DNA of 61,151 nucleotides from assembly GCF_027531815.1 (NCBI RefSeq), contig NZ_JAPZSK010000012.1, forward strand, positions 1-61,151, given 5' to 3'. The stretch is from Gemmatimonas sp. Its GTDB lineage: Bacteria; Gemmatimonadota; Gemmatimonadetes; Gemmatimonadales; Gemmatimonadaceae. The position numbers and the translations under genes are program-made. The number at the start of each line of letters is the position of its first letter. Position 1 is the stretch's first letter. The notes below the pieces were generated by a model that made no database searches, was not told where the DNA came from, and was given only the letters and a program-made list of their open reading frames with translations. Below, piece after piece: positions 1 through 61,151 of the stretch.

Positions 1-281
1 GGCGGCGGGGTCAGGGTCGAGGCCAGGGGCTACCTGTCGGGGCACACCACGCCAACCCACGCCCCCCGACCCCCCAACCGCCGCCCCCAGACGCCCAGCG
101 CAGCGTCGGCCAGACCGGAGCCCCGACCCCGACTGCCCTAAAGACCCCGACCCGGGCCCAAACCCCGACTGGAGGAAGACCCCGACCGTAGTGGCGGTGC
201 CCCGACCGCTGTGGCCGTACCCCGACCGTCGTGGCAGTGCCGTGACCACACCCCCGACCCCGACCCCGACCCAGACGGTAG
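1..281. repeat. CCCCGAC-rich low-complexity intergenic repeat
   Basis: No convincing gene lies here. The stretch is dominated by copies of the heptamer CCCCGAC and its variants. Three 20 bp tandem units run from 180 to 239, each starting CCCCGACCG and sharing a GTGGC core. A further run of CCCCGA units sits at about 252-273. It abuts the stop codon of the helicase gene. The same heptamer, on both strands, recurs inside and beside the repeats at 13672-14275, so it is a dispersed family in this genome. Short reading frames through it have repetitive Pro/Arg/Gly translations and look like artefacts. Confidence 0.75.
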
Positions 282-2399
282 TCAGCCGCCAAACCTGCCC
301 CGCAGCAACGCGCGCAAATCCACGATGGGCTCGAGCACCGCCCCTTCGCGCGGGCCCGGCAGCGGGTGCAGCGGCGGCTCCGGTTCGCCGATCGTGACCC
401 GCTGCATCGTCTGCCGCACGCCGGGGTCGAGAAAGCGCGAGAGTTGCGAATAGGCGAAATCGGCGCCCATGCGCGTGGCGTAGCTGTGCAGCGGGTATGT
501 CACATAGAGCTCGTGGCGCGCGCGCGTCATCGCCACATACAGCAGCCGACGCTCCTCCTCTATCTGCGCCTCGTCGTTCGCCAGGCGGGCCATGGGGAAC
601 ACCCCATCGCTGGCGTGGATGACGAACACCGCGTCCCATTCCTTCCCCTTGGCCGAGTGCACCGTGGAGAGGATGAGTGCGTCGTCCTCGTCGGTGCTCC
701 CCACCGCCAGATCCTGCGTCGCCGCTGGCGGCTCGAGCGCCAGCGTGGCGAGGAACGTGGTACGGTCGGGGTAGCCCGCGGCAATGGTCTCGAGCTGGTC
801 CAGATCCGCCATCCGCGGCGGCGCGTCGTCGTACGTCGCCTGCAGGAGCGGGTCGTACAGCTGCCGCACCAGCCGGATGCTTTCGGCGGGGCTGTGTGGC
901 TGGTCCTGTCGTTCCACGCGCCGCATGCCGTCGAAGAGCGCGGCGATCGCCAGCAGGCCGGGGCGCGACCGCGCGGCCGCGCGCACCGCGCCGAGGGCCA
1001 TGGGTTCCCACTGGTGCTGGGCCAGCAGTTCGATGGCCGCGCGCGCCGTGGCGTCGCCCACGCCGGGGAGCAGCCGCAGGAGGCGGTACCAGCTCACCTC
1101 GTCGCGCGGGTTCTCGAGAAGGCGCAGGAACGCCAGCAGGTCCTTGACGTGCGCCGCCTCGAGGAACTTGAGCCCGCCCCACTTCTCGTACGGAATGCGC
1201 CGGTTGGCCAGTTCGATTTCGAGATCGGCGCTCAGGTAGCCGGCGCGAAAGAGCACCGCCATTTCCCGCAGGGGCGTGCCCTGCTCGTGCAGTTCCAGCA
1301 GGCGGTCCACCACGAACGCCGTTTGCGCCGCCTCGTCGCGCACCGTCACCAGCCACGGGGCCTCGCCGCCGTCGCGCTCGGTGAAGAGCCGCTTGGAGTA
1401 CCGTTCGGTGCTGCGCGAGATGAGCACGTTCGTGCTCTCGAGAATGGGCGCCGTGCTGCGGTAGTTCTGTTCGAGCGTGATGATGCGCGTGCCGGGAAAC
1501 TGCCCCGGGAAGTCGAGGATGTTGCGGATGGTGGCGCCGCGGAAGGCGTAGATGCTCTGGGCATCATCGCCCACCACGGTGAGGCGGCCATTGGTACAGA
1601 GACCGCGCAGAATGCGCGACTGCAGCGGGTTGGTGTCCTGATACTCGTCCACGAGCACGTGATCGTAGAGCGCGCGCAGCTGCTGGGCGATGGGCGGCGC
1701 CTGCTCCAGCAGCAGCGCCCACGAGAGCAGCAGGTCGTCGTAGTCGAGCAGGTTGCGGTCGGTCTTGCGCCGCACGTAGTCGGTGAAGCACCGCTCGATG
1801 TCGCCGGTCCAGCTGAGGAAGTGCGGCCACTGCTCGCCGAGGATATCCGCCACCTCCTGTCCGGTGTTCACGTGGCGCGAATAGATCGCGAGCAGCGTTT
1901 CGGCGCGCGGGAAGCGCGGGGCGCCGCGGGGGGCGTTCTTGAGGTCTCCATAGCCCAGCGCCGAGCGGGAGAGCCCCATGAGGTCGCCGGCATCGCCCTG
2001 GTCGAGAATGGTGAAGTCGGCGGGGAGGCCGGCCGCCGGCCCGAAGCGGCGCAGCAGCCGGTGCGCGGTGCCGTGGAAGGTGCCCCCCTGTACCTGTCGC
2101 GAATCGGAGCCGACCAGGCGCTCGCAGCGGCTCACCATTTCCTGTGCGGCACGCCGCGTGAAGGTGAGCAGCAGGATGCGGTGGGCGGGCACCCCGCGGT
2201 GGATGAGCGCGGCCACGCGGTGAATGAGCGTACGCGTCTTCCCCGACCCCGCCCCGGCCACGATGAGCAGGGGGGTATCGCCGTGACTGGCGGCGTCGGC
2301 CTGGGCCGCATTGAGCGCCGGTCCCTCGGGGGCCGGGGGCGGCGCGACGACCCGTCGGGCCGGCAGTGGGGTGTGGACGCGGGGGAGATCGTCGGCCAT
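282..2399 (-). CDS. uvrD: UvrD/PcrA-type superfamily 1 ATP-dependent DNA helicase
   Basis: A 3'-5' DNA helicase of the UvrD/PcrA/Rep family, which works in the cytoplasm in excision repair, mismatch repair and removal of stalled complexes. The 705-residue product has Walker A (AGAGSGKTRT, about residues 48-57), Walker B with the family DEYQD motif (about 251-255), motif III (GDDAQSIYAFRGA, about 277-289) and the late motifs STVHSAKGKEWDAVFV and RRLLYVAMTRA. The C-terminus is short, so the PcrA-type tail is reduced or absent. The reading frame extends 102 codons further upstream, but that part is Arg/Pro-rich and unlike the family. I chose the ATG at 2399 because the helicase begins just after it and a TATCTT hexamer lies 5 nt upstream. 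UvrD, PcrA and Rep cannot be separated from sequence alone. Confidence 0.93.
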   Translation of the reverse strand: MADDLPRVHTPLPARRVVAPPPAPEGPALNAAQADAASHGDTPLLIVAGAGSGKTRTLIHRVAALIHRGVPAHRILLLTFTRRAAQEMVSRCERLVGSDSRQVQGGTFHGTAHRLLRRFGPAAGLPADFTILDQGDAGDLMGLSRSALGYGDLKNAPRGAPRFPRAETLLAIYSRHVNTGQEVADILGEQWPHFLSWTGDIERCFTDYVRRKTDRNLLDYDDLLLSWALLLEQAPPIAQQLRALYDHVLVDEYQDTNPLQSRILRGLCTNGRLTVVGDDAQSIYAFRGATIRNILDFPGQFPGTRIITLEQNYRSTAPILESTNVLISRSTERYSKRLFTERDGGEAPWLVTVRDEAAQTAFVVDRLLELHEQGTPLREMAVLFRAGYLSADLEIELANRRIPYEKWGGLKFLEAAHVKDLLAFLRLLENPRDEVSWYRLLRLLPGVGDATARAAIELLAQHQWEPMALGAVRAAARSRPGLLAIAALFDGMRRVERQDQPHSPAESIRLVRQLYDPLLQATYDDAPPRMADLDQLETIAAGYPDRTTFLATLALEPPAATQDLAVGSTDEDDALILSTVHSAKGKEWDAVFVIHASDGVFPMARLANDEAQIEEERRLLYVAMTRARHELYVTYPLHSYATRMGADFAYSQLSRFLDPGVRQTMQRVTIGEPEPPLHPLPGPREGAVLEPIVDLRALLRGRFGG

Positions 2400-2404
2400 C
2401 CCCG

Positions 2405-2410
2405 AAGATA
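2405..2410 (-). promoter_or_regulatory. -10-like TATCTT 5 nt from the helicase start (leaderless)
   Basis: On the minus strand TATCTT is followed by 5 nt and the ATG at 2399, so transcription would begin at or next to the start codon. No clear -35 is seen. It belongs to a TANNTT series found at seven starts in the window. Confidence 0.45.
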
Positions 2411-2608
2411 CGCAGAAGACGGGCCCCGCAGACAGCGGCGGTGACAGGCGACGCCCGTCCGGGGTACGGCAGCGACCGGACGGGACCCTGGCGCCAACGC
2501 GGCCGGCCTCGCCCCGGTGCCGGGTCCGTGACGTTGGCGGGGGGCGGCGCGTCCCTGTCCCATGAGGTACCGTTCCTGAGCGCGGTGCGGGTTTTCTACG
2601 GGTCGTGA

Positions 2609-2617
2609 TGTGGATAA
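2609..2617 (-). other. Perfect DnaA-box 9-mer
   Basis: TTATCCACA reads on the minus strand (TGTGGATAA on plus). This is the consensus DnaA box. It is a single copy in the divergent gap between the helicase and the Ig-like lipoprotein, with no AT-rich unwinding element or box cluster, so it is not an origin by itself. It could be a DnaA regulatory site or chance. Confidence 0.35.
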
Positions 2618-2685
2618 CTCGCCGGGACGGGGCCAACGTGGTAACATTGTGACAGGCGACCGGAAACTCGGGGGATCTCGGCGGC

Positions 2686-2714
2686 TTGACCGTGCCGCCG
2701 ATCACCCCTAGGTT
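2686..2714 (+). promoter_or_regulatory. Sigma70-like promoter for the Big_2 lipoprotein
   Basis: TTGACC (2686-2691), a 17 bp spacer and TAGGTT (2709-2714) form a good housekeeping-type promoter. The predicted start near 2721 leaves a leader of about 350 nt before the ATG at 3072. Confidence 0.5.
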
Positions 2715-2720
2715 TCGCGC

Positions 2721-3071
2721 TTGCTATTGTCGCGAGGAGTGTGTGCGCCATCCTACCCTTGGATGGGCGCGGCACTGCTGGTGAGCAATAGGAGAGGGGC
2801 CCGCATGCTGGCGGAGCTTGGACCGTCCAGCTGGTGGGGTAGGGCTGCTGCCGTGGGTACGGCAGCGGGCAGGTCTTCCGGGCATCACGCTGCATCTGTA
2901 CGACACTGAACTCCCTTCGGCCGCTCCCCGATACGAGATCAGGTCCCCTGCACTGCGGTGTTGATGAGGCGGTCGCCGACTGGCGGCGCCTACCACAGCA
3001 GGTCTGTTGTAGCGCGGGTACCCGACCCACGCGACGGCAACTACCTCCACTACCTCGCAAGAGGGGGATGA
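2721..3071 (+). other. Long structured 5' leader of the Big_2 lipoprotein gene
   Basis: About 350 nt of apparent untranslated leader follows the promoter. It contains a stable hairpin at 2845-2868 (arms GCTGCCGT and ACGGCAGC around a GGGT loop, extended by two more pairs), a possible pairing of the first bases (CTATTG, 2724-2729) with CAATAG near 2786, and a good Shine-Dalgarno (GAGGGGG) just before the ATG. A 62-codon frame opening with TTG at 2721 exists but looks unlike a conserved protein. I recognise no known riboswitch. Confidence 0.4.
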
Positions 3072-6000
3072 ATGCAACTCTTTTCTCGGAACAAGGCGCT
3101 CGCCGCCCTGAGCCTCGGTGCCCTGGTGGCACTCGGTGCTTGCGGTGACGACGTCACGGTGCCCGTAGCACCGGCGGCTCCGGTGGTCATCTCGATCACC
3201 CCGCCGAGTGCGTCGATGAACGTCGGCGAGGCGCTGAACTTCGCCGTCCAGATCACGGGCGGCAGCACGACGGCCGCGCCGACGCTGTCGTCCTGCACGT
3301 CCAGCAATGCCGCCGTGGCCACGGCCGCGGTGCAGGGCTCGGCGTGCCGCGTGACCGCGGTCGCCGCGGGTAACGCCACGGTGACGGCGGCGGCCTCGAC
3401 CGGTCAGGTCGCGGCGGCGTCGGTTACGGTGTCGGCCCCGACGCCGGCCATCACGTCGCTCGCGGTGTCGCCCTCGGCGGCGCAGCTCGGCGTTGGCCAG
3501 TCGGTCACGCTGGTCCCGACGGTGCAGCCGGCTGGCCGCACGGTCACGTTCACTTACGCCACCTCCTCGGCCGCCACGGCGACCGTGAGCGCGGCGGGTG
3601 TGGTGACGGCGGTGGCTCCCGGTGTCGCCACCATCACGGTGACGGCGGCGGGTTCGGGCGCGGGCTTTGCCAACGCCAGCATCCAGCAGGCGGTCACGAT
3701 CACGGTGTCCGAGCGGACGCCTGGCCTCACGGCGCTCAACGTGCAGCCGGCCACGGTGGCGCTCGCGCTCGGTGGCACGCAGGCGCTGACCGCGTCGGTC
3801 CAGGGCCCGCGCGCCTCGGCCGCGACGATCACGTACGGCACCAGCGCCCCGTCCATCGCGACGGTCAGCGCCATGGGTGTCATCACGGCGGTTGGTCAGG
3901 GTACGGCGGTGGTGACGGTGACGGCGCAGAGCACCGAGTCCGGTGCGTTTGCCGCCTCGTCGGTCACGGCCCTCGTGCCGGTGACGGTCTCGCCGAACGC
4001 GCAGGTCGTCATCACGAGCCTCACGGACAACGGCAGCACGATCGACATCACGAACGTCGCCGGCCAGTTCGAAGTGAACCTCTCCGTGCAGCCGAACGGC
4101 CAGAACGTGTCGTCGGTGCAGGCGTGGGTCTGCGACCCGGCCGAGACCGTGGCGCAGTGCGCCGCGCGCACCAACGGCGTGCCGGCTGCGCAGCAGTCGT
4201 TCACGGCCGCCGGTGCGCAGGCCTCGAACGTCCAGCTGTACATCAACTCGGCGGAGTTCAGCACGCCGAACTTCACCACGGGTGAAGACGCGAACACGCT
4301 GTACAAGAACGGCCTCCGCACGATCGTGGCCACGCTGACCACGACCCCGGCCGCCGCGTCGACGATCGCGTCGAACAACATCTCGCAGGTGAACTTCAAC
4401 AACCCGGACGGCTGGACCATCCAGTGGACGCAGCCGACCAACCGTGCCAATGCCTCCAACGGCATCACCTGGTACGGCGGTCCGAGCACGCCGGATCCGC
4501 TCGTCCCGGGCGCCACGTCGGGCGACGGCTCGTTCACGGTTGTGCCGGTCATCTACACCCCGAACCGCACCATCGCCTCGGCCGTGCTCGGCTTCGTCGA
4601 CGCGGGCGTGGCCACCTTCTCGTGCGGGTCCACCATCCAGGCGACGCAGCGTCCGTTCCGTGCCGCCTACGGCACGAGCGCGCGCAACACGACGCAGGGT
4701 TCGCTGTACTTCAACTGCGGTACGCGCCCGACGCTTGGCGTCGCTGGTGCCGTGTCGGACGCAGCGGGCTACTCGCCCTGGGTCTCCAGCTCGGTTGACA
4801 ACAACAACGCCGCTGGTCCGAACAACACCGGCCTCACGCCGGCTGCGGCCACGTCGATCTACACGCCGATCAACGCGGCGGGCAACCCGGCGTTCGCCGG
4901 TCGCTTCCGCCAGTCGCTGGCGTTCCGCCCGAACACCATCTTCATCCCGGGTGACTACCGCTCGCCGGTCGTGAACAACTACGACGTGCGTGGTGGTGGC
5001 GGCACGGGCACCTTCGTCGACTCGGCCTGGACCAACGGCACGTACTCGATGGCTGGTGGCTTCAGCAGCAGCACGGGCGACCCGCTGCGTCTGACCGTCA
5101 CCGACGGCGGTGTCGGCCTGCTCGGTTCCGGCTCGACCACGTCGGCTCGTAACACGCAGTTCCAGGTGTGCGCGTTCCCGGCCACGATCTCCGCGACTGC
5201 GGCCACGAACTGCACCGAGCCGATCGCGACGGGTGGCATCACGGCCACGGTGGCCTCGATGAACATCCCCGAAGCGGCCGACCTGACCAACCGCGCGTAC
5301 ATCACGCAGGTTGTGGAAACCGATCGCCTCGGCAACCGTGGCGTCTCGGTGCTCTCCACGTGGAGCAACAGCAGCACGGGTGAGTCGCAGACGCAGACGG
5401 CCGGCATCAACACCACGTCGACCTTCCCGTCGTCGTTCGGTGTCGACCTTACGGCGCCGACGGTCGTGGCCATCCCGAACACGGGCACGGGCGCGATCAC
5501 CGGCTTCACCCGTACGGACGTCGACTCGATCTACGCCAGCACGGCCAGTGGCCTGAACACGGCCGGCGCCATCGCGTCGGAAGCCGCGGTCTTCGCGGTG
5601 CGCTTCACCGACAGCCGCGCGGGCTTCCCGACCTGTACGACCACCAGCACGAACTGCTTCGGCAACAACGCAGCCAACGTGCGTGGCGGTAACTTCCAGA
5701 TCACCCGCCGCACGGCGCCCGCGCTCGCGAACGTGAGCAACGACGCCCTGGTCGAGAGCCTCGTCAACAGCGGCACCGCCGCTGGCCGCACGTTCCGCAA
5801 CTCGATCGACGCGGGCGTGTTCAGCCTCGACAACTCGGTCCGTGAGTTCTCGATCGCCCTCGGCAGCGTGGCCGGCCGCAACAACCTGACGACTGGCCTC
5901 CCGGCCAGCCTCGGCACGGCGGTTGATGGCTACTACACGTTCTCGGGCACCATCACCGACCGCGCTGGCAACAGCCGCGATCTCACGCCGCGCACGGTGG

Positions 6001-7211
6001 CCGTCGACAACTCGTCGCCTGCCATCTCGAGCCTTACCGCCCCGGCCGTTCTCACCGGTGGCCAGACGGTGACGTTCACGCCGACCGCGTCGGACGCGCT
6101 CGAAGTGATCTCGGCTGACCTGCAGCTCACGTACGGCCAGCTTGGCAAGACGGATGGTACCCAGGTTGCGGCGACGCTTCCGACGGGCCTCCGCTTCTGG
6201 CGCGTGCCGAACTTCGCGAGCGGCGGCAACCCGGTGCTCGGCCTCTGGAACAATCCGTTCCAGGCCGTCACGAGCGGCAAGCTGGCCTACGTGATCGGCG
6301 CGGGCACCACCCTGGGTGGCGGCCTCAACCTGCCGATTGCGTTCGTCCAGCAGCTCATCACGGTGGACGGTGCGGACGCGCCGATCGCGCCGGCCGGTTA
6401 CGCGACCTTCACGGACGTCAAGCCGTCGGCCGCCTCGGCCCGCGTCTACGACATCCGTACCACGTCCACGCGTGCCTTCACCGACCTCGGCCGCTCGTCG
6501 ACCGTAGGCACGGTGACCATCGGCGGCGGTCAGGTCCCGACGTCCACGAAGGATTGGACGACGGCGACGGGCGGCTCGGGCATCACCTCGTGGCAGCTGT
6601 TCAGCTCCACGGGCGGTGTGGCCGAGTACCGCGCCACCACCTCGACGTCGGTCACCAACCCGCCGTTCACGGCGGTGCACGTGATCCGCGCCGGCACCAC
6701 GGAGTGGGAGTACCTCGGCACCGCGACCTTCGCGGGCACGGTTGACCAGGGTGCGCTCCGCTTCTACCGCTACACGTTCACGTTCGCGGGCGTCAGCCAG
6801 GGCCAGTTCAACCAGGCCGGCCTCACCGGCGGCGACATCATCCGCGCCATCGGTGTGGATGCGAACGGCAACGGTCTGTCGTCGCGCAACGGCCAGTTTG
6901 GTCTCGCCAACGCGATTCCGGCTGGTACGACGATCAACGCCGCCACGGCCGCGATCTCGGATGGTGGCACGAACGCGGTGGCGCTCTCGCTCACGCCGAA
7001 TCCGGCTGGCGTCAGCATCGCCTACACGTGCTCCACGTCGTCGCCGTTCCTCACGGCCGCGATGACGGGCCCGGCTACCTGCACGCTGACCGCGCAGGGT
7101 GTTGCGGTGGCCACGGTCAATGCCGATGTGGTCTTCACGGCCACCGGTGTTGCTGCGGGCACGAACACCAACACGATCACCCGCACGGTGCAGTTCACCC
7201 GCGTTCCGTAA
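3072..7211 (+). CDS. Large Ig-like (Big_2) domain surface lipoprotein
   Basis: A 1379-residue envelope protein. The N-terminus is a lipoprotein signal (MQLFSRNKALAALSLGALVA then a lipobox ending GAC, Cys near residue 24). Three Big_2-like units of about 85-95 residues follow (roughly residues 37-320), each with the hallmark 'IATVS..GVITAV..G.A.VTVTA'. The remaining ~1000 residues are Thr/Ser/Asn/Gly-rich and beta-predicted, with no catalytic motif I recognise. It probably projects from the outer membrane as an adhesin or structural layer. The start is fixed by GAGGGGG a few bases upstream. It has its own promoter, long leader and strong terminator, so it is monocistronic and perhaps highly expressed. 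Family-level confidence is good; function is inferred. Confidence 0.85.
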   Translation: MQLFSRNKALAALSLGALVALGACGDDVTVPVAPAAPVVISITPPSASMNVGEALNFAVQITGGSTTAAPTLSSCTSSNAAVATAAVQGSACRVTAVAAGNATVTAAASTGQVAAASVTVSAPTPAITSLAVSPSAAQLGVGQSVTLVPTVQPAGRTVTFTYATSSAATATVSAAGVVTAVAPGVATITVTAAGSGAGFANASIQQAVTITVSERTPGLTALNVQPATVALALGGTQALTASVQGPRASAATITYGTSAPSIATVSAMGVITAVGQGTAVVTVTAQSTESGAFAASSVTALVPVTVSPNAQVVITSLTDNGSTIDITNVAGQFEVNLSVQPNGQNVSSVQAWVCDPAETVAQCAARTNGVPAAQQSFTAAGAQASNVQLYINSAEFSTPNFTTGEDANTLYKNGLRTIVATLTTTPAAASTIASNNISQVNFNNPDGWTIQWTQPTNRANASNGITWYGGPSTPDPLVPGATSGDGSFTVVPVIYTPNRTIASAVLGFVDAGVATFSCGSTIQATQRPFRAAYGTSARNTTQGSLYFNCGTRPTLGVAGAVSDAAGYSPWVSSSVDNNNAAGPNNTGLTPAAATSIYTPINAAGNPAFAGRFRQSLAFRPNTIFIPGDYRSPVVNNYDVRGGGGTGTFVDSAWTNGTYSMAGGFSSSTGDPLRLTVTDGGVGLLGSGSTTSARNTQFQVCAFPATISATAATNCTEPIATGGITATVASMNIPEAADLTNRAYITQVVETDRLGNRGVSVLSTWSNSSTGESQTQTAGINTTSTFPSSFGVDLTAPTVVAIPNTGTGAITGFTRTDVDSIYASTASGLNTAGAIASEAAVFAVRFTDSRAGFPTCTTTSTNCFGNNAANVRGGNFQITRRTAPALANVSNDALVESLVNSGTAAGRTFRNSIDAGVFSLDNSVREFSIALGSVAGRNNLTTGLPASLGTAVDGYYTFSGTITDRAGNSRDLTPRTVAVDNSSPAISSLTAPAVLTGGQTVTFTPTASDALEVISADLQLTYGQLGKTDGTQVAATLPTGLRFWRVPNFASGGNPVLGLWNNPFQAVTSGKLAYVIGAGTTLGGGLNLPIAFVQQLITVDGADAPIAPAGYATFTDVKPSAASARVYDIRTTSTRAFTDLGRSSTVGTVTIGGGQVPTSTKDWTTATGGSGITSWQLFSSTGGVAEYRATTSTSVTNPPFTAVHVIRAGTTEWEYLGTATFAGTVDQGALRFYRYTFTFAGVSQGQFNQAGLTGGDIIRAIGVDANGNGLSSRNGQFGLANAIPAGTTINAATAAISDGGTNAVALSLTPNPAGVSIAYTCSTSSPFLTAAMTGPATCTLTAQGVAVATVNADVVFTATGVAAGTNTNTITRTVQFTRVP

Positions 7212-7228
7212 CAACGGAGTAGGGTGGT

Positions 7229-7273
7229 AAATCAGAGGGCCTCACTCCTTCGGGAGTGAGGCCCTTCTGATTT
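7229..7273 (+). terminator. Strong Rho-independent terminator after the Big_2 gene
   Basis: A 20 bp stem with a single bulge. The core GGGCCTCACTCC / GGAGTGAGGCCC closes on a UUCG tetraloop, and flanking AAATCAGA pairs with TCTGATTT. It lies 17 bp past the stop codon. The symmetric A/T flanks would let it work in both directions. Confidence 0.9.
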
Positions 7274-7346
7274 GCGCCAAAGTTGCGATCTTACAGGCGC
7301 CCCGCGTTGCGGGGCGTGTTCGTTTCCACCCAGCCCACAACATCCC

Positions 7347-7892
7347 ATGAAGACTTCCGTTGTCCGCGTGTTTGCTACCCTCTCGTTCACCACCCTGGCC
7401 GCCTGTTCGGGTGATGCGGCAGGCAGCTCCCGGCTCAATAGCCTCGATGAAGGCATGACCGTGGATCAGGCCGTCGACGCCATGGGCGCCGGTCCGCTCA
7501 CCGCCACCGGCAGCGACACCGTGCGCCTGGTGAACGGCTACCGCCGCATGCGCTACTTCCTCAACGGCGCCAACTTCGAGGTGGTCTACGCCCGCGATCT
7601 CGAGGGCAACGTTTCGGAGCCGCTACTGCAGGCCAACGAAACCCCCGCCGTCTTCAAGGACGGCAAGCTGGTGGGGTGGGGGTGGAAGTACTACGTGGAG
7701 GAAGCCATGCCCAAATTCATGCTCCCCACCCCGCTGCGTGCCGTGGACACCATGCAGGTGTACAAGGCGGACAGCGCCAGGAAGGACAGTGCGCCCGCCC
7801 TCCCACCCGGTATGCAGACGCCGGAGCAGGCGGAGCCACCGGCCTCGCCAAAGGCGAATCCGCCGTCCGCCGCCCCCGGCTCCAAGAGCTGA
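7347..7892 (+). CDS. Small predicted lipoprotein (SmpA/BamE-like fold possible)
   Basis: A 181-residue secreted lipoprotein. The signal peptide MKTSVVRVFATLSFTTLAAC ends in an LAAC lipobox, which decides the ATG at 7347 over an in-frame upstream start. The mature protein has a ~100-residue domain (LNSLDEGMTVDQAVDAMGAG ... GKLVGWGWKYY). The 'GMT.DQAV..MG' opening and 'F.DGKLVGWG' ending resemble SmpA/OmlA/BamE-like or DUF3192-type lipoproteins. The C-terminal ~45 residues are Pro/Ala/Ser-rich and disordered. It sits alone between two terminators. Function is not assigned; the fold resemblance is weak. Confidence 0.8.
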   Translation: MKTSVVRVFATLSFTTLAACSGDAAGSSRLNSLDEGMTVDQAVDAMGAGPLTATGSDTVRLVNGYRRMRYFLNGANFEVVYARDLEGNVSEPLLQANETPAVFKDGKLVGWGWKYYVEEAMPKFMLPTPLRAVDTMQVYKADSARKDSAPALPPGMQTPEQAEPPASPKANPPSAAPGSKS

Positions 7893-7946
7893 GGTCACCA
7901 CCGGGCAGTACCGCTGCCCGGCTACCACCCGGCAAGAAGGCGGCAT

Positions 7947-7990
7947 AAACAGCACGGCCCCGGCGATTGCTTGCCGGGGCCGTGCTGTTT
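7947..7990 (+). terminator. Rho-independent terminator, probably bidirectional
   Basis: A perfect 18 bp stem (AACAGCACGGCCCCGGC-type arms, 8 nt loop) ending in TTT, placed ~55 bp past the small lipoprotein stop and facing the convergent Big_1 gene. Confidence 0.88.
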
Positions 7991-8021
7991 GCTCCTGCTG
8001 TTTGCTCCTGCTGTTTGCTCC
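7983..8021. repeat. Three tandem copies of TGCTGTTTGCTCC
   Basis: A 13 bp unit is repeated exactly three times, starting inside the right arm of the preceding terminator. It looks like a local duplication of the terminator tail. Confidence 0.8.
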
Positions 8022-8033
8022 CCCCGCGAGCTC

Positions 8034-8066
8034 ACGGTGACCACCGCCGTTGGCGATGGTCACCGT
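8034..8066 (-). terminator. Hairpin downstream of the Big_1 lipoprotein
   Basis: Perfect 10 bp arms ACGGTGACCA / TGGTCACCGT around a 13 nt loop lie 14 bp beyond the minus-strand stop codon. There is no T-run, so intrinsic termination is uncertain. Confidence 0.5.
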
Positions 8067-8079
8067 GGGCCACGGCGCC

Positions 8080-10323
8080 TTACGGCACGTTGGCCGTGAA
8101 GGGGATGGGGCTGCCAAGAATGCTGCCCGACACCGTAGCAGTGACGGTACGCGCACCGCTGCCGCTGGGCATGACCCATGCGCCGGACGAGGCCAGGCCG
8201 CTGGCGTCGGTGACCGCGGTGACCGTGGTGCCCCCGCTGATCGTGCCGCTTCCGCTCCCGACCACGAACGTAACGGTGACGCCGAGTACCGGGTTGTTGA
8301 ACTGGTCGCTCACCCGCACCGTGGGAATGGACGTGACCGCCGTGTTCGCCGTAGCACTCTGCGTAACCGCCGACAGCGCGGCGGCCTGCGAGGCCGCCAG
8401 CGCCGTGCCGGTGACGCGCCACGTCACGTCGGGCGTGAGCGTGAGGCCGTTCACCAGGACACGCAGCCGGTAGTCACCGGCCTGCGTGCCAATCCGCCAC
8501 GAGGTGAGCTGCGCGAGTCCATCTGCGCCGGTGGTGCGCGTAGCCCCTACGAGCGTGTTGATGCCATCGAGCGACTCGAAGGTTACGGCGGCCCCGCTGA
8601 CCGGGTTGCCGTTCGCGTCCACGACCCGGGCAGTAGGGATGGGCGAGATGAAGCTGTTGACCGGGAAGTTGGGGGCAACGGAGTCGCCCACCACCACCAC
8701 ATTGGCCGCCACACCCGCCGTGGCCGTGGCCGTGAAGGTCACGCTGGGCACGTTGTTGATGCTGGCGGTGAGCGTCTGCACGCCAGCCGTGTTGCCCAGG
8801 CGCCAGCTGCCGAGCGTGGCCTGACCGGCCGCGTTGCTGACCGCCGACGCCCCGGTGAGCACGCCCGTGCTGGCCGTGAAGGTGACCGTGACCCCAGACA
8901 CCGGGTTGCCGCGGTTGTCCCGCACCACCACCGACGGCGCGACGGGGAGCAGGGAACCGGCGACGCCCGTCTGGTTATTGCCCGCCGAGATGCTCAGCGA
9001 GGCCGGGGCGCCCGGGGTGGCCTGCGCCGTGAAGAGCACCGGCTGCACGGTAATGCCCGAGGCGGTCGCGCGCAGGGTGTTGGTACCGGGGGTCTCACCC
9101 AGCGTCCACGCGCCAACCGTGGCCGTGCCGTTGGCGTCGGTGGTCTGCCGGCGGGCGACCGCCGAACCACCGCCGTCGATGACGTCGAACACCACTTCAA
9201 TGCCCGACACCGGGTTGCCCAGCGCGTCGGTGATGCGAACGGCCGGGTCGATGGGGAGGGTACGACCCACCGTGGCCGATTGGTTGTTGCCGGCGAGCGC
9301 CACCATGCTGGTGGCCGCCCCCGGGCGCGCCACCGCCGAGAACACCACCGGCGGGAGCGAGCCCACCGCGGCGGACAGCGTGTAGGTGGCGGCCGTGCTG
9401 CCCAGCTGCCAGCCATCGGGCGACGCGACACCCTGCAGGTTGGTGGTGCGGGTACCGCCCACCACCGTGGAGCCGGTGGAGGCGGTGAAGGTCACGTTGG
9501 CCCCCGCCACCGGGTTGCCGTTGGCATCGACCACGCGGATGCTGGGCACCGGCGTGACCAGGGCGCCCACCGTGCCGGTGATGCTGGTGCTGGTCTGCGC
9601 GCTGATGCCCGCCGCCGTACCGGCCGTGCCGTTGGCGGTAAAGGTGACGGGGTTGGACGTCACGCCGTTGGCGACCACGAGCGCGGTGAGAGTGTTGGTG
9701 CCCACGTTGGCGCCCAGGGTCCACGACCCCACCGTGGCCACGCCGCTGGCGTTGGTGGTGGCCCCGGCGCCGGTAACCGAGCCGCCGCCGCTGGAGACGG
9801 AGAAGAACACCGACGTGGCGTTGACCGGGTTGTTGAACCGGTCGCGCACGATGACCGACGGCGGCGTGGGCACCACCGACCCGGCGGTGGCACTCTGGTT
9901 GTTCCCCGCCTGCACGGCCACGTTGGCCGGTGCGCCCGCCGCCGCGGCGGCGATGAAGTTGATCTGCGTGGTGACACCGGTCACGGTGGCCGAGACACGC
10001 TGCTGGCCGGCGGTGCCGCCCAGGCGCCAGCGAGTGCTGGCAACACCGGTGTTGTCGGTGGTGTCCACGGCCGGCGTGACCGACCCGCCGCCTTCGGCGA
10101 CGGCAAAGGTGACCACGATGCCGCCCAGCGCGGCGCCCCGGTCGTCGGTGACCTTGACCACGAGGGGGTCGCTCACGAGATCACCGACCGTGCCGGTGAT
10201 GTTCGTGGCACTGGTGGCTGCGAGCGTGGACGGCGGGCGGGGGCCGTCGTCGCCGTTGCAGGCAGCCAGCAACGCGGCCGTGGCGGCCAGCGCGGCCCAG
10301 GAGAACGAAGCGCGTCTCTGCAT
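8080..10323 (-). CDS. Invasin/intimin-like Big_1 repeat lipoprotein
   Basis: A 747-residue surface lipoprotein. It opens MQRRASFSWAALAATAALLA followed by an AC lipobox, which places the start at 10323. Seven tandem Ig-like Big_1 units of about 95 residues fill the rest. Each carries the family core: a 'V.D..GNPV.G..VTF' strand, then a 'TT...G.A....W.LG' turn and a '..TL.A.V' closing strand. Big_1 domains form rigid rods in intimins and invasins, but here there is no beta-barrel or passenger, so the rod is lipid-anchored. The repeats are similar enough to recombine. It is convergent with the small lipoprotein gene. Ligand unknown. Confidence 0.85.
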   Translation of the reverse strand: MQRRASFSWAALAATAALLAACNGDDGPRPPSTLAATSATNITGTVGDLVSDPLVVKVTDDRGAALGGIVVTFAVAEGGGSVTPAVDTTDNTGVASTRWRLGGTAGQQRVSATVTGVTTQINFIAAAAAGAPANVAVQAGNNQSATAGSVVPTPPSVIVRDRFNNPVNATSVFFSVSSGGGSVTGAGATTNASGVATVGSWTLGANVGTNTLTALVVANGVTSNPVTFTANGTAGTAAGISAQTSTSITGTVGALVTPVPSIRVVDANGNPVAGANVTFTASTGSTVVGGTRTTNLQGVASPDGWQLGSTAATYTLSAAVGSLPPVVFSAVARPGAATSMVALAGNNQSATVGRTLPIDPAVRITDALGNPVSGIEVVFDVIDGGGSAVARRQTTDANGTATVGAWTLGETPGTNTLRATASGITVQPVLFTAQATPGAPASLSISAGNNQTGVAGSLLPVAPSVVVRDNRGNPVSGVTVTFTASTGVLTGASAVSNAAGQATLGSWRLGNTAGVQTLTASINNVPSVTFTATATAGVAANVVVVGDSVAPNFPVNSFISPIPTARVVDANGNPVSGAAVTFESLDGINTLVGATRTTGADGLAQLTSWRIGTQAGDYRLRVLVNGLTLTPDVTWRVTGTALAASQAAALSAVTQSATANTAVTSIPTVRVSDQFNNPVLGVTVTFVVGSGSGTISGGTTVTAVTDASGLASSGAWVMPSGSGARTVTATVSGSILGSPIPFTANVP

Positions 10324-10480
10324 GGGAGGCAATGAGGTGTGAGGGGGAGGCCGGCGCACGGGCGTGATACCGACAGTGGGCATTCATACGGGAGCGATTA
10401 CCCCGCATGTGGGCAACGCGTGACAGTAATGCCCAATGCCTCGACTGGAAAGACTCGCCGGACCCGCAGGTCGTGCAGCG

Positions 10481-11206
10481 TTACCCGTCGAGCACGGACT
10501 GATATGCGGAGGGAAACGGCACGGCCTCGAGGCCGAAGACGCGCGCGGTACTGTGCGCCACATCACGTTCCACGGCGGCGAGCGACGGGGTACGCACGCC
10601 GGCGGCGACGCACTCGCGCGCCACGGTACTCATGACCACGCCATCGATGCCGCAGGGCACGGTGTGGCCAAAGGTGGCGAGGTCGTTCTCCACGTTGAGC
10701 GCCACGCCGTGCCACGTGACCCAGTCGCGGGCGTGCACCCCAATGCTGGCGAGCTTCACGCGGCTGCCGTCGGCGCGGGTATGCCACACGCCGGTCAGCC
10801 CCTCCACACGGTGGCAGGACAGGCCGTGCGGCGCGAGGGCGCCAATGATCACCTCCTCCACCTGTCGCAGGTACCAGTGCAGGTCCTTGCGGTGGCGCTT
10901 GAGGTCGATGATGGGGTAGGCCACGAGCTGTCCGGGCTCGTGGATGGTGACATCCCCCCCGCGCTCGACCTCACGCACCTGGATGCCGTGGCTTTCCAGG
11001 TACGCCGCCGGCGCCAGGAGATGGCCGGGCTTGGTGCTCCGCCCCAGGGTGACCACCGGCGGGTGCTGCACGAGCAGCAGCAGGTCCTCCGGCAGCGCGC
11101 CACTGATGCGCGCCGCCGCCGCGCGCTTCTGCAGCGCCCATGCGGTGTCGTACGGGGTGAGGCCGAGGGGGAGGGTGTAGAGGAGCACGGGAGATAGGGG
11201 AAGCAC
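10481..11206 (-). CDS. lipB: Octanoyl-[acyl-carrier-protein]:protein N-octanoyltransferase LipB
   Basis: Transfers the octanoyl group from acyl-ACP to lipoyl-domain lysines, the first step of lipoate assembly before LipA adds sulphur. In the 241-residue product the substrate loop reads RGGDVTIHEPGQ (residues 82-93), the catalytic lysine is K151 in VKLASIG and the acyl-thioester cysteine is C185 in VPCGI. The loop differs from the usual RGG-x-TYHGPGQ (Ile for Tyr, Glu for Gly). The listed start is GTG at 11206; an in-frame GTG at 11188 would also keep the whole domain. It follows lpd and mazEF on the same strand, and its partners lipA, pdhC and gcvH are all in this window. Confidence 0.93.
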   Translation of the reverse strand: MLPLSPVLLYTLPLGLTPYDTAWALQKRAAAARISGALPEDLLLLVQHPPVVTLGRSTKPGHLLAPAAYLESHGIQVREVERGGDVTIHEPGQLVAYPIIDLKRHRKDLHWYLRQVEEVIIGALAPHGLSCHRVEGLTGVWHTRADGSRVKLASIGVHARDWVTWHGVALNVENDLATFGHTVPCGIDGVVMSTVARECVAAGVRTPSLAAVERDVAHSTARVFGLEAVPFPSAYQSVLDG

Positions 11207-11232
11207 CGAAGAACTGACGACCAGAAACTACC

Positions 11233-11345
11233 ACTACAAACTACGAACTCCCCGCCGTTCGCGAGATCTCCTCTTGAGCGGAGATTGCGTGATTGGCGGG
11301 GAGTTTGTAGTGCGTAGTGAGAGTCTTCAGTTGTCGGTTAACTGC
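11233..11345. repeat. Hairpin repeat, copy A, flanking mazEF
   Basis: Imperfect 24 bp arms (11233-11256 and 11295-11318; core ACTCCCCGCC / GGCGGGGAGT) enclose a smaller stem. They are followed by GTCTTCAGTTGTCGGTTAACTGCC running up to the mazF stop. The same arrangement recurs as copy B at 12098-12210, in the same orientation and also touching a stop codon. It may act as a terminator; it behaves like a REP-type element. Confidence 0.75.
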
Positions 11346-11684
11346 CTACGCGGCGAACATCTCCTGCAATACCGCCAGCATTTTCTGCTGGGTTGCCGAC
11401 GTGAGCGCACCCAGTTTGCGCGACAAGCGAACCCGATCGATCGTGCGGAGTTGATCGAGGACCACGTGACCATCCTTCCCGCCGAACCGGCACGCGACGC
11501 GGAACGGATACGGATGGGCGCCTGTCGTGAGGGGTGCCACGATGTACGTGGCCAAATGCGCATTCAGCTCATTCGGCGAAACGATGACACAGGGACGCGA
11601 CTTGCGGATCTCACGCCCGACGGTGGGGTCGAGATTCACGAGATACACCTCGCCGCGGCATGGTGTGGGGGCTACCACATCCAC
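11346..11684 (-). CDS. mazF: MazF/PemK-family endoribonuclease toxin
   Basis: A 112-residue toxin of the MazF/CcdB fold, expected to cleave mRNA at short sequences when released from its antitoxin. Family features are visible: RGEVYLVNLDPTVG-x-E near the N-terminus (residues 10-25), RPCVIVSPN (30-38), the APLTT strand (about 50-54) and the C-terminal VVLDQLRTIDRVRL segment with LG. It overlaps the upstream antitoxin gene by 13 bp, the usual coupling for this module. The pair sits between lpd and lipB, enclosed by hairpin repeats A and B, which suggests insertion. Confidence 0.92.
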   Translation of the reverse strand: MDVVAPTPCRGEVYLVNLDPTVGREIRKSRPCVIVSPNELNAHLATYIVAPLTTGAHPYPFRVACRFGGKDGHVVLDQLRTIDRVRLSRKLGALTSATQQKMLAVLQEMFAA

Positions 11685-11917
11685 TCCGTGTCGTCGAAGT
11701 CCACCGCGGAGACGCCGTCCAACACCGCCTCCTGGGGACCACGTGCGGCTGCTTCAGCCCATCCTGCTCTTGGGGGGGTCGCCGACCTGATGGTGATGGT
11801 CCCCGGTTCGGCCACGATCTCCACATCATCCGCCAGCGCCGCGTGCTCCAGCATCGCTTTGCTCAGGCGGACTCCACGGGAATTGCCGATTTGGACGAGG
11901 CGGGATTTCATGCGCAT
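11672..11917 (-). CDS. mazE: MazE-like AbrB/SpoVT-fold antitoxin
   Basis: An 81-residue antitoxin and autorepressor. Residues 1-45 form a swapped-hairpin AbrB domain (KSRLVQIGNSRGVRLSK, then EIVAEPGTITIRS). The C-terminus is acidic and aromatic (AVDFDDTEWMW), typical of the toxin-binding tail. The start is ATG 11917 or the in-frame ATG 11911; both leave the DNA-binding domain intact. It precedes and overlaps mazF. A tandem palindrome upstream (11938-11958) is the obvious operator. Confidence 0.9.
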   Translation of the reverse strand: MRMKSRLVQIGNSRGVRLSKAMLEHAALADDVEIVAEPGTITIRSATPPRAGWAEAAARGPQEAVLDGVSAVDFDDTEWMW

Positions 11918-11937
11918 GGGGATTCACGCGAATCGGG

Positions 11938-11964
11938 TGTAATTACACTGTAACTACAATACTA
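11938..11964 (-). promoter_or_regulatory. mazEF promoter and tandem-palindrome operator
   Basis: TGTAATTACA (11938-11947), a perfect palindrome, is followed after one base by TGTAACTACA (11949-11958), giving an 11 bp periodicity suited to two dimers on one DNA face. On the minus strand a -10-like TAGTAT (11964-11959) would start transcription inside the palindromes, so binding there would block transcription. Autorepression by MazE-MazF is established for the family; this site assignment is inference. Confidence 0.55.
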
Positions 11965-12097
11965 TCCCGAAAGGGCCGGATTCGCCATCGCGTACACAAT
12001 GCCGCAGCGATCCCGGCGATGACGCATCGAAAAACTGCGCGTGCTATCAATCGAACGCGGGTCCGCGCAGGTAAACTGATCACCGACAACTTTTACC
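11965..12097. other. Spacer upstream of the mazEF promoter
   Basis: About 130 bp without a credible gene. I see no motif beyond the flanking operator and repeat copy B. Confidence 0.5.
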
Positions 12098-12210
12098 AAG
12101 AACGACAAACTCCCCGCGGGCCGCGAGATCGTCCGAACGGAGAGATCTCGTGAACGGCGAGGAGTTTGCAGTTCGTAGTTTCAAGTCTTCAGTTGTCAGT
12201 CAACTGCCTG
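12098..12210. repeat. Hairpin repeat, copy B, flanking mazEF
   Basis: A direct-orientation relative of copy A. The outer arms (12098-12117 and 12157-12180, core ACAAACTCCCCGC / GCGAGGAGTTTGCAGT) enclose an inner CGAGATC/GATCTCG stem. They are followed by AAGTCTTCAGTTGTCAGTC and AACTGCC, immediately before the lpd stop codon. It may serve as the lpd terminator. Confidence 0.75.
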
Positions 12211-13614
12211 TTACGCGTGCAGCATCTTCCCCATGGAATCGAGGACGGCCTCACCAATGGCCTCCGACAGCGTGGGGTGCGCGTGCACGGCGAGATCGAT
12301 TTCCTCCACCGTGAACTCGTTCTCGCGCGCCACCACCAGTTCGTGAATCATTTCGGTGGCGTGGGCGCCCACGATGTGTGCGCCGAGGATTTCGCCGTAC
12401 TTGGCATCGCGAATGATCTTCACGAAGCCGTCGGTCTCGCCGCTGGTGCGCGCGCGGCCGTTCGCGCTGAAGGGGAACTTGCCCACCGTGTACTCGCGCT
12501 TCTGCTCCTTGCACGCCGCTTCGGTGAGGCCGATGCTGGCTACTTCCGGGTGGCAGTAGGTGCAGCTGGGGATGTTCTGGTAGTTCACCAGGTGCGGGTG
12601 CTGCCCACCCAGCAGGTCGGCCAGCACATGCCCCTCGCGCGAGCCCTTGTGGGCGAGCATCTGGTTGCCGGCCACGTCGCCAATGGCATAGTACCCGGGC
12701 ACGCTGGTCTCGAACTTCTCGTTGATCTTCACGAAGCCGCGCTCGCTCTTGGCAATGCCCACCGCTTCGAGGCCGATCTTCTCCACGTTGGGCGCCCGGC
12801 CGGCGGCCACGAGCACCTTCTCCACCTCGAGCGTCTGCGTCTGCCCACCGGCGTCCACGGTAAGCGTGGCGCCGCTCTTGGTGACCTTCACGTTGGAGAT
12901 CTTCGCGCCGGTGAGCACGTCGATCTTGCGCTTCTTGAAGGCCTTGGCGAGTTCGGCGCTGCAGTCGGCGTCTTCGATGGGGAGGATGTTGGCCGCCACC
13001 TCGATGAGCGACACCTTGGTGCCGAAGCTGGCAAACACGTCGGCAAACTCGCACCCCACGGCGCCGGCGCCCACCACGGCCATGGTGGCCGGGGCCTTTT
13101 CTGCCACCAGTACGTCGTCGCTCGACAGCACGACGTGCTTGTCCAGTTCGAGACCGATCTGCGGCAGCCCCTTCACGCGCGAACCGGTGGCAATGACCAC
13201 CGCCTTCTTCGCCTCGTGCGTTTCCTTCTTGCCGTCGGCCAGAGTGACCGTGACCTTCTTGCCCTTCTCGATCACGCCCTCGCCACGGATGTGCTGCACC
13301 TTGTTCTTCTTGAGCAGGAACTCCACGCCCTTGGAGTTCTGCGCACTCACGGAGCGCGAGCGCTTCATGGCGGGGCCGAAGTCCAGCGTCACCCCGTCGA
13401 GGGTGATGCCGTGCTCGGCGGCCTTGCCGAGCTTCTGCGCGAGGCCGGCGCTTTCGAGCAGCGCCTTGGCGGGGATGCACCCCCAGAGCACACAGGTGCC
13501 GCCCAGCGCTTCGCGCTCGATGACGGCGACCTGCAGCCCCAGCTGGGCGCAGCGAATGGCACACACGTAGCCGGCGGGGCCGCCGCCGAGGACGATGACG
13601 TCGAACGAAGCCAT
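12211..13614 (-). CDS. lpdA: Dihydrolipoyl dehydrogenase (E3)
   Basis: FAD-dependent flavoprotein that reoxidises dihydrolipoyl groups of 2-oxoacid dehydrogenases and the glycine cleavage H protein, producing NADH. The 467-residue protein has the N-terminal FAD motif GGGPAGYVCA, the redox disulphide C41/C46 in GGTCVLWGCIPAK, a second NAD-binding GAGAVGCEFA motif and the C-terminal HAHPTLSE with His446 and Glu451 as the catalytic dyad. The disulphide context 'VLWGCIPAK' differs slightly from the common 'LNVGCIPSK'. It lies on the same strand as the pdh operon but 4.7 kb away, separated by a lipoprotein gene. It probably serves both PDH and the glycine cleavage system. Confidence 0.96.
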   Translation of the reverse strand: MASFDVIVLGGGPAGYVCAIRCAQLGLQVAVIEREALGGTCVLWGCIPAKALLESAGLAQKLGKAAEHGITLDGVTLDFGPAMKRSRSVSAQNSKGVEFLLKKNKVQHIRGEGVIEKGKKVTVTLADGKKETHEAKKAVVIATGSRVKGLPQIGLELDKHVVLSSDDVLVAEKAPATMAVVGAGAVGCEFADVFASFGTKVSLIEVAANILPIEDADCSAELAKAFKKRKIDVLTGAKISNVKVTKSGATLTVDAGGQTQTLEVEKVLVAAGRAPNVEKIGLEAVGIAKSERGFVKINEKFETSVPGYYAIGDVAGNQMLAHKGSREGHVLADLLGGQHPHLVNYQNIPSCTYCHPEVASIGLTEAACKEQKREYTVGKFPFSANGRARTSGETDGFVKIIRDAKYGEILGAHIVGAHATEMIHELVVARENEFTVEEIDLAVHAHPTLSEAIGEAVLDSMGKMLHA

Positions 13615-13665
13615 GGGGAGTTCGGCTGGAATTTCAGTGAAGGCGCCGGAGTGGGCGCAGCGTCC

Positions 13666-13671
13666 AATCTA
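13666..13671 (-). promoter_or_regulatory. -10-like TAGATT upstream of lpd
   Basis: TAGATT on the minus strand would start transcription about 45 nt before the lpd ATG. It lies right at the edge of the first 180-bp-type repeat. No strong -35 is seen. Confidence 0.3.
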
Positions 13672-14275
13672 GCGGGACGCGCGGGTGCAGGGAGATCGGC
13701 GCGGTCCGGGTCGGGGTCGCCGTGTGGGTCGGGGTCGCCGTCTGGGGCGTGGTCCGGGTTCACCGTGCCATCACGGAGCTCACCGAGATGGTGGGAGGCC
13801 ATGGAGAACGGCGACGGCATGCAATGAGGCAGTGCTCGGTGCCCTCGACCCCCTCGGTGATCTCCGTGCGTTCGCGTTTCCCCTCCAGCGGGACGCGCGC
13901 GTGCAGGGAGATCGGCGGGGTCCGGGTCGGGGTCCGGGTTCACCTTGCCATCACGGAGCTCACCGAGGTGGTGGGAGGCCATGGAGAACTGCGCAGGCAC
14001 AAAAAGAAGCAGTGCTCGGTGCCCTCGACCCCCTCGGTGCTCTCCGTGCGTCCGCGTTTTCCCTCCAGCGGGACGCGCGCGTGCAGGGAGATCGGCGGGG
14101 TCCGGGTCGGGGTCCGGGTTCACCGTGCCATCACGGAGCTCACCGAGGTGGTGGGAGGCCATGGAGAACGGCGACGGCATGCAATGAGGCAGTGCTCGGT
14201 GCCCTCGACCCCCTCGGTGATCTCCGTGCGTCCGCGTTTTCCCCCGACCCCGACCCCGACCCCGACCCTACCCGG
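13672..14275. repeat. Three direct intergenic repeats (216, 180, ~176 bp) plus CCCCGA tail
   Basis: Copies start at 13672, 13888 and 14068. Copies 2 and 3 have an exact 180 bp period; copy 1 carries a 36 bp expansion of GGTCGGGGTCGCCGT units. Each copy holds GGGACGCGCG.GTGCAGGGAG, a GGTCCGGGTC run, then CACGGAGCTCACCGAG and its near-perfect inverse CTCGGTGATCTCCGTG about 80 bp later, so each can fold into a long stem-loop. CCCCGA microsatellite follows at 14243-14275. Frames that cross the array translate into repeated Arg/Pro-rich protein and are not credible genes. Confidence 0.88.
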
Positions 14276-14290
14276 GGTGCAACGTGCGCG

Positions 14291-17200
14291 TTACCGCCGC
14301 ACGACGCTCCGCACACCGTCGGAGAACACCACCTCCGTCGCCCGTCCGCCGGTGGCCACCTCGGCCCCAGGGCGCCGCACGAAGCCCATCAGTTCGCCCG
14401 TGGCCGCGTCACGAACCATGGCCATGCGATAGCTCGCGTTGTCCCAGCGCACGCGTACCCGCCGCGCGGTGCGATCGAGCGTCGCCCCCGGATCGCCTCC
14501 ACTGACAGCCGCCGCCGCTCGCGGCACCCCTGCCCGCTGCAGCGCCGCTCGCAGCGGGACCCGCGTGTCGCGCACCCGCACCGCCGCCAGCCGCTCCTCC
14601 AGCGTTGCCGACCAGGGCAGCACCACCGCGAAGTGCCGCTGTTCGTGGCCGGGCTCCACGTGGTCCACCACCGAGCTCTCGAGCGGCAGGCTGCCCAACA
14701 CGGCGCCCCCGTCGTCGAGCAGTTCCACCTGGTGCGAGGCATTGCGTGCGGCGGGGGTGATGGGCGCCTGCACACGGAACGCCGGTTCCAGCTCGATGCG
14801 CCCGTCGATCACCCGTCCCCACACCAGCAGCCCCTCCCCCTTCACCGCCGCTTGCGCCGGCGCCCCGAACCCGGCGGTGCTGCGGTAGTTCATCACCGCG
14901 GTCCAGTTGTAATCGCTGATCCAGTTGTTGTTGCAGTAGCTCATGATGTCGGTGGCCGTGTTGGGCACGATGGCATTCGTGCTGGGGTTCCACCCGAAGC
15001 CGCCAATGACGCCGCCCGCGTACGGGTAGTTCAGGTCCCCGGTCGTGCCGCACGGCGCGTGACTGCGGGAGAAGTTGTGCCCCCACTCGTGGGCGGCCAC
15101 GTTGTCGCCGCTGGGCAAGTAATCCCAGCCAATGGCGGCGCGCCCCGGCACGTAGCCGTACCCGGCAATCCCACTGCTGTAGCGGACGCGTACGACGCCA
15201 TAGTAGTGCGCGGTGCCGGGCGCCCCATCGGTGGTGCGCAGCGCGTTCATCTCGCTCAGCACCGTGAGCCAGCGTCCATTGGCGTCGTTGCTCTGCAGCG
15301 TGTCGGCGCTGCTCGTGAACGGCGCGCGCACATCACTCACCACCTCCTGCACCGGGAAGAGGCGACGCGTCGTGACGAGGAAGCTCTCGCGGTTGGCCGC
15401 GGTAACCCGGCCCGTGTCGTTGCCGGTGACCACCGGCACGAAGCGCACGATGAAGGGGGGCACTGGAGTCACGGTGATCAACTGCGGCGCGCCGTTGGCG
15501 GGCCACACATTGTCACTGCGGTTTACGTCGGGCACCGTCTGCGCCGGATCGAGTTCGACCAGGACCCGCATACCGGGGCGCACGCTGGTCGCCGGCACCG
15601 GCAGGTTCCACGTGGACGTGAGCACCCCCTCGGCGATGGCGGTGCGCACGGCCGATTCGGGGGCCGCGAGCGTCGTGGTGCTCACCAGCGTGGCACCGTC
15701 GTAGAGGCGGACGCGCACATCGGGGCGCGCACTGTTGGCGGCCGTGGCGGTGACGAAGACCCGCAGCAGCGCATTGCGGTTGGCCACCAGCGCGACCGAG
15801 TTGTCGAGCTTCTGGATGGCCTGCGTGAGGTACACCGCGCTGATGGTGAAATTGGTGCCGGCGCCGCCCGCGCTGTAGGCAAACGACGCGGTGGCCGTGC
15901 CGCCGGTGGCCACGCTCACCGTGCTGCTGGCGGGCGTGGGCGTGAAGGTGGTGCCGCCACTGCTCACCGTGGCCGCACTCACCGTCCAGCTTCCCGGGGC
16001 GAGGCCGCTCACGGTGCCCGCGCCATTCTGCGTGCGCGTGCCCCCTGGTCCGGAGAGGGTGAACGCGGGCGTGCTGCCGGCGGGGAGGCCGCTGGCCGCA
16101 ATCGCGATGCTGCCGCCCGGCAGCGTGTACGACACCGTGGCACCGGCCGCCACGGCGGAGGCGGTCACGGTGACGCTCTGCGTGGCCGGCATGGGCGTGT
16201 AGCTTGCGGCGCCCCAGCTCACCGGTGCCGCCGTGACCGTGTACACGCCGGGGGGGAGCAGACCCAGCGTGGTCGTTGCCGTGAGGGCGCGGGTGAAACC
16301 GTTGGGCCCGCTCACGGTCACGTTGGCATTGGTACCGGTTGGCAGCCCCAGCACGGCCACGGCGAGGGAGCCGGTGATGCGCGTGTAGGTCACGCCAAGG
16401 ACCAGCGTGTCGCCGGCCATCACGGTGGTGTCGCGCGAGACAGGCGTTGGCGTGAAAATGGCACTTCCAGTGGTCACAATCGAAGCAGTTTGGCGCCAGC
16501 GTCCAGGCATTGCTGGGAGAATACGCCTGGTGCTGGTTGCCGAGTAGGCTTCGCCCGACGGATCGATCAGCTGGATGGCGGCGGCCGTGCCCGTGGGCAG
16601 GCCGCTCACCGGCACGTCCACCACGGTCGGTACGAGCACCCAGTTCATCGTGGCGGTCGCCGGGGTGGCCCCTGCCACCACATCTACGCTGGCGCTGCCC
16701 AGCGGCACGCCGAAGGCCCCGGTCGCGCTGCGCACGGCCCGGGGGGTGAGGGTGTAGCGACCGGGCTCGAGTCCGCGCACCGTGTCGGAGGCGGTGAGGG
16801 TACGGGCAAAGCTTCCCGGCCCGGTCACCCGCACATCGCCGGCAAGGCCCGCCGGCAACCCCACGAAGGTGACCGCGAGGGAGCCCGAGGCCAGCATGTA
16901 CGACACCGTCGCGGTGGACGTGCCACCGGTGGTAATGGCCAGCGGCTGCGTGGCCGGTGTGGGGGCCCAGCGATCACCACCGGCCAGGATGGAGGTCGCC
17001 GTGACGGTGTAGCTGCCGGCGGGCAAGGAATCCACGGTGGCATGGCCGGCGACGCTGCGGTCCACGCCGTTGCCGACCAGACGAATGGCGGCCGCCGCGC
17101 CCGCGGGCACTCCCGTCACCTGGAGCGTCAGGCGCCCCACCTGGGCGGCGTACGGTACCGGGGCCGGCGCGGCCGTGAGTGACGCCACCACGTCCACCGC

Positions 17201-18073
17201 GAGCGTATCCGCGGCCGGCCGGAAGGTGATCCCCTGCTGCACCACCGGCGCACTCACCACCCGGTAGCGTCCGGGTTCGAGTCCAACAAGGGTGGTCGTG
17301 GCCGTGAGGGCGCGCAGGGTGCTGTCGCTGCCCGGCCCCAGCACACGCACCGCCGCCGCCACACTGGCGGGAAGCCCGGTCACCGCCACCGCGAGGCTGC
17401 CGGTGGCCACGGTGTAGCCAATGGCCACGCGGGCGGTATCACCGAAGCTCACGGTGCTGTCGAAGGTGACGCGGGCGGGAGCGAATCGCGCCCCTTCGGC
17501 CAGCACCGGCGCCGCGGCCACCAGCCAGCGTTCCGCCTCCGTGGGGACGTCCGTGCGTTGGGTGGCGGCGAACGTGCTGCCCTGCGGGGCGGCGGTTGGG
17601 GTGCCGCCGGGCGCGGTCACCGTAACGGCGGCGGCCGCGGTGCCCGGCAGTCCGGTCACCGTCAGCATGAGCAGTGACGGCGCGGGGCGATAGACGGCCG
17701 CCAGCGACACCGGCACGGCCGGGGGGACCGCGAGTTCGAAGCTGTCCGGGGCCCCAACCCAGCGTCCCAGCGGGGTGCGCACCGGGCGCACGGTCGCCAG
17801 GTAGCGTCCGGCGGGGACATCGCTCCAGCTGGTCCCGGCGCTGGCGCTGCGCGAGAACGAGGCGCCGGGGAGTGGGCCCACCAGCTGCACATCGGCGGCC
17901 GCTCCGGCGGGGAGGCCGCTGCTGGCAATATTCACGATCCCCGGGGCCACCGGGGCCGGGGTGATGGGGGGCGGCGAGGTCGGCGGGGCAGCGGTATCGC
18001 TCGTACCGCTGCATCCCGCCAGCAGGTAGGCCGCAAGAAGGGTGGCGCCGTGGCGCCGAAGCAGATTGCGCAT
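14291..18073 (-). CDS. Large lipoprotein: Ig/PEGA-like repeats plus metzincin-type protease domain
   Basis: A 1260-residue secreted lipoprotein (signal MRNLLRRHGATLLAAYLLAGC, which fixes the start at 18073). About nine repeats of ~90 residues follow, each with a 'GSLAV.V.GLP.G..A.V.V.GP' strand and a 'L.PG.YTV.A.PV' turn, like PEGA or surface Ig repeats. A CARDB-like segment then precedes a protease domain with HEWGHNFSRSH at residues 995-1005 and a Met-turn-like DIMSYC (Met about 1044). This matches the metzincin pattern HExxHxxGxxH, except that Ser replaces the usual Gly. It is probably a cell-surface zinc metalloprotease; substrate unknown. It is transcribed alone after the pdh operon terminator. 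Confidence 0.82.
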   Translation of the reverse strand: MRNLLRRHGATLLAAYLLAGCSGTSDTAAPPTSPPPITPAPVAPGIVNIASSGLPAGAAADVQLVGPLPGASFSRSASAGTSWSDVPAGRYLATVRPVRTPLGRWVGAPDSFELAVPPAVPVSLAAVYRPAPSLLMLTVTGLPGTAAAAVTVTAPGGTPTAAPQGSTFAATQRTDVPTEAERWLVAAAPVLAEGARFAPARVTFDSTVSFGDTARVAIGYTVATGSLAVAVTGLPASVAAAVRVLGPGSDSTLRALTATTTLVGLEPGRYRVVSAPVVQQGITFRPAADTLAVDVVASLTAAPAPVPYAAQVGRLTLQVTGVPAGAAAAIRLVGNGVDRSVAGHATVDSLPAGSYTVTATSILAGGDRWAPTPATQPLAITTGGTSTATVSYMLASGSLAVTFVGLPAGLAGDVRVTGPGSFARTLTASDTVRGLEPGRYTLTPRAVRSATGAFGVPLGSASVDVVAGATPATATMNWVLVPTVVDVPVSGLPTGTAAAIQLIDPSGEAYSATSTRRILPAMPGRWRQTASIVTTGSAIFTPTPVSRDTTVMAGDTLVLGVTYTRITGSLAVAVLGLPTGTNANVTVSGPNGFTRALTATTTLGLLPPGVYTVTAAPVSWGAASYTPMPATQSVTVTASAVAAGATVSYTLPGGSIAIAASGLPAGSTPAFTLSGPGGTRTQNGAGTVSGLAPGSWTVSAATVSSGGTTFTPTPASSTVSVATGGTATASFAYSAGGAGTNFTISAVYLTQAIQKLDNSVALVANRNALLRVFVTATAANSARPDVRVRLYDGATLVSTTTLAAPESAVRTAIAEGVLTSTWNLPVPATSVRPGMRVLVELDPAQTVPDVNRSDNVWPANGAPQLITVTPVPPFIVRFVPVVTGNDTGRVTAANRESFLVTTRRLFPVQEVVSDVRAPFTSSADTLQSNDANGRWLTVLSEMNALRTTDGAPGTAHYYGVVRVRYSSGIAGYGYVPGRAAIGWDYLPSGDNVAAHEWGHNFSRSHAPCGTTGDLNYPYAGGVIGGFGWNPSTNAIVPNTATDIMSYCNNNWISDYNWTAVMNYRSTAGFGAPAQAAVKGEGLLVWGRVIDGRIELEPAFRVQAPITPAARNASHQVELLDDGGAVLGSLPLESSVVDHVEPGHEQRHFAVVLPWSATLEERLAAVRVRDTRVPLRAALQRAGVPRAAAAVSGGDPGATLDRTARRVRVRWDNASYRMAMVRDAATGELMGFVRRPGAEVATGGRATEVVFSDGVRSVVRR

Positions 18074-18077
18074 TGTT

Positions 18078-18105
18078 CGTCTGAGCCGGGGTCCGATCTC
18101 AGACG
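18078..18105 (-). promoter_or_regulatory. Hairpin just before the metzincin lipoprotein start
   Basis: Perfect 8 bp arms CGTCTGAG / CTCAGACG around a 12 nt loop end 4 nt before the start codon, in the place a ribosome-binding site would occupy. It could limit translation initiation; no ligand or protein is suggested. Confidence 0.4.
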
Positions 18106-18178
18106 ACCCGGGTGCGCCGACGCCACGCGCCCGGCCTGCGGTGTGACACCCGGAACCAGCTTCCGGCCCAAGGCGCCC

Positions 18179-18224
18179 ACACTGAACTGGCCGGTGGAGA
18201 AACACTGAACTGACCGGTGGAGAA
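18179..18224. repeat. Two tandem 23 bp repeats (ACACTGAACTGRCCGGTGG...)
   Basis: Units 18179-18201 and 18202-18224 differ at one base. They lie between the pdh operon terminator and the metzincin gene start. ACACTGAACT also appears once in the leader of the Big_2 gene near 2903. Confidence 0.7.
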
Positions 18225-18263
18225 AACGAGAAAGGGGGAAAAGGAGGCATTCTCCTCTTCCCC
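18220..18263 (-). terminator. Rho-independent terminator of the lipA-pdhABC operon
   Basis: On the minus strand GGGGAAGAGGAG and CTCCTTTTCCCC (18263-18235, one G-T pair, 5 nt loop) are followed by the T-rich CTTTCTCGTTTT. It lies ~70 bp after the pdhC stop. Confidence 0.75.
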
Positions 18264-18330
18264 GATTCTCCTGTTCTCCCACGATCAATTCCGACCGGCT
18301 GTCGACGGCGTCGTCAGCAGAAGGGTCGCC

Positions 18331-19662
18331 CTAGAACAGCATCATCATGGGCGCTTCCAGCAACTGCCGCAGCGTCTGCAGGAACTTCGCCCCCACGGCA
18401 CCGTCGATGATGCGATGATCGCAGCTCATGGTGACGCGCATCTTCTGCCGCGGCACGAACTGGCCGTTCTCCCACACCGGTTTGGTTTCGGTGGCGCCCA
18501 CCGCGAGAATGGCGGCCTCGGGCGGGTTGATGATGGCGGTGAACTGGTCGATGCCGAACATCCCCAGGTTGGACACGCTGAAGGTGCCACCGCTGTAGTC
18601 GGCCGGGGTGAGCTTGCGCTCGCGCGCCTTCTTGGCGAGATCGCGCGCTTCCCTGCCGATGGTGCCGAGCCCCTTGAGGTGCGCGTCGCGGATGACGGGC
18701 ACGATGAGTCCGTCGTCGGTCGCGACCGCCATGCCCACGTGCGCCGCGCTGAAGTAGCGGATGCTGTCGCCCATCCAGTGCGCGTTGACTTCCGGATGGC
18801 GCGTGAGCGCGATGGCGACCGCCTTGATGACAATGTCGTTCACCGAGACCTTGAACTGGTCGCCCGCCGCCACCATCTGCTCGCGCAGCGTGCCCACGTT
18901 CGTCATGTCGATCTCCGACGTGAGGAAGAACGTGGGGATGGGGCCAATGCTCTCGCCGAGGCGGCGGGCAATGGTCTTCCGCATCTGCGTCAGCGCCACA
19001 TCCTTGAACGCGCCGTCGATCTGGAGAGCCGTCGTCGTGGCGCTGGGAGGCACGGAGGCGCTGGGGCGCGGAGCGGCCGCGACGGGAGCTGCCGCGACGG
19101 GAGCTGCCGCGGAGGCCACGGAGGCGGCCGCCTGTTCGATGTCGCGCTTGATCACGCGACCGCCCGGGCCGGTGCCGCTGATGGCCTGGAGATTGAGCCC
19201 CTTCTCGGCGGCAATGCGTCGCGCCAGCGGCGAGCTGCGCACGGGGCCGCCGGGTACGGGTGCGGGGGTGTGCTCCGCCGTGCCGGCGGGCGGATGCGCA
19301 TGCTCCCTGGCTTCCACCGGCGGCGCCGGCATAGCGCTGGCGGGCACGGCCTGGGGCTGCTCCGACGGCGCCTCCGTGGGGGCGACGGCCGGCGTGCCGC
19401 CGGCCAGCGCCGAGATGTCCTCGTCGGCGGCGGCAATGACCCCGATCGTCACCCCCACCGGACTCGTGGCGCCCTCCTCGATGAGGCGCGCGCGTAGGAT
19501 GCCGTCGCCACGCGCGACGAGCTCCATGATCGCCTTGTCGGTCTCCACCTCGGCCAGGGTATCGCCGTTCTTCACGACGTCGCCGACGTTCTTCACCCAC
19601 TTCACGAGACGCCCCTCTTCCATGGTGGGAGAGAGCGCCTCCATCATCACTTTGGTCGCCAT
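18331..19662 (-). CDS. pdhC: Dihydrolipoamide acetyltransferase, pyruvate dehydrogenase E2
   Basis: Core of the pyruvate dehydrogenase complex; passes acetyl groups from E1 to CoA. The 443-residue protein has one lipoyl domain (residues 1-80, lipoylated K43 in ETDKA), an Ala/Pro linker, an E1/E3-binding domain (SPLARRIAAEKGLNLQAISG, then GGRVIKRDI), a second Ala-rich linker, and the catalytic domain ending in DHRIIDG (His416). Met74 of the open frame is the start (19662), because the lipoyl domain begins there. It is last in the lipA-pdhA-pdhB-pdhC operon, 23 bp after pdhB. Its lipoyl domain is a target of the LipB/LipA pathway encoded nearby. Confidence 0.95.
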   Translation of the reverse strand: MATKVMMEALSPTMEEGRLVKWVKNVGDVVKNGDTLAEVETDKAIMELVARGDGILRARLIEEGATSPVGVTIGVIAAADEDISALAGGTPAVAPTEAPSEQPQAVPASAMPAPPVEAREHAHPPAGTAEHTPAPVPGGPVRSSPLARRIAAEKGLNLQAISGTGPGGRVIKRDIEQAAASVASAAAPVAAAPVAAAPRPSASVPPSATTTALQIDGAFKDVALTQMRKTIARRLGESIGPIPTFFLTSEIDMTNVGTLREQMVAAGDQFKVSVNDIVIKAVAIALTRHPEVNAHWMGDSIRYFSAAHVGMAVATDDGLIVPVIRDAHLKGLGTIGREARDLAKKARERKLTPADYSGGTFSVSNLGMFGIDQFTAIINPPEAAILAVGATETKPVWENGQFVPRQKMRVTMSCDHRIIDGAVGAKFLQTLRQLLEAPMMMLF

Positions 19663-19685
19663 GTGGTCGCCTGTAGGGTGAACGA

Positions 19686-20666
19686 TCAGTCGAGGTAGAG
19701 AACCTGTTTCACCGCCGCGATCGTCTTGGGGACGTCGGGCTTGGCGGCCTTTTCGAGGCTCTTGGTGTACGGCATGGGCGCGTCGGCCTGATGCACGCGC
19801 AGCACCGGCGCGTCGAGATGATCGAAGCAGTACCGCTGCACATAGTCGACCACCTGCGCGCCCACGCCGCACAGCTCCCATCCTTCCTCGACCACCACGG
19901 CGCGGTTCGTCTTGCGCACCGATTCGGCAATGGCATCCACGTCCATGGGGCGAATGGTGCGGAGATCCACCACATCACAGCGGATCCCTTCCTTGGCCAG
20001 CAGGTCGGCGGCCTGCATGGCCACGAGCACCATCTTGCCGTGCGTGATGAGCGTGCAGTGCTCGCCCTCGCGCTTGAGGTCGGCCTTGCCCAGCGGGATC
20101 ACGTACTCCTCGTCGGGCACCTCGCCCTTCGTGTTGTACAGCATCTCGCCTTCGAGGAAGCACACCGGGTTGTCGTCGCGGATGGCCGCCTTGAGCAGCC
20201 CCTTCGCGTCGTAAGGCGTGCCAGGCGCGACCACCTTGAGGCCGGGGATGTGCGCCAGCCAGGACTCGAACGCCTGCGAGTGCTGCGCCGCCAGCTGCAG
20301 CGCGGCGCCGTTGGGCCCGCGGAACACCAGGGGCATGGGGAACTGGCCGCCCGACATGTAGAGCATCTTGGCCGCCACGTTCACCACCTGATCAATGGCG
20401 AGCAGTGCGAAGTTCCACGTCATGAACTCGATGATGGGACGCAGGCCGCACATGGCGGCGCCCACGCCCACCCCGGCGAAGCCGAGCTCGGTGATGGGGG
20501 TGTCCACCACGCGCATTTCGCCGAACTCCTGCAGCAGCCCCTTGGACACCTTGTAGGCACCCTGGTACACGGCGACTTCCTCGCCCATGAGGAAGACGCG
20601 GTCGTCGCGGTGCATCTCTTCGCGCAACGCCTGGTTGAGGGCGTCGCGATACGTGATTACTGGCAT
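19686..20666 (-). CDS. pdhB: Pyruvate dehydrogenase E1 component, beta subunit
   Basis: Forms the alpha2beta2 E1 heterotetramer with the product of the gene just upstream and holds one side of the thiamine diphosphate site. The 326-residue product begins MPVITYRDALNQALREEM. It has the conserved FLMGEEVAVYQGAYKVSKGL, the 'TPITELGFAGVGVGAA' core, FRGPNGAALQLAAQHSQ and the C-terminal transketolase domain (VDLRTIRPMD). The start at 20666 follows the pdhA stop by 13 bp. The genes are ordered as in other heterodimeric PDH operons. Confidence 0.95.
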   Translation of the reverse strand: MPVITYRDALNQALREEMHRDDRVFLMGEEVAVYQGAYKVSKGLLQEFGEMRVVDTPITELGFAGVGVGAAMCGLRPIIEFMTWNFALLAIDQVVNVAAKMLYMSGGQFPMPLVFRGPNGAALQLAAQHSQAFESWLAHIPGLKVVAPGTPYDAKGLLKAAIRDDNPVCFLEGEMLYNTKGEVPDEEYVIPLGKADLKREGEHCTLITHGKMVLVAMQAADLLAKEGIRCDVVDLRTIRPMDVDAIAESVRKTNRAVVVEEGWELCGVGAQVVDYVQRYCFDHLDAPVLRVHQADAPMPYTKSLEKAAKPDVPKTIAAVKQVLYLD

Positions 20667-20679
20667 GGTCGTGGCGGTC

Positions 20680-21699
20680 TCAGCTCGTGGTTTCGACGAG
20701 GATGTCTTCCATGAGCGCCTCGAGCGGCAACTCCGGGCTCGCTTCCGCGAAGTCGATGCTGTCCTGGACGATCTTCCTGATCTCGTCGTCCATCGCGGCC
20801 ACCTCGGCCGCCGTGATTTCACCGGCGTCTTCCATGCGCTGGCGGTGCAGGGCAATGGGATCGCGCTTGAGGTACTGCTCCAGCTCTTCCTTGGTGCGGT
20901 AGGTACCGCTCACCGCGTCGGACATGGAGTGGCCCATGAACCGGTAGGTGCGCACTTCGAGCAGCGTGGGCATGCTCTCCTTGCGCGCGCGCTCGATGGC
21001 CTCGGCGGCGGCCTTGCGCACCGCCAGCACGTCCTGGCCGTCGACCACGTCACGCGGCATGTCGTACGAGGCGCCGCGCTTGTAGATGTCGTGAATCGAG
21101 GAGGCGCGCTCGAGGGCCGTGCCCATGCCGTAGCGGTTGTTCTCGATGATGAAGATGCAGGGGAGCTTCCAGAGCGCCGCCATGTTGAGCGCCTCGTGGA
21201 AGGCGCCGGTGTTCACCACCGACTCGCCCATGAAGCAGGCGATGACCTGGTCGCCGCCGCGGTAGCGGATGGCGAACCCCACGCCGGTGGCGATGGGGAC
21301 ATGCCCACCCACGATGCCATGGCCGCCGAGGAACCCCAGCTGCTTGTCGAACATGTGCATCGAGCCGCCTTTCCCCTTCGCGCAGCCGTCCTGACGCCCG
21401 AAGAGTTCCGACATCACGGCCCGCGGCGTCATGCCGCGCGCCAACGCCTGCCCGTGGTCCCGGTAGGTGGTGATGATGTAGTCGTCGGGGCGGAGCAGGG
21501 AAATGAACCCGGTGGAGACGGCTTCCTGCCCGATGTACAGATGGCAGAAGCCACCGATGCGGCCGATCGCGTACATCTCGGCGCAGCGTTCCTCGAAGCG
21601 GCGCTGCAGGAGCATGCTGTAGAGCAGCTCCGTGTGCAGCGCGGCGGTGTGGTCCGTCTTCACGGTCACCTGGGTGTCGGATTTCTTCTTGGGAGGCAT
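20680..21699 (-). CDS. pdhA: Pyruvate dehydrogenase E1 component, alpha subunit
   Basis: Catalyses thiamine-dependent decarboxylation of pyruvate and reductive acetylation of the E2 lipoyl group. The 339-residue protein is full length and contains the family landmarks GGFCHLYIGQEA, TTYRDHGQALARG, GKGGSMHMFD and the phosphorylation-loop-like YRFMGHSMSD. The thiamine-diphosphate motif reads GES (158-160) followed by ENN (186-188), where most E1 alpha subunits have GDG...NN, so Glu replaces the Mg2+-binding Asp and Ser the second Gly. Substrate specificity for pyruvate rather than branched-chain acids is inferred from the operon. Confidence 0.94.
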   Translation of the reverse strand: MPPKKKSDTQVTVKTDHTAALHTELLYSMLLQRRFEERCAEMYAIGRIGGFCHLYIGQEAVSTGFISLLRPDDYIITTYRDHGQALARGMTPRAVMSELFGRQDGCAKGKGGSMHMFDKQLGFLGGHGIVGGHVPIATGVGFAIRYRGGDQVIACFMGESVVNTGAFHEALNMAALWKLPCIFIIENNRYGMGTALERASSIHDIYKRGASYDMPRDVVDGQDVLAVRKAAAEAIERARKESMPTLLEVRTYRFMGHSMSDAVSGTYRTKEELEQYLKRDPIALHRQRMEDAGEITAAEVAAMDDEIRKIVQDSIDFAEASPELPLEALMEDILVETTS

Positions 21700-21741
21700 C
21701 GGAACAACAGAGGGGAGTGTTGGGTGGTGCGGGCTGCGTGG

Positions 21742-22653
21742 TCAGGCGAGTGACGCCGCCTGGACTTGCTCCCAGGCGTGATAGCTGGACCGCACCAGCG
21801 GACCGCTCTCGACATGCTTGAAGCCGAGGCGCATGCCCACCTCGTACAGGTCGCGGAACTCCTGCGGCGTGACGTACCGGTCGAGTTCGATGTGCCCGTC
21901 GGAGGGGCGCAGGTACTGGCCGAGGGTGAGGATGTCCACGTCCACCGCCCGCAGATCCTTCATGACCTCGACCACTTCCTCGTTGGTCTCACCGAGGCCG
22001 AGGATGATGCCGGTCTTGGTGGGGATGTCGGGGGCCAGGCGCTTGGCGGTGCGGAAGATCTCGAGCACCCGCTCGTAGCGCCCCCCGGGGCGCGCCTTCT
22101 TGAAGAGGCGCGGCACCGTTTCGGTGTTGTGATTGTAGATCTCCGGCCGTGCCTCGAGGACGGTGCGGATGGCGTCCACGTTCCCCTGGAAGTCCGGCAC
22201 GAGCACCTCCACGGAGCAGTCCGGGAGGCGCTGGTGGATCTGCCGAATGGTTTCGGCGAAGATGTAGGCGCCGAAGTCGGGGAGGTCGTCGCGATCCACC
22301 GAGGTGATGACGGCGTGGCGCAGCCCCAGGCGGGCAATCGCCTCCCCGACCCGGTGCGGCTCCTCGATGTCGTACTCGGGCGGCTTGCCGTGCGCCACGG
22401 CGCAGTACGCGCAGTTGCGGGTGCAGACGCTGCCCAGAATCATGAAGGTGGCCGTGCCGTGCTGCCAGCACTCGCCGATGTTGGGGCAATGCGCCTCCTC
22501 GCACACGGAATGGAGCTTGAGCTCCTTCATCATGTGCTTGAGGCGGATGTAGTTCTCTCCGCCCGGCGCCTTGACCTTGAGCCACTGCGGCTTCCGCTCG
22601 GGGAGCGGATCGCGGCGGTGGCGCCCCATGATCTGTACCAGCTGCTCAGCCAT
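21742..22653 (-). CDS. lipA: Lipoyl synthase
   Basis: Radical SAM enzyme that inserts two sulphurs into octanoyl groups on lipoyl domains. The 303-residue protein has both cluster motifs: the auxiliary cluster C51-x4-C56-x5-C62 (CEEAHCPNIGEC) and the SAM cluster C77-x3-C81-x2-C84 (CTRNCAYC). The SAM-binding glycines and the ETVPRLF region are present. The frame extends 147 codons upstream through non-conserved sequence, so I place the start at ATG 22653; ATG 22629 is possible. It is first in the operon with pdhA, pdhB and pdhC (gaps 42, 13 and 23 bp), which links E2 maturation to complex synthesis. Translation ends ASLA. Confidence 0.96.
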   Translation of the reverse strand: MAEQLVQIMGRHRRDPLPERKPQWLKVKAPGGENYIRLKHMMKELKLHSVCEEAHCPNIGECWQHGTATFMILGSVCTRNCAYCAVAHGKPPEYDIEEPHRVGEAIARLGLRHAVITSVDRDDLPDFGAYIFAETIRQIHQRLPDCSVEVLVPDFQGNVDAIRTVLEARPEIYNHNTETVPRLFKKARPGGRYERVLEIFRTAKRLAPDIPTKTGIILGLGETNEEVVEVMKDLRAVDVDILTLGQYLRPSDGHIELDRYVTPQEFRDLYEVGMRLGFKHVESGPLVRSSYHAWEQVQAASLA

Positions 22654-22700
22654 TTGCGGCACGGTGTTGCCCGGGGGTGGTCCCGGGACGTGAACCGGGG

Positions 22701-22729
22701 AAGCTAGTTCCGTGCACCATTTCCGGAAA
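22701..22729 (-). promoter_or_regulatory. Candidate promoter of the lipA-pdhABC operon
   Basis: Minus-strand TTTCCG, 17 bp spacer, TAGCTT (22706-22701) would start transcription near 22694, about 40 nt before the lipA ATG. The -10 matches the TANNTT series; the -35 is weak. Confidence 0.35.
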
Positions 22730-22839
22730 CACTCGCATAACCCCCTAAGCTGAAATAGCAGGAAATCGACACTGGTCGAAACCGGGAATGGTGCGTGATC
22801 GTAGAGAGAAAAGAATCCTTCAACCGCGCTGAGGCGTGT

Positions 22840-23055
22840 ATGCTCCGCACCTTGTTCACTGTCGGTCTCGTCGCCCTGGCCGGGCTGGTCGCCCTCAAGC
22901 TCGTCTTCGGGTTGCTCGGGCCGCTGGTGGCGTTGCTCTTCTGGCTGGTCGGGTTGGCCCTCAAGGTGCTGCTGCTCGGGGCGGTCGTGTATTTCCTGCT
23001 GCGGCTGGTCAGCCCGGCCACGGCGGAGCGCATCGAGCGGGCCATCCGGAGCTGA
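22840..23055 (+). CDS. Small hydrophobic membrane protein
   Basis: A 71-residue protein with two long hydrophobic segments (about residues 5-26 and 28-55, many Leu/Val/Ala/Gly) and a charged C-terminus SPATAERIERAIRS. It starts at ATG 22840 with GAGG 8 nt upstream. It is divergent from lipA and followed by a strong terminator, so it is monocistronic. No family is recognised; an inner-membrane location is inferred from hydrophobicity. Confidence 0.65.
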   Translation: MLRTLFTVGLVALAGLVALKLVFGLLGPLVALLFWLVGLALKVLLLGAVVYFLLRLVSPATAERIERAIRS

Positions 23056-23090
23056 CGTGGGGGGCGCGTGCCCCACCTGGCCGGCACATG

Positions 23091-23129
23091 ACAACGGGGC
23101 GACCAGTCAAAGGCTGGTCGCCCCGTTGT
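23091..23129 (+). terminator. Bidirectional Rho-independent terminator
   Basis: A perfect 16 bp stem (ACAACGGGGCGACCAG and its complement) with a 7 nt loop, followed by GCGTTT. It separates the small membrane protein from the convergent glycosyltransferase gene. Confidence 0.85.
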
Positions 23130-23167
23130 GCGTTTGGTCCCTACCTGCCGGTGGCTCGCTCAGTCGC

Positions 23168-25168
23168 TCAGTCGTTCCCGCCGGCGGCGCGATCGCCGGC
23201 GCCGTCGTCGCCGGCGGGGCCGCTGCCCTTGCCGTCGCCACCATCCTTGCGGCCGCGCGACCGTCGGGCTCCACCGCGGCGCCCGCGGCGTCCCCGCCGC
23301 CGAGGACGCGGGGCCCCTTCCGACATGCTTTCCACGCCGGCGACGTCGTCATCGCCGTCGTCCCCGTCATCGCCGTCATCAAACCCACCGGCCGCCTCGA
23401 GGGTCGCCTCGTCGCCGTCCACCGGCGCGGGCGTTCGGCGCGGGCGCCGCGGGCGCCGCGGGGCAACCGGCTCCCCGTCGATGTGGTCACCCGGGGAGAA
23501 GCGCACGGGTTCGTTCACCGTCATCGGGGCGACGCCGTTCACCTGCCCGGCTCCGTCGCCCGTTTGTGTACGCTCGCTCCCCTCCCCCTCCCCCTCCCCC
23601 TCCTCCTCACCTGCGCCGCCGACCTCGCCGTTCTTGCGACGACGCCCCCGCCGCGAGCGGCGGTTCCGGCGCCGCTTGCGCCGCGGCTGGCCATCGGCGC
23701 CAAGCTCGGTCTCGCTGTCGGTCTCGCTGTCGCTGTCGCTGTCGCCGACGCCGTCGCTCTCGATATCGCTCTCACCTTCGATTTCGCCCGGCTCGTCAAC
23801 GCCGGCCCGCCGCGACTCGGCGCGTGGACGCACGGCCTCCTCGTTCCGGAGCACGACCTGCTCCTTGCTGACCGTCTCGTCGGGCGTGTCGTTTGCCGGC
23901 GGGCGAGCGGCGCTGCTGGCGGCGGGCACCGGCAGCGACGCCGTCTCGCCCGGGGCATTCGCCCCCGGCGCCTCGCGCCGGACCGGCGCGGCGAAGGGAT
24001 CGTCGAGCGATCGCGTGGGATCGGTGACCGGCGACCTCGGCTCCTCGCGCTTGCGGGACGGTCGCATTGTCTCCGCCTCCCTCGGCGCGCCCGATCGCCC
24101 CTCGGCCGCACGGTCCGCACGCGCCGTGCGGGTACGCTCACGCGGTTCGCGGGCTTCACGGGGCTCGCGGGCTTCACGCCGCTCACGGCCACGGTCGCCA
24201 CGCCCAGGCCGCTCCGCCCGCGCCGTACGGTCACCCCGCTCGGAACGCTCGCCGCGATCACGACGGCCACGGCGCACCTCCGGCGCTTCCCCGTCGATGC
24301 CGCTCGACCCGTCCCGCTCGCGCACCTTTTCCCGGATGCGCTCCACGGAGAGTTCCGGCTCGTCGCGGCGTTTGCCCCCCTGCCGGGGAGCGCGCCGCTC
24401 GTCGGGACCGGTCTCGGCCGGTGAGGAGCCCACGACGGCGCGACGGCCGCGCGAGGCCCACGCCCACTTGAGCGCGCTGATGGTGTCGGCCATGGCCACG
24501 CGGCGCGTGTCGCGCATGCGCACGCCGAAGGTGGGCTCCAGGGGGACCGACTCCACCCGCCGCGCATGCGGCGCGAGACGCAGCAGCAGGTCGGCGTTGG
24601 CCGTCCAGCTGTCGCCGCTCACGAGCGGTGACGAGCCCGCCACGCGAATGGCCTCGCGCAGCGCCGAAATGCGGACCAGCCGCATCGATGCCGTGAGGTC
24701 GGCCACGCCGCTGACCTTCACGAAGGGACGCATGGCCCAGTGGCCGTACTTGAAGAGTCGCTTCACGGCGGTGGGGGCGTCGGCCACCGTGAGGCGTTCA
24801 CCCACCACGAGATCCGCGCCCCCTTCGAAGCGGCGGGCGAATTCCGGCACGACGACCGGCGGATCCGTGAAGTCTCCCTGGAGCAACAGCACTGCATCCC
24901 GACGCGGATAGCGCGTCAGGGTGGCCACGTGCCGCAGCAGGGCGTCCACCGCGCCCGCATAGCCCAGCCGACTGCGCCCGCGCAGCACCGACACGGGCAT
25001 GGCGCGCTCGTATTGCTCGGCCACCGCGGCCGTGTCGTCGGTGCTGGCATCGTCGTATACCACCACCTCGTACTCGCGCGGAAACTCGGCGAGCACCGTG
25101 CGGAGCCGCCAGAGCAGCACGCCAATGGTGGCCACTTCGTTGTGCGCAGGAATGGCGAGGTAGAGCAC
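23168..25168 (-). CDS. GT2-family glycosyltransferase with long RNase E-like charged tail
   Basis: A 666-residue protein. Residues 1-240 form a DPM/GT-A type glycosyltransferase 2 domain: LYLAIPAHNEVATIG, then VVVYDDASTDDT, LGYAGAVDALL and LLLQGDFTDPP in the DxD region. No transmembrane segments follow. The other ~420 residues are low-complexity and charged, with RE/RD-rich stretches, an acidic block (SDIESDGVGDSDSDSETD), a basic block (PRRKRRRNRRSRRGRRRKN), a DDGDDGDDGDDD run and a final RRRGRRGRRGG tail. The tail resembles RNase E-type RNA-binding scaffolds. No ATG opens the domain; I chose GTG 25168, since frame upstream of it is non-conserved. Donor and acceptor are unknown. Confidence 0.75.
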   Translation of the reverse strand: MLYLAIPAHNEVATIGVLLWRLRTVLAEFPREYEVVVYDDASTDDTAAVAEQYERAMPVSVLRGRSRLGYAGAVDALLRHVATLTRYPRRDAVLLLQGDFTDPPVVVPEFARRFEGGADLVVGERLTVADAPTAVKRLFKYGHWAMRPFVKVSGVADLTASMRLVRISALREAIRVAGSSPLVSGDSWTANADLLLRLAPHARRVESVPLEPTFGVRMRDTRRVAMADTISALKWAWASRGRRAVVGSSPAETGPDERRAPRQGGKRRDEPELSVERIREKVRERDGSSGIDGEAPEVRRGRRDRGERSERGDRTARAERPGRGDRGRERREAREPREAREPRERTRTARADRAAEGRSGAPREAETMRPSRKREEPRSPVTDPTRSLDDPFAAPVRREAPGANAPGETASLPVPAASSAARPPANDTPDETVSKEQVVLRNEEAVRPRAESRRAGVDEPGEIEGESDIESDGVGDSDSDSETDSETELGADGQPRRKRRRNRRSRRGRRRKNGEVGGAGEEEGEGEGEGSERTQTGDGAGQVNGVAPMTVNEPVRFSPGDHIDGEPVAPRRPRRPRRTPAPVDGDEATLEAAGGFDDGDDGDDGDDDVAGVESMSEGAPRPRRRGRRGRRGGARRSRGRKDGGDGKGSGPAGDDGAGDRAAGGND

Positions 25169-25267
25169 GGGTCGGGTGCGAGGGACGAACGGGCGGGTGC
25201 ACGGCGGCGGACCACCGACACATTGGCGTACTGGTCTGCGTCCGATAATAACAGGGAAGGGGCTCCG

Positions 25268-25675
25268 GTGCGGCGGGACGCGGTATCCGGCCGGCTGCAG
25301 CGTGGCGTGATGCGCGCCACGAAGACCCACGCGTCCGGAGACTCGTGCCTCCTTCTCGCGAATACCCACGCCCGCCTGCAGCGCGCCGATGCCCATCTGG
25401 CCGTGCGTCTCGTCGCGCGCGCACGCGGCGTCCCTGACTGTCGCTCTTTCGAGTCGATGGGACCGCGGGGCTTCCGCCTGGCGGCCCACCGTCGGCTGGC
25501 GAACGAGCATGGGCTGGGGCCGGTGCTCGCCACGGCGGCCGAGCAAGTCGGGGCGGTCCGCGTGGCGCTCAATCTGGTCAGTGATCGCCTGCTGTTCCCG
25601 CCCGTGCACACCCCCGAACGGCTCATGCGGCAGGTGCGTGACCTCGTTCCGCGGGACGTGGGTCCGGACTGCTGA
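25268..25675 (+). CDS. Hypothetical protein, divergent from the glycosyltransferase
   Basis: A 135-residue frame with strongly GC-biased third positions, supporting real coding. The GTG at 25268 follows a good Shine-Dalgarno (AGGGAAGGGG, 5 nt spacing). The protein is Ala/Arg/Leu-rich, e.g. DAHLAVRLVARARG and GPVLATAAEQVGAVRVALN, and ends DLVPRDVGPDC. No signal peptide, membrane helix or family motif is seen. A GATAAT-like hexamer at 25244-25249 may be a -10 but would place the transcript start inside the Shine-Dalgarno. Existence is likely; function unknown. Confidence 0.5.
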   Translation: MRRDAVSGRLQRGVMRATKTHASGDSCLLLANTHARLQRADAHLAVRLVARARGVPDCRSFESMGPRGFRLAAHRRLANEHGLGPVLATAAEQVGAVRVALNLVSDRLLFPPVHTPERLMRQVRDLVPRDVGPDC

Positions 25676-25777
25676 CCCGTGCGGCGTGGTCGCGATCGCC
25701 CGCCGTGGCCCCCGGTGACCGGCGACCCGTCGCGCGCGCGGCACCGTTGGCGTATCGCGGCTGAGCGCTTCGTCCCC

Positions 25778-25783
25778 TAGCTT
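25778..25783 (+). promoter_or_regulatory. -10-like TAGCTT 6 nt from the start of the coiled-coil gene (leaderless)
   Basis: TAGCTT, ACGCGC, then ATG at 25790. Transcription would begin at the start codon. Confidence 0.45.
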
Positions 25784-25789
25784 ACGCGC

Positions 25790-26359
25790 ATGTTCGACGA
25801 GCTCCGCGACTCCCTCCGGGCCCTCTCCTCCCGCCTCGATCCCGACGAACGCCGTCGGATGGGGCAGGGAATGCGCGAGGCCATGGTGCATGCCAAGCTC
25901 GCCATCAACGACATGCGCGCGGCGCTGGCCACGACCGAACAGCGACTGCGCGTCGAGGAAGGCGAGCTGGCAACGGTGCGTCGTCGGCAGTCGCTCGCCG
26001 CTGACATCGGTGATCAGGAAACCGTGGCGATTGCCGAGCGGTTCGCGGCACAGCACGCCGAGCGGGTGGCGGTGCTGGAAACGAAACGCATGGCGCAGCA
26101 GCAGGAGCTGGCGCTCGCCGAGCGGGAATACGAGGCCATGAGCAGCGACCTGCGCCAGATCCTCTCCGGCGTGGCCCCTGGAGGAGAGAGCCCCGACGCA
26201 GCGGCTGCCCGCGAAGTGCAGGCGCTGTTCACCCATGAGGACCCCGGCGCGACGGTCGATCCCTTGGCGTCGGGTGCCCCGGCACGCCGCTCCCGTGTGG
26301 AGCGGGAGGCCGATGCGGAAGCCCGTCTGGCCGAGCTCAAGAAGCAGTTCGGACGTTGA
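25790..26359 (+). CDS. Coiled-coil protein, PspA-like architecture
   Basis: A 189-residue, mostly helical cytoplasmic protein. Residues ~25-130 are heptad-like and rich in Glu/Arg/Ala/Gln (ALATTEQRLRVEEGELATVR, then ETKRMAQQQELALAEREYEAM). The C-terminus is shorter and Ala/Arg-rich (VEREADAEARLAELKKQFGR). There is no signal peptide or transmembrane segment. The helical layout is reminiscent of PspA/IM30 proteins but too short for a firm call. The outer-membrane protein gene starts 4 bp downstream, so the two are probably cotranscribed, hinting at an envelope role. Confidence 0.7.
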   Translation: MFDELRDSLRALSSRLDPDERRRMGQGMREAMVHAKLAINDMRAALATTEQRLRVEEGELATVRRRQSLAADIGDQETVAIAERFAAQHAERVAVLETKRMAQQQELALAEREYEAMSSDLRQILSGVAPGGESPDAAAAREVQALFTHEDPGATVDPLASGAPARRSRVEREADAEARLAELKKQFGR

Positions 26360-26363
26360 CGGC

Positions 26364-28142
26364 ATGCTGAGGCAACGGGGGCTGCGATGGCGCAGCGCCG
26401 TGTTCGCGCTGTCCTTCGTGGTGCCGACGCTCGAGGCGCAGCAGATCACGCGAACCGACAGTGTGCGAGCGGCGCCCGTCTCCAGTCAGGGACGGTTGCC
26501 GGTGACCGGATGCTCCGGTCAGGTGATCAGCGACATCGTGGTCATCACCCAGCCGCCCTTCACCGACCGACTGCCGCGTGACCTGGAGTGGGTGCGCCGC
26601 ACGGTGCGTGCGCTGCACGTCAACACCCGCGATGATGTGGTCCGCCGATTCCTGCTGCTCAAGGTTGGCGAGCCGTGCAACCAGATCAAGCGCGCCGAGT
26701 CGGAGCGCATCCTGCGCGCGCAGCCGTACCTCGTGGACGCCCGCATTCGCGCCTACGACGACGAACAGGGGGGCGTACGCCTCGAGGTGGAGACGCGTGA
26801 CGATTTCAGTCTGATGTTCGAGCCTCTCATTCGTGGGTCGTCACCCATCTTTCGCGGCATTCGACTGGGGGAGACCAACCTGGCCGGGAACGCCACGCAG
26901 GCGGCCGTGGAGTGGCGCGACGGGCTGGCCTACAACGATGTGCTGGGCGTGCAGTACACCGACTATCAGTTCCTCGGCGGGCGCGATGAACTGCGCCTCG
27001 AGGCCCGGCGTGAGCCGTTCGGGCAGCGCATGCAGATGCAGGTGGTGCGTCCCTTCTACACGGACCTGCAGCGTCTGGCGTGGATCGGATCGGTGGGTGG
27101 CACCCGTGAGCCGCTGCGCTTTCTGCGCGGCGATCTGCCCATGAACGCGGTGAACGTGCGCCGCGCCTTCGCCAATGTGGGTGGCCTCGCGCGCGTGGGG
27201 CCGGTGGGGCGCCTCAAGCTGCTCGGGCTGCTGCTCACCCGCGAAGAGGAGCGTACCGATTCGGGGTCGCTGCTGCTGACCCGCGAGGGCGTGTTCCCCG
27301 ATACGCTGGGGACGCCCGTTCCGCCGTTTCTGCGCCAGAACGTGATGCGCGCCAACGTGCTGCTGGGCTTTCGCGCCCTCCGGTTCGTGCGCGTGCAGGG
27401 CTTCGACGCCCTCACCGGCGCGCAGGACATCCGGGTGGGGGTGCAGGCGGGCGTGGCGGCGGGGCACTCCATTCCCGTGGGACCGGCGGTGGATCGCGAC
27501 CGGTTTCTGGCCACCAACATCTACCTCGGCTGGGGCGGCGAGAAATGGTTCGCGGGGGCGCAAGGGATCACCGAAGCGCGCTACAGCCTCGACCGCAAGC
27601 GGTGGGAGAATGTCATCGGCAGCGGACGGGCGGCCTGGTACTTCCGCCCGGCGGTGCGGCAGACCACGGTGCTGCAAGCCGAATGGGCAACCGGGCGGCG
27701 CATGCAGGCGCCGCTGCAGCTCTCGCTGGCCGATCGCGAGGGCGGACTGCTGGGGCATCGCCTGTCCACCGATCCGGGAGCGCGCCGGCTGGTCTTTCGC
27801 GCCGAGCAGCGGCTGGTGGTTCCCACACGCCTGAATGTGGCTGATGTGGGCCTTGCCGGATTCGCCGAAGCGGGGCGTCTGTGGGCGGAGCGCTCGGTGC
27901 CCTATGCCATCGATACGCCGTGGCGCGGCGCCGTGGGCATATCCCTGCTGGCCGCCGTGCCCCCCCGTTCCCGCCGGCTGTGGCGGCTCGACGTGGCCGT
28001 GCCGGTGAGCAACGATCCGCGCAAGCGGCTGGAAGTGCGGGTGACCGGCCTCGATCGCAGCCGCACGTTCTGGCGCGACACGCCCGACGTGGAGCGCAGC
28101 CGCGAACGGACGGCGCCGACGTCGTTGTTCACCTGGCCCTGA
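26364..28142 (+). CDS. BamA/TamA-like outer-membrane beta-barrel protein
   Basis: A 592-residue protein with a cleavable signal (MLRQRGLRWRSAVFALSFVVPTLEAQQ) that fixes the ATG at 26364. Residues ~50-165 look like a single POTRA-type domain: VISDIVVITQPPF, then RVLKVGEPCNQ-like 'LLKVGEPCNQIKRAESERILRAQPYLVDARI' and VRLEVETRDDFSL. The rest alternates polar and hydrophobic residues as expected for a C-terminal beta-barrel with aromatic girdles. It is shorter than BamA, which has five POTRAs, so it is more like a patatin-type or TamA-like surface antigen. It may export or insert outer-membrane components; substrate unknown. It follows the coiled-coil gene and ends at a large repeat element. Confidence 0.75.
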   Translation: MLRQRGLRWRSAVFALSFVVPTLEAQQITRTDSVRAAPVSSQGRLPVTGCSGQVISDIVVITQPPFTDRLPRDLEWVRRTVRALHVNTRDDVVRRFLLLKVGEPCNQIKRAESERILRAQPYLVDARIRAYDDEQGGVRLEVETRDDFSLMFEPLIRGSSPIFRGIRLGETNLAGNATQAAVEWRDGLAYNDVLGVQYTDYQFLGGRDELRLEARREPFGQRMQMQVVRPFYTDLQRLAWIGSVGGTREPLRFLRGDLPMNAVNVRRAFANVGGLARVGPVGRLKLLGLLLTREEERTDSGSLLLTREGVFPDTLGTPVPPFLRQNVMRANVLLGFRALRFVRVQGFDALTGAQDIRVGVQAGVAAGHSIPVGPAVDRDRFLATNIYLGWGGEKWFAGAQGITEARYSLDRKRWENVIGSGRAAWYFRPAVRQTTVLQAEWATGRRMQAPLQLSLADREGGLLGHRLSTDPGARRLVFRAEQRLVVPTRLNVADVGLAGFAEAGRLWAERSVPYAIDTPWRGAVGISLLAAVPPRSRRLWRLDVAVPVSNDPRKRLEVRVTGLDRSRTFWRDTPDVERSRERTAPTSLFTWP

Positions 28143-28523
28143 GGGAGGCTGGCGGGGGGGGGAACTACGGGGGGGGGAACTACGCGGGGGGAACTACGCG
28201 CGATCGACGACGCGCTGGAACGAACGCGTTGGCACCCACGTGTTGGCGTGGACGCGTTGGCAGCAACGCATGGGGACGCGGGCAACGACGCGGGCAACGA
28301 CGCGGGCAACGACGCGGGCAACCACGCGGGCAACCACGCGGGGCGACCGAGGCGAAGCCAGGTCGCCCCCCGTCGTTCCCCGGCGTTGTTCCCGGCGTAT
28401 CCGTTTGCGTGGCCACGCGTTGGTGCCAATGCGTCCCTGCCAACGCGTTCGTGCCAACGCGTCGTTGCCAACGCGTCGTCGATCGCGCGTCGTTCCCCGC
28501 GTGGTGGGCCGCCAAGCCACTCT
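28143..28523. repeat. 380 bp inverted-repeat element with internal 12 bp tandem repeats
   Basis: A noncoding stretch between two convergent genes. A perfect 18 bp inverted repeat, CGCGCGATCGACGACGCG (28197-28214) and its complement at 28472-28489, lies at the ends of longer degenerate arms built from ACGCGTTGGCA-type units (28215-28272 and 28420-28471). The centre holds GACGCGGGCAAC repeated about five and a half times (28275-28343), faced by CGTCGTTCCCCGGCGTTGTT. GGGGGGGAACTAC units precede it at 28155-28195. The whole could form a large cruciform or act as a bidirectional terminator. Long frames across it are repeat artefacts. Confidence 0.85.
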
Positions 28524-30053
28524 CTACTTCACGGAGGTCATCATGCGGCGTATGGGCACGACCATCGCCAGCAGGATGGCGGTGCTCACGAACAGGGCAA
28601 TGGCGGTGCCGCTGAACACCGCGGGGGTTTGCTCGAGCTTCGATGGGTCGACATGCCCGCCCACGAGGCCGGCCACGAGGTTGCCTACCGAGGTGGCGAG
28701 GAACCAGATGCCCATCATCTGTCCCACATAGCGCCGCGGCGACAGCTTGGTCATGGACGACAGTCCCACGGGGCTGAGGAACAGCTCCCCGATCGTCTGG
28801 AACATGTAGCTCATGATGAGCCACCAGGGCGAGACGAGCACCGAACCACCGCTGGCCACGACCTTGTTGGCGGCGAACACCATGAGCAGAAAGCCGAGGC
28901 CGGCGAAGGCGAGCCCCATGGCGAACTTGGTGGGGCTCGACAGATCGATGTTCCGCTTGGCCAACCCTACCCACAGGGCGGCGAAGAGGGGAGAGAAGAT
29001 GATGATGAACAGCGAGTTCACCGACTGAAACCACGTGGCCGGGATGTCGAACCCGAACATCGCACGATCGGTGAAGTCGTTGGCAAAGAGCTGCAGCGAC
29101 GTGGGCGCCTGTTCGAACGCCGCCCAGAAGATCGCGGCGAAAACGAACAGCACGAAAATCACCGCGCTGCGCTTTTTTTCATCACCGGTGAGGCCGCCAA
29201 AGGCGAAGATGTAGCCGAAGAACGCCACCGCGATACCAACCAGCACGAAGGTCATCCACCCGCCGATCTGCTGCGGATCGAGCGCCACGACACCGCTGGC
29301 GGCGAGGGCAAACACGATGGCGAGGATCGCCAGCCCCCCGTAGGTGCTGGTACGCACCAGCGACTCCTGCTTCGCCTGCGCCGCCGCATCGGGGTTGCGC
29401 ACGATGTCCTCACCGATCGTCCCCAGCAGCTTCTTGCCAAACAGCCAGAAGCTCAGCAGGCCGAGCGCCATGCCCACGCCGGCCGCGCCGAAGCCCCAGT
29501 GCCAGCTCACGCGCTCACCGAGATAGCCGGTGACGAGCTGCCCAACGAAGGCCCCGGTGTTGATGCCCATGTAGAAAATCGAAAACCCGGCGTCGCGACG
29601 AGCGCCCCCTTCCGGATACAGGTCACCCACGATCGCGGAGATGTTGGGCTTGAGCAGCCCCGTGCCCAGCACGATCAGCACGAGCCCCAGGAAGAAGAAC
29701 ACGGTGCCGAGACGGGCGCCGGCAAAACCCGACACGCCAATGGCCAGGTGCCCGCCGGTGATGAGCACGGCGCCGATGAGAATGGCGCGCCGCAATCCCA
29801 GCCACCGATCGGCAATCCACCCGCCGGGGAGCGACGCCAGGTAGACACTGGCCGCGTAGATGCCCACGATGGCCGACGCCTGCGTGCGCTCGAGGCCGAA
29901 CCCGCCCTCATTCAGCGCGGCCGCCATGAAGAGCACGAGCAGGGGGCGCAGCCCGTAGTACGAGAAGCGCTCCCACATTTCCGTGGCGAAAAGCAGGCCC
30001 AATCCCTTCGGATGTCCGAAGAAGGAACGATCGGTGGTGACGGCGGTGCTCAC
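28524..30053 (-). CDS. POT/PTR-family proton:oligopeptide symporter
   Basis: Inner-membrane proton-coupled importer of di- and tripeptides. The 509-residue product has ~14 hydrophobic segments and the family start [20 protein letters not shown] with [10 protein letters not shown] (E-x-W-E-R-F-x-Y-Y-G motif), then [10 protein letters not shown] and [14 protein letters not shown]. The start is GTG 30053, which overlaps the stop of the ABC ATPase by 4 nt (GTGA). The peptide ABC importer genes lie directly upstream in the same operon, so the cell may pair high-affinity ATP-driven and proton-driven peptide uptake. Confidence 0.92.
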
Positions 30054-31093
30054 GGGGTGGGGACTGAAGTGGAGGGTTCCTTGATGCACGCCACGAAGTG
30101 GCCGGGGGCCTTCTCTTCGAGGGGCGGCACAATGCGGCTGCACGCCGCATCCTTGCGCGGATGCGGGCAGCGGGGATGAAACACGCACCCGGACGGCGGG
30201 TGTGCCGGTGACGGCGGCTCGCCCGGCAGCAGTATGCGCCGGCGCACGGCACCGGGCTCGGGGATGGGCACCGCCGACAGCAAGGCCTGCGTATACGGCA
30301 TGCGCGGCGCGGCAAAGAGCGCGGCGCGCGACGCGAGCTCCACGATGCGGCCGAGGTACATCACGGCCACGCGATCGGCCATGTGCGACACCACCGCCAG
30401 ATCGTGCGCAATGAACAGATACGACAGCCCGCGATCACGCTGCAGGTCGCGCAGCAGGTTCACCACCTGCGCCTGTACGCTCACATCGAGCGCCGATACC
30501 GGCTCGTCGCAGACGATGAACGAGGGTTCCACCGCCAGGGCGCGCGCGATGCCCACGCGCTGACGCTGGCCACCGGAGAACTCGTGGGGGTAGCGGGTCG
30601 CATGCTCGGCGCGCAGCCCCACCTCGTCGAGCAGGCGCGCCACGCGGCGATCGGCCTCGGCGCCTTCGGCCAGTGCGTGCACAATGAGCCCCTCGCGAAT
30701 GGCCTCGCCCACGGTCAGACGCGGATTGAGGGAGCTGTAGGGATCCTGAAAGACGATCTGCATGTGGCGCCGCATGCGCCGCAGCGACTCGCCCTGAAGC
30801 GCGAGGACATCGGTGCCGTTGAAATGCACCTCGCCACGCGTCGGCTCCACGAGGCGCAGCAGCGCGCGCCCGGTCGTGGTCTTGCCGCACCCCGATTCGC
30901 CCACCAGCGCCAACGTTTCTCCCCGGTAGACCGCGAACGACACATCGTCCACCGCCTTCACGGCGCCCACGACGCGCTGCAGGAGACCGCGTCGGATGGG
31001 GAAGTGCTTCGTGAGCCCACGCACCGTCAGGAGCGGCGCCCCGGAGGTCGTGTACCCAGGCGTCTCCGCCGCCGCCGAACGCTCGGCGCTCAC
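30050..31093 (-). CDS. dppF: Peptide ABC transporter ATP-binding protein, DppF/OppF type
   Basis: Second ATPase of a peptide importer. The 347-residue protein has Walker [10 protein letters not shown], the Q-loop ([14 protein letters not shown]), signature [14 protein letters not shown], Walker [13 protein letters not shown] and H-loop IAHDL. The C-terminal oligopeptide-transporter extension has the four-Cys pattern of the Opp/Dpp family that may bind iron-sulphur ([18 protein letters not shown]). GTG 31093 overlaps the dppD stop (GTGA) and is preferred over longer non-conserved N-termini. DppF versus OppF cannot be settled. Confidence 0.9.
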
Positions 31094-32139
31094 GGGCGCG
31101 ATACCTCGGCCACCGGCAGAGCGTGCCGGCGACGGTCGGGCTCCTGCACCAGGTGACAGCGGGCGCGATGCGCCGGCCCCACCTGGTACAGCACTGGCTC
31201 CTCCCGCGCGCAACGGTCCCAGGCGTGCGCGCAGCGGTCGCGGAAGGTGCACCCGCCGGGCACGTCGTCCGGCGACGGGACCGTGCCGGGAATGGTCGCG
31301 AGCCGCTCGCCCGGTACCGCGTCGAGCCGAGGCATCGCCGCGAGCAAGCCTTCGGTATAGGGCATCTGCGGTGCCGCGAACAGCGCCGCCACCGGTGCCT
31401 CTTCCACGATACGCCCCGCGTACATCACGATCACCCGTGAGGCCATCTCCGCCACCACGCCCAGATCATGCGTGATGAGCAGCAACGCCATGCCGGTGCG
31501 CGCGCGCAGATCGCGCAGCAGCTCCAGAATCTGCGCCTGGATCGTGACGTCGAGGGCCGTGGTGGGCTCGTCGGCGATCACGAGTTGCGGCGAGAGCACC
31601 AACGCCATGGCGATCATGACACGCTGCCGCATCCCCCCCGACAGCTCATGCGGATACTGTCTCGCCCGCACGGCGGCGTCGGCGATTCCCACCTGGGTCA
31701 GCATGTCGACCGTGCGCGACCACGCCTCCGCGCGACGGCAGCCGGTGTGCACCTGCACCACTTCGGCAATCTGATCGCCGACGGTCAGCACAGGGTTCAG
31801 CGCCGTCGAGGGCTCCTGAAAGATCATCGCCAACTGTTGGCCACGCACCCGGCGCAACGCACGCTCCTCGAGCGTCAGCAGGTCATGCCCGCTGAAACGA
31901 ATCTGCGTGCCGGGCTCGATGCGCCCCGGCGGCGGCACGAGCCGCAACAGGGACAGCGCCGTGAGCGACTTGCCACACCCCGACTCACCGACAAGGCACA
32001 CCGTTTCCCCAGCGGCCACGGTGAACGACACGCCGTCCACCGCATGCACGGCCCCGGTCGCGCCGGGAAACGCCACCTGCAGCGACTGCACCTCGAGCAG
32101 CGCCTGTTCGCGCGTGGGTTCGGCGGAGGGAGAGGTCAC
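31090..32139 (-). CDS. dppD: Peptide ABC transporter ATP-binding protein, DppD/OppD type
   Basis: First ATPase of the importer, 349 residues. It has Walker [11 protein letters not shown], the Q-loop ([15 protein letters not shown]), signature [16 protein letters not shown], Walker [12 protein letters not shown] and H-loop ITHDLG. The Cys-rich C-terminal extension is [14 protein letters not shown]. It begins inside the stop of the permease gene (ATGA overlap), and its own stop is used to start the next ATPase. Members of this family act as a DppD/DppF heterodimer. Confidence 0.92.
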
Positions 32140-33041
32140 GGGGGACTGGCGGAGGGGACGCGCGACGACCCGGGCAGGACAGCCGAACCGGGGGCGCTCC
32201 CGGCAAACTGGACCGGCGCGAAGCGGTCGCGCAAGGCGTCACCCATCGCGTTGCAGAGCAGGACGGGCAGCAGCATGCACACAGCCGGGAAAACGGTGAG
32301 CCACCACTGCGATTGCATGAGTCCCACGCCGTCGCGAATGATGTTGCCCCAGCTTGCGGCCGGCGGCTGGATGCCGAGCCCCAGAAAGCTCAATCCGGCC
32401 TCGATGCCAATCGTCCCGGCAATGTTGAGCGCGGCCAGGGTGAGCAGCATCGGGGCGAGATGTGGCAGCAGATGCCGCTGCAACAGCCTTCGCGTCGGTA
32501 TGCCGGTGGCTGCAGCGGCGAGCGTGAACTCCCGTGCGCGCAGTGCGCGCAGTTCGTCGTGCACCAGACGCGCCACCGCATACCATCCGGTCAGCCCCGT
32601 GAGCAGCACGAGTGCCACAAGGCCCATCGGCCCGACCGCGCCGAGCACACCAAGCAGCACCAGCAGTCGGGGCACGGAGAAGGCAATGTCGAGCAGGCGT
32701 GCCAGCAGGGTGCTCACCCGCGTCGACGCGAACGCCATGGCGGCCCCGTACGCGGTGCCTACGCTGAGCGCGATGGCGACGGCGCTGAGCGCGAACCCCA
32801 GCGATACCCGGGTACCGGCAAGTACGCGGCTGAGCACGTCACGCGAGTAGGGATCGGTGCCGAACGGGTGCGCCAGCGACGGCGGACGATTCTTGAGGGC
32901 CAGCAGGTCGAGCGGCAGGTTGGGCTCGTACGGGGCGAGCCATGGGGCCACCAGCGCCACGCCTGCCAGCGATGCCAGCAGCCACGTTCCCGTACGCAGG
33001 GGGCGCGACGAGGTGCCGGAACCGGCCGAGGGCGACATCAT
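32136..33041 (-). CDS. dppC: Peptide ABC transporter permease, DppC/OppC type
   Basis: Inner-membrane permease, 301 residues. It has about six hydrophobic helices, the OppC_N segment near the N-terminus (LLASLAGVALVAPWLAPY) and the HPFGTDPYSRDVLSRVLAGTRVSL motif of this subfamily. The EAA-loop coupling helix is AREFTLAAAATGIPTRRLLQRHLLPH. It pairs with the upstream DppB-type subunit, whose stop overlaps its start. Confidence 0.9.
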   Translation of the reverse strand: MMSPSAGSGTSSRPLRTGTWLLASLAGVALVAPWLAPYEPNLPLDLLALKNRPPSLAHPFGTDPYSRDVLSRVLAGTRVSLGFALSAVAIALSVGTAYGAAMAFASTRVSTLLARLLDIAFSVPRLLVLLGVLGAVGPMGLVALVLLTGLTGWYAVARLVHDELRALRAREFTLAAAATGIPTRRLLQRHLLPHLAPMLLTLAALNIAGTIGIEAGLSFLGLGIQPPAASWGNIIRDGVGLMQSQWWLTVFPAVCMLLPVLLCNAMGDALRDRFAPVQFAGSAPGSAVLPGSSRVPSASPP

Positions 33042-34036
33042 GACGTGGCCGCGTTGGGGCGCGCGCCGGCCGCGGGGCGTGGCGTATCGGCCGCCACGCG
33101 CGGGTCGGCCACACCACGCAACAGGTCAATGACGGTCGTGGTCAGCGCAATGACGAGCCCCTGCACGAGCACGCACCCCGCGACCACGTGGTAGTCGCGC
33201 GCGTTAATGGCGTTGAGCATGGTGAGACCCAGGCCGGGCCACGAGAACACCTGCTCCACGAACACCACGCCCAGCATGTTGATGGGCACGAGGATGCCGA
33301 AGACGGTGAGCACCGGCGGCACCGACGCACGCCACGCCTGCCGATACACGCGCCCCGGTGAGAGGCCGGCGGCGAACGCCGTGCGCACGAAGGGTTCGTG
33401 CAGCACATCGCGCATGCTCTGGCGCTGAATGCGCGTCAGCGTGGCCGCGTCGATCAGCGCGACCACGAACGTCGGCAGAACAAGATGCCGCAGCCGATCG
33501 AGCAGCCGTTCGCCGGCCGGCAGGTACGCGTGCAGATCACTCACGAGACCGCCACTCGGCAGCACCGGCCAGATGACGCTGAACAGCAGCAGCAGAAACA
33601 GCGCCACGGTGAATTCGGGCAGACCGTACAGCACGAACACAATGATCGTGAGCACGCGATCGAGCGGTCGCTGCGCATGGATGCCCTGCCACACGCCAAC
33701 GACCGAAGCCGCGAGCAGGGCGAGCAGCAGCCCCGGGACGACGAGCATGAGGCTGTTGGGCAGGGCATCCAGCACGACATCGAGCGCGGGGCGCTGCTGG
33801 AGCGTGGACCATCCCAGGTCGCCCTGGACGAGAGCCGCCAGCCACCGCAGATATTGCACGCCGAGCGGGGCGTCGTACCCGTAGATCTCGCGCAACTGGG
33901 CGCGCACGGTGGCGGGGACTCCTTCGCCCAGCGCGGTCAGCGGATCGCCCGGCGCGAGTTGCAGGCACACGAAGGCGAACGTCGCCGCCGCGAACGTTGC
34001 CATGGCCCCCTGCAGCATGCGCGCGCCCAGGCGCAT
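33038..34036 (-). CDS. dppB: Peptide ABC transporter permease, DppB/OppB type
   Basis: Inner-membrane permease, 332 residues, with six to seven helices. The N-terminal helix leads into FVCLQLAPGDPL, the family's periplasmic signature. The EAA-like coupling loop is EPFVRTAFAAGLSPGRVYRQAWRAS, and the C-terminal FVEQVFSWPGLGLTMLNAI is typical. I place the start at ATG 34036, 11 bp past the dppA stop. Confidence 0.9.
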   Translation of the reverse strand: MRLGARMLQGAMATFAAATFAFVCLQLAPGDPLTALGEGVPATVRAQLREIYGYDAPLGVQYLRWLAALVQGDLGWSTLQQRPALDVVLDALPNSLMLVVPGLLLALLAASVVGVWQGIHAQRPLDRVLTIIVFVLYGLPEFTVALFLLLLFSVIWPVLPSGGLVSDLHAYLPAGERLLDRLRHLVLPTFVVALIDAATLTRIQRQSMRDVLHEPFVRTAFAAGLSPGRVYRQAWRASVPPVLTVFGILVPINMLGVVFVEQVFSWPGLGLTMLNAINARDYHVVAGCVLVQGLVIALTTTVIDLLRGVADPRVAADTPRPAAGARPNAATS

Positions 34037-34047
34037 CCGGCCGGTGG

Positions 34048-35760
34048 TCAGCGCGAGCCTCCAGGGGCGCGCAGGCCGATGCGGTCGCGATCGAGACGCT
34101 GTGCCGGATCGACCCGCCACTCGGCGAGGTCGGCATACCACCCGTCGGCCCGCAGCGGCGGCACGATGAGCCGCCGGTGCATCACCACCGGCACGCGCTG
34201 CTCGTACAGCCAGATCGCCGGCACGTCGTTCACGGCCAGTTGAAACGCCCGGGTCCAGTACGCGCGACTGCGTACCGGATCGAAGCTCGACAGCGCGCTG
34301 TCGGCCAGCGCATCGAAGGTCCGGTTACGATAGCGCACCTCGTTGCTCGCCCCCGTCGACATCCAGGTCTGACGAACGCCCACGAGCCCGGGGCTGGTGG
34401 CCCAGCCGCTCAGTGAGGCGTCGAAGCCCAGCGCCGCGGTGCGCTCCATGAACGTGTTCACTTCCAGCTGCAGCGGTGTGGCCTTGACGCCGATGCCCCG
34501 GAACTGCTCCTGCAGCAGCACCGCGAAGCGCTGCCGGGTGACACTGATGTTCGGCACCAGCATCTCGAAGGCGAGCGACCGGCCGTTGCGCTCCCGTACG
34601 CCGTCGCCATTGGTGTCACGCCACCCCGCCGAGTCGAGGAGCGCGCGCGCGCCGGCGGGATCGTACGGGATCTGGCGAATGGCGGCCGTATCGGGCATGA
34701 GCACCCGCGGCGCCGGACCCAGCGACACGACGCCGAGCGAGTCGAAGACGTTGCGCACCAGGCGCTCGCGATCGACCCCCATGGCGAGGGCGCGGCGCAC
34801 GAGCGAGTCACCGAAGACGGGATGCGGGCGCGTGGTGTCAGCCGGATCGCGCTGGTTGAGGCCGAGGAAGGTGTACGCGAAGGCGGGATTCACCACGAGG
34901 CGCAGCGACGGCGTCTGTGCCAGCTGCGCGAGGTTTTCGCCGCGCACCATCTCGAGGAAGTCCGCCTCGCCGGCGAACAGGCGCACCGTGGCCGCCCCGA
35001 TGTCGGGGGTGAAACTCCAGATGACACGGTCGAGCTTGGCCCGTCCACGGGCGTTGGTCGTGTCGGCCACCACCTCGATGCGCTGTCCGGCATCCCACCG
35101 CACGAAGCGGAATCGTCCCGTGCCCACCGGCCGTCGCGCGAACGGTGCGCGCCCCACCTGCGCCATGGGAATGGAATCGAGCAGGTGCGACGGCAGGATG
35201 TACATGGGGTACGTGGCGTCGTAGAACTGCTGGGGCAGGCGACGCTTGAACCAGAATACGGCCGTGCGGACATCGCGCGCGGTCACCGAGTCGATGTTGC
35301 CCAGCACCGATCGCAGTTCGGCGCCAATGCTGTCGCTGGTGTAGGCGCGATAGGTGTACACCACGTCGGCGGCGCGTACGGGAGCGCCGTCGTGCCAGCG
35401 GGCGGTGCTGTCGAGCGCAAAGGCAATCGAGAGGGAGTCGGCCGCCCAGCGCCACGAGGTGGCTAATCGCGGCTGAAAGCCGGCGTCGCCGTAGGTCTCG
35501 AGCGCGGGACCAATCTCCGCCAGTCGGTCGAAGAGCGCGCTGACGACGGCGCCCCCCTGGGTGCCAGTCACCTGCGGCGGAAACAGCGTGTTTGGCTCGG
35601 CCGGGACCGCCACGACGAGGGTGCCGCCCACATCGCTGGTGGTGCGCGCGTCGGGCCGGCGATCTCCGTTGCAGGCGGTCGGCCCGGCGAGCGCAGCGAC
35701 CGCGGCCGCCAGCAGCAGTCGCCGTCGTTGCGCGCGAGTGGGACGGAGCGAGAGGGGCAT
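34048..35760 (-). CDS. dppA: Peptide ABC transporter substrate-binding lipoprotein, family 5
   Basis: Solute receptor for the importer, 570 residues. It has a twin-Arg/Leu-rich signal (RRRLLLAAAVAALAG) ending in a TAC lipobox, so it is probably anchored to the periplasmic face of the inner membrane. The SBP_bac_5 landmarks are present: GGTLVVAVPAEPNTLFPPQ, then WRWAADSLSIAFALDSTARWHDG with 'DVVYTYRAY', and later PVGTGRFRFVRWDAGQ. The start is ATG 35760, chosen because the signal peptide begins there and a TATCTT -10 lies 35 nt upstream. It is the first gene of dppA-B-C-D-F-POT. Ligand class (peptide) is inferred from the family and operon. Confidence 0.9.
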   Translation of the reverse strand: MPLSLRPTRAQRRRLLLAAAVAALAGPTACNGDRRPDARTTSDVGGTLVVAVPAEPNTLFPPQVTGTQGGAVVSALFDRLAEIGPALETYGDAGFQPRLATSWRWAADSLSIAFALDSTARWHDGAPVRAADVVYTYRAYTSDSIGAELRSVLGNIDSVTARDVRTAVFWFKRRLPQQFYDATYPMYILPSHLLDSIPMAQVGRAPFARRPVGTGRFRFVRWDAGQRIEVVADTTNARGRAKLDRVIWSFTPDIGAATVRLFAGEADFLEMVRGENLAQLAQTPSLRLVVNPAFAYTFLGLNQRDPADTTRPHPVFGDSLVRRALAMGVDRERLVRNVFDSLGVVSLGPAPRVLMPDTAAIRQIPYDPAGARALLDSAGWRDTNGDGVRERNGRSLAFEMLVPNISVTRQRFAVLLQEQFRGIGVKATPLQLEVNTFMERTAALGFDASLSGWATSPGLVGVRQTWMSTGASNEVRYRNRTFDALADSALSSFDPVRSRAYWTRAFQLAVNDVPAIWLYEQRVPVVMHRRLIVPPLRADGWYADLAEWRVDPAQRLDRDRIGLRAPGGSR

Positions 35761-35794
35761 CACGGCGGGTGAGAGCGGAAAGAGGTGGCGCCGA

Positions 35795-35800
35795 AAGATA
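35795..35800 (-). promoter_or_regulatory. -10-like TATCTT for the dpp operon
   Basis: On the minus strand TATCTT places the start of transcription near 35788, about 28 nt before the dppA ATG. It overlaps the last codons of the neighbouring gene's frame on the same strand. No clear -35. Confidence 0.35.
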
Positions 35801-35816
35801 GGATGGGCGGTGCCCG

Positions 35817-36668
35817 CTACCGGCGCCAGAGCCATGTGGGATCGGCGAACCGGGAACGGTGCGCAGCCAGCAGCGCCGTCCAGGCGTCGGACGCGACGAA
35901 CGGCGTCACGTCACCCACCCGCTGCAGCCGTTCACGGGTGGCGGCATAGGTGCGTTGGCGCAGCGCGTCATCGTCGTGGCCGGGGAGCAGGGGGCGGAGC
36001 GCCGCGGCGGCCGGCGGTGGCGCGTTGCTGCCGCTGACCGGCGCGAGCTGCGCCTGCACGTCTTCCAGGAGGATACTGCCATGTTGCAGGTAGCCGTCGC
36101 CGTGGCGCCAGACGGCGCTGCCCACGAGCTTGCCTCCCGCGACGCTCAGTTCGCCGGCCGCGGGGTGGTCGAAACACACAGGCCCGTCGGGCGTCATCGG
36201 GACGCCCCCGGCGGAGAACTCCACTGGCAGCCCAAGGGACCGCAGGGCATCACGCAGCACGGTGTTGATGGCGTCATACGCCAGGCGCCAGGAGAGCGGC
36301 TGCGGCCACGGCATCGCCACACTGTACGTGAGCTCCCGCGCGTGGAGCAGCGCCCGGCCACCGGTTGGCCGCCGCACGGCAGCCAGCCCCGCGTCGGCGA
36401 GCCAGGCGGGGGTGATACGCCCTACCACCCGCTCGTTGCGGCCGAACGAGACGGTCGGCTGCGCCCACCCATACCAGCGCCAGATCCCCTCGCCCGCCCG
36501 CACCGTGGCCAGCAGCGCGTCGTCGGTGGCCATGTTGGTCACGCCGTCGTGATCGCCGTCCTCCCACCACTCCCAGTGGCGGGGGAGTCGGGCGTCCGGT
36601 CTGGACCCGCTTCCCTGTACCTGCGCCCGGGAACGATCGGGCGCGGCCGACGTTCGGTCGCTGCGCAT
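35817..36668 (-). CDS. Lipoate ligase A / LipM-type octanoyltransferase family protein
   Basis: A 283-residue BPL/LplA-fold enzyme. The segments [40 protein letters not shown] and LQHGSILL match the LipM/LplA family. The Cys of 'VCF' is where LipM octanoyltransferase keeps its acyl-thioester cysteine, and the K of GGKLVGSA is the conserved lysine. The LplA C-terminal accessory domain is absent, favouring LipM over ligase. The start is ATG 36668, with TAATTT 7 nt upstream. It sits just beside gcvP, so the glycine cleavage H protein is a likely client. Together with lipB this gives two octanoyltransferase-type enzymes in one window. Confidence 0.85.
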
Positions 36669-36675
36669 CGGCGTT

Positions 36676-36681
36676 AAATTA
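36676..36681 (-). promoter_or_regulatory. -10-like TAATTT 7 nt from the LipM-like start (leaderless)
   Basis: On the minus strand TAATTT is followed by AACGCCG and the ATG at 36668. Confidence 0.45.
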
Positions 36682-36807
36682 CCGAGGCTGAGGGATATCG
36701 CGCAGACATCGGCGCCATGCCGGTGCCGCGCCCCGCACCCGTTCGTATTCCGTCGCCACCACGGACCGGCTCCGAGTGGCGTTGCCCGATTTCTTCCGAG
36801 GATGGTC

Positions 36808-39708
<2,901 letters not shown>

Positions 39709-39742
39709 GCAGCGCTGCTGGCGGTCCCGCGCCAGCAACGCC

Positions 39743-39777
39743 CGAGGGCCCCGGAGCATGACGCTCCGGGGCCCTCG
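39743..39777 (+). terminator. Convergent hairpin terminator between gcvP and gcvH
   Basis: A perfect 15 bp GC-rich stem (CGAGGGCCCCGGAGC and complement) with a 5 nt loop. There is no T-run, but it is centred between the two convergent stops. Confidence 0.7.
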
Positions 39778-39795
39778 TGGCGCATGGTGGGGCGG

Positions 39796-40182
39796 TTATT
39801 CGCCGAGCTGTGCGCGGTAGGCGTCGGGCGACATGAGCCCCGCGTCGCCGCCAGCGGTCATGCGCACCTTGATCATCCAGCCATCGCCGTACGGGTCGGT
39901 GTTGATGAGCGCGGGCTCGCCGTCGAGGCGCCCATTCACCTCGAGCACTTCCCCGGCCACCGGCATGAAGAGCTCCGACACGGCCTTCACCGCCTCGACC
40001 GTCCCGAACACGTCGTGCGAACCGTAGGTGGCGCCCACCTTGGGAAGCTCCACGTACACGATGTCGCCCAGCTCACCCTGCGCATAGTCGGTGATGCCGA
40101 TGAACACCACGTCGGATTCCGACGTGGCACGGACGTATTCATGCTCCTTGGTATAGCGCAGGTCGGCGGGGATATTCGACAC
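39796..40182 (-). CDS. gcvH: Glycine cleavage system H protein
   Basis: Lipoyl carrier of the glycine cleavage system, 128 residues. The lipoylated lysine is K66 in FGTVEAVKAVSELF. The fold is framed by KEHEYVR and ITDYAQGELGDIVYVELP near the N-terminus and LINTDPYGDGWMIKVR near the C-terminus. The start codon is GTG at 40182, with GGAG 8 nt upstream. It shares its terminator region with gcvP. Lipoylation would need the LipB/LipM and LipA enzymes encoded here. Confidence 0.96.
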   Translation of the reverse strand: MSNIPADLRYTKEHEYVRATSESDVVFIGITDYAQGELGDIVYVELPKVGATYGSHDVFGTVEAVKAVSELFMPVAGEVLEVNGRLDGEPALINTDPYGDGWMIKVRMTAGGDAGLMSPDAYRAQLGE

Positions 40183-40257
40183 GAATGGCTCCGGAAGGGA
40201 AGGAAGAACCGAACCCGGGAAGTATCCGCCCCGGGACCCGGAAGGGGAAGCGGTTTG

Positions 40258-40881
40258 CTACAACGGGTTTGCTTCCCGCTGCGCGGCGCGGGCCTCGATC
40301 TGCGTCCACAGCGCCTGAACATCGGCGGCCAATGCGTCTCGGTCGCCGCTGTTGTCGATGACCCAGGTGGACCCGGTCCGCTTGCGTGCCGATGGCCACT
40401 GCGCATCGATCATGGCCTGCCCCTCCTCGGCGCCCAGGCCACGATCGCGCACGAGGCGGGCGAGGCGTACGGGCTCTGGCGCATCCACGAGAATGACCGC
40501 ATCGAAGGCGTGCTCGAGTCCCACCTCGAACAGCAGCGGAATGTCCGACACCACGATGCGGTCCCCGCGGGCGTGAGCGGCCGCTACCGCCTCCTCACGC
40601 AGCTGTCGCACCGCCGGATGCACGATGGCGTTGAGCGCGTCGCGGGCCACTGCGTCCCGGAACACCCGGGCGCGCAGGGCGGCGCGGTCGAGCGACCCGT
40701 CGTGTGCCAGCACGCCGGGTCCGAAGCGTTCCACCACGGCTTCGAGCCCCGGGGTGCCGGGGGCCACCGCGGCCCGGGCCAGTTCGTCGGCGTCGATGAT
40801 CGTGGCGCCGTGCGCGGCGAGCAGGGTGGCCACGGTGGACTTGCCGGAGGCGATGTTGCCGGTGAGGGCGACGTGGAGCAT
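40258..40881 (-). CDS. coaE: Dephospho-CoA kinase
   Basis: Last step of coenzyme A synthesis: phosphorylates the 3'-OH of dephospho-CoA. The 207-residue protein has the P-loop GNIASGKST (residues 8-16), the DADELAR motif, the IPLLFEVGLE lid-core motif and the C-terminal VIDNSGD. The start is ATG 40881, since the P-loop follows directly and TACGTT lies 6 nt upstream; the 56-codon upstream extension is repeat sequence. It probably shares a transcript with gcvH downstream on the other side of a short gap. Confidence 0.95.
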   Translation of the reverse strand: MLHVALTGNIASGKSTVATLLAAHGATIIDADELARAAVAPGTPGLEAVVERFGPGVLAHDGSLDRAALRARVFRDAVARDALNAIVHPAVRQLREEAVAAAHARGDRIVVSDIPLLFEVGLEHAFDAVILVDAPEPVRLARLVRDRGLGAEEGQAMIDAQWPSARKRTGSTWVIDNSGDRDALAADVQALWTQIEARAAQREANPL

Positions 40882-40887
40882 GGGGGA

Positions 40888-40893
40888 AACGTA
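40888..40893 (-). promoter_or_regulatory. -10-like TACGTT 6 nt from the coaE start (leaderless)
   Basis: On the minus strand TACGTT, TCCCCC, then the ATG at 40881. Confidence 0.45.
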
Positions 40894-40911
40894 GGGGCAG
40901 ATCGCGTGGGC

Positions 40912-41135
40912 GACCACCGGCAGACGGCAGACGGCAGGAACGACAGTGGGCAGACGGCAGGGATGCGGAAGAACGAAACGGGCGCCACTGCTTCGCAGGG
41001 CGCCCGATTTCCTTCGCGGTTGGGACATCGGCGGCGGCGCATCGCGCACGCCGCCGTGTTGTTCTTCCGCATCACTCCTGTCTGCGTGCTGTGGTTCCTG
41101 CCGACTGCGGTCTGCTGTTCAGCACCGTTTGCCGA
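40912..41135. repeat. Long imperfect inverted repeat, MITE-like, between coaE and the regulator
   Basis: Arms of roughly 60-70 nt face each other. The best-matched core is GATGCGGAAGAAC (40962-40974) against GTTCTTCCGCATC (41061-41073). Outside it, CAGACGGCAG-type units on the left match CTGTCTGC / CTGCCGACTGCGG units on the right. Two smaller hairpins lie inside: CGGGCGCC/GGCGCCCG, and CGGCGGCG/CGCCGCCG. No protein-coding sequence is recognised, and no target-site duplication is evident by eye. Confidence 0.75.
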
Positions 41136-41156
41136 CCACCGGAACCCCTCCGCCGT

Positions 41157-41972
41157 TCACGCTGCCGCCGAGTCCTGCAGGTCATCCTCATGATCCGCGA
41201 TCTGCCGCCGCTTCTCGCGGTTCACCAGCAGCTCCTGCATGACCCAGCTCGCTCCGCCTCGGAGGCGGATCTGGTGTGGCGTGCAGCCGAGATAGCGCTG
41301 GCAGGTGTTGCGGAACGCCGAACCGGAGGGGAAGTCGAGCGCACTGGCCACGCCGTCGGCGCTGCGCGAACCATCCTCGAGCATGCTGGCCGCCACGATG
41401 AGCCGACCCCAGGTCAGCAGCTGGTGTGGCGGCGGCAGTTGCGCGCCCTCGAGGCGCTTGGAGAGCAGCCGGCGGGAGACGGCGATGAGCCGAGCCAAGC
41501 TGTCGGGGGTGAGCCGCTCGTGGGCACGCGTCACCGACAGCATCACGGCGTCGCGCACCACGCTGCGGAGGCCGGTGAGGTGCGGCTTGAGCAGACTCGA
41601 CACGCTGCGCGCCTCGGCCTGGTCGAGCAGCGCAGCCAGCAGTTGCGGCGTGTCGGTTTCTTCTGCCACGACGAGCACATCGATGCCGCAGCGTCCGGCG
41701 TCGAACATGTCCTTCGCCCGCTCCCGTGTCAGGTCCACGTACGCCACGAGTGCCGCGCGCGGCACGCGAATGCGCAATTGACGCACACGTTCGAAGTCGG
41801 CGCGACCGTCGACGTACAGGTCGAAAACGACCACATTGATGGGCCCTCGCTCACAGGCACGCGTGAGGGAGGTCCAGTCTTCGCATGGCACGAACCGATA
41901 CCGGTCGCGCGCGGCGCTGCGCAGCCGTGCGAGCCGGGGTTCGTGTGCGAGCAGCGTCGCGATTACACCCAT
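41157..41972 (-). CDS. AraC-type HTH regulator with degenerate receiver-like N-terminus
   Basis: A 271-residue DNA-binding regulator. The C-terminal ~110 residues show an AraC-type double HTH: SLARLIAVSRRLLSKRLEG, then GVASALDFPSGSAFRNTCQRYLGCTPHQIR. The first ~130 residues resemble a receiver or ligand-sensing fold (VVVFDLYVDGRADFERV, then LVAYVDLTRERAKDMFDAGRCGIDVLVVAE) without a clear phospho-acceptor set. The start is ATG 41972, as the upstream frame is non-conserved. It is bordered by the MITE-like repeat. Targets and signal unknown. Confidence 0.78.
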   Translation of the reverse strand: MGVIATLLAHEPRLARLRSAARDRYRFVPCEDWTSLTRACERGPINVVVFDLYVDGRADFERVRQLRIRVPRAALVAYVDLTRERAKDMFDAGRCGIDVLVVAEETDTPQLLAALLDQAEARSVSSLLKPHLTGLRSVVRDAVMLSVTRAHERLTPDSLARLIAVSRRLLSKRLEGAQLPPPHQLLTWGRLIVAASMLEDGSRSADGVASALDFPSGSAFRNTCQRYLGCTPHQIRLRGGASWVMQELLVNREKRRQIADHEDDLQDSAAA

Positions 41973-42139
41973 GCGACGATCCGTCCGGGGAAAGTGAGGA
42001 GAAATGCCATCGGGTTCGGCAGAATGACGCCCACCCCGCGTCACGCGTCACACCGCTCCCGGTCGGGGCCGCCGCCGACCGTCCAGGCGTGCCCTCCCTT
42101 GCCCCCTCCGGATCGCCAGGGTACCGGCGGCGCGGGCCC

Positions 42140-42751
42140 CTACAGCAGGGACTGCTGCGCCTCGTCGCGCCGCGGTACCTGATGGCACGCCCGGCAGCGG
42201 GCCTCGTAGGAATCCGAGGCACCCACCATGATGGTCGGCGAATCGTACGGCGCCGGTTTTCCGGCCAGCAGTCGTTGGGTGCGGCTGGCCGGCGACCCGC
42301 ACAGCACGCAGATGGCATGCAGCTTGTCCACCACTTCGGACATGGCCATGAGCTGGGGCATGGGGCCGAACGGTTCACCGCGAAAGTCGGTATCGATGCC
42401 CGCCATGATGACCCGGCGTCCGCGATCTGCCAGCCCCGACACCACGTTCACGATGCCCGCGTCGAGGAATTGCACCTCGTCGATCGCGATCACCTGCGCC
42501 ATGGGATCGAGACGGAGCAGGATCTGCGACGAGGAATCGACCGGCGTGGCATCGAAGGTGCGCCGGTCGTGACTCGATACGGCCCACAGCCCGGCGTAGC
42601 GGTCGTCCAGGTGCGACTTGAACACCTGGACGCGCTTGCGGGCAATCGTGGCGCGCCGGACCCGACGCAGCAGCTCTTCGGTCTTGCCGCTGAACATCGA
42701 GCCGGCGATGACCTCCATCCATCCACCGGATGCCTGAAAGCCGCCACTCAC
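42140..42751 (-). CDS. tdk: Thymidine kinase
   Basis: Type II thymidine kinase for pyrimidine salvage, 203 residues. The P-loop is GSMFSGKT (residues 17-24), the Walker B-like DEVQFLD follows, and the zinc site is CVLCG plus CRACH near the C-terminus. An N-terminal extension [11 protein letters not shown] precedes the conserved MEVIAGSMF, so ATG 42718 is an alternative start. It begins 3 bp after the stop of the RNA-binding protein gene and is probably translated with it. Confidence 0.95.
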
Positions 42752-42754
42752 GCG

Positions 42755-44725
42755 TTACGCCTCGTCGCCCCGATCGGTCGACGGCCGTGCCGGCCGTTCG
42801 CGCTTCGCGTGCTTCATGCGCTCGGCACGTTCCGTCCACTCACTGCGGCCCTCGGTGCGCTCTCCCACGGGGCGATCCCCCCAGCTGCGTCGCTCATCGG
42901 CGGCGCGGGGCGGACGACCACCACCGAAACCACCGCCGAAGCCACCGCCGGCGCCGCCGCGCGGGCCACGGTCGGCCCCGCGTTCGCCGCCAAACTCGCG
43001 ACGCGGACCACGCTCACCACGATCGCCGCCGCGTGCGGGGCGCTCGCCGCCGAAGTCGCGGCGCGGGCCGCGATCACCGCCGCCGTCGCGACGCGGACCA
43101 CGCTCACCGCCGAAGTCACGGCGCGGCCCACGCTCGCCACCGAAGTCACGGCGCGGCCCACGCTCGCCACCGAAGTCGCGGCGCGGCGCGCCACGGTCAC
43201 CACCGAAGTCCCGTCGCGGGCCGCGGTCGCCGAAGCCACCGCGCTCGGGACGCTCACCCCCGCTGCGCTCATCGATGCGCGCACTCAGGCGACGGCCACG
43301 CAGCGTGGCGCTCCCCAGCGCGGCCACGACCTTCGCGGCGTCCGGGGCGTCGAGCTCCACGGTGGCGTGCGACTCGAACAGGTCGACCTGGCCGATCTTC
43401 TCCCCCGGTACCCCCGCCTCGTTCGCGATGGCGCCCACGATGTCGCCCACCCGCACGTTGTCGCGCTTGCCCGCGGCAAGGAACACCCGCTGGCGTCCAG
43501 CCGGCGCCGCCGGCGCATCGCCGGCACGCGCGCTCTCTCGGGGCGTCTCACGCATCGTCGACTTGGCGCCGGCGGCGGCCGCCTTGGCGCGCACGGTGAT
43601 GGCCTCACGTCGCGCACTCTCGTAGAGGCGCAGCGCCGCGCAGGCAATCTCGAGGGCGTCGTGCGACTCGAGCAGCGGGGCGAGCAGTGCGAGTTCGCTC
43701 GCGGCCGCATGGCCGTTGCCCAACGTGGTGCGCAGGGCGTTGCGCAGCTGCTGGACACGGTCCTCGGCAGCGGCCTTGCGGGGCGCCGGCGTCCACGCTT
43801 CCGCGAGACTCTGTGTCATGCGCCGGAACGCCGGCAGTTCATCGGGCAGCAGCAGGGCCACGGCATCGACCGGCCGCATGGCCAGCGACTCGACCAGCGC
43901 CTCGAAGGTGGCCGGTTCCTCCCACAGCACCGCCATCGCCACGTGCTGCGCTGTGGGCTGCCGGGTGACCTGCACCGAGAGGCCGTCGACGACAAGACCG
44001 AGGCGCGCCAGCGCCGCGGTGGCGTCGGCAACACCGGCGTCGGTGGCGGCGATGATGACGAGCGATGGCGGGTCCGTTTCGTCGAGCACCAAACGCAGGG
44101 CGTCGACCCGCCCGGAGGGTGCCGTGAGAATGAACCGCGGGGTGACCGCGAGCGGCGTGTCGCCAACGAGGAGCGGCGTCATGCGGCGCGCGCGTCGCAG
44201 CTGCGCCTCGAGGAAGGCGTCGCTGGCTTCGGTTTCGCGTTCGAGCGTGGCCACGCGGCTCACGTTTTCCGGCGTGTCCCCCAGCAGGGCCTGCAACGTG
44301 TCGGCACCGTTGGCCGCCAGCATTTCGTCGAGGCCCACTATGACGACCGTCTGCAGCTGGTCCACACCCAGCGCCGCGTCGCGGCGCAGCGTGAGCAGAT
44401 CGGCGGGGGTGCCGGTGACCACGCCCACGGGGGCGAGCCCAAGCACACGGCGGGCGCGGACGGCCCCGGTGACCGGGACCACGCGTACTGCGGGATCGGC
44501 CAGCAGACGGCGTGCCTGATCGGCGGCCGCCATGGCCTGTTCGATGGTGGGGGTGATGACGAGGCACACCGGGGCACCGGCGGCGCCGCCCTGCCGGCTG
44601 CGCTCCACACCGGGGCGCATGGCCGCGGTCATCGTCCGCAAATCAGCGGGGCCCTCAAGCACGATGTGCTGGCTCCGCGTCGCCCCTGGCGACGAGTCTT
44701 CCCGTTCCTGCTCGCTCACACCCAC
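42755..44725 (-). CDS. Degenerate DEAD-box-like protein with DbpA RNA-binding domain and RG-rich tail
   Basis: A 656-residue protein that aligns by eye with DEAD-box helicases but lacks their catalytic core. Motif Ia (ITPTIEQA) and motif Ib ([11 protein letters not shown]) can be seen near residues 57-111. No Walker A A-x-x-G-x-GKT precedes them, and motif II is VGLDEML (about 130-136) instead of V-L-DEAD. A helicase-C-like region follows. Residues ~412-490 form a DbpA-type RNA-binding domain ([20 protein letters not shown], then ESHATVEL). The last ~160 residues are RG-rich, with repeated [10 protein letters not shown] units. It may chaperone RNA or ribosome assembly without ATP-driven unwinding. 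The start is GTG 44725. It is coupled to tdk. Confidence 0.75.
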
Positions 44726-44900
44726 CCCATCAGTTGTTAGTCAGCCCGGCAGCCCAACTGCCGGTGTCGTGCGCCCGGTTGGCGCATTGGTCCCACGTGG
44801 CGCGTGCTCCCGGAGCGCGCTTAATTGCCTCGAGACGCTCGAGTCCGAACCTCGAAAGATAGTCGGTTTCCGCCCCAATTCCACTCCGGATCCGTCCGAC

Positions 44901-46091
44901 ATGCCGCTGTCCTTTCAGCCGTCCCCGAACATCGCCCGACTGAAGGAGTCCGCCACCCTCGCCGTTGCCGCCAAGGCGCGCGCCCTCAAGGCGCAGGGCA
45001 TTCCCGTCATCGATCTCGGAGCGGGGGAGCCGGACTTCGACACGCCGGCGTTCATTCGGCAGGCGGCCACGCGCGCGATCGAGGCGGGGGCCACGCGGTA
45101 CACCAACACCGAAGGGATCCTACCGCTCCGCGAAGCCATTGCGGCCGACGCCAATCGCATCCAGGTGCAGCAGCAGCCGGTGACGCCCGGCGAGGTCGTC
45201 GTCTCCAACGGCTCCAAGCAGTCGCTCTACAACGCCGTGATGTGCTGCTTCGGCCCCGGTGACGAAGTCCTCATCCCCATTCCGTCGTGGACGAGCTACT
45301 TCGAAATGGTCGAACTGGCGCGTGCCGTGTCCGTTCCCGTGCTCGGCGATCCGGCCAACTCGCTCAAGGTGACGGCCGCGATGCTCGATGCGGCAGCCAC
45401 CCCGCGCACGAAGGGGGTGATGCTCAATTCGCCCACCAATCCCACGGGGGCCGTGTACTCGCGCGACGAACTGGCCGACATCCTTACGTTGGCGCGCGAT
45501 CGTGGGTGGTGGGTCATTGCCGACGAGATCTACCGGCGCATTGCGTACGAAGGGGACGCCGTCTCGGCACTGGAGATCGCGCCGGCGCGCGACAACCTCA
45601 TCATCGTGAATGGCGTGGCCAAAGCCTACGCCATGACCGGCTGGCGCATTGGCTGGACCATTGCCCCCGCACCGCTCTCCAAGGCCATGAGTGCCTTTCA
45701 GGGGCACACCACCTCCAACGCCGCCGCCGTGTCGCAGCACGCCGCGCTGGCGGCGCTCGCCGAGCGGGAACAGGCCGATGCCGCAGTGCACGAGATGGTG
45801 CGCGCCTTCCGCCAGCGCCGCGACGCCGTGCTGCGCGCCTTGGGGGCATTCCCGGGAGTGCAGTACGTGCATCCCGCCGGAGCATTCTACCTGTACCTGA
45901 ACGTCGACGGATTTCGCGGCGCCGCCGATCCGGGCGCCGCCTTTGCCGCCGCCGTGCTCGAGGAGCAGCAGGTGGCGATCGTGCCCGGCAGCGCGTTCGG
46001 GACCCCCAATTGGATTCGCGCCAGCTACGCCACGACCGAGGCCGTGGCGGTCGAAGGGGTGACGCGAATCGCCACCTGCCTCACTACCTGA
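44901..46091 (+). CDS. Class I aminotransferase (aspartate/aromatic type)
   Basis: PLP-dependent aminotransferase of fold type I, 396 residues. Landmarks are IDLGAGEPDFDTPAFIR, YTNTEGILPLREAI, NSPTNPTGAVYS, WVIADEIYRRIAY and the PLP lysine K241 in VAKAYAMTGWRIGW, then a C-terminal RASYATTE. These match bacterial aspartate/prephenate aminotransferases, but the exact substrate is uncertain. The start is ATG 44901. It precedes the Lrp-type ligand-domain gene by 11 bp, which suggests the two are cotranscribed. Confidence 0.93.
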   Translation: MPLSFQPSPNIARLKESATLAVAAKARALKAQGIPVIDLGAGEPDFDTPAFIRQAATRAIEAGATRYTNTEGILPLREAIAADANRIQVQQQPVTPGEVVVSNGSKQSLYNAVMCCFGPGDEVLIPIPSWTSYFEMVELARAVSVPVLGDPANSLKVTAAMLDAAATPRTKGVMLNSPTNPTGAVYSRDELADILTLARDRGWWVIADEIYRRIAYEGDAVSALEIAPARDNLIIVNGVAKAYAMTGWRIGWTIAPAPLSKAMSAFQGHTTSNAAAVSQHAALAALAEREQADAAVHEMVRAFRQRRDAVLRALGAFPGVQYVHPAGAFYLYLNVDGFRGAADPGAAFAAAVLEEQQVAIVPGSAFGTPNWIRASYATTEAVAVEGVTRIATCLTT

Positions 46092-46102
46092 CACCTGGTG
46101 CC

Positions 46103-46387
46103 ATGTCGATGATTACCACGATCGTACTCGTGCAGGCTGATCCGCGCAGCATCCCCGCCTGTGCCGTGGCGCTCACGGCCATCGACGGGGTGGCGGAGGT
46201 CTACTCGGTCTCGGGAGCCTGGGATCTCGTGGCCATCGTCCGCGTGCCCGACCTCGAGCAGATCGCGACGGTGGTCACACAGGAATTCGCCAAGGTGCCG
46301 GGTATTCAGCGCACGCAAACACTCACGGCGTTCCGCCAGTACAGCAAGCGTGACCTCGAACAGGCGTGGGATATCGGCGTCGAGTAG
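46103..46387 (+). CDS. Stand-alone Lrp/AsnC ligand-binding (RAM) domain protein
   Basis: A 94-residue protein made only of the AsnC-family effector domain: TIVLVQADPRSIPACAVAL, then VAEVYSVSGAWDLVAIVRVPDLEQIATVV and PGIQRTQTLTAF. The helix-turn-helix of full Lrp regulators is missing. Such free RAM domains form octameric rings that bind amino acids. Its place right behind an aminotransferase suggests it senses a product or substrate of that enzyme. The start is ATG 46103. Confidence 0.88.
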   Translation: MSMITTIVLVQADPRSIPACAVALTAIDGVAEVYSVSGAWDLVAIVRVPDLEQIATVVTQEFAKVPGIQRTQTLTAFRQYSKRDLEQAWDIGVE

Positions 46388-46409
46388 CTGCCACCGACGC
46401 CCGCGCGCG

Positions 46410-47414
46410 TCAGCCCAGGCAGCGTGTCCGCAGGTACTCCCAGTCCGCGATCCAGGCATCGCCACTGAAGCGATAGCTGAATGTGGCCAGCTCGCCGCGT
46501 GCGACATTTTCGCCGAATCCGAAGAACAGCTCGGCGCGCCCATCGCCATCGGTGTCGAGTGCGCCGAGAAACCGGCGGCGCGGTGTGAGGCGTGCCGCCG
46601 ACACGTCGGCCAGCGTGAGCGACGGCCGGTAGCCGTAGGCCCCCTTGTCGAGCACCAGCACCAGCTGCCGCGGGCGCTCCGCCATGCGCGAAGCCCCCTC
46701 GGGGAGTTCCTGGGGATCGCTGTACGTCACCACGATCGTGGGACTGGCGGTGGCACCCGTCCCCACGACCTGCACCGTGCGCCGATAGCGCGACATCTTG
46801 GACATCGGCACGCCGGCCGACGGCGCCACGAGGGTGGAGACCACGCTCAGCACCCGGTCCAGCTCGCCGGTGGCCAACCCGTTCGCGCGTACGGGCAGCG
46901 CCTTGCTCCCGGACGTGAGTAGCTCGACACCGTCGGGCACTGCCACGGCGGCTGCCGGAAGCATCTGGCTGCACCCCGGCAGCGAGTCGAGCGTTGCCCC
47001 TTCCCACATACCGCGTCGCGACACGATGGCCCCCAGCGGCTCACTGCCCCGGTACGGCACGAACCGCCGTCCCTCGTGCAGCAGCTGCACATCCAGCGCC
47101 CGCCATCCCCGCGGGGTGAGCGAGAGGGTGTGCACGCCCTTGCCGTCAATCGTGGCGAGCGGCACGGCCCGCGTGCCCTCCTTGCCCCGCACCACCCGCA
47201 TGAGCACCGCGGGAGAAGCGGCCAACAGCGTACTGTCGCTTTGCCACCCACGGTCGACAGCCTCGGGATACAGCTTGCCCTTCACGGCGTCGCAGGCGGC
47301 AAGTGACAGCGCGCACATGGCCACGGCGCCGGTGGAGACGGCGCGCGAGGGCCGGAGAATACGTGACAGGATGGACACGCAGGCAGTTTCGTACGCCAGC
47401 GGTCGGAAGTCCAT
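46410..47414 (-). CDS. Predicted lipoprotein with FG-GAP-like motif
   Basis: A 334-residue exported lipoprotein. Starting from ATG 47414 the signal is unusual (DFRPLAYETACVSIL...), while GTG 47378 gives a cleaner one (MSILSRILRPSRAVSTGAVA then MCALSLAAC); both keep the lipobox. The mature part has beta-rich segments and an FG-GAP/EF-hand-like stretch, LDTDGDGRAELFFGFGEN, near residue 290. It is divergent from the next gene and convergent with the RAM domain gene. No function is assigned. Confidence 0.65.
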   Translation of the reverse strand: MDFRPLAYETACVSILSRILRPSRAVSTGAVAMCALSLAACDAVKGKLYPEAVDRGWQSDSTLLAASPAVLMRVVRGKEGTRAVPLATIDGKGVHTLSLTPRGWRALDVQLLHEGRRFVPYRGSEPLGAIVSRRGMWEGATLDSLPGCSQMLPAAAVAVPDGVELLTSGSKALPVRANGLATGELDRVLSVVSTLVAPSAGVPMSKMSRYRRTVQVVGTGATASPTIVVTYSDPQELPEGASRMAERPRQLVLVLDKGAYGYRPSLTLADVSAARLTPRRRFLGALDTDGDGRAELFFGFGENVARGELATFSYRFSGDAWIADWEYLRTRCLG

Positions 47415-47561
47415 TGGTCGGGGAGCATCGCGCGGCGCCCGGGGTATGAGCTCGCGGTGCGCATGGCATTCAGCACGGATCTCTGGTGGCATGATGCGGG
47501 TACGGGCCCTCGTGGCACACATGACTTCGACAGGCGCCGTAGTGCATCGGTACGGCCGGTG

Positions 47562-48485
47562 ATGTCCGGCCGAGGATTGGGAAGTGCCGCCGCGGGCATG
47601 CTGCTGGCGGCCAGCATGGTTGCCGTACCGGCCGCCGCGCAGCGGGCAGGCACGAGGGGCGTGCAGCTGCTGGTGCGCCCCCATGTCGGGGACACCCTGC
47701 AGCTCCATGTCGAACAGGCGGTGCACGTCAGCGGCCGCCGTGTGGATGGCCCCCAGTCAACGGTTCCCCCTCTCCTGCAGGGCAAGCGCGGGGCCTCGCC
47801 CGCACCCGACTACGGCCCTCGCGCCGGGCGCGCCAAGACGCGCGTGTCCCATGTCCAGCTGTATGCCCACTCGCTGGTGGAGGCGAGTGATCTGACGGAG
47901 ACGACGCTGCTGGCCACGACCGATTCGATCGTGATGTGGAGCGGCACCACCGGCGACGCGGTGCGGCCGGTGCGCCTGCCCGTTCAGGAGGGCAGTCGGT
48001 ACGTCCGTGTCACGGTCACTCCCGATGGGGCCATGCGGGTGCGCGATCCGGCGTCGGCCGACGCCACGCTCGGCGCCACGCTGGCCTCGGTGCCAGGACT
48101 CCTCCCCACCGGGGCCGTACGCGCCGGGAGCACGTGGCAGCGGGAGATGCGGCTCCCGTCGCTGCCGCTTGGCTCCTATCGGGCCGACGGCGTGGTGCAG
48201 GCGCGCCTCCGGCTCGACTCGCTGTCTCGTGGTGGCCGCCACGCCTACATCTCCCTCGTGGGTGTGCTGCGGCGTGATGGTGCGGCACGCGAGCTGCCGC
48301 CGGGTACGCGCGTCATCACCGCCGGCACCCTGCGTGGCACCATGGTCGTGGACCGCAGTCGCGCCTGGATTACCGACGCGCGGACCGTCATGGACGTGCA
48401 GTCGGAGGTGGCCCCCGGGCCCGCCGGCACCAGTCGTCCGATGCTGCTGGACATTCGCATCGAACAGCAGGTCCGGGTGCACTGA
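47562..48485 (+). CDS. Secreted protein of unknown function
   Basis: A 307-residue protein with a signal peptide (GMLLAASMVAVPAAAQ) and no lipobox cysteine. The mature part is beta-rich, with SVDSIVMW-like and RVTVTPDGAMRVRDPA segments, and ends MLLDIRIEQQVRVH. No motif or family is recognised. It is divergent from the FG-GAP-like lipoprotein, 148-185 bp away, and shares that promoter region. A periplasmic location is inferred. Confidence 0.6.
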   Translation: MSGRGLGSAAAGMLLAASMVAVPAAAQRAGTRGVQLLVRPHVGDTLQLHVEQAVHVSGRRVDGPQSTVPPLLQGKRGASPAPDYGPRAGRAKTRVSHVQLYAHSLVEASDLTETTLLATTDSIVMWSGTTGDAVRPVRLPVQEGSRYVRVTVTPDGAMRVRDPASADATLGATLASVPGLLPTGAVRAGSTWQREMRLPSLPLGSYRADGVVQARLRLDSLSRGGRHAYISLVGVLRRDGAARELPPGTRVITAGTLRGTMVVDRSRAWITDARTVMDVQSEVAPGPAGTSRPMLLDIRIEQQVRVH

Positions 48486-48553
48486 ACGGAGCGGGGCACG
48501 TGCCGCGCAGCGATGCGCGCCCCGCTGCCACCCGCGCCGGAGACACCCGCCGT

Positions 48554-48559
48554 TAGGTT
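48554..48559 (+). promoter_or_regulatory. -10-like TAGGTT 5 nt from the sbcD start (leaderless)
   Basis: TAGGTT, TGGGG, then ATG at 48565. Confidence 0.45.
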
Positions 48560-48564
48560 TGGGG

Positions 48565-49767
48565 ATGCGTCTCGTCCACCTCGCCGATCTCCATCTCGGC
48601 TTCCGCCAGTACCAACGGCTCACCGCCTCGGGTACCAACCAGCGCGAGGATGACGTCGCGGCCACTGTACAGCGGGCCATCACGCAGATCATCGACGTGG
48701 CCCCCGATCTGGTCGTCATCGGTGGCGACGTGTTTCACACCGTGCGGCCGTCCAATCCGGCTATCCTGCACGCCTTTCGTGCCCTCATGCAGCTGCGGGA
48801 ACGCCTGCCCGAGACGCCCGTGATCATGGTGGCGGGCAACCACGACGCGCCGCGCACGGCGGAAACGGGGTGCATTCTGCGGCTCTTCCGGGAGATCGGC
48901 GTACACGTGGCCGATGCGAGCGCGGAGCTGTTCACCTTTCCGGAGCAGTCGCTTGCCGTTTTGGCCGTACCGGATGCCCCCGGTGTTGAGCGACCACCGC
49001 TGCTGCCCCCCGAAGGCTTCCGGCATACCGTGCTCCTGCTGCACGGCGAGGTGGCGGGACTGTTGCCGGCGCAGGCCGCGAACGCCGAGCGGGCCGCCAT
49101 CGAGATTCCGCCGGAGGCGCTGCATGCCGACCAGTGGAGCTACGTGGCGCTTGGTCACTACCACGTGTACCGTGAAGTTGCGCCACGGGCCTACTACAGT
49201 GGCTCCCTCGAATACACCAGCACCAACCCGTGGGGCGAACTGCGCGAGGAGCGCGACCGCCGCATTCCCGGCAAGGGCTTCATCGAGCATGACCTGACCC
49301 ACGGTGTCCATCGCTTTCATCCGGTGACGCCGGCGCGCCCGCTGCTCGATCTTGAACCGATCGACGCCAGCGGGATGGGAGCGGGCGAGATCGATGCGGC
49401 CATACGGGCGCGGGTGGACAGCGCGCCGGGGGGGATCGATCACCGCATCGTGCGGGTGACCGTGCGCAACGTGGCCCGTCACGTGGCCCGCGAGCTGGAC
49501 CACGGGGCGCTGCGCGAGTATCGCCGGCGGGCGATGCACTTCCACCTCGATACGCGACGCCCCGACCCGTTGCCGCGTCGCGCGGGAGGCGGCAACGGCA
49601 GCGGCGGAAGCCGCCGCGCCACGCTGCCGGAGATCGTCGGTGATCAACTGCGCGAGCGACCGCTGCCGGCCGACGTGGACCGCGACCAGTTCGTGGCGCT
49701 CGGCCTGCGCTATCTGCACCTCGCGGAGGAAGCGGCCGTCGCGGCGCTCCCGGTGATGGACGGCTGA
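48565..49767 (+). CDS. sbcD: SbcD/Mre11-type metallophosphoesterase nuclease
   Basis: Nuclease subunit of the SbcCD (Rad50-Mre11) DNA end-processing complex, 400 residues. The five phosphoesterase motifs are visible: DLHLG at residues 8-12, VVIGGDVFHT, the AGNHD motif, LLLHGEV and ALGHYHVYR. The C-terminal cap is shorter and Arg/Gly-rich. The start is ATG 48565, immediately after a -10-like hexamer. sbcC starts 2 bp past the stop, so the two are coupled. Confidence 0.94.
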   Translation: MRLVHLADLHLGFRQYQRLTASGTNQREDDVAATVQRAITQIIDVAPDLVVIGGDVFHTVRPSNPAILHAFRALMQLRERLPETPVIMVAGNHDAPRTAETGCILRLFREIGVHVADASAELFTFPEQSLAVLAVPDAPGVERPPLLPPEGFRHTVLLLHGEVAGLLPAQAANAERAAIEIPPEALHADQWSYVALGHYHVYREVAPRAYYSGSLEYTSTNPWGELREERDRRIPGKGFIEHDLTHGVHRFHPVTPARPLLDLEPIDASGMGAGEIDAAIRARVDSAPGGIDHRIVRVTVRNVARHVARELDHGALREYRRRAMHFHLDTRRPDPLPRRAGGGNGSGGSRRATLPEIVGDQLRERPLPADVDRDQFVALGLRYLHLAEEAAVAALPVMDG

Positions 49768-49769
49768 GC

Positions 49770-52247
49770 ATGCGACTCCTTTCGCTCCGCCTGCAGAACT
49801 TCCGCCAGCATGCCGACACGCGACTGGACTTCGATCGCGGGTTGACCGGCATCGTCGGGCCCAATGGATCGGGCAAGTCCACCATCCTCGAAGCCATTGC
49901 GTGGGCCCTCTACGGCAACCCGGCAGCCCGCGGCACGCGTGACGGCATCCGTTTCTCGCGCGCCGGCGCGCGCGCGCCGGTGAAAGTGGAGCTCGTGTTC
50001 GAGCTGGCCGGCCACCGGTACCGCGTCCTGCGCGGACTCTCCAACGCCGAGGTCTACCTCGACGCTGGTGAATCCCCCATCGCGAATACCATCACCGGGG
50101 CCACGGAGTTGCTGCAGCGCCGCCTCGGCATGACGCGCGCGGAGTTCTTTCACACGTACTTCACGGGGCAAAAGGAGCTGGACGTGATGGCCGCGCTGGG
50201 GGCGGCCGAGCGGGCGCGTTTCCTGTCGCGCGTGCTGGGATACGATCGCATCACTGGCGCCCAGGAGTTCGCCCGCGAGCGTCGGCGCGCGGTGCTGGCG
50301 GAAATCAACGGACTCAAGCAGGGCATGGCCGACCCTGACGCCATCTGGCGCGCCGTGGCCGACGCCGAGGCGCGTCTGGCCGTGGCGCGCACGCGATCGG
50401 CCGAAGCGGAAACGGCGCAGCGGGACGCGGCCGCGCGGCTGCAGGGGCTCGTGCCCCGGTGGCAGGATGCGCAGTCGCAGCGGGAGCAACGGCTGCAGCT
50501 GGCGTCCGAACTGCGGGTGGCCGAGAGTGAGGCGGTGTCGCTGTCGCGCGAACTCGAACGGCTCGATCGTGAACTCGACGCGGTGGCACGCGCGCACGAC
50601 GAGCTCGTGCCATTGCGCGCGGAGGCCAACGGACTGGCCGGTGTGCGCGAGGCGCTGTCGGCGCAGGAAGAGCTTGCCGCCGCCGGGGCCCGCCGACAGG
50701 CGCTGCTCGAACGGGTGGCCGCATACGCCGAAGAGGAGGCCAAGCTCATCGATCGGGCGGCGCGGCTCGAGTCGGCGCCCGCGCTGGAGGTGGAGACCAC
50801 GGCGCAGCTGCTGGCGTTGCGTGCAGTCCTGGCGCAGGCAGAGCAGGCGCTCGATACCGAGCGTACCGCCTGGGCGCGTGATCGGCAGGAGGCGGAAACG
50901 CGTCTCGAGGCGCTGCGCACGCAGTACGCGGAGCTCTCGCAGCAACGGGAGCGACTCGAAGGGTTGGGAGAGGAAAGTCCCTGTCCCACCTGTGGCCAGC
51001 CGCTGGGGGCGAACTTCGCCTCGGTACTGGAGCAGCTCAACGAGCAACTCGAGACGGTCCGTGTCGATGGCCACTATTTCCGGCAGCGCGCCGAGCAGCT
51101 CTCGGCCGTGCCGGCGAGCATTGACGGCCTCGAAGAGGGACGTCGCGGCCAGCAGCAGGAGGTGGCCGTCGCCGAGCGCCGGTTGGCGCGCATCCAGGCG
51201 GCGATGGGAGAGGCCGGCATGGTGGCGGAGCAGCGGGCGCAACTGACGCGTCGGCTGGAGGATGCCACGACGCAGCTGGCGGCGCTGGCGTCCGGCTACG
51301 ACGCGCATCGGCACGAACAGCTCCGTGCCGAGGTGCAGCGGCTGCAGGAGATCGAAACGCGCATGGCACGGGTGAGCGGACTCCTCGAGCGTGAACTCGT
51401 GACCCGTACCGAGCGGGCGCGTGTGCTGGCCGCGCGCGACGCGGCGCGCGAGCGCATGATGATGGTGGAAACGCAATCGGCGGCGCTGGGTATGGATGAT
51501 GCCACCTACGGCACGGTGCGGGCGGCGTACGAGGCCGCGGCCGCCGAGGCGCAGCGCGCCGAACTGGAAGCGGTGGCTGCGAGCGGCGAAGCCGAGCGGG
51601 CGCGCACGGCACTGGACACGGCGGAGCAGGCGCGACGGGAGCTGGCCCGCCTGCAGGCCAGCCTCGATGCGCTGGAAACGGAAAAGCGCGTGCACGATGA
51701 ACTCGATCGCGCCTTCACCGACCTGCGCAGCGACCTGAATCATCAGCTGCGCCCGGAGCTGGCGGAAATCGCGAGCCGATTCCTCGACGATCTCACCGAC
51801 GGGCGGTACACTCAACTGGAGTTCGACGAGGAGTATCGCCTGCTCGTGCTCGAGGACGGGGTGCCGAAGCCGGTGATCTCGGGCGGCGAGGAAGACCTGT
51901 GCAATCTGGTGCTGCGTCTGGCCATCTCGCAGATGATCGCCGAGCGGGCCGGCCAGTCGTTCTCGCTGCTCATTCTCGACGAGGTGTTCGGTTCGCTCGA
52001 TGAAACCCGACGGAGCAACGTGGTGGAATTGCTGCGGAGACTGCATGATCGATTCGAACAGGTCATCGTGATCACGCACATCGAACAGGTGCGCGAGGGA
52101 CTCGATCGCCTGCTGCTGGTGCGTTTCGACGAAACGCGCGGGTGCAGCGTGGTCACCGACGCCACAACGGCGATGGAGGGCGCGTCGTTGTCATCGGAGG
52201 TGGAGTTCGCGGCAGGTGCCGCGCCCGCGCCCTGGGGCGAGGGGTGA
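49770..52247 (+). CDS. sbcC: SbcC/Rad50-type SMC-like ATPase
   Basis: ATPase subunit of SbcCD, 825 residues, shorter than E. coli SbcC. Walker A is GPNGSGKST (residues 30-38), followed by two long coiled-coil arms rich in Glu/Ala/Arg/Gln. A zinc-hook CPTC sits at residues 405-408 at the apex of the coils. The ABC signature VISGGEEDLCNLVLRLA and Walker B LLILDEVFGSLD lie near the C-terminus. The arms mediate end-tethering through the hook. It is flanked by sbcD upstream and the GNAT gene 4 bp downstream. Confidence 0.93.
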   Translation: MRLLSLRLQNFRQHADTRLDFDRGLTGIVGPNGSGKSTILEAIAWALYGNPAARGTRDGIRFSRAGARAPVKVELVFELAGHRYRVLRGLSNAEVYLDAGESPIANTITGATELLQRRLGMTRAEFFHTYFTGQKELDVMAALGAAERARFLSRVLGYDRITGAQEFARERRRAVLAEINGLKQGMADPDAIWRAVADAEARLAVARTRSAEAETAQRDAAARLQGLVPRWQDAQSQREQRLQLASELRVAESEAVSLSRELERLDRELDAVARAHDELVPLRAEANGLAGVREALSAQEELAAAGARRQALLERVAAYAEEEAKLIDRAARLESAPALEVETTAQLLALRAVLAQAEQALDTERTAWARDRQEAETRLEALRTQYAELSQQRERLEGLGEESPCPTCGQPLGANFASVLEQLNEQLETVRVDGHYFRQRAEQLSAVPASIDGLEEGRRGQQQEVAVAERRLARIQAAMGEAGMVAEQRAQLTRRLEDATTQLAALASGYDAHRHEQLRAEVQRLQEIETRMARVSGLLERELVTRTERARVLAARDAARERMMMVETQSAALGMDDATYGTVRAAYEAAAAEAQRAELEAVAASGEAERARTALDTAEQARRELARLQASLDALETEKRVHDELDRAFTDLRSDLNHQLRPELAEIASRFLDDLTDGRYTQLEFDEEYRLLVLEDGVPKPVISGGEEDLCNLVLRLAISQMIAERAGQSFSLLILDEVFGSLDETRRSNVVELLRRLHDRFEQVIVITHIEQVREGLDRLLLVRFDETRGCSVVTDATTAMEGASLSSEVEFAAGAAPAPWGEG

Positions 52248-52251
52248 GCCG

Positions 52252-53229
52252 ATGACCGTGTCGACCCGATCGTTCCGCAGTGCCCGACCGGTTGACGGAC
52301 CGTTCGTGGCGACGTTGGCGGACATCCCCGAGCTGAACGAGATCTTCACCGAGGCGTTCACCGAGCGCTATCGCAAGGACGGGATGACGGGCGTGCGGGT
52401 ACCGCCGCTCAATCCGGCTATCTGGCGCTATGCCATCGAGGACGCCGGCGACGGGGCGCTCTGCTGGCGGGATGGGCAGGGACGCCTCGTGGCCTTCAAC
52501 ATGGCGCACCACTCGGGCACAGAAGGGTGGATGGGGCCGCTGTGTGTCCGCCCCGACCAACAGGGCGTGGGATTGGGGAAGGTGGTGGTGCAGGCCGGGA
52601 TGCGTTGGCTTCGGCTGCAGCAGGCGCGCGTCATCGGCCTCGAAACGATGCCGCGAACGATGGACAACATCGGCTTCTACTCCAACCTTGGCTTCGTGCC
52701 GTCGCATCTCACCATCACGGTGACGCTCGATGCGGCGGTCGGCCCCAAGGCACCGCGCCTGCTGTCACAGCTGTCGGCGAGCGACAAGGTGGCCGCGATG
52801 GCGGCGTGTCTCGCGCTCACCACGCGCGTGATGCCGGGGTACGACTTCACCCGCGAACTCGAACTGACCGACCGGCTGGGGCTGGGGGATACGGTGCTGC
52901 TCGGCCCGCCGCACGATCCGTCGGGGTTTGCCCTCTGTCACTCGGCGCCGCTGGTCGAGGGGCGCTCACGTGACGAGCTGCGCGTGCTGAAGCTCGTGCT
53001 CGCGCGCCGCGCTGAGCTGCCGGCGCTGCTGGGGGCGCTGGCCGACCTGGCGCGGCGCACCGGCACACGCCGTCTCGCCATCCGCGTGCAGGGTGACTAT
53101 CCCGACGCCTATCGCACGCTGGTGGCCCGCGGCGCGCGCGTGCGGTGGACCGATCTGCGGATGAGCGTCTTCGGGTGGTCCGAAGTGCCGCCCACCGAGG
53201 GCATGGTCCTGTCGAATTGGGAGATCTGA
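52252..53229 (+). CDS. GNAT-family N-acetyltransferase
   Basis: A 325-residue protein with an N-terminal GNAT domain: GPLCVRPDQQGVGLGKVVVQAG is the acetyl-CoA motif A, followed by NIGFYSNLGFVP. The C-terminal half resembles a second, degenerate GNAT-like unit. It begins 4 bp past the sbcC stop (tga, gccg, ATG), so it is probably the third gene of an sbcD-sbcC-GNAT transcript. The acetyl acceptor is unknown; a link to DNA repair is suggested only by position. Confidence 0.85.
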   Translation: MTVSTRSFRSARPVDGPFVATLADIPELNEIFTEAFTERYRKDGMTGVRVPPLNPAIWRYAIEDAGDGALCWRDGQGRLVAFNMAHHSGTEGWMGPLCVRPDQQGVGLGKVVVQAGMRWLRLQQARVIGLETMPRTMDNIGFYSNLGFVPSHLTITVTLDAAVGPKAPRLLSQLSASDKVAAMAACLALTTRVMPGYDFTRELELTDRLGLGDTVLLGPPHDPSGFALCHSAPLVEGRSRDELRVLKLVLARRAELPALLGALADLARRTGTRRLAIRVQGDYPDAYRTLVARGARVRWTDLRMSVFGWSEVPPTEGMVLSNWEI

Positions 53230-53259
53230 CGCCACCGTGCGCCCGGGGGCGCGGTGGCG
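53230..53259 (+). terminator. GC-rich hairpin between convergent genes
   Basis: Perfect 8 bp arms CGCCACCG / CGGTGGCG around a GC-rich loop lie immediately after the GNAT stop. No T-run follows. Confidence 0.45.
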
Positions 53260-53268
53260 GCGTGACAA

Positions 53269-53439
53269 CTACCGCCCAGTGCCGGGGCCGTTGGGCGTGT
53301 CGCGCACGACGATGCGCCAGATGATGAGGAACACCCCGGCGGTCAGCAGCAGGTGAATCCAGCCGGGCGCCTCCGTGGCGACGGTGAGCCCGCCCCAGAC
53401 GACCAGCATCACGATTCCGGCAAGCAGAGTGAGGTCCAT
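53269..53439 (-). CDS. Very small membrane protein, DUF5670/Lmo0937-like
   Basis: A 56-residue protein with two predicted membrane helices (LTLLAGIVMLVVWGGLTVA and IHLLLTAGVFLIIWRIVV) and a short polar C-terminus. The layout 'two helices joined by xxGWIHLLL' matches the small DUF5670/Lmo0937 family. The start is ATG 53439, 5 nt after TAGATT; the ORF could extend upstream but without a membrane signature. It lies antisense and adjacent to the 6S RNA promoter. Confidence 0.65.
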   Translation of the reverse strand: MDLTLLAGIVMLVVWGGLTVATEAPGWIHLLLTAGVFLIIWRIVVRDTPNGPGTGR

Positions 53440-53444
53440 GAGAC

Positions 53445-53450
53445 AATCTA
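53445..53450 (-). promoter_or_regulatory. -10-like TAGATT 5 nt from the small membrane protein start (leaderless)
   Basis: On the minus strand TAGATT, GTCTC, then the ATG at 53439. Confidence 0.45.
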
Positions 53451-53463
53451 CTCCAGTGCGCAA

Positions 53464-53492
53464 TTGCGCGTTCCGGGGCCGCATTCTACAAT
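53464..53492 (+). promoter_or_regulatory. Sigma70-type promoter of the 6S RNA candidate
   Basis: TTGCGC (53464-53469), 17 bp spacer, TACAAT (53487-53492), giving a start near 53499. It is the best consensus-like promoter in the window. Confidence 0.7.
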
Positions 53493-53498
53493 ACGCCT

Positions 53499-53709
53499 CG
53501 TATCCATGGCTGCGGGGGCGGGGAGGCTTTACTTCTTGAGCCGATAAGTCCTGAGAAGGGATTCAACAAACGGGTGAACGTCATGCCCCAGTGCGGGGAA
53601 GGCGACAGCGCGGTGAGAGTCTTATTGTTTTCTTTGGGCTTCAAGATCACCCTCTTCGTTCCCGTGTTGTTGCGAAGGCCCCGTCCTTGTGGCGGGGCCT
53701 TCGCTTTGG
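53499..53709 (+). ncRNA. ssrS: Candidate 6S RNA (ssrS)
   Basis: A noncoding transcript of about 170-210 nt between a strong promoter and a strong terminator. Arm 53511-53526 (TGCGGGGGCGGGGAGG) pairs continuously with 53651-53666 to give a 16 bp closing stem with several G-U pairs. After an asymmetric internal loop, CTTGAGCC (53535-53542) pairs with GGCTTCAAG (53637-53645, one bulge). TTGAGCCGATAAG in the 5' side resembles the conserved TGAGCCGATA of proteobacterial 6S RNA, and the 3' side GGGCTTCAAG resembles its GGGTTCAAGG. 6S RNA mimics an open promoter and sequesters sigma70 RNA polymerase. I see no long conserved frame in it. Confidence 0.68.
53672..53704 (+). terminator. Rho-independent terminator of the 6S RNA candidate
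   Basis: A perfect 12 bp stem GCGAAGGCCCCG and its complement, 9 nt loop, followed by TTT. It lies 50 bp before the ptpS start, so read-through or a hidden promoter would be needed for ptpS. Confidence 0.85.
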
Positions 53710-53754
53710 GGGTAGCCGACGGAACCAATTCCCTTCCGGCCGGCTTCATTCCAC

Positions 53755-54168
53755 ATGCCAATCGTTACCGTGACACGCCGTCTCCGCTTCAACGCGGCGC
53801 ACCGAGTTCACAATCCTGCGCTCTCCGACGCCGAGAACACCCGGCTCTTCGGCAAGTGCAACAACCCCAACTGGCACGGTCACAACTACGAGTTGGAAGT
53901 GTCGGTCCGGGGGCCCGTGGATGAGCGAACCGGTTACGTGATCGACCTGGGGCAGCTGCGGGACGTGGTGGACCGGCATGTGATCGACGAGACGGACCAT
54001 CGCAATTTCAACATCGACGTCCCCTACACGCAGGGCATCAATCCGACCACCGAAAACGTGGTGGTGGCCATGTGGCGGGTGCTCGCTCCGGCGATCGCGC
54101 CCGCCCAACTGGTTCGACTGCGGCTCTGGGAAACCGAGAACAACTATGTCGACTACGAAGGGGAATAA
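53755..54168 (+). CDS. ptpS: 6-pyruvoyltetrahydropterin synthase (QueD/PTPS family, C-x5-HGH type)
   Basis: A 137-residue zinc enzyme of the tunnelling fold. The zinc ligands are H16, H41 and H43; the catalytic cysteine is C35 in [13 protein letters not shown]. The spacing C-x5-HGH is that of PTPS making 6-pyruvoyltetrahydropterin for tetrahydrobiopterin, not the C-x3-HGH of QueD. The C-terminal [10 protein letters not shown] carries the pterin-anchoring Glu. It overlaps folE by 23 bp and is followed by an SDR gene. An automatic annotation would probably call it QueD. Confidence 0.85.
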
Positions 54169-54820
54169 GGACGTGATCCGACCTGTAGCAGGAGTGCCGT
54201 CGGGACGTGCGGCGGTCAGCGTCGTCGATCCCGACGACTTCGCCGTGGATGGCAACCTCGCCGAGTACGAAACGATGGTGCGTCGTCAGCTCGAACTGAT
54301 CGGAGAGGACCCCGATCGTGAGGGGCTACTCAAGACGCCGAGCCGTGTGGCCAAGGCGCAGATGTGGCTCACCCGCGGCTACGGCCAGACGGCATCGGAA
54401 GTCATCGGCGACGCCTTGTTCGCGGAGGATCACGAGAACATGGTCATGGTGCGTGACATCGAGATGTACTCGATGTGCGAGCACCACATGTTGCCCTTCT
54501 TCGGCAAGGTGCACATCGCCTACATCCCCAACGGCAAGATCGTGGGGCTGTCGAAGCTGCCGCGCGTGGTGGAAGTGTTCGCGCGCCGCCTGCAGGTGCA
54601 GGAGCGTCTCGGGGAGCAGATCGCCGACGCGCTGGAAGAGGTACTGCAGCCCAAGGGGGTCGGCGTCGTCATCGAGGCGGTGCATCTGTGCATGATGATG
54701 CGCGGTGTGGAGAAGCAGAGCTCGCGGACGATCACGTCCAGCATGCGGGGCCTGTTTCGCGACGATTCGAAGACCCGCAGCGAGTTTCTGCGGCTCGCCC
54801 ACTCCCCCACCACGTACTGA
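54146..54820 (+). CDS. folE: GTP cyclohydrolase I
   Basis: Converts GTP to 7,8-dihydroneopterin triphosphate, the precursor of folate and biopterin. The 224-residue protein is type IA: zinc site C111 and H114 in MCEHHMLPF plus C182 in HLCMMMRG, with [19 protein letters not shown] and [11 protein letters not shown] in the active site. It begins at ATG 54146 inside ptpS or, more likely, at GTG 54173, which follows AAGGGGAATAAGGA; the enzyme is then 215 residues. It is cotranscribed with ptpS and the SDR gene. Confidence 0.96.
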
Positions 54821-54825
54821 GCGCC

Positions 54826-55551
54826 ATGCCCGCGGGTGCGCCCCTGAGCGGCCGAACGGCGCTGGTCACCGGGGCGTCACGTGGCATCGGCCGCGCCGTG
54901 TCCCGTGCCCTCGCCTCGGCGGGGGCACGACTGTTTCTGCTGGCCCGCTCCCGGGATGCGCTCGAGTCCCTCGCCTTCGAGCTGGGTGGAGGCGCCGAGG
55001 CATACGCCTGTGATCTCGCCGATGCGCCCGCTCTGTCGCAGACCGTCTCCGGCGTGTTGGCCGCCGCCGGCGGTCAGGTGGACATCCTCGTCAGCAACGC
55101 CGGGATCTTTCCGTTGGCCGCCATTGCCGACACGTCGCCATCCACGTTCGAGCAGACGCTCACCGCCAACCTCACGGCGCCGTACCGGCTGCTGCACGCC
55201 CTGCTGCCCGGCATGCGGGCGCAGCGCAGCGGACACGTGGTGACCATCGGGTCGGTCGCCGATCGTCGGATCTTCGGTGGCAATGGCGCCTACTCCGCCA
55301 GCAAGTTCGGCGCGCGCGCCCTGCACGAGGTGTTGCGCGAGGAGTGCGTCGGCTCGGGCATTCGCACCACGCTCGTCTCGCCCGCCGCCACGGACACGCC
55401 CATCTGGGATCCGGTCGACCCCGACAATACGCCGGGGTTCCCGCCGCGCGCCAGCATGTTGCTCGCGGCCGACGTTGCCGATGCCGTGCTGTGGGCCGTG
55501 ACGCGCCCTCCACACGTGAACGTCGACGAGCTGAGAATCAGTCGGGCCTAG
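54826..55551 (+). CDS. Short-chain dehydrogenase/reductase, candidate sepiapterin reductase
   Basis: An NADP-type Rossmann reductase, 241 residues. The cofactor motif is TGASRGIG (residues 15-22), the NAG motif is SNAG (90-93) and the catalytic triad is S143, Y156 and K160 (YSASK). It starts 5 bp past the folE stop. With PTPS and GTP cyclohydrolase I directly upstream, the natural third step would be reduction of 6-pyruvoyltetrahydropterin to tetrahydrobiopterin, the job of sepiapterin reductase. The SDR family is large and this role rests on the operon context. Confidence 0.88.
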   Translation: MPAGAPLSGRTALVTGASRGIGRAVSRALASAGARLFLLARSRDALESLAFELGGGAEAYACDLADAPALSQTVSGVLAAAGGQVDILVSNAGIFPLAAIADTSPSTFEQTLTANLTAPYRLLHALLPGMRAQRSGHVVTIGSVADRRIFGGNGAYSASKFGARALHEVLREECVGSGIRTTLVSPAATDTPIWDPVDPDNTPGFPPRASMLLAADVADAVLWAVTRPPHVNVDELRISRA

Positions 55552-55579
55552 CGGCGTGCACGCTGCGCGCCGTCGCCGT

Positions 55580-55585
55580 TAGCTT
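55580..55585 (+). promoter_or_regulatory. -10-like TAGCTT 5 nt from the Trm112-like start (leaderless)
   Basis: TAGCTT, TCGTC, then ATG at 55591. Confidence 0.45.
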
Positions 55586-55590
55586 TCGTC

Positions 55591-56226
55591 ATGCTGAGAG
55601 ACCTGCTCGATGCGCTGCGGTGCCCGCGTCCGCACGACGAGTCCTGGCTGGTGGCCATGGTGCAGCGTGCCGAGGGCGCGGAACTGCTCGATGCCGACCT
55701 GGCCTGCCCCGTCTGCGGCGCCGAGTTCGTCATTCACGAGGGCATCGCGCGCTTCGACCCACCCGTTGCACCGGCTCCGGCCATGGCCGTCGAGGCCGTG
55801 CGCCTGGCCGCCCTGCTTGGGGTGACCGAGGGCCAGCAGCCGGTGCTGCTCGCTGGCGTCTATGCCGATGCCGGTGCCGCGCTGGCCGAGCTTGTGCCGG
55901 TCCCGCAGCTGTGGCTCAACGCCCGCCGCACGGCACCACGGCCCGCGACCCTGGTGGGCGCGCTCGAAGTGCGCGGACGGGTACCGCTCGGCGTCGAAAC
56001 GCTGGCTGGCGCCGCGCTCGATGGCGCGCACAGTGACGGGCCGATGCTCGACAGCGTGGTGCGCGCGGTGCGACGGGGCGGTCGTCTCGTGGCGCCCGCC
56101 GCCGCGCTGCTCCCGGCCGGCGTGCAGACGGTGGCCCACGACGCGCACGAGCTGGTGGCCGACGTGACAACGCGCGCCAGCGGACTCGTGGAGCTCCGCC
56201 GGCGCGCGCCGGATCAGGTTGGCTGA
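55591..56226 (+). CDS. Trm112-like zinc-binding protein with uncharacterised C-terminal domain
   Basis: A 211-residue protein. The N-terminal ~50 residues match the Trm112p fold (LLDALRCPRPH, C11; LDADLACPVCGAEFVIHEGIARFD, C39 and C42), a small zinc-binding partner domain of methyltransferases. The remaining ~150 residues are Ala/Val/Gly-rich and resemble a Rossmann-like sheet, but the SAM-binding glycine motif is absent. It may be a degenerate methyltransferase fused to its activator. It is convergent with the acyl-CoA ligase gene. Confidence 0.68.
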   Translation: MLRDLLDALRCPRPHDESWLVAMVQRAEGAELLDADLACPVCGAEFVIHEGIARFDPPVAPAPAMAVEAVRLAALLGVTEGQQPVLLAGVYADAGAALAELVPVPQLWLNARRTAPRPATLVGALEVRGRVPLGVETLAGAALDGAHSDGPMLDSVVRAVRRGGRLVAPAAALLPAGVQTVAHDAHELVADVTTRASGLVELRRRAPDQVG

Positions 56227-56247
56227 GAAGCGCCCACGCCGCGCGGG

Positions 56248-58134
56248 TCAGTCCGCGCCGGCGTACAGCTCGTCGATCTGCGCCTTGTACGTCTGGTCGA
56301 TGACGCGCCGCTTCACCTTCAGGGTGGGGGTGAGCTCGCCACGCTCGATGCTGAAGTCGTGCTCGATGAGCTTCACCTTCTTGGGCATCTCGTAGCTCGC
56401 CAGCCCCTTCAGCTGTTCCTTCACTTCCTTCTCCACCTTCGCCTGAATGGTGGGCATGTTCATGAGCTCAGCGCGCGACGTCCACACGATCTGGTTGCGC
56501 GCCGCCCACTTTTCCAGCTGATCCCAATCGGGCACGATGAGCACCACCGGGAACTTGCGCTTGTCCCCCAGCATCACCGCCTGCGAGACATACTTGTTGG
56601 TCTTCAGCATGTTCTCGATCGGCTGCGGCGCGATGTTCTTGCCGCCGGCCGTCACGATGATGTCCTTCTTGCGGTCGGTGATGCGCAGGAAGCCGTCCTC
56701 GAGCACGCCGATGTCACCCGTGTGGAACCAGCCGTCGTCGGTGAGGCACTCCCGTGTGGCCTGCTCGTTGTTGTAGTAGCCGCGCATGACGTGGGGGCCG
56801 CGCGTGAGGATCTCCCCGTCCTTCGCAATGCGCACTTCCACACCGGCAATGGGCTTGCCCACCGTGCCGAGCCGGTAGTCCCGCAGGTTGTTCGCCGAGA
56901 TCACCGGCGAGGTTTCCGTGAGGCCGTACCCTTCGAGAATGATCAACCCCGCCGAGTAGAAGAACTTGGCGATCTCGGGGGACAGCGGCGCGCCGCCGGA
57001 AATGAAGTAGCGGATGTTGCCGCCCGTACGTTCGCGCAGCTTCGAGAAGACGAGCTTGTCGGCGAGCCGGTACTGGAATCCGAGCAGCCCCGCCGGCTCC
57101 CGCCCCGTCAGCTTCTCGTCGGCCCAGCGTTCTCCCACCCGCTTGGCCCAGAAGAAGATCTGCTTCTTGATCCCACCGGTGGAGACGGCGTTCTCGAGGA
57201 CACGCGCATAGATCTTCTCGTACAGACGCGGCACCGACATCATGAGCGATGGCTTCACCTCGCTCATGTTCACCGGTACGGTGTCGATGCTCTCGGCGTA
57301 CGCGATGCGCACGCCGTTGGCGAAGAGGAAGTAATCGCCCGTGCGCTCGAAGATGTGGCTCAGCGGCAGGAAGCTGAGCGCCGTATCGGCGGTGCTGACG
57401 GGCATCGTGGCCTTCGTGGCCAGCACGTTCGAGCACAGGTTGTCCTGTGTGAGCATGACACCCTTGGGGTTGCCCGTGGTGCCCGACGTGTAGATGAGGG
57501 TGACGAGCTGGTCGGGGGTCACGGCCAGCGCTTGCTCCTTGAACAGCGTCGCGCGCTCACGACTGTCATCTGCCGCGCCCAGCGCCTCCAGTTCGGCCAG
57601 CGTGTAGTCGCAGCCGTCATCCTTGTCGGCGGCGAAGCCGATGATCCACTGCACGCCCGGCGCCTGCGCGCGCACGCTCGCCACCTTGCGTGCCTGCTCG
57701 GGGGTGGACACAAAGAGGGCGCGCGCCCCCGAGTCGTTCAGCAGGTAGGGAATCTGCTCGGCCGGCAGCGTGGGGTAGATGGGCACATCGGTGACGGAGC
57801 TGCAGAGGCAGGCGTAGTCGGCCAGCAGCCACTCAGGGCGGTTCTCCGACAGCAGCCCCACACGGTCCTGCGCCACGATGCCCAGCCGCGCCAGCCCCAG
57901 CGCAATGTGGCGCACGCGGGTGAGGATGCTGGCGTGACTCGTGGGCTCCCAGACGCCGTTCACCTTGTACAGGAGGGCGTCGGCGCGCTCGTATCGCTCC
58001 ACGGCATCGAAGAAGAGCGCGTTGACCGTACCGGGTGCGGGGCGTGGCCCCCCTGCCGCTGCCGTGAGCGGCGACGGGATGCCGGCGAGGGTGTGGTTCA
58101 GGGAGGGCACCGCGGACGCGCTGAACGAAGTCAT
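56248..58134 (-). CDS. fadD: Long-chain fatty acid-CoA ligase (AMP-forming)
   Basis: Activates long-chain fatty acids to acyl-CoA via an acyl-adenylate; 628 residues. The AMP-binding P-loop is YTSGTTGNPKGVM, followed by the family motifs GYGLTETSPV, DGWFHTGDIGVLEDGFLRITDRKKD and the catalytic-lysine region near GKNIAPQPIENML. It is the longer, FACL/ACSL-type form. The start is ATG 58134: the TGGAG sits 6 nt upstream, while ATG 58140 would overlap it. It is transcribed alone and convergent with the Trm112-like gene. Confidence 0.93.
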   Translation of the reverse strand: MTSFSASAVPSLNHTLAGIPSPLTAAAGGPRPAPGTVNALFFDAVERYERADALLYKVNGVWEPTSHASILTRVRHIALGLARLGIVAQDRVGLLSENRPEWLLADYACLCSSVTDVPIYPTLPAEQIPYLLNDSGARALFVSTPEQARKVASVRAQAPGVQWIIGFAADKDDGCDYTLAELEALGAADDSRERATLFKEQALAVTPDQLVTLIYTSGTTGNPKGVMLTQDNLCSNVLATKATMPVSTADTALSFLPLSHIFERTGDYFLFANGVRIAYAESIDTVPVNMSEVKPSLMMSVPRLYEKIYARVLENAVSTGGIKKQIFFWAKRVGERWADEKLTGREPAGLLGFQYRLADKLVFSKLRERTGGNIRYFISGGAPLSPEIAKFFYSAGLIILEGYGLTETSPVISANNLRDYRLGTVGKPIAGVEVRIAKDGEILTRGPHVMRGYYNNEQATRECLTDDGWFHTGDIGVLEDGFLRITDRKKDIIVTAGGKNIAPQPIENMLKTNKYVSQAVMLGDKRKFPVVLIVPDWDQLEKWAARNQIVWTSRAELMNMPTIQAKVEKEVKEQLKGLASYEMPKKVKLIEHDFSIERGELTPTLKVKRRVIDQTYKAQIDELYAGAD

Positions 58135-58261
58135 CGCCATCTCCAGCAGGACTGAGGTCGGGTGGGTGCCGGGTGGAATGACGCCGGTCACGAGCCGCCC
58201 AGGGTAGGCAGGGGAAAATTGGCTCCGCGCCACGACGGGCGGGAGGGTATGGCTCGGCCCG

Positions 58262-59089
58262 CTATTGTGACGCCGGCCGGATGATGGGCACGCTGAGGAG
58301 GATCGGCGCGCCGGTGACCAGCCGCCCGCGGTAGCGCACGGTGGCTTCCACGACCACCGTGTCGGTGACACGCGCGTTGCCCTGCGGCGTCGGGAAGCGC
58401 GCGGCGCGCACCCGGACCCGCCGCCCGGCCCGCCCATCGGGGCTGGTGGTGTCGACCGTGGAGGCGCGCAGCTGGTCGTCGACCAGGAAGACGGCCTGCG
58501 ACGTGTCGTTGGCCGGGTTGGCGGGGCGGACGAGGCGGAAGCGTACCAGCCAGCCGTTCACCCCGCCGGCGGTGGGACTGGAGCTGTTGCGCACCACCAC
58601 GGGCAGTTCGCCCGAGGTATTCCCTTCCGCCCGCGCGCGTCCGGTATCGGGGAGGAGCGATACAATGAGCGGGTCGGCGGCACTGGCCGCTTCCACCAGA
58701 TCGGGGCGCACCGTGGCGATGAGCGGTCGCAGGACCTGCAGCGAGCTGCCAATGCGCGCCGCTATGCGCCCCGAGGCGACGACGCGACGGGCCACGATGA
58801 TGCCGGTGGCGGTGTCGACCGTGAAAGCGCTGTCGCGCAGGAAGTCGGCGTACAGGTAGGTGGCGCGCGCGCCGTCGATCACGTCGCCGGCCGCGTTGCG
58901 CACGACGGCGCGCACGGGGGCGGCGACGCCAGCCTCGTTGCGCAGCGTGTCGCCCACCACCACCGACGGAAACGGAAACGGCGGCAGCTCGATACTGGCG
59001 GGGACATCGGGAGCCGTGCCAACGTCGGCACAGCCAACCGCGACGAACACGGCAGCGGTCATTCCGCCAAGCAGCAGGAGACGCGTCAC
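58262..59089 (-). CDS. Predicted lipoprotein, last gene of the ParA cassette
   Basis: A 275-residue exported lipoprotein ([20 protein letters not shown] lipobox). The mature part is beta-rich, with Ig-like [20 protein letters not shown] and [15 protein letters not shown] segments. Its GTG start (59089) overlaps the ParA stop (GTGA), so it is translationally coupled to ParA. No family is recognised; an envelope role near the ParA-linked machinery is a guess. Confidence 0.7.
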
Positions 59090-59856
59090 ACGAAGCGTTC
59101 GGCGAGGCGCATGGCGATGTTCACGTACGCCTGACTCGCCGCATCGGCGGGTGCACGCAACACCACCGGCTGCCCGGCGGCAAAGGCATCGGCCGTGGCC
59201 GGCGTTCGCGGCACGGGCGTTTCGAACACGAGGTGCTGAGGAAGATGCTCACGCACGTAGTGTACGACACGCTCACTGGCCGGGTTCCCCTGTTCGTACA
59301 TCGTGAGGAGAATCCCCTCCAGCGTGAGCTCGGTATTCTCCGCGACCATGTCCTGAATGGTGCGGAGGATCTGCGGCGTGGTCTGCAGCGCCAGCGGCTC
59401 GCATTGCAGGGGCACCACCACATGCTGGCTCGAGGCCAGCACCCGGCGCGTAATGGCCCCCAGGCCGGGCGGCGTGTCCACGACCACCACATGGCACCGT
59501 TCGCGAGCCAAGGTGAGGAGGTCGGCGAGCACGGTGGTTTCCCCCACCTGCTTCTGGAAATCCCGGTGGTCGGCCGAATCGCTCACGCTGCCCGCAAGAA
59601 TGACCCGGAGCCAGGGGAGCGCCGTGGGCAGGATGACCTCACGCAAGGCGCGCTCGCCGCGCACGTAGTCATCGAACCCCACGGTGGGATGTCCGCGCCG
59701 CAGCCCCACGCCGTAGCGCACGGCACCCTGCGGATCGGCATCCACGAGCAGCGTCTTGAGGCCGCGACGGGCAAAGGCCACGGCCAGGTTCACTGCCGTG
59801 GTCGTCTTCCCCACGCCCCCCTTCTGACTCACGATGGACAGAACGCGACCCACCAT
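59086..59856 (-). CDS. parA: ParA/Soj-like ATPase
   Basis: Deviant Walker ATPase of the ParA/MinD superfamily, 256 residues. The P-loop is [13 protein letters not shown] (residues 11-23), the A' motif is [15 protein letters not shown] and the Walker B is [11 protein letters not shown]. These proteins position DNA or large protein complexes by nucleotide-dependent binding. No ParB or parS was recognised nearby, so this may be an orphan ParA for cargo positioning rather than chromosome segregation. It starts in the stop of the TPR gene (1-nt overlap). Confidence 0.92.
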
Positions 59857-60338
59857 CAGCCCTCGGTGCGCGGATCGTGTGCGTCGTCGCCGTCGTCGAA
59901 CGCGTCGGCGGCCGGCTCCTGCCCGCTCAACTCGGCCAGCGTGCGCTCGGCGTGCGCGCGGAACTTCGCCGCCGCCGGATCGTCGGCCCGTGTTGTACGC
60001 AGAAACCCCTCGAGATGCATACCGGCGTGTGCCGTGTCGCCCCGCTTGAGCAGCAGGAACGCCAGTCCGTAATGCGCCCCGGCCAGATCCGGATCGATCT
60101 GCAGGGCGCGGCGGTACGTGCGAATGGCCTCTTCCGGCTGGCTCGTCTTGGAGAACGCGATGGCGATGTTCTGCAGCACGCGCGGATCATCGGGCCGCTC
60201 GCGCAGGGCGAGGCGATACGATGTCAGCGCGTTGGCGTAATCACCGCGCGACTCGAGATCGAGCGCTTCAGCCAGGAAGTCCGGCTGCTTCGAATCACGT
60301 TCGGACGAGCCGCCCACGAGGCGGCGCCACCAAGTCAT
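59856..60338 (-). CDS. Tetratricopeptide repeat protein
   Basis: A 160-residue cytoplasmic protein with about three TPR units: [30 protein letters not shown], then [35 protein letters not shown] and [29 protein letters not shown]. The tail is acidic. It lacks a signal peptide. It is the first gene of a TPR-ParA-lipoprotein cassette and overlaps the ParA start by one base. It probably bridges ParA to another protein. Confidence 0.85.
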
Positions 60339-60492
60339 GCGCGCGCTGGGAATCGTGAGGGGAAAGGAATGCTGCGACTGACTCGCAGGAACACCGGCGG
60401 CGGCCCGCAAGCCGCTGTCGCAAACCTATCGGTACGACCGCCCCCCTACAAGACGCCGTGCGTCACCCACGCGCCCGTCGGGGATTGTTCGC

Positions 60493-61089
60493 ATGGCGCG
60501 TCGTCCCCGAGAGCACTACACTCCGCAAGACCCTCAGCGGAGCCGTGGAATGCCTGTGCCGCAGCCGTACGCCCCCGATCCCTCGAAGGGCGTGCTCATT
60601 GTCGATTGGCCGCTGTTCGGCGAACTGTCCCGCGCGCTGGCCGTCCGGGTGGCCCGCGACTGGATGCCCGACGTCATCGTTGGCATCGCCACGGCGGGCG
60701 TGGTGCCGGGCGCTGCGGTGGCGGCGATTCTCGATCTGCCGTTCCACTCCATTCTCATCTCTCGGCGGCCTCACGCCGACGAGGCGCGCGAGACGCCGGC
60801 GGTCTTCGGGGCCGCGCCATCGGATGTGCGTGGCAGACGGGTGCTCGTCGTGGACGAAACCTGCGATTCCGGCGCCACCTTGCGCCTGGCAGTGGGGGCG
60901 ATCGTGAATGCCGGTGCCCGCGAGGTGCGCACGGCGGTGAGCATTCTCACCGGCAGCTACACGCCCGATTACCACGCGTTCGCCACGCAGGCGATGATCG
61001 TGCTGCCGTGGGATCGGGAAGTCTTCCTGGACGGCGAACTGCAGCCCAACCCCAAGTACACCGGTCTCATCCCCCCGCCAATCGTGTAA
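60493..61089 (+). CDS. Phosphoribosyltransferase-domain protein
   Basis: A 198-residue type I PRTase-fold protein. The PRPP-binding motif VLVVDETCDSGATL (near residues 116-129) matches the family's VVDDxxDTG-type loop with Cys and Ser variations. It resembles the COG2236-type predicted phosphoribosyltransferases (GIATAGVVPGAAVAAILDLPFHSI precedes the motif). The start could be ATG 60493 or ATG 60550. It is divergent from the TPR cassette. The base substrate is unknown. Confidence 0.82.
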   Translation: MARRPREHYTPQDPQRSRGMPVPQPYAPDPSKGVLIVDWPLFGELSRALAVRVARDWMPDVIVGIATAGVVPGAAVAAILDLPFHSILISRRPHADEARETPAVFGAAPSDVRGRRVLVVDETCDSGATLRLAVGAIVNAGAREVRTAVSILTGSYTPDYHAFATQAMIVLPWDREVFLDGELQPNPKYTGLIPPPIV

Positions 61090-61151
61090 TGGCGGGTCGG
61101 GCGGGCGCCAGTCGACCCCCGCCACGACCGGCTAGGCGCTCACCGCCGCCC
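61090..61151. other. End of window, noncoding
   Basis: The 62 bp after the phosphoribosyltransferase stop contain no recognised feature. Confidence 0.5.

Follow-up and report, generated by a model that had tools for sequence, protein, structure and literature searches.

The question raised by this locus is whether an RNA gene of Gemmatimonas sp. belongs to a family that its phylum would seem to lack. In resting bacteria, the small 6S RNA takes the guise of an open promoter and turns RNA polymerase off, and this global transcription regulator is held to be present in almost every bacterium. The library model (Rfam RF00013) exceeded its gathering cutoff of 46.4 bits in only 3 of 298 genomes, so that the Gemmatimonadota would appear to be without 6S RNA. 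We analyzed a stretch of 61,151 nucleotides (the window), for which a preliminary description had proposed a 6S RNA gene. Judged by sequence, positions 53500–53707 (+) very probably represent a single-copy ssrS gene encoding a 6S RNA homologue, and 6S function is predicted on the same grounds. The features are listed in Table 1.

Table 1. Predicted features of the 6S RNA locus and its downstream genes (positions in the window).
Feature	Position	Strand	Basis or partner
-35 element TTGCGC	53464-53469	+	Sequence; promoter pattern kept upstream across loci
-10 element TACAAT	53487-53492	+	Sequence; same conserved promoter pattern
Predicted primary 6S RNA transcript	53500-53707	+	Promoter and terminator positions; ends are predictions
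Closing stem, 5' arm	53506-53526	+	Pairs with 53651-53670
6S RNA core, covariance-model match	53513-53666	+	R1 and R2
Inner closing helix UUGAGCC, 5' side; predicted pRNA template	53536-53542	+	Pairs with GGGCUUCAA
Central bubble, 5' strand (approximate extent)	53543-53558	+	Contains AAGUCC 53546-53551
Predicted pRNA start base U, matching E. coli U44	53545	+	Alignment position
Apical hairpin CGUC-AUG-CCCC..GGGG-AA-GGCG, most conserved block	53579-53604	+	Identity and covariation
Central bubble, 3' strand (approximate extent)	53617-53635	+	Model alignment
Inner closing helix GGGCUUCAA, 3' side	53636-53644	+	Pairs with 53536-53542
Closing stem, 3' arm	53651-53670	+	Pairs with 53506-53526
Intrinsic-terminator-like hairpin, short U-tract	53672-53707	+	Stem survey and window sequence
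queD/PTPS family gene (PF01242)	53755-54168	+	Downstream of RNA in most phylum loci
folE, GTP cyclohydrolase I (PF01227)	54146-54820	+	Downstream neighbour

The promoter elements TTGCGC and TACAAT are separated by 17 nt, as had been described, and this spacing places the predicted transcription start at approximately 53499–53500. The transcript is predicted to be about 208 nt long with the terminator and about 165–172 nt long if trimmed to the closing stem. Of 98 loci, 80 (3.3 expected) have a σ70-type pattern (TTGnnn-N16–18-TAnnnT) in front of the RNA, and 52 (0.2 expected) have TTGACn; the window promoter itself is too weak by consensus for detection in the consensus scan. The terminator arms, GCGAAGGCCCCG (53672–53683) and CGGGGCCTTCGC (53693–53704), form the perfect 12 bp stem that had been reported, or 14 bp with a bulge, and are followed by a short U-tract (CTTTGG) that is weak by consensus. 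Stems of at least 9 bp were present 3' of the RNA in 77 of 96 loci, with a mean longest stem of 12.6 bp against 6.7 bp in shuffled sequences. The gene is thus predicted to be transcribed from a housekeeping (σ70-type) promoter of its own, with the hairpin terminator as the signal for the 3' end. Upstream of the promoter, a divergent gene (53269–53440, −) encodes a 56-aa membrane-like protein with a weak, below-cutoff match to DUF5670, and this gene is kept at that place in most of the family.

The closing stem, described as 16 bp, comprises 20 bp in the predicted fold, including G-U pairs and a bulge, and both named strands of the second stem were found, TTGAGCCGATA at 53536–53546 and GGGCTTCAAG at 53636–53645. 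The single-sequence fold of the window RNA was only slightly better than those of shuffled sequences (z = −2.05). Because of this weak z-score and the weak promoter, the window alone is no proof of a 6S RNA.

The comparison with related genomes that had been called for showed a conserved locus with heavy compensatory change. The locus was kept in 123 of 148 same-family genomes (blastn). An alignment of 65 family loci, made without fitting to a model, contained 32 invariant columns, concentrated in UUGAGCC, GGGCUUCA, and the apical hairpin. On this alignment, RNAalifold predicted 38 pairs, 21 of them with two-sided changes, and counted by cells the two-sided changes numbered 132, against 31 in shuffles and 16–33 in slid controls. 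The covariance model built from it (R1) matched the window core with 133 bits (E 1.2e-30). Of the 395 Gemmatimonadota genomes, 363 have an R1 match, in most cases a single one, as do 266 of the 286 good genomes. A broader model (R2), built from Gemmatimonadota sequences alone and so free of E. coli sequence, matched the window core with 113.5 bits as the sole significant match in the 4.3 Mb genome, and recovered several genomes missed by R1. Neither R1 nor R2 gave a match in a minority of the fairly complete genomes, and many of these assemblies are fragmented.

The phylum-wide alignment of 52 sequences was model-fitted and therefore leans towards the structure; in it, 33 of 38 pairs showed two-sided changes (317 cells against 88 in shuffles), and 92.4% of cells were paired, compared with 39–56% when slid. 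All 10 modelled pairs of the closing stem had two-sided changes across the phylum, with 94.8% of cells paired, and the inner closing helix was paired in 97.6% of cells. The apical hairpin was identical at 27 of 27 bases in several distant genera, and its helices 7 and 8 show two-sided changes. The relatives thus share two arms with compensatory change that flank a central bubble (closing stem, bubble, and apical arm).

The full-length RF00013 model aligned with the window at 53504–53674 on the correct strand, but scored only 14.1 bits; the gathering cutoff is a detection threshold of the library and no biological property. No Rfam family exceeded its cutoff in a direct scan of the window sequence, and an RF00013 search of the window's own whole genome gave no match. 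The preliminary description had held that a below-threshold score together with a loss of compensatory pairing would speak against a 6S RNA; the low score was indeed obtained, whereas pairing was kept among the relatives with abundant compensatory change. Relatives at the same locus scored 19–37 bits. Over the 298 genomes, RF00013 gave 28 matches at E ≤ 0.1, of which 27 fell on an R1 or R2 locus; one of the three above-cutoff genomes had its match off the conserved locus. The deep-branching loci L103 and L104 exceeded the cutoff (56.6 and 53.3 bits) and also matched R1 (61.3 and 41.8 bits), and through these intermediate Gemmatimonadota sequences the window RNA is tied to above-cutoff RF00013 matches. 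Locus L102 (genome G123, contig 266; 62.5 bits with RF00013) was excluded as evidence; it matches neither R1 nor R2, lies on a different contig from the R1 match of G123, and is possibly contamination.

An accepted 6S RNA, that of E. coli, was also recovered with R2, which covered ssrS end to end with 24.1 bits and an E of 2.7e-4 in 71 kb (match L101:2013-2171, ssrS annotated at 2001–2184); the narrower R1 did not find it. In the R2 alignment, UGAGCCGAUA, the AUG/AA apical loop, and GG-UUCAA coincide, and E. coli ssrS has UGAGCCGAU at the model positions of the 5' side of the window's inner helix, so that the bubble signature (UGAGCCGAU on the 5' side and GG-UUCAA on the 3' side) is present. 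The two RNAs share the closing stem, the internal loop, the inner helix UGAGCC/GG-UUCA, the bubble with a GAU pRNA start, and the apical arm with its AUG/AA internal loop; the E. coli apical block GAGC-AUG-CUCGG..CCGAG-AA-GCCU occupies the same place as the apical hairpin of the window. They differ in that the window RNA scores low with RF00013, has a core of about 154 nt compared with 187 model positions, and carries one extra base in its GGGCUUC strand. Among the sequence-based hallmarks of a 6S RNA that were examined, only the library-model score is lacking for the window sequence; the identification given in the preliminary description is supported by the conservation, covariation, homology, signature, and synteny of the relatives.

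In regard to synteny, queD and folE lie directly downstream of the RNA on the same strand in most phylum loci, and the order 6S-queD-folE recurs across many families. The QueD protein encoded in the window shares 98% identity with that of a Gemmatimonas sp. MAG, in keeping with a Gemmatimonas-like genome. This order parallels ssrS-fau in Proteobacteria, and folate/pterin neighbours are common to both systems (fau in E. coli, queD-folE here). In E. coli, the order is zapA-ssrS-fau, and for β- and γ-proteobacteria 6S has been described as always following zapA in such operons (PMC7641849). zapA (PF05164) is located directly upstream of the RNA in L103/L152, L104, and L105/L159, with zapA-like matches upstream also in L109 and L148. 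The position downstream of zapA is thus shared with E. coli in deep Gemmatimonadota lineages and was not seen in the window's family. The zapA synteny is support that is independent of the RNA sequence, and the linkage outside Proteobacteria suggests an ancient arrangement. The gene 3' of the 6S RNA is RNase Y in L159 and of the YmdB type in L104 and L148.

The position of the RNA just upstream of queD and folE, on the same strand in most loci including those of other families, together with the terminator between them, is also what a cis-acting leader or riboswitch for these genes (pterin/queuosine/folate) would show, the hairpin then acting as a regulated terminator. However, at least 12 homologous loci are without queD or folE nearby (L057, L058, L060, L070, L104, L106, L108, L146, L148, L152, L154, and L159), which argues against a dedicated leader. 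Moreover, the best Rfam match of the relatives is 6S, no riboswitch family was found at the locus, the consensus fold is that of 6S, and deep homologues follow zapA. We therefore regard a leader as very unlikely. A slightly lower probability still is given to an RNA like Ms1 of Actinobacteria, which is structurally related to 6S and has RNA polymerase as its presumed target (PMC9130861), but binds the core enzyme without sigma, unlike 6S. In its bubble signatures (UGAGCCGAU/GG-UUCAA) and its pRNA start the RNA agrees with E. coli 6S, and the matching Rfam family is 6S; Ms1 is here set apart by its published description and not by sequence. A chance structure in an intergenic spacer without RNA function would agree with the z-score of −2.05 and the sub-threshold Rfam score, but phylum-wide conservation and covariation and the conserved promoter and terminator stand against it; it was rejected as already contradicted by covariation, and its probability is negligible.

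If the RNA acts as 6S RNA, the folded molecule would imitate an open promoter with two helical arms around an internal bubble. By homology, at low nutrient levels it would fill the active site of RNA polymerase carrying the housekeeping sigma factor and block promoters. Upon renewed growth, the polymerase would initiate opposite U53545 and copy UGAGCC to give a predicted product RNA (pRNA), 5'-AUCGGCUCAAGAAG; short products formed by the holoenzyme on the window RNA would begin 5'-AUCGGCUC. This synthesis would open the inner helix and release the enzyme. Binding of RNA polymerase, inhibition, pRNA synthesis, release, and stationary-phase accumulation are all presumed by homology. The E. coli pRNA starts at U44 (PMC8876501), and 97 of 98 loci have a pyrimidine, U or C, at the equivalent base, which fits product RNAs that begin with a purine; L138, which falls outside the search pattern, reads GGGCCGACA, hence C at this position.

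Once freed, the GGGCUUC strand may collapse the bubble by pairing with AAGUCC in its 5' strand, a proposal modelled on the bubble-collapse helix (CBCH) known from B. subtilis 6S-1 (PMC8876501). In the window, AAGUCC (53546–53551) could instead pair with GGGCUU (53636–53641), and the 5' strand of the bubble reads AAGUCC, AAGCUC, AGGUCC, or GAAGCC depending on the clade, each of which can pair with GGGCUU(C). Among these related sequences, the mean longest helix was 6.9 compared with 5.1 in shuffles, with at least 6 in 101 of 107, which lends moderate statistical support to the hypothetical pairing. Such an AAGUCC or GAAGCC bubble partner would be an alternative to the 3' hairpin of E. coli. The predicted Gemmatimonadota pRNA starts with A, unlike that of B. 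subtilis 6S-1, which starts with G (PMC8876501). It is a speculative and rather improbable proposal that the Gemmatimonadota RNAs form a distinct subtype, in which AAGUCC/GAAGCC and UGAGCC compete for GGGCUUC as a release switch and queD-folE are co-expressed by terminator read-through. If true, the read-through would couple the control of RNA polymerase with one-carbon metabolism, a link that ssrS-fau may also provide in E. coli.

By sequence comparison, the window RNA is a divergent branch of the known 6S family that the library model misses at its cutoff. The novelty is modest, as the family itself is already known; a literature search returned no relevant paper on 6S RNA in Gemmatimonadota, and an earlier report may exist. 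The R1 and R2 models and the alignments close the detection gap and provide a testable pRNA sequence.

Some genomes contain two 6S copies. As in B. subtilis, which has 6S-1 and the paralogue 6S-2, one Gemmatimonadota family (f6) has two 6S genes, the second copy being present in ten of the genomes checked (L194–L197, L199–L202, L165, and L167). Most of these copies form one supported clade (100/99) of divergent 6S-like sequences, and a tRNA-Met gene lies within about 20 nt downstream of six of them (L196, L197, L199, L200, L167, and L202), which suggests a 6S-2 paralogue co-transcribed with tRNA. A second 6S sequence type, whose bubble contains GAAGCCGGG, was observed in L057, L058, L060, L070, L106, and L108. 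These loci occupy other genome positions in some genera within the family of the window, and genome G064 has both types.
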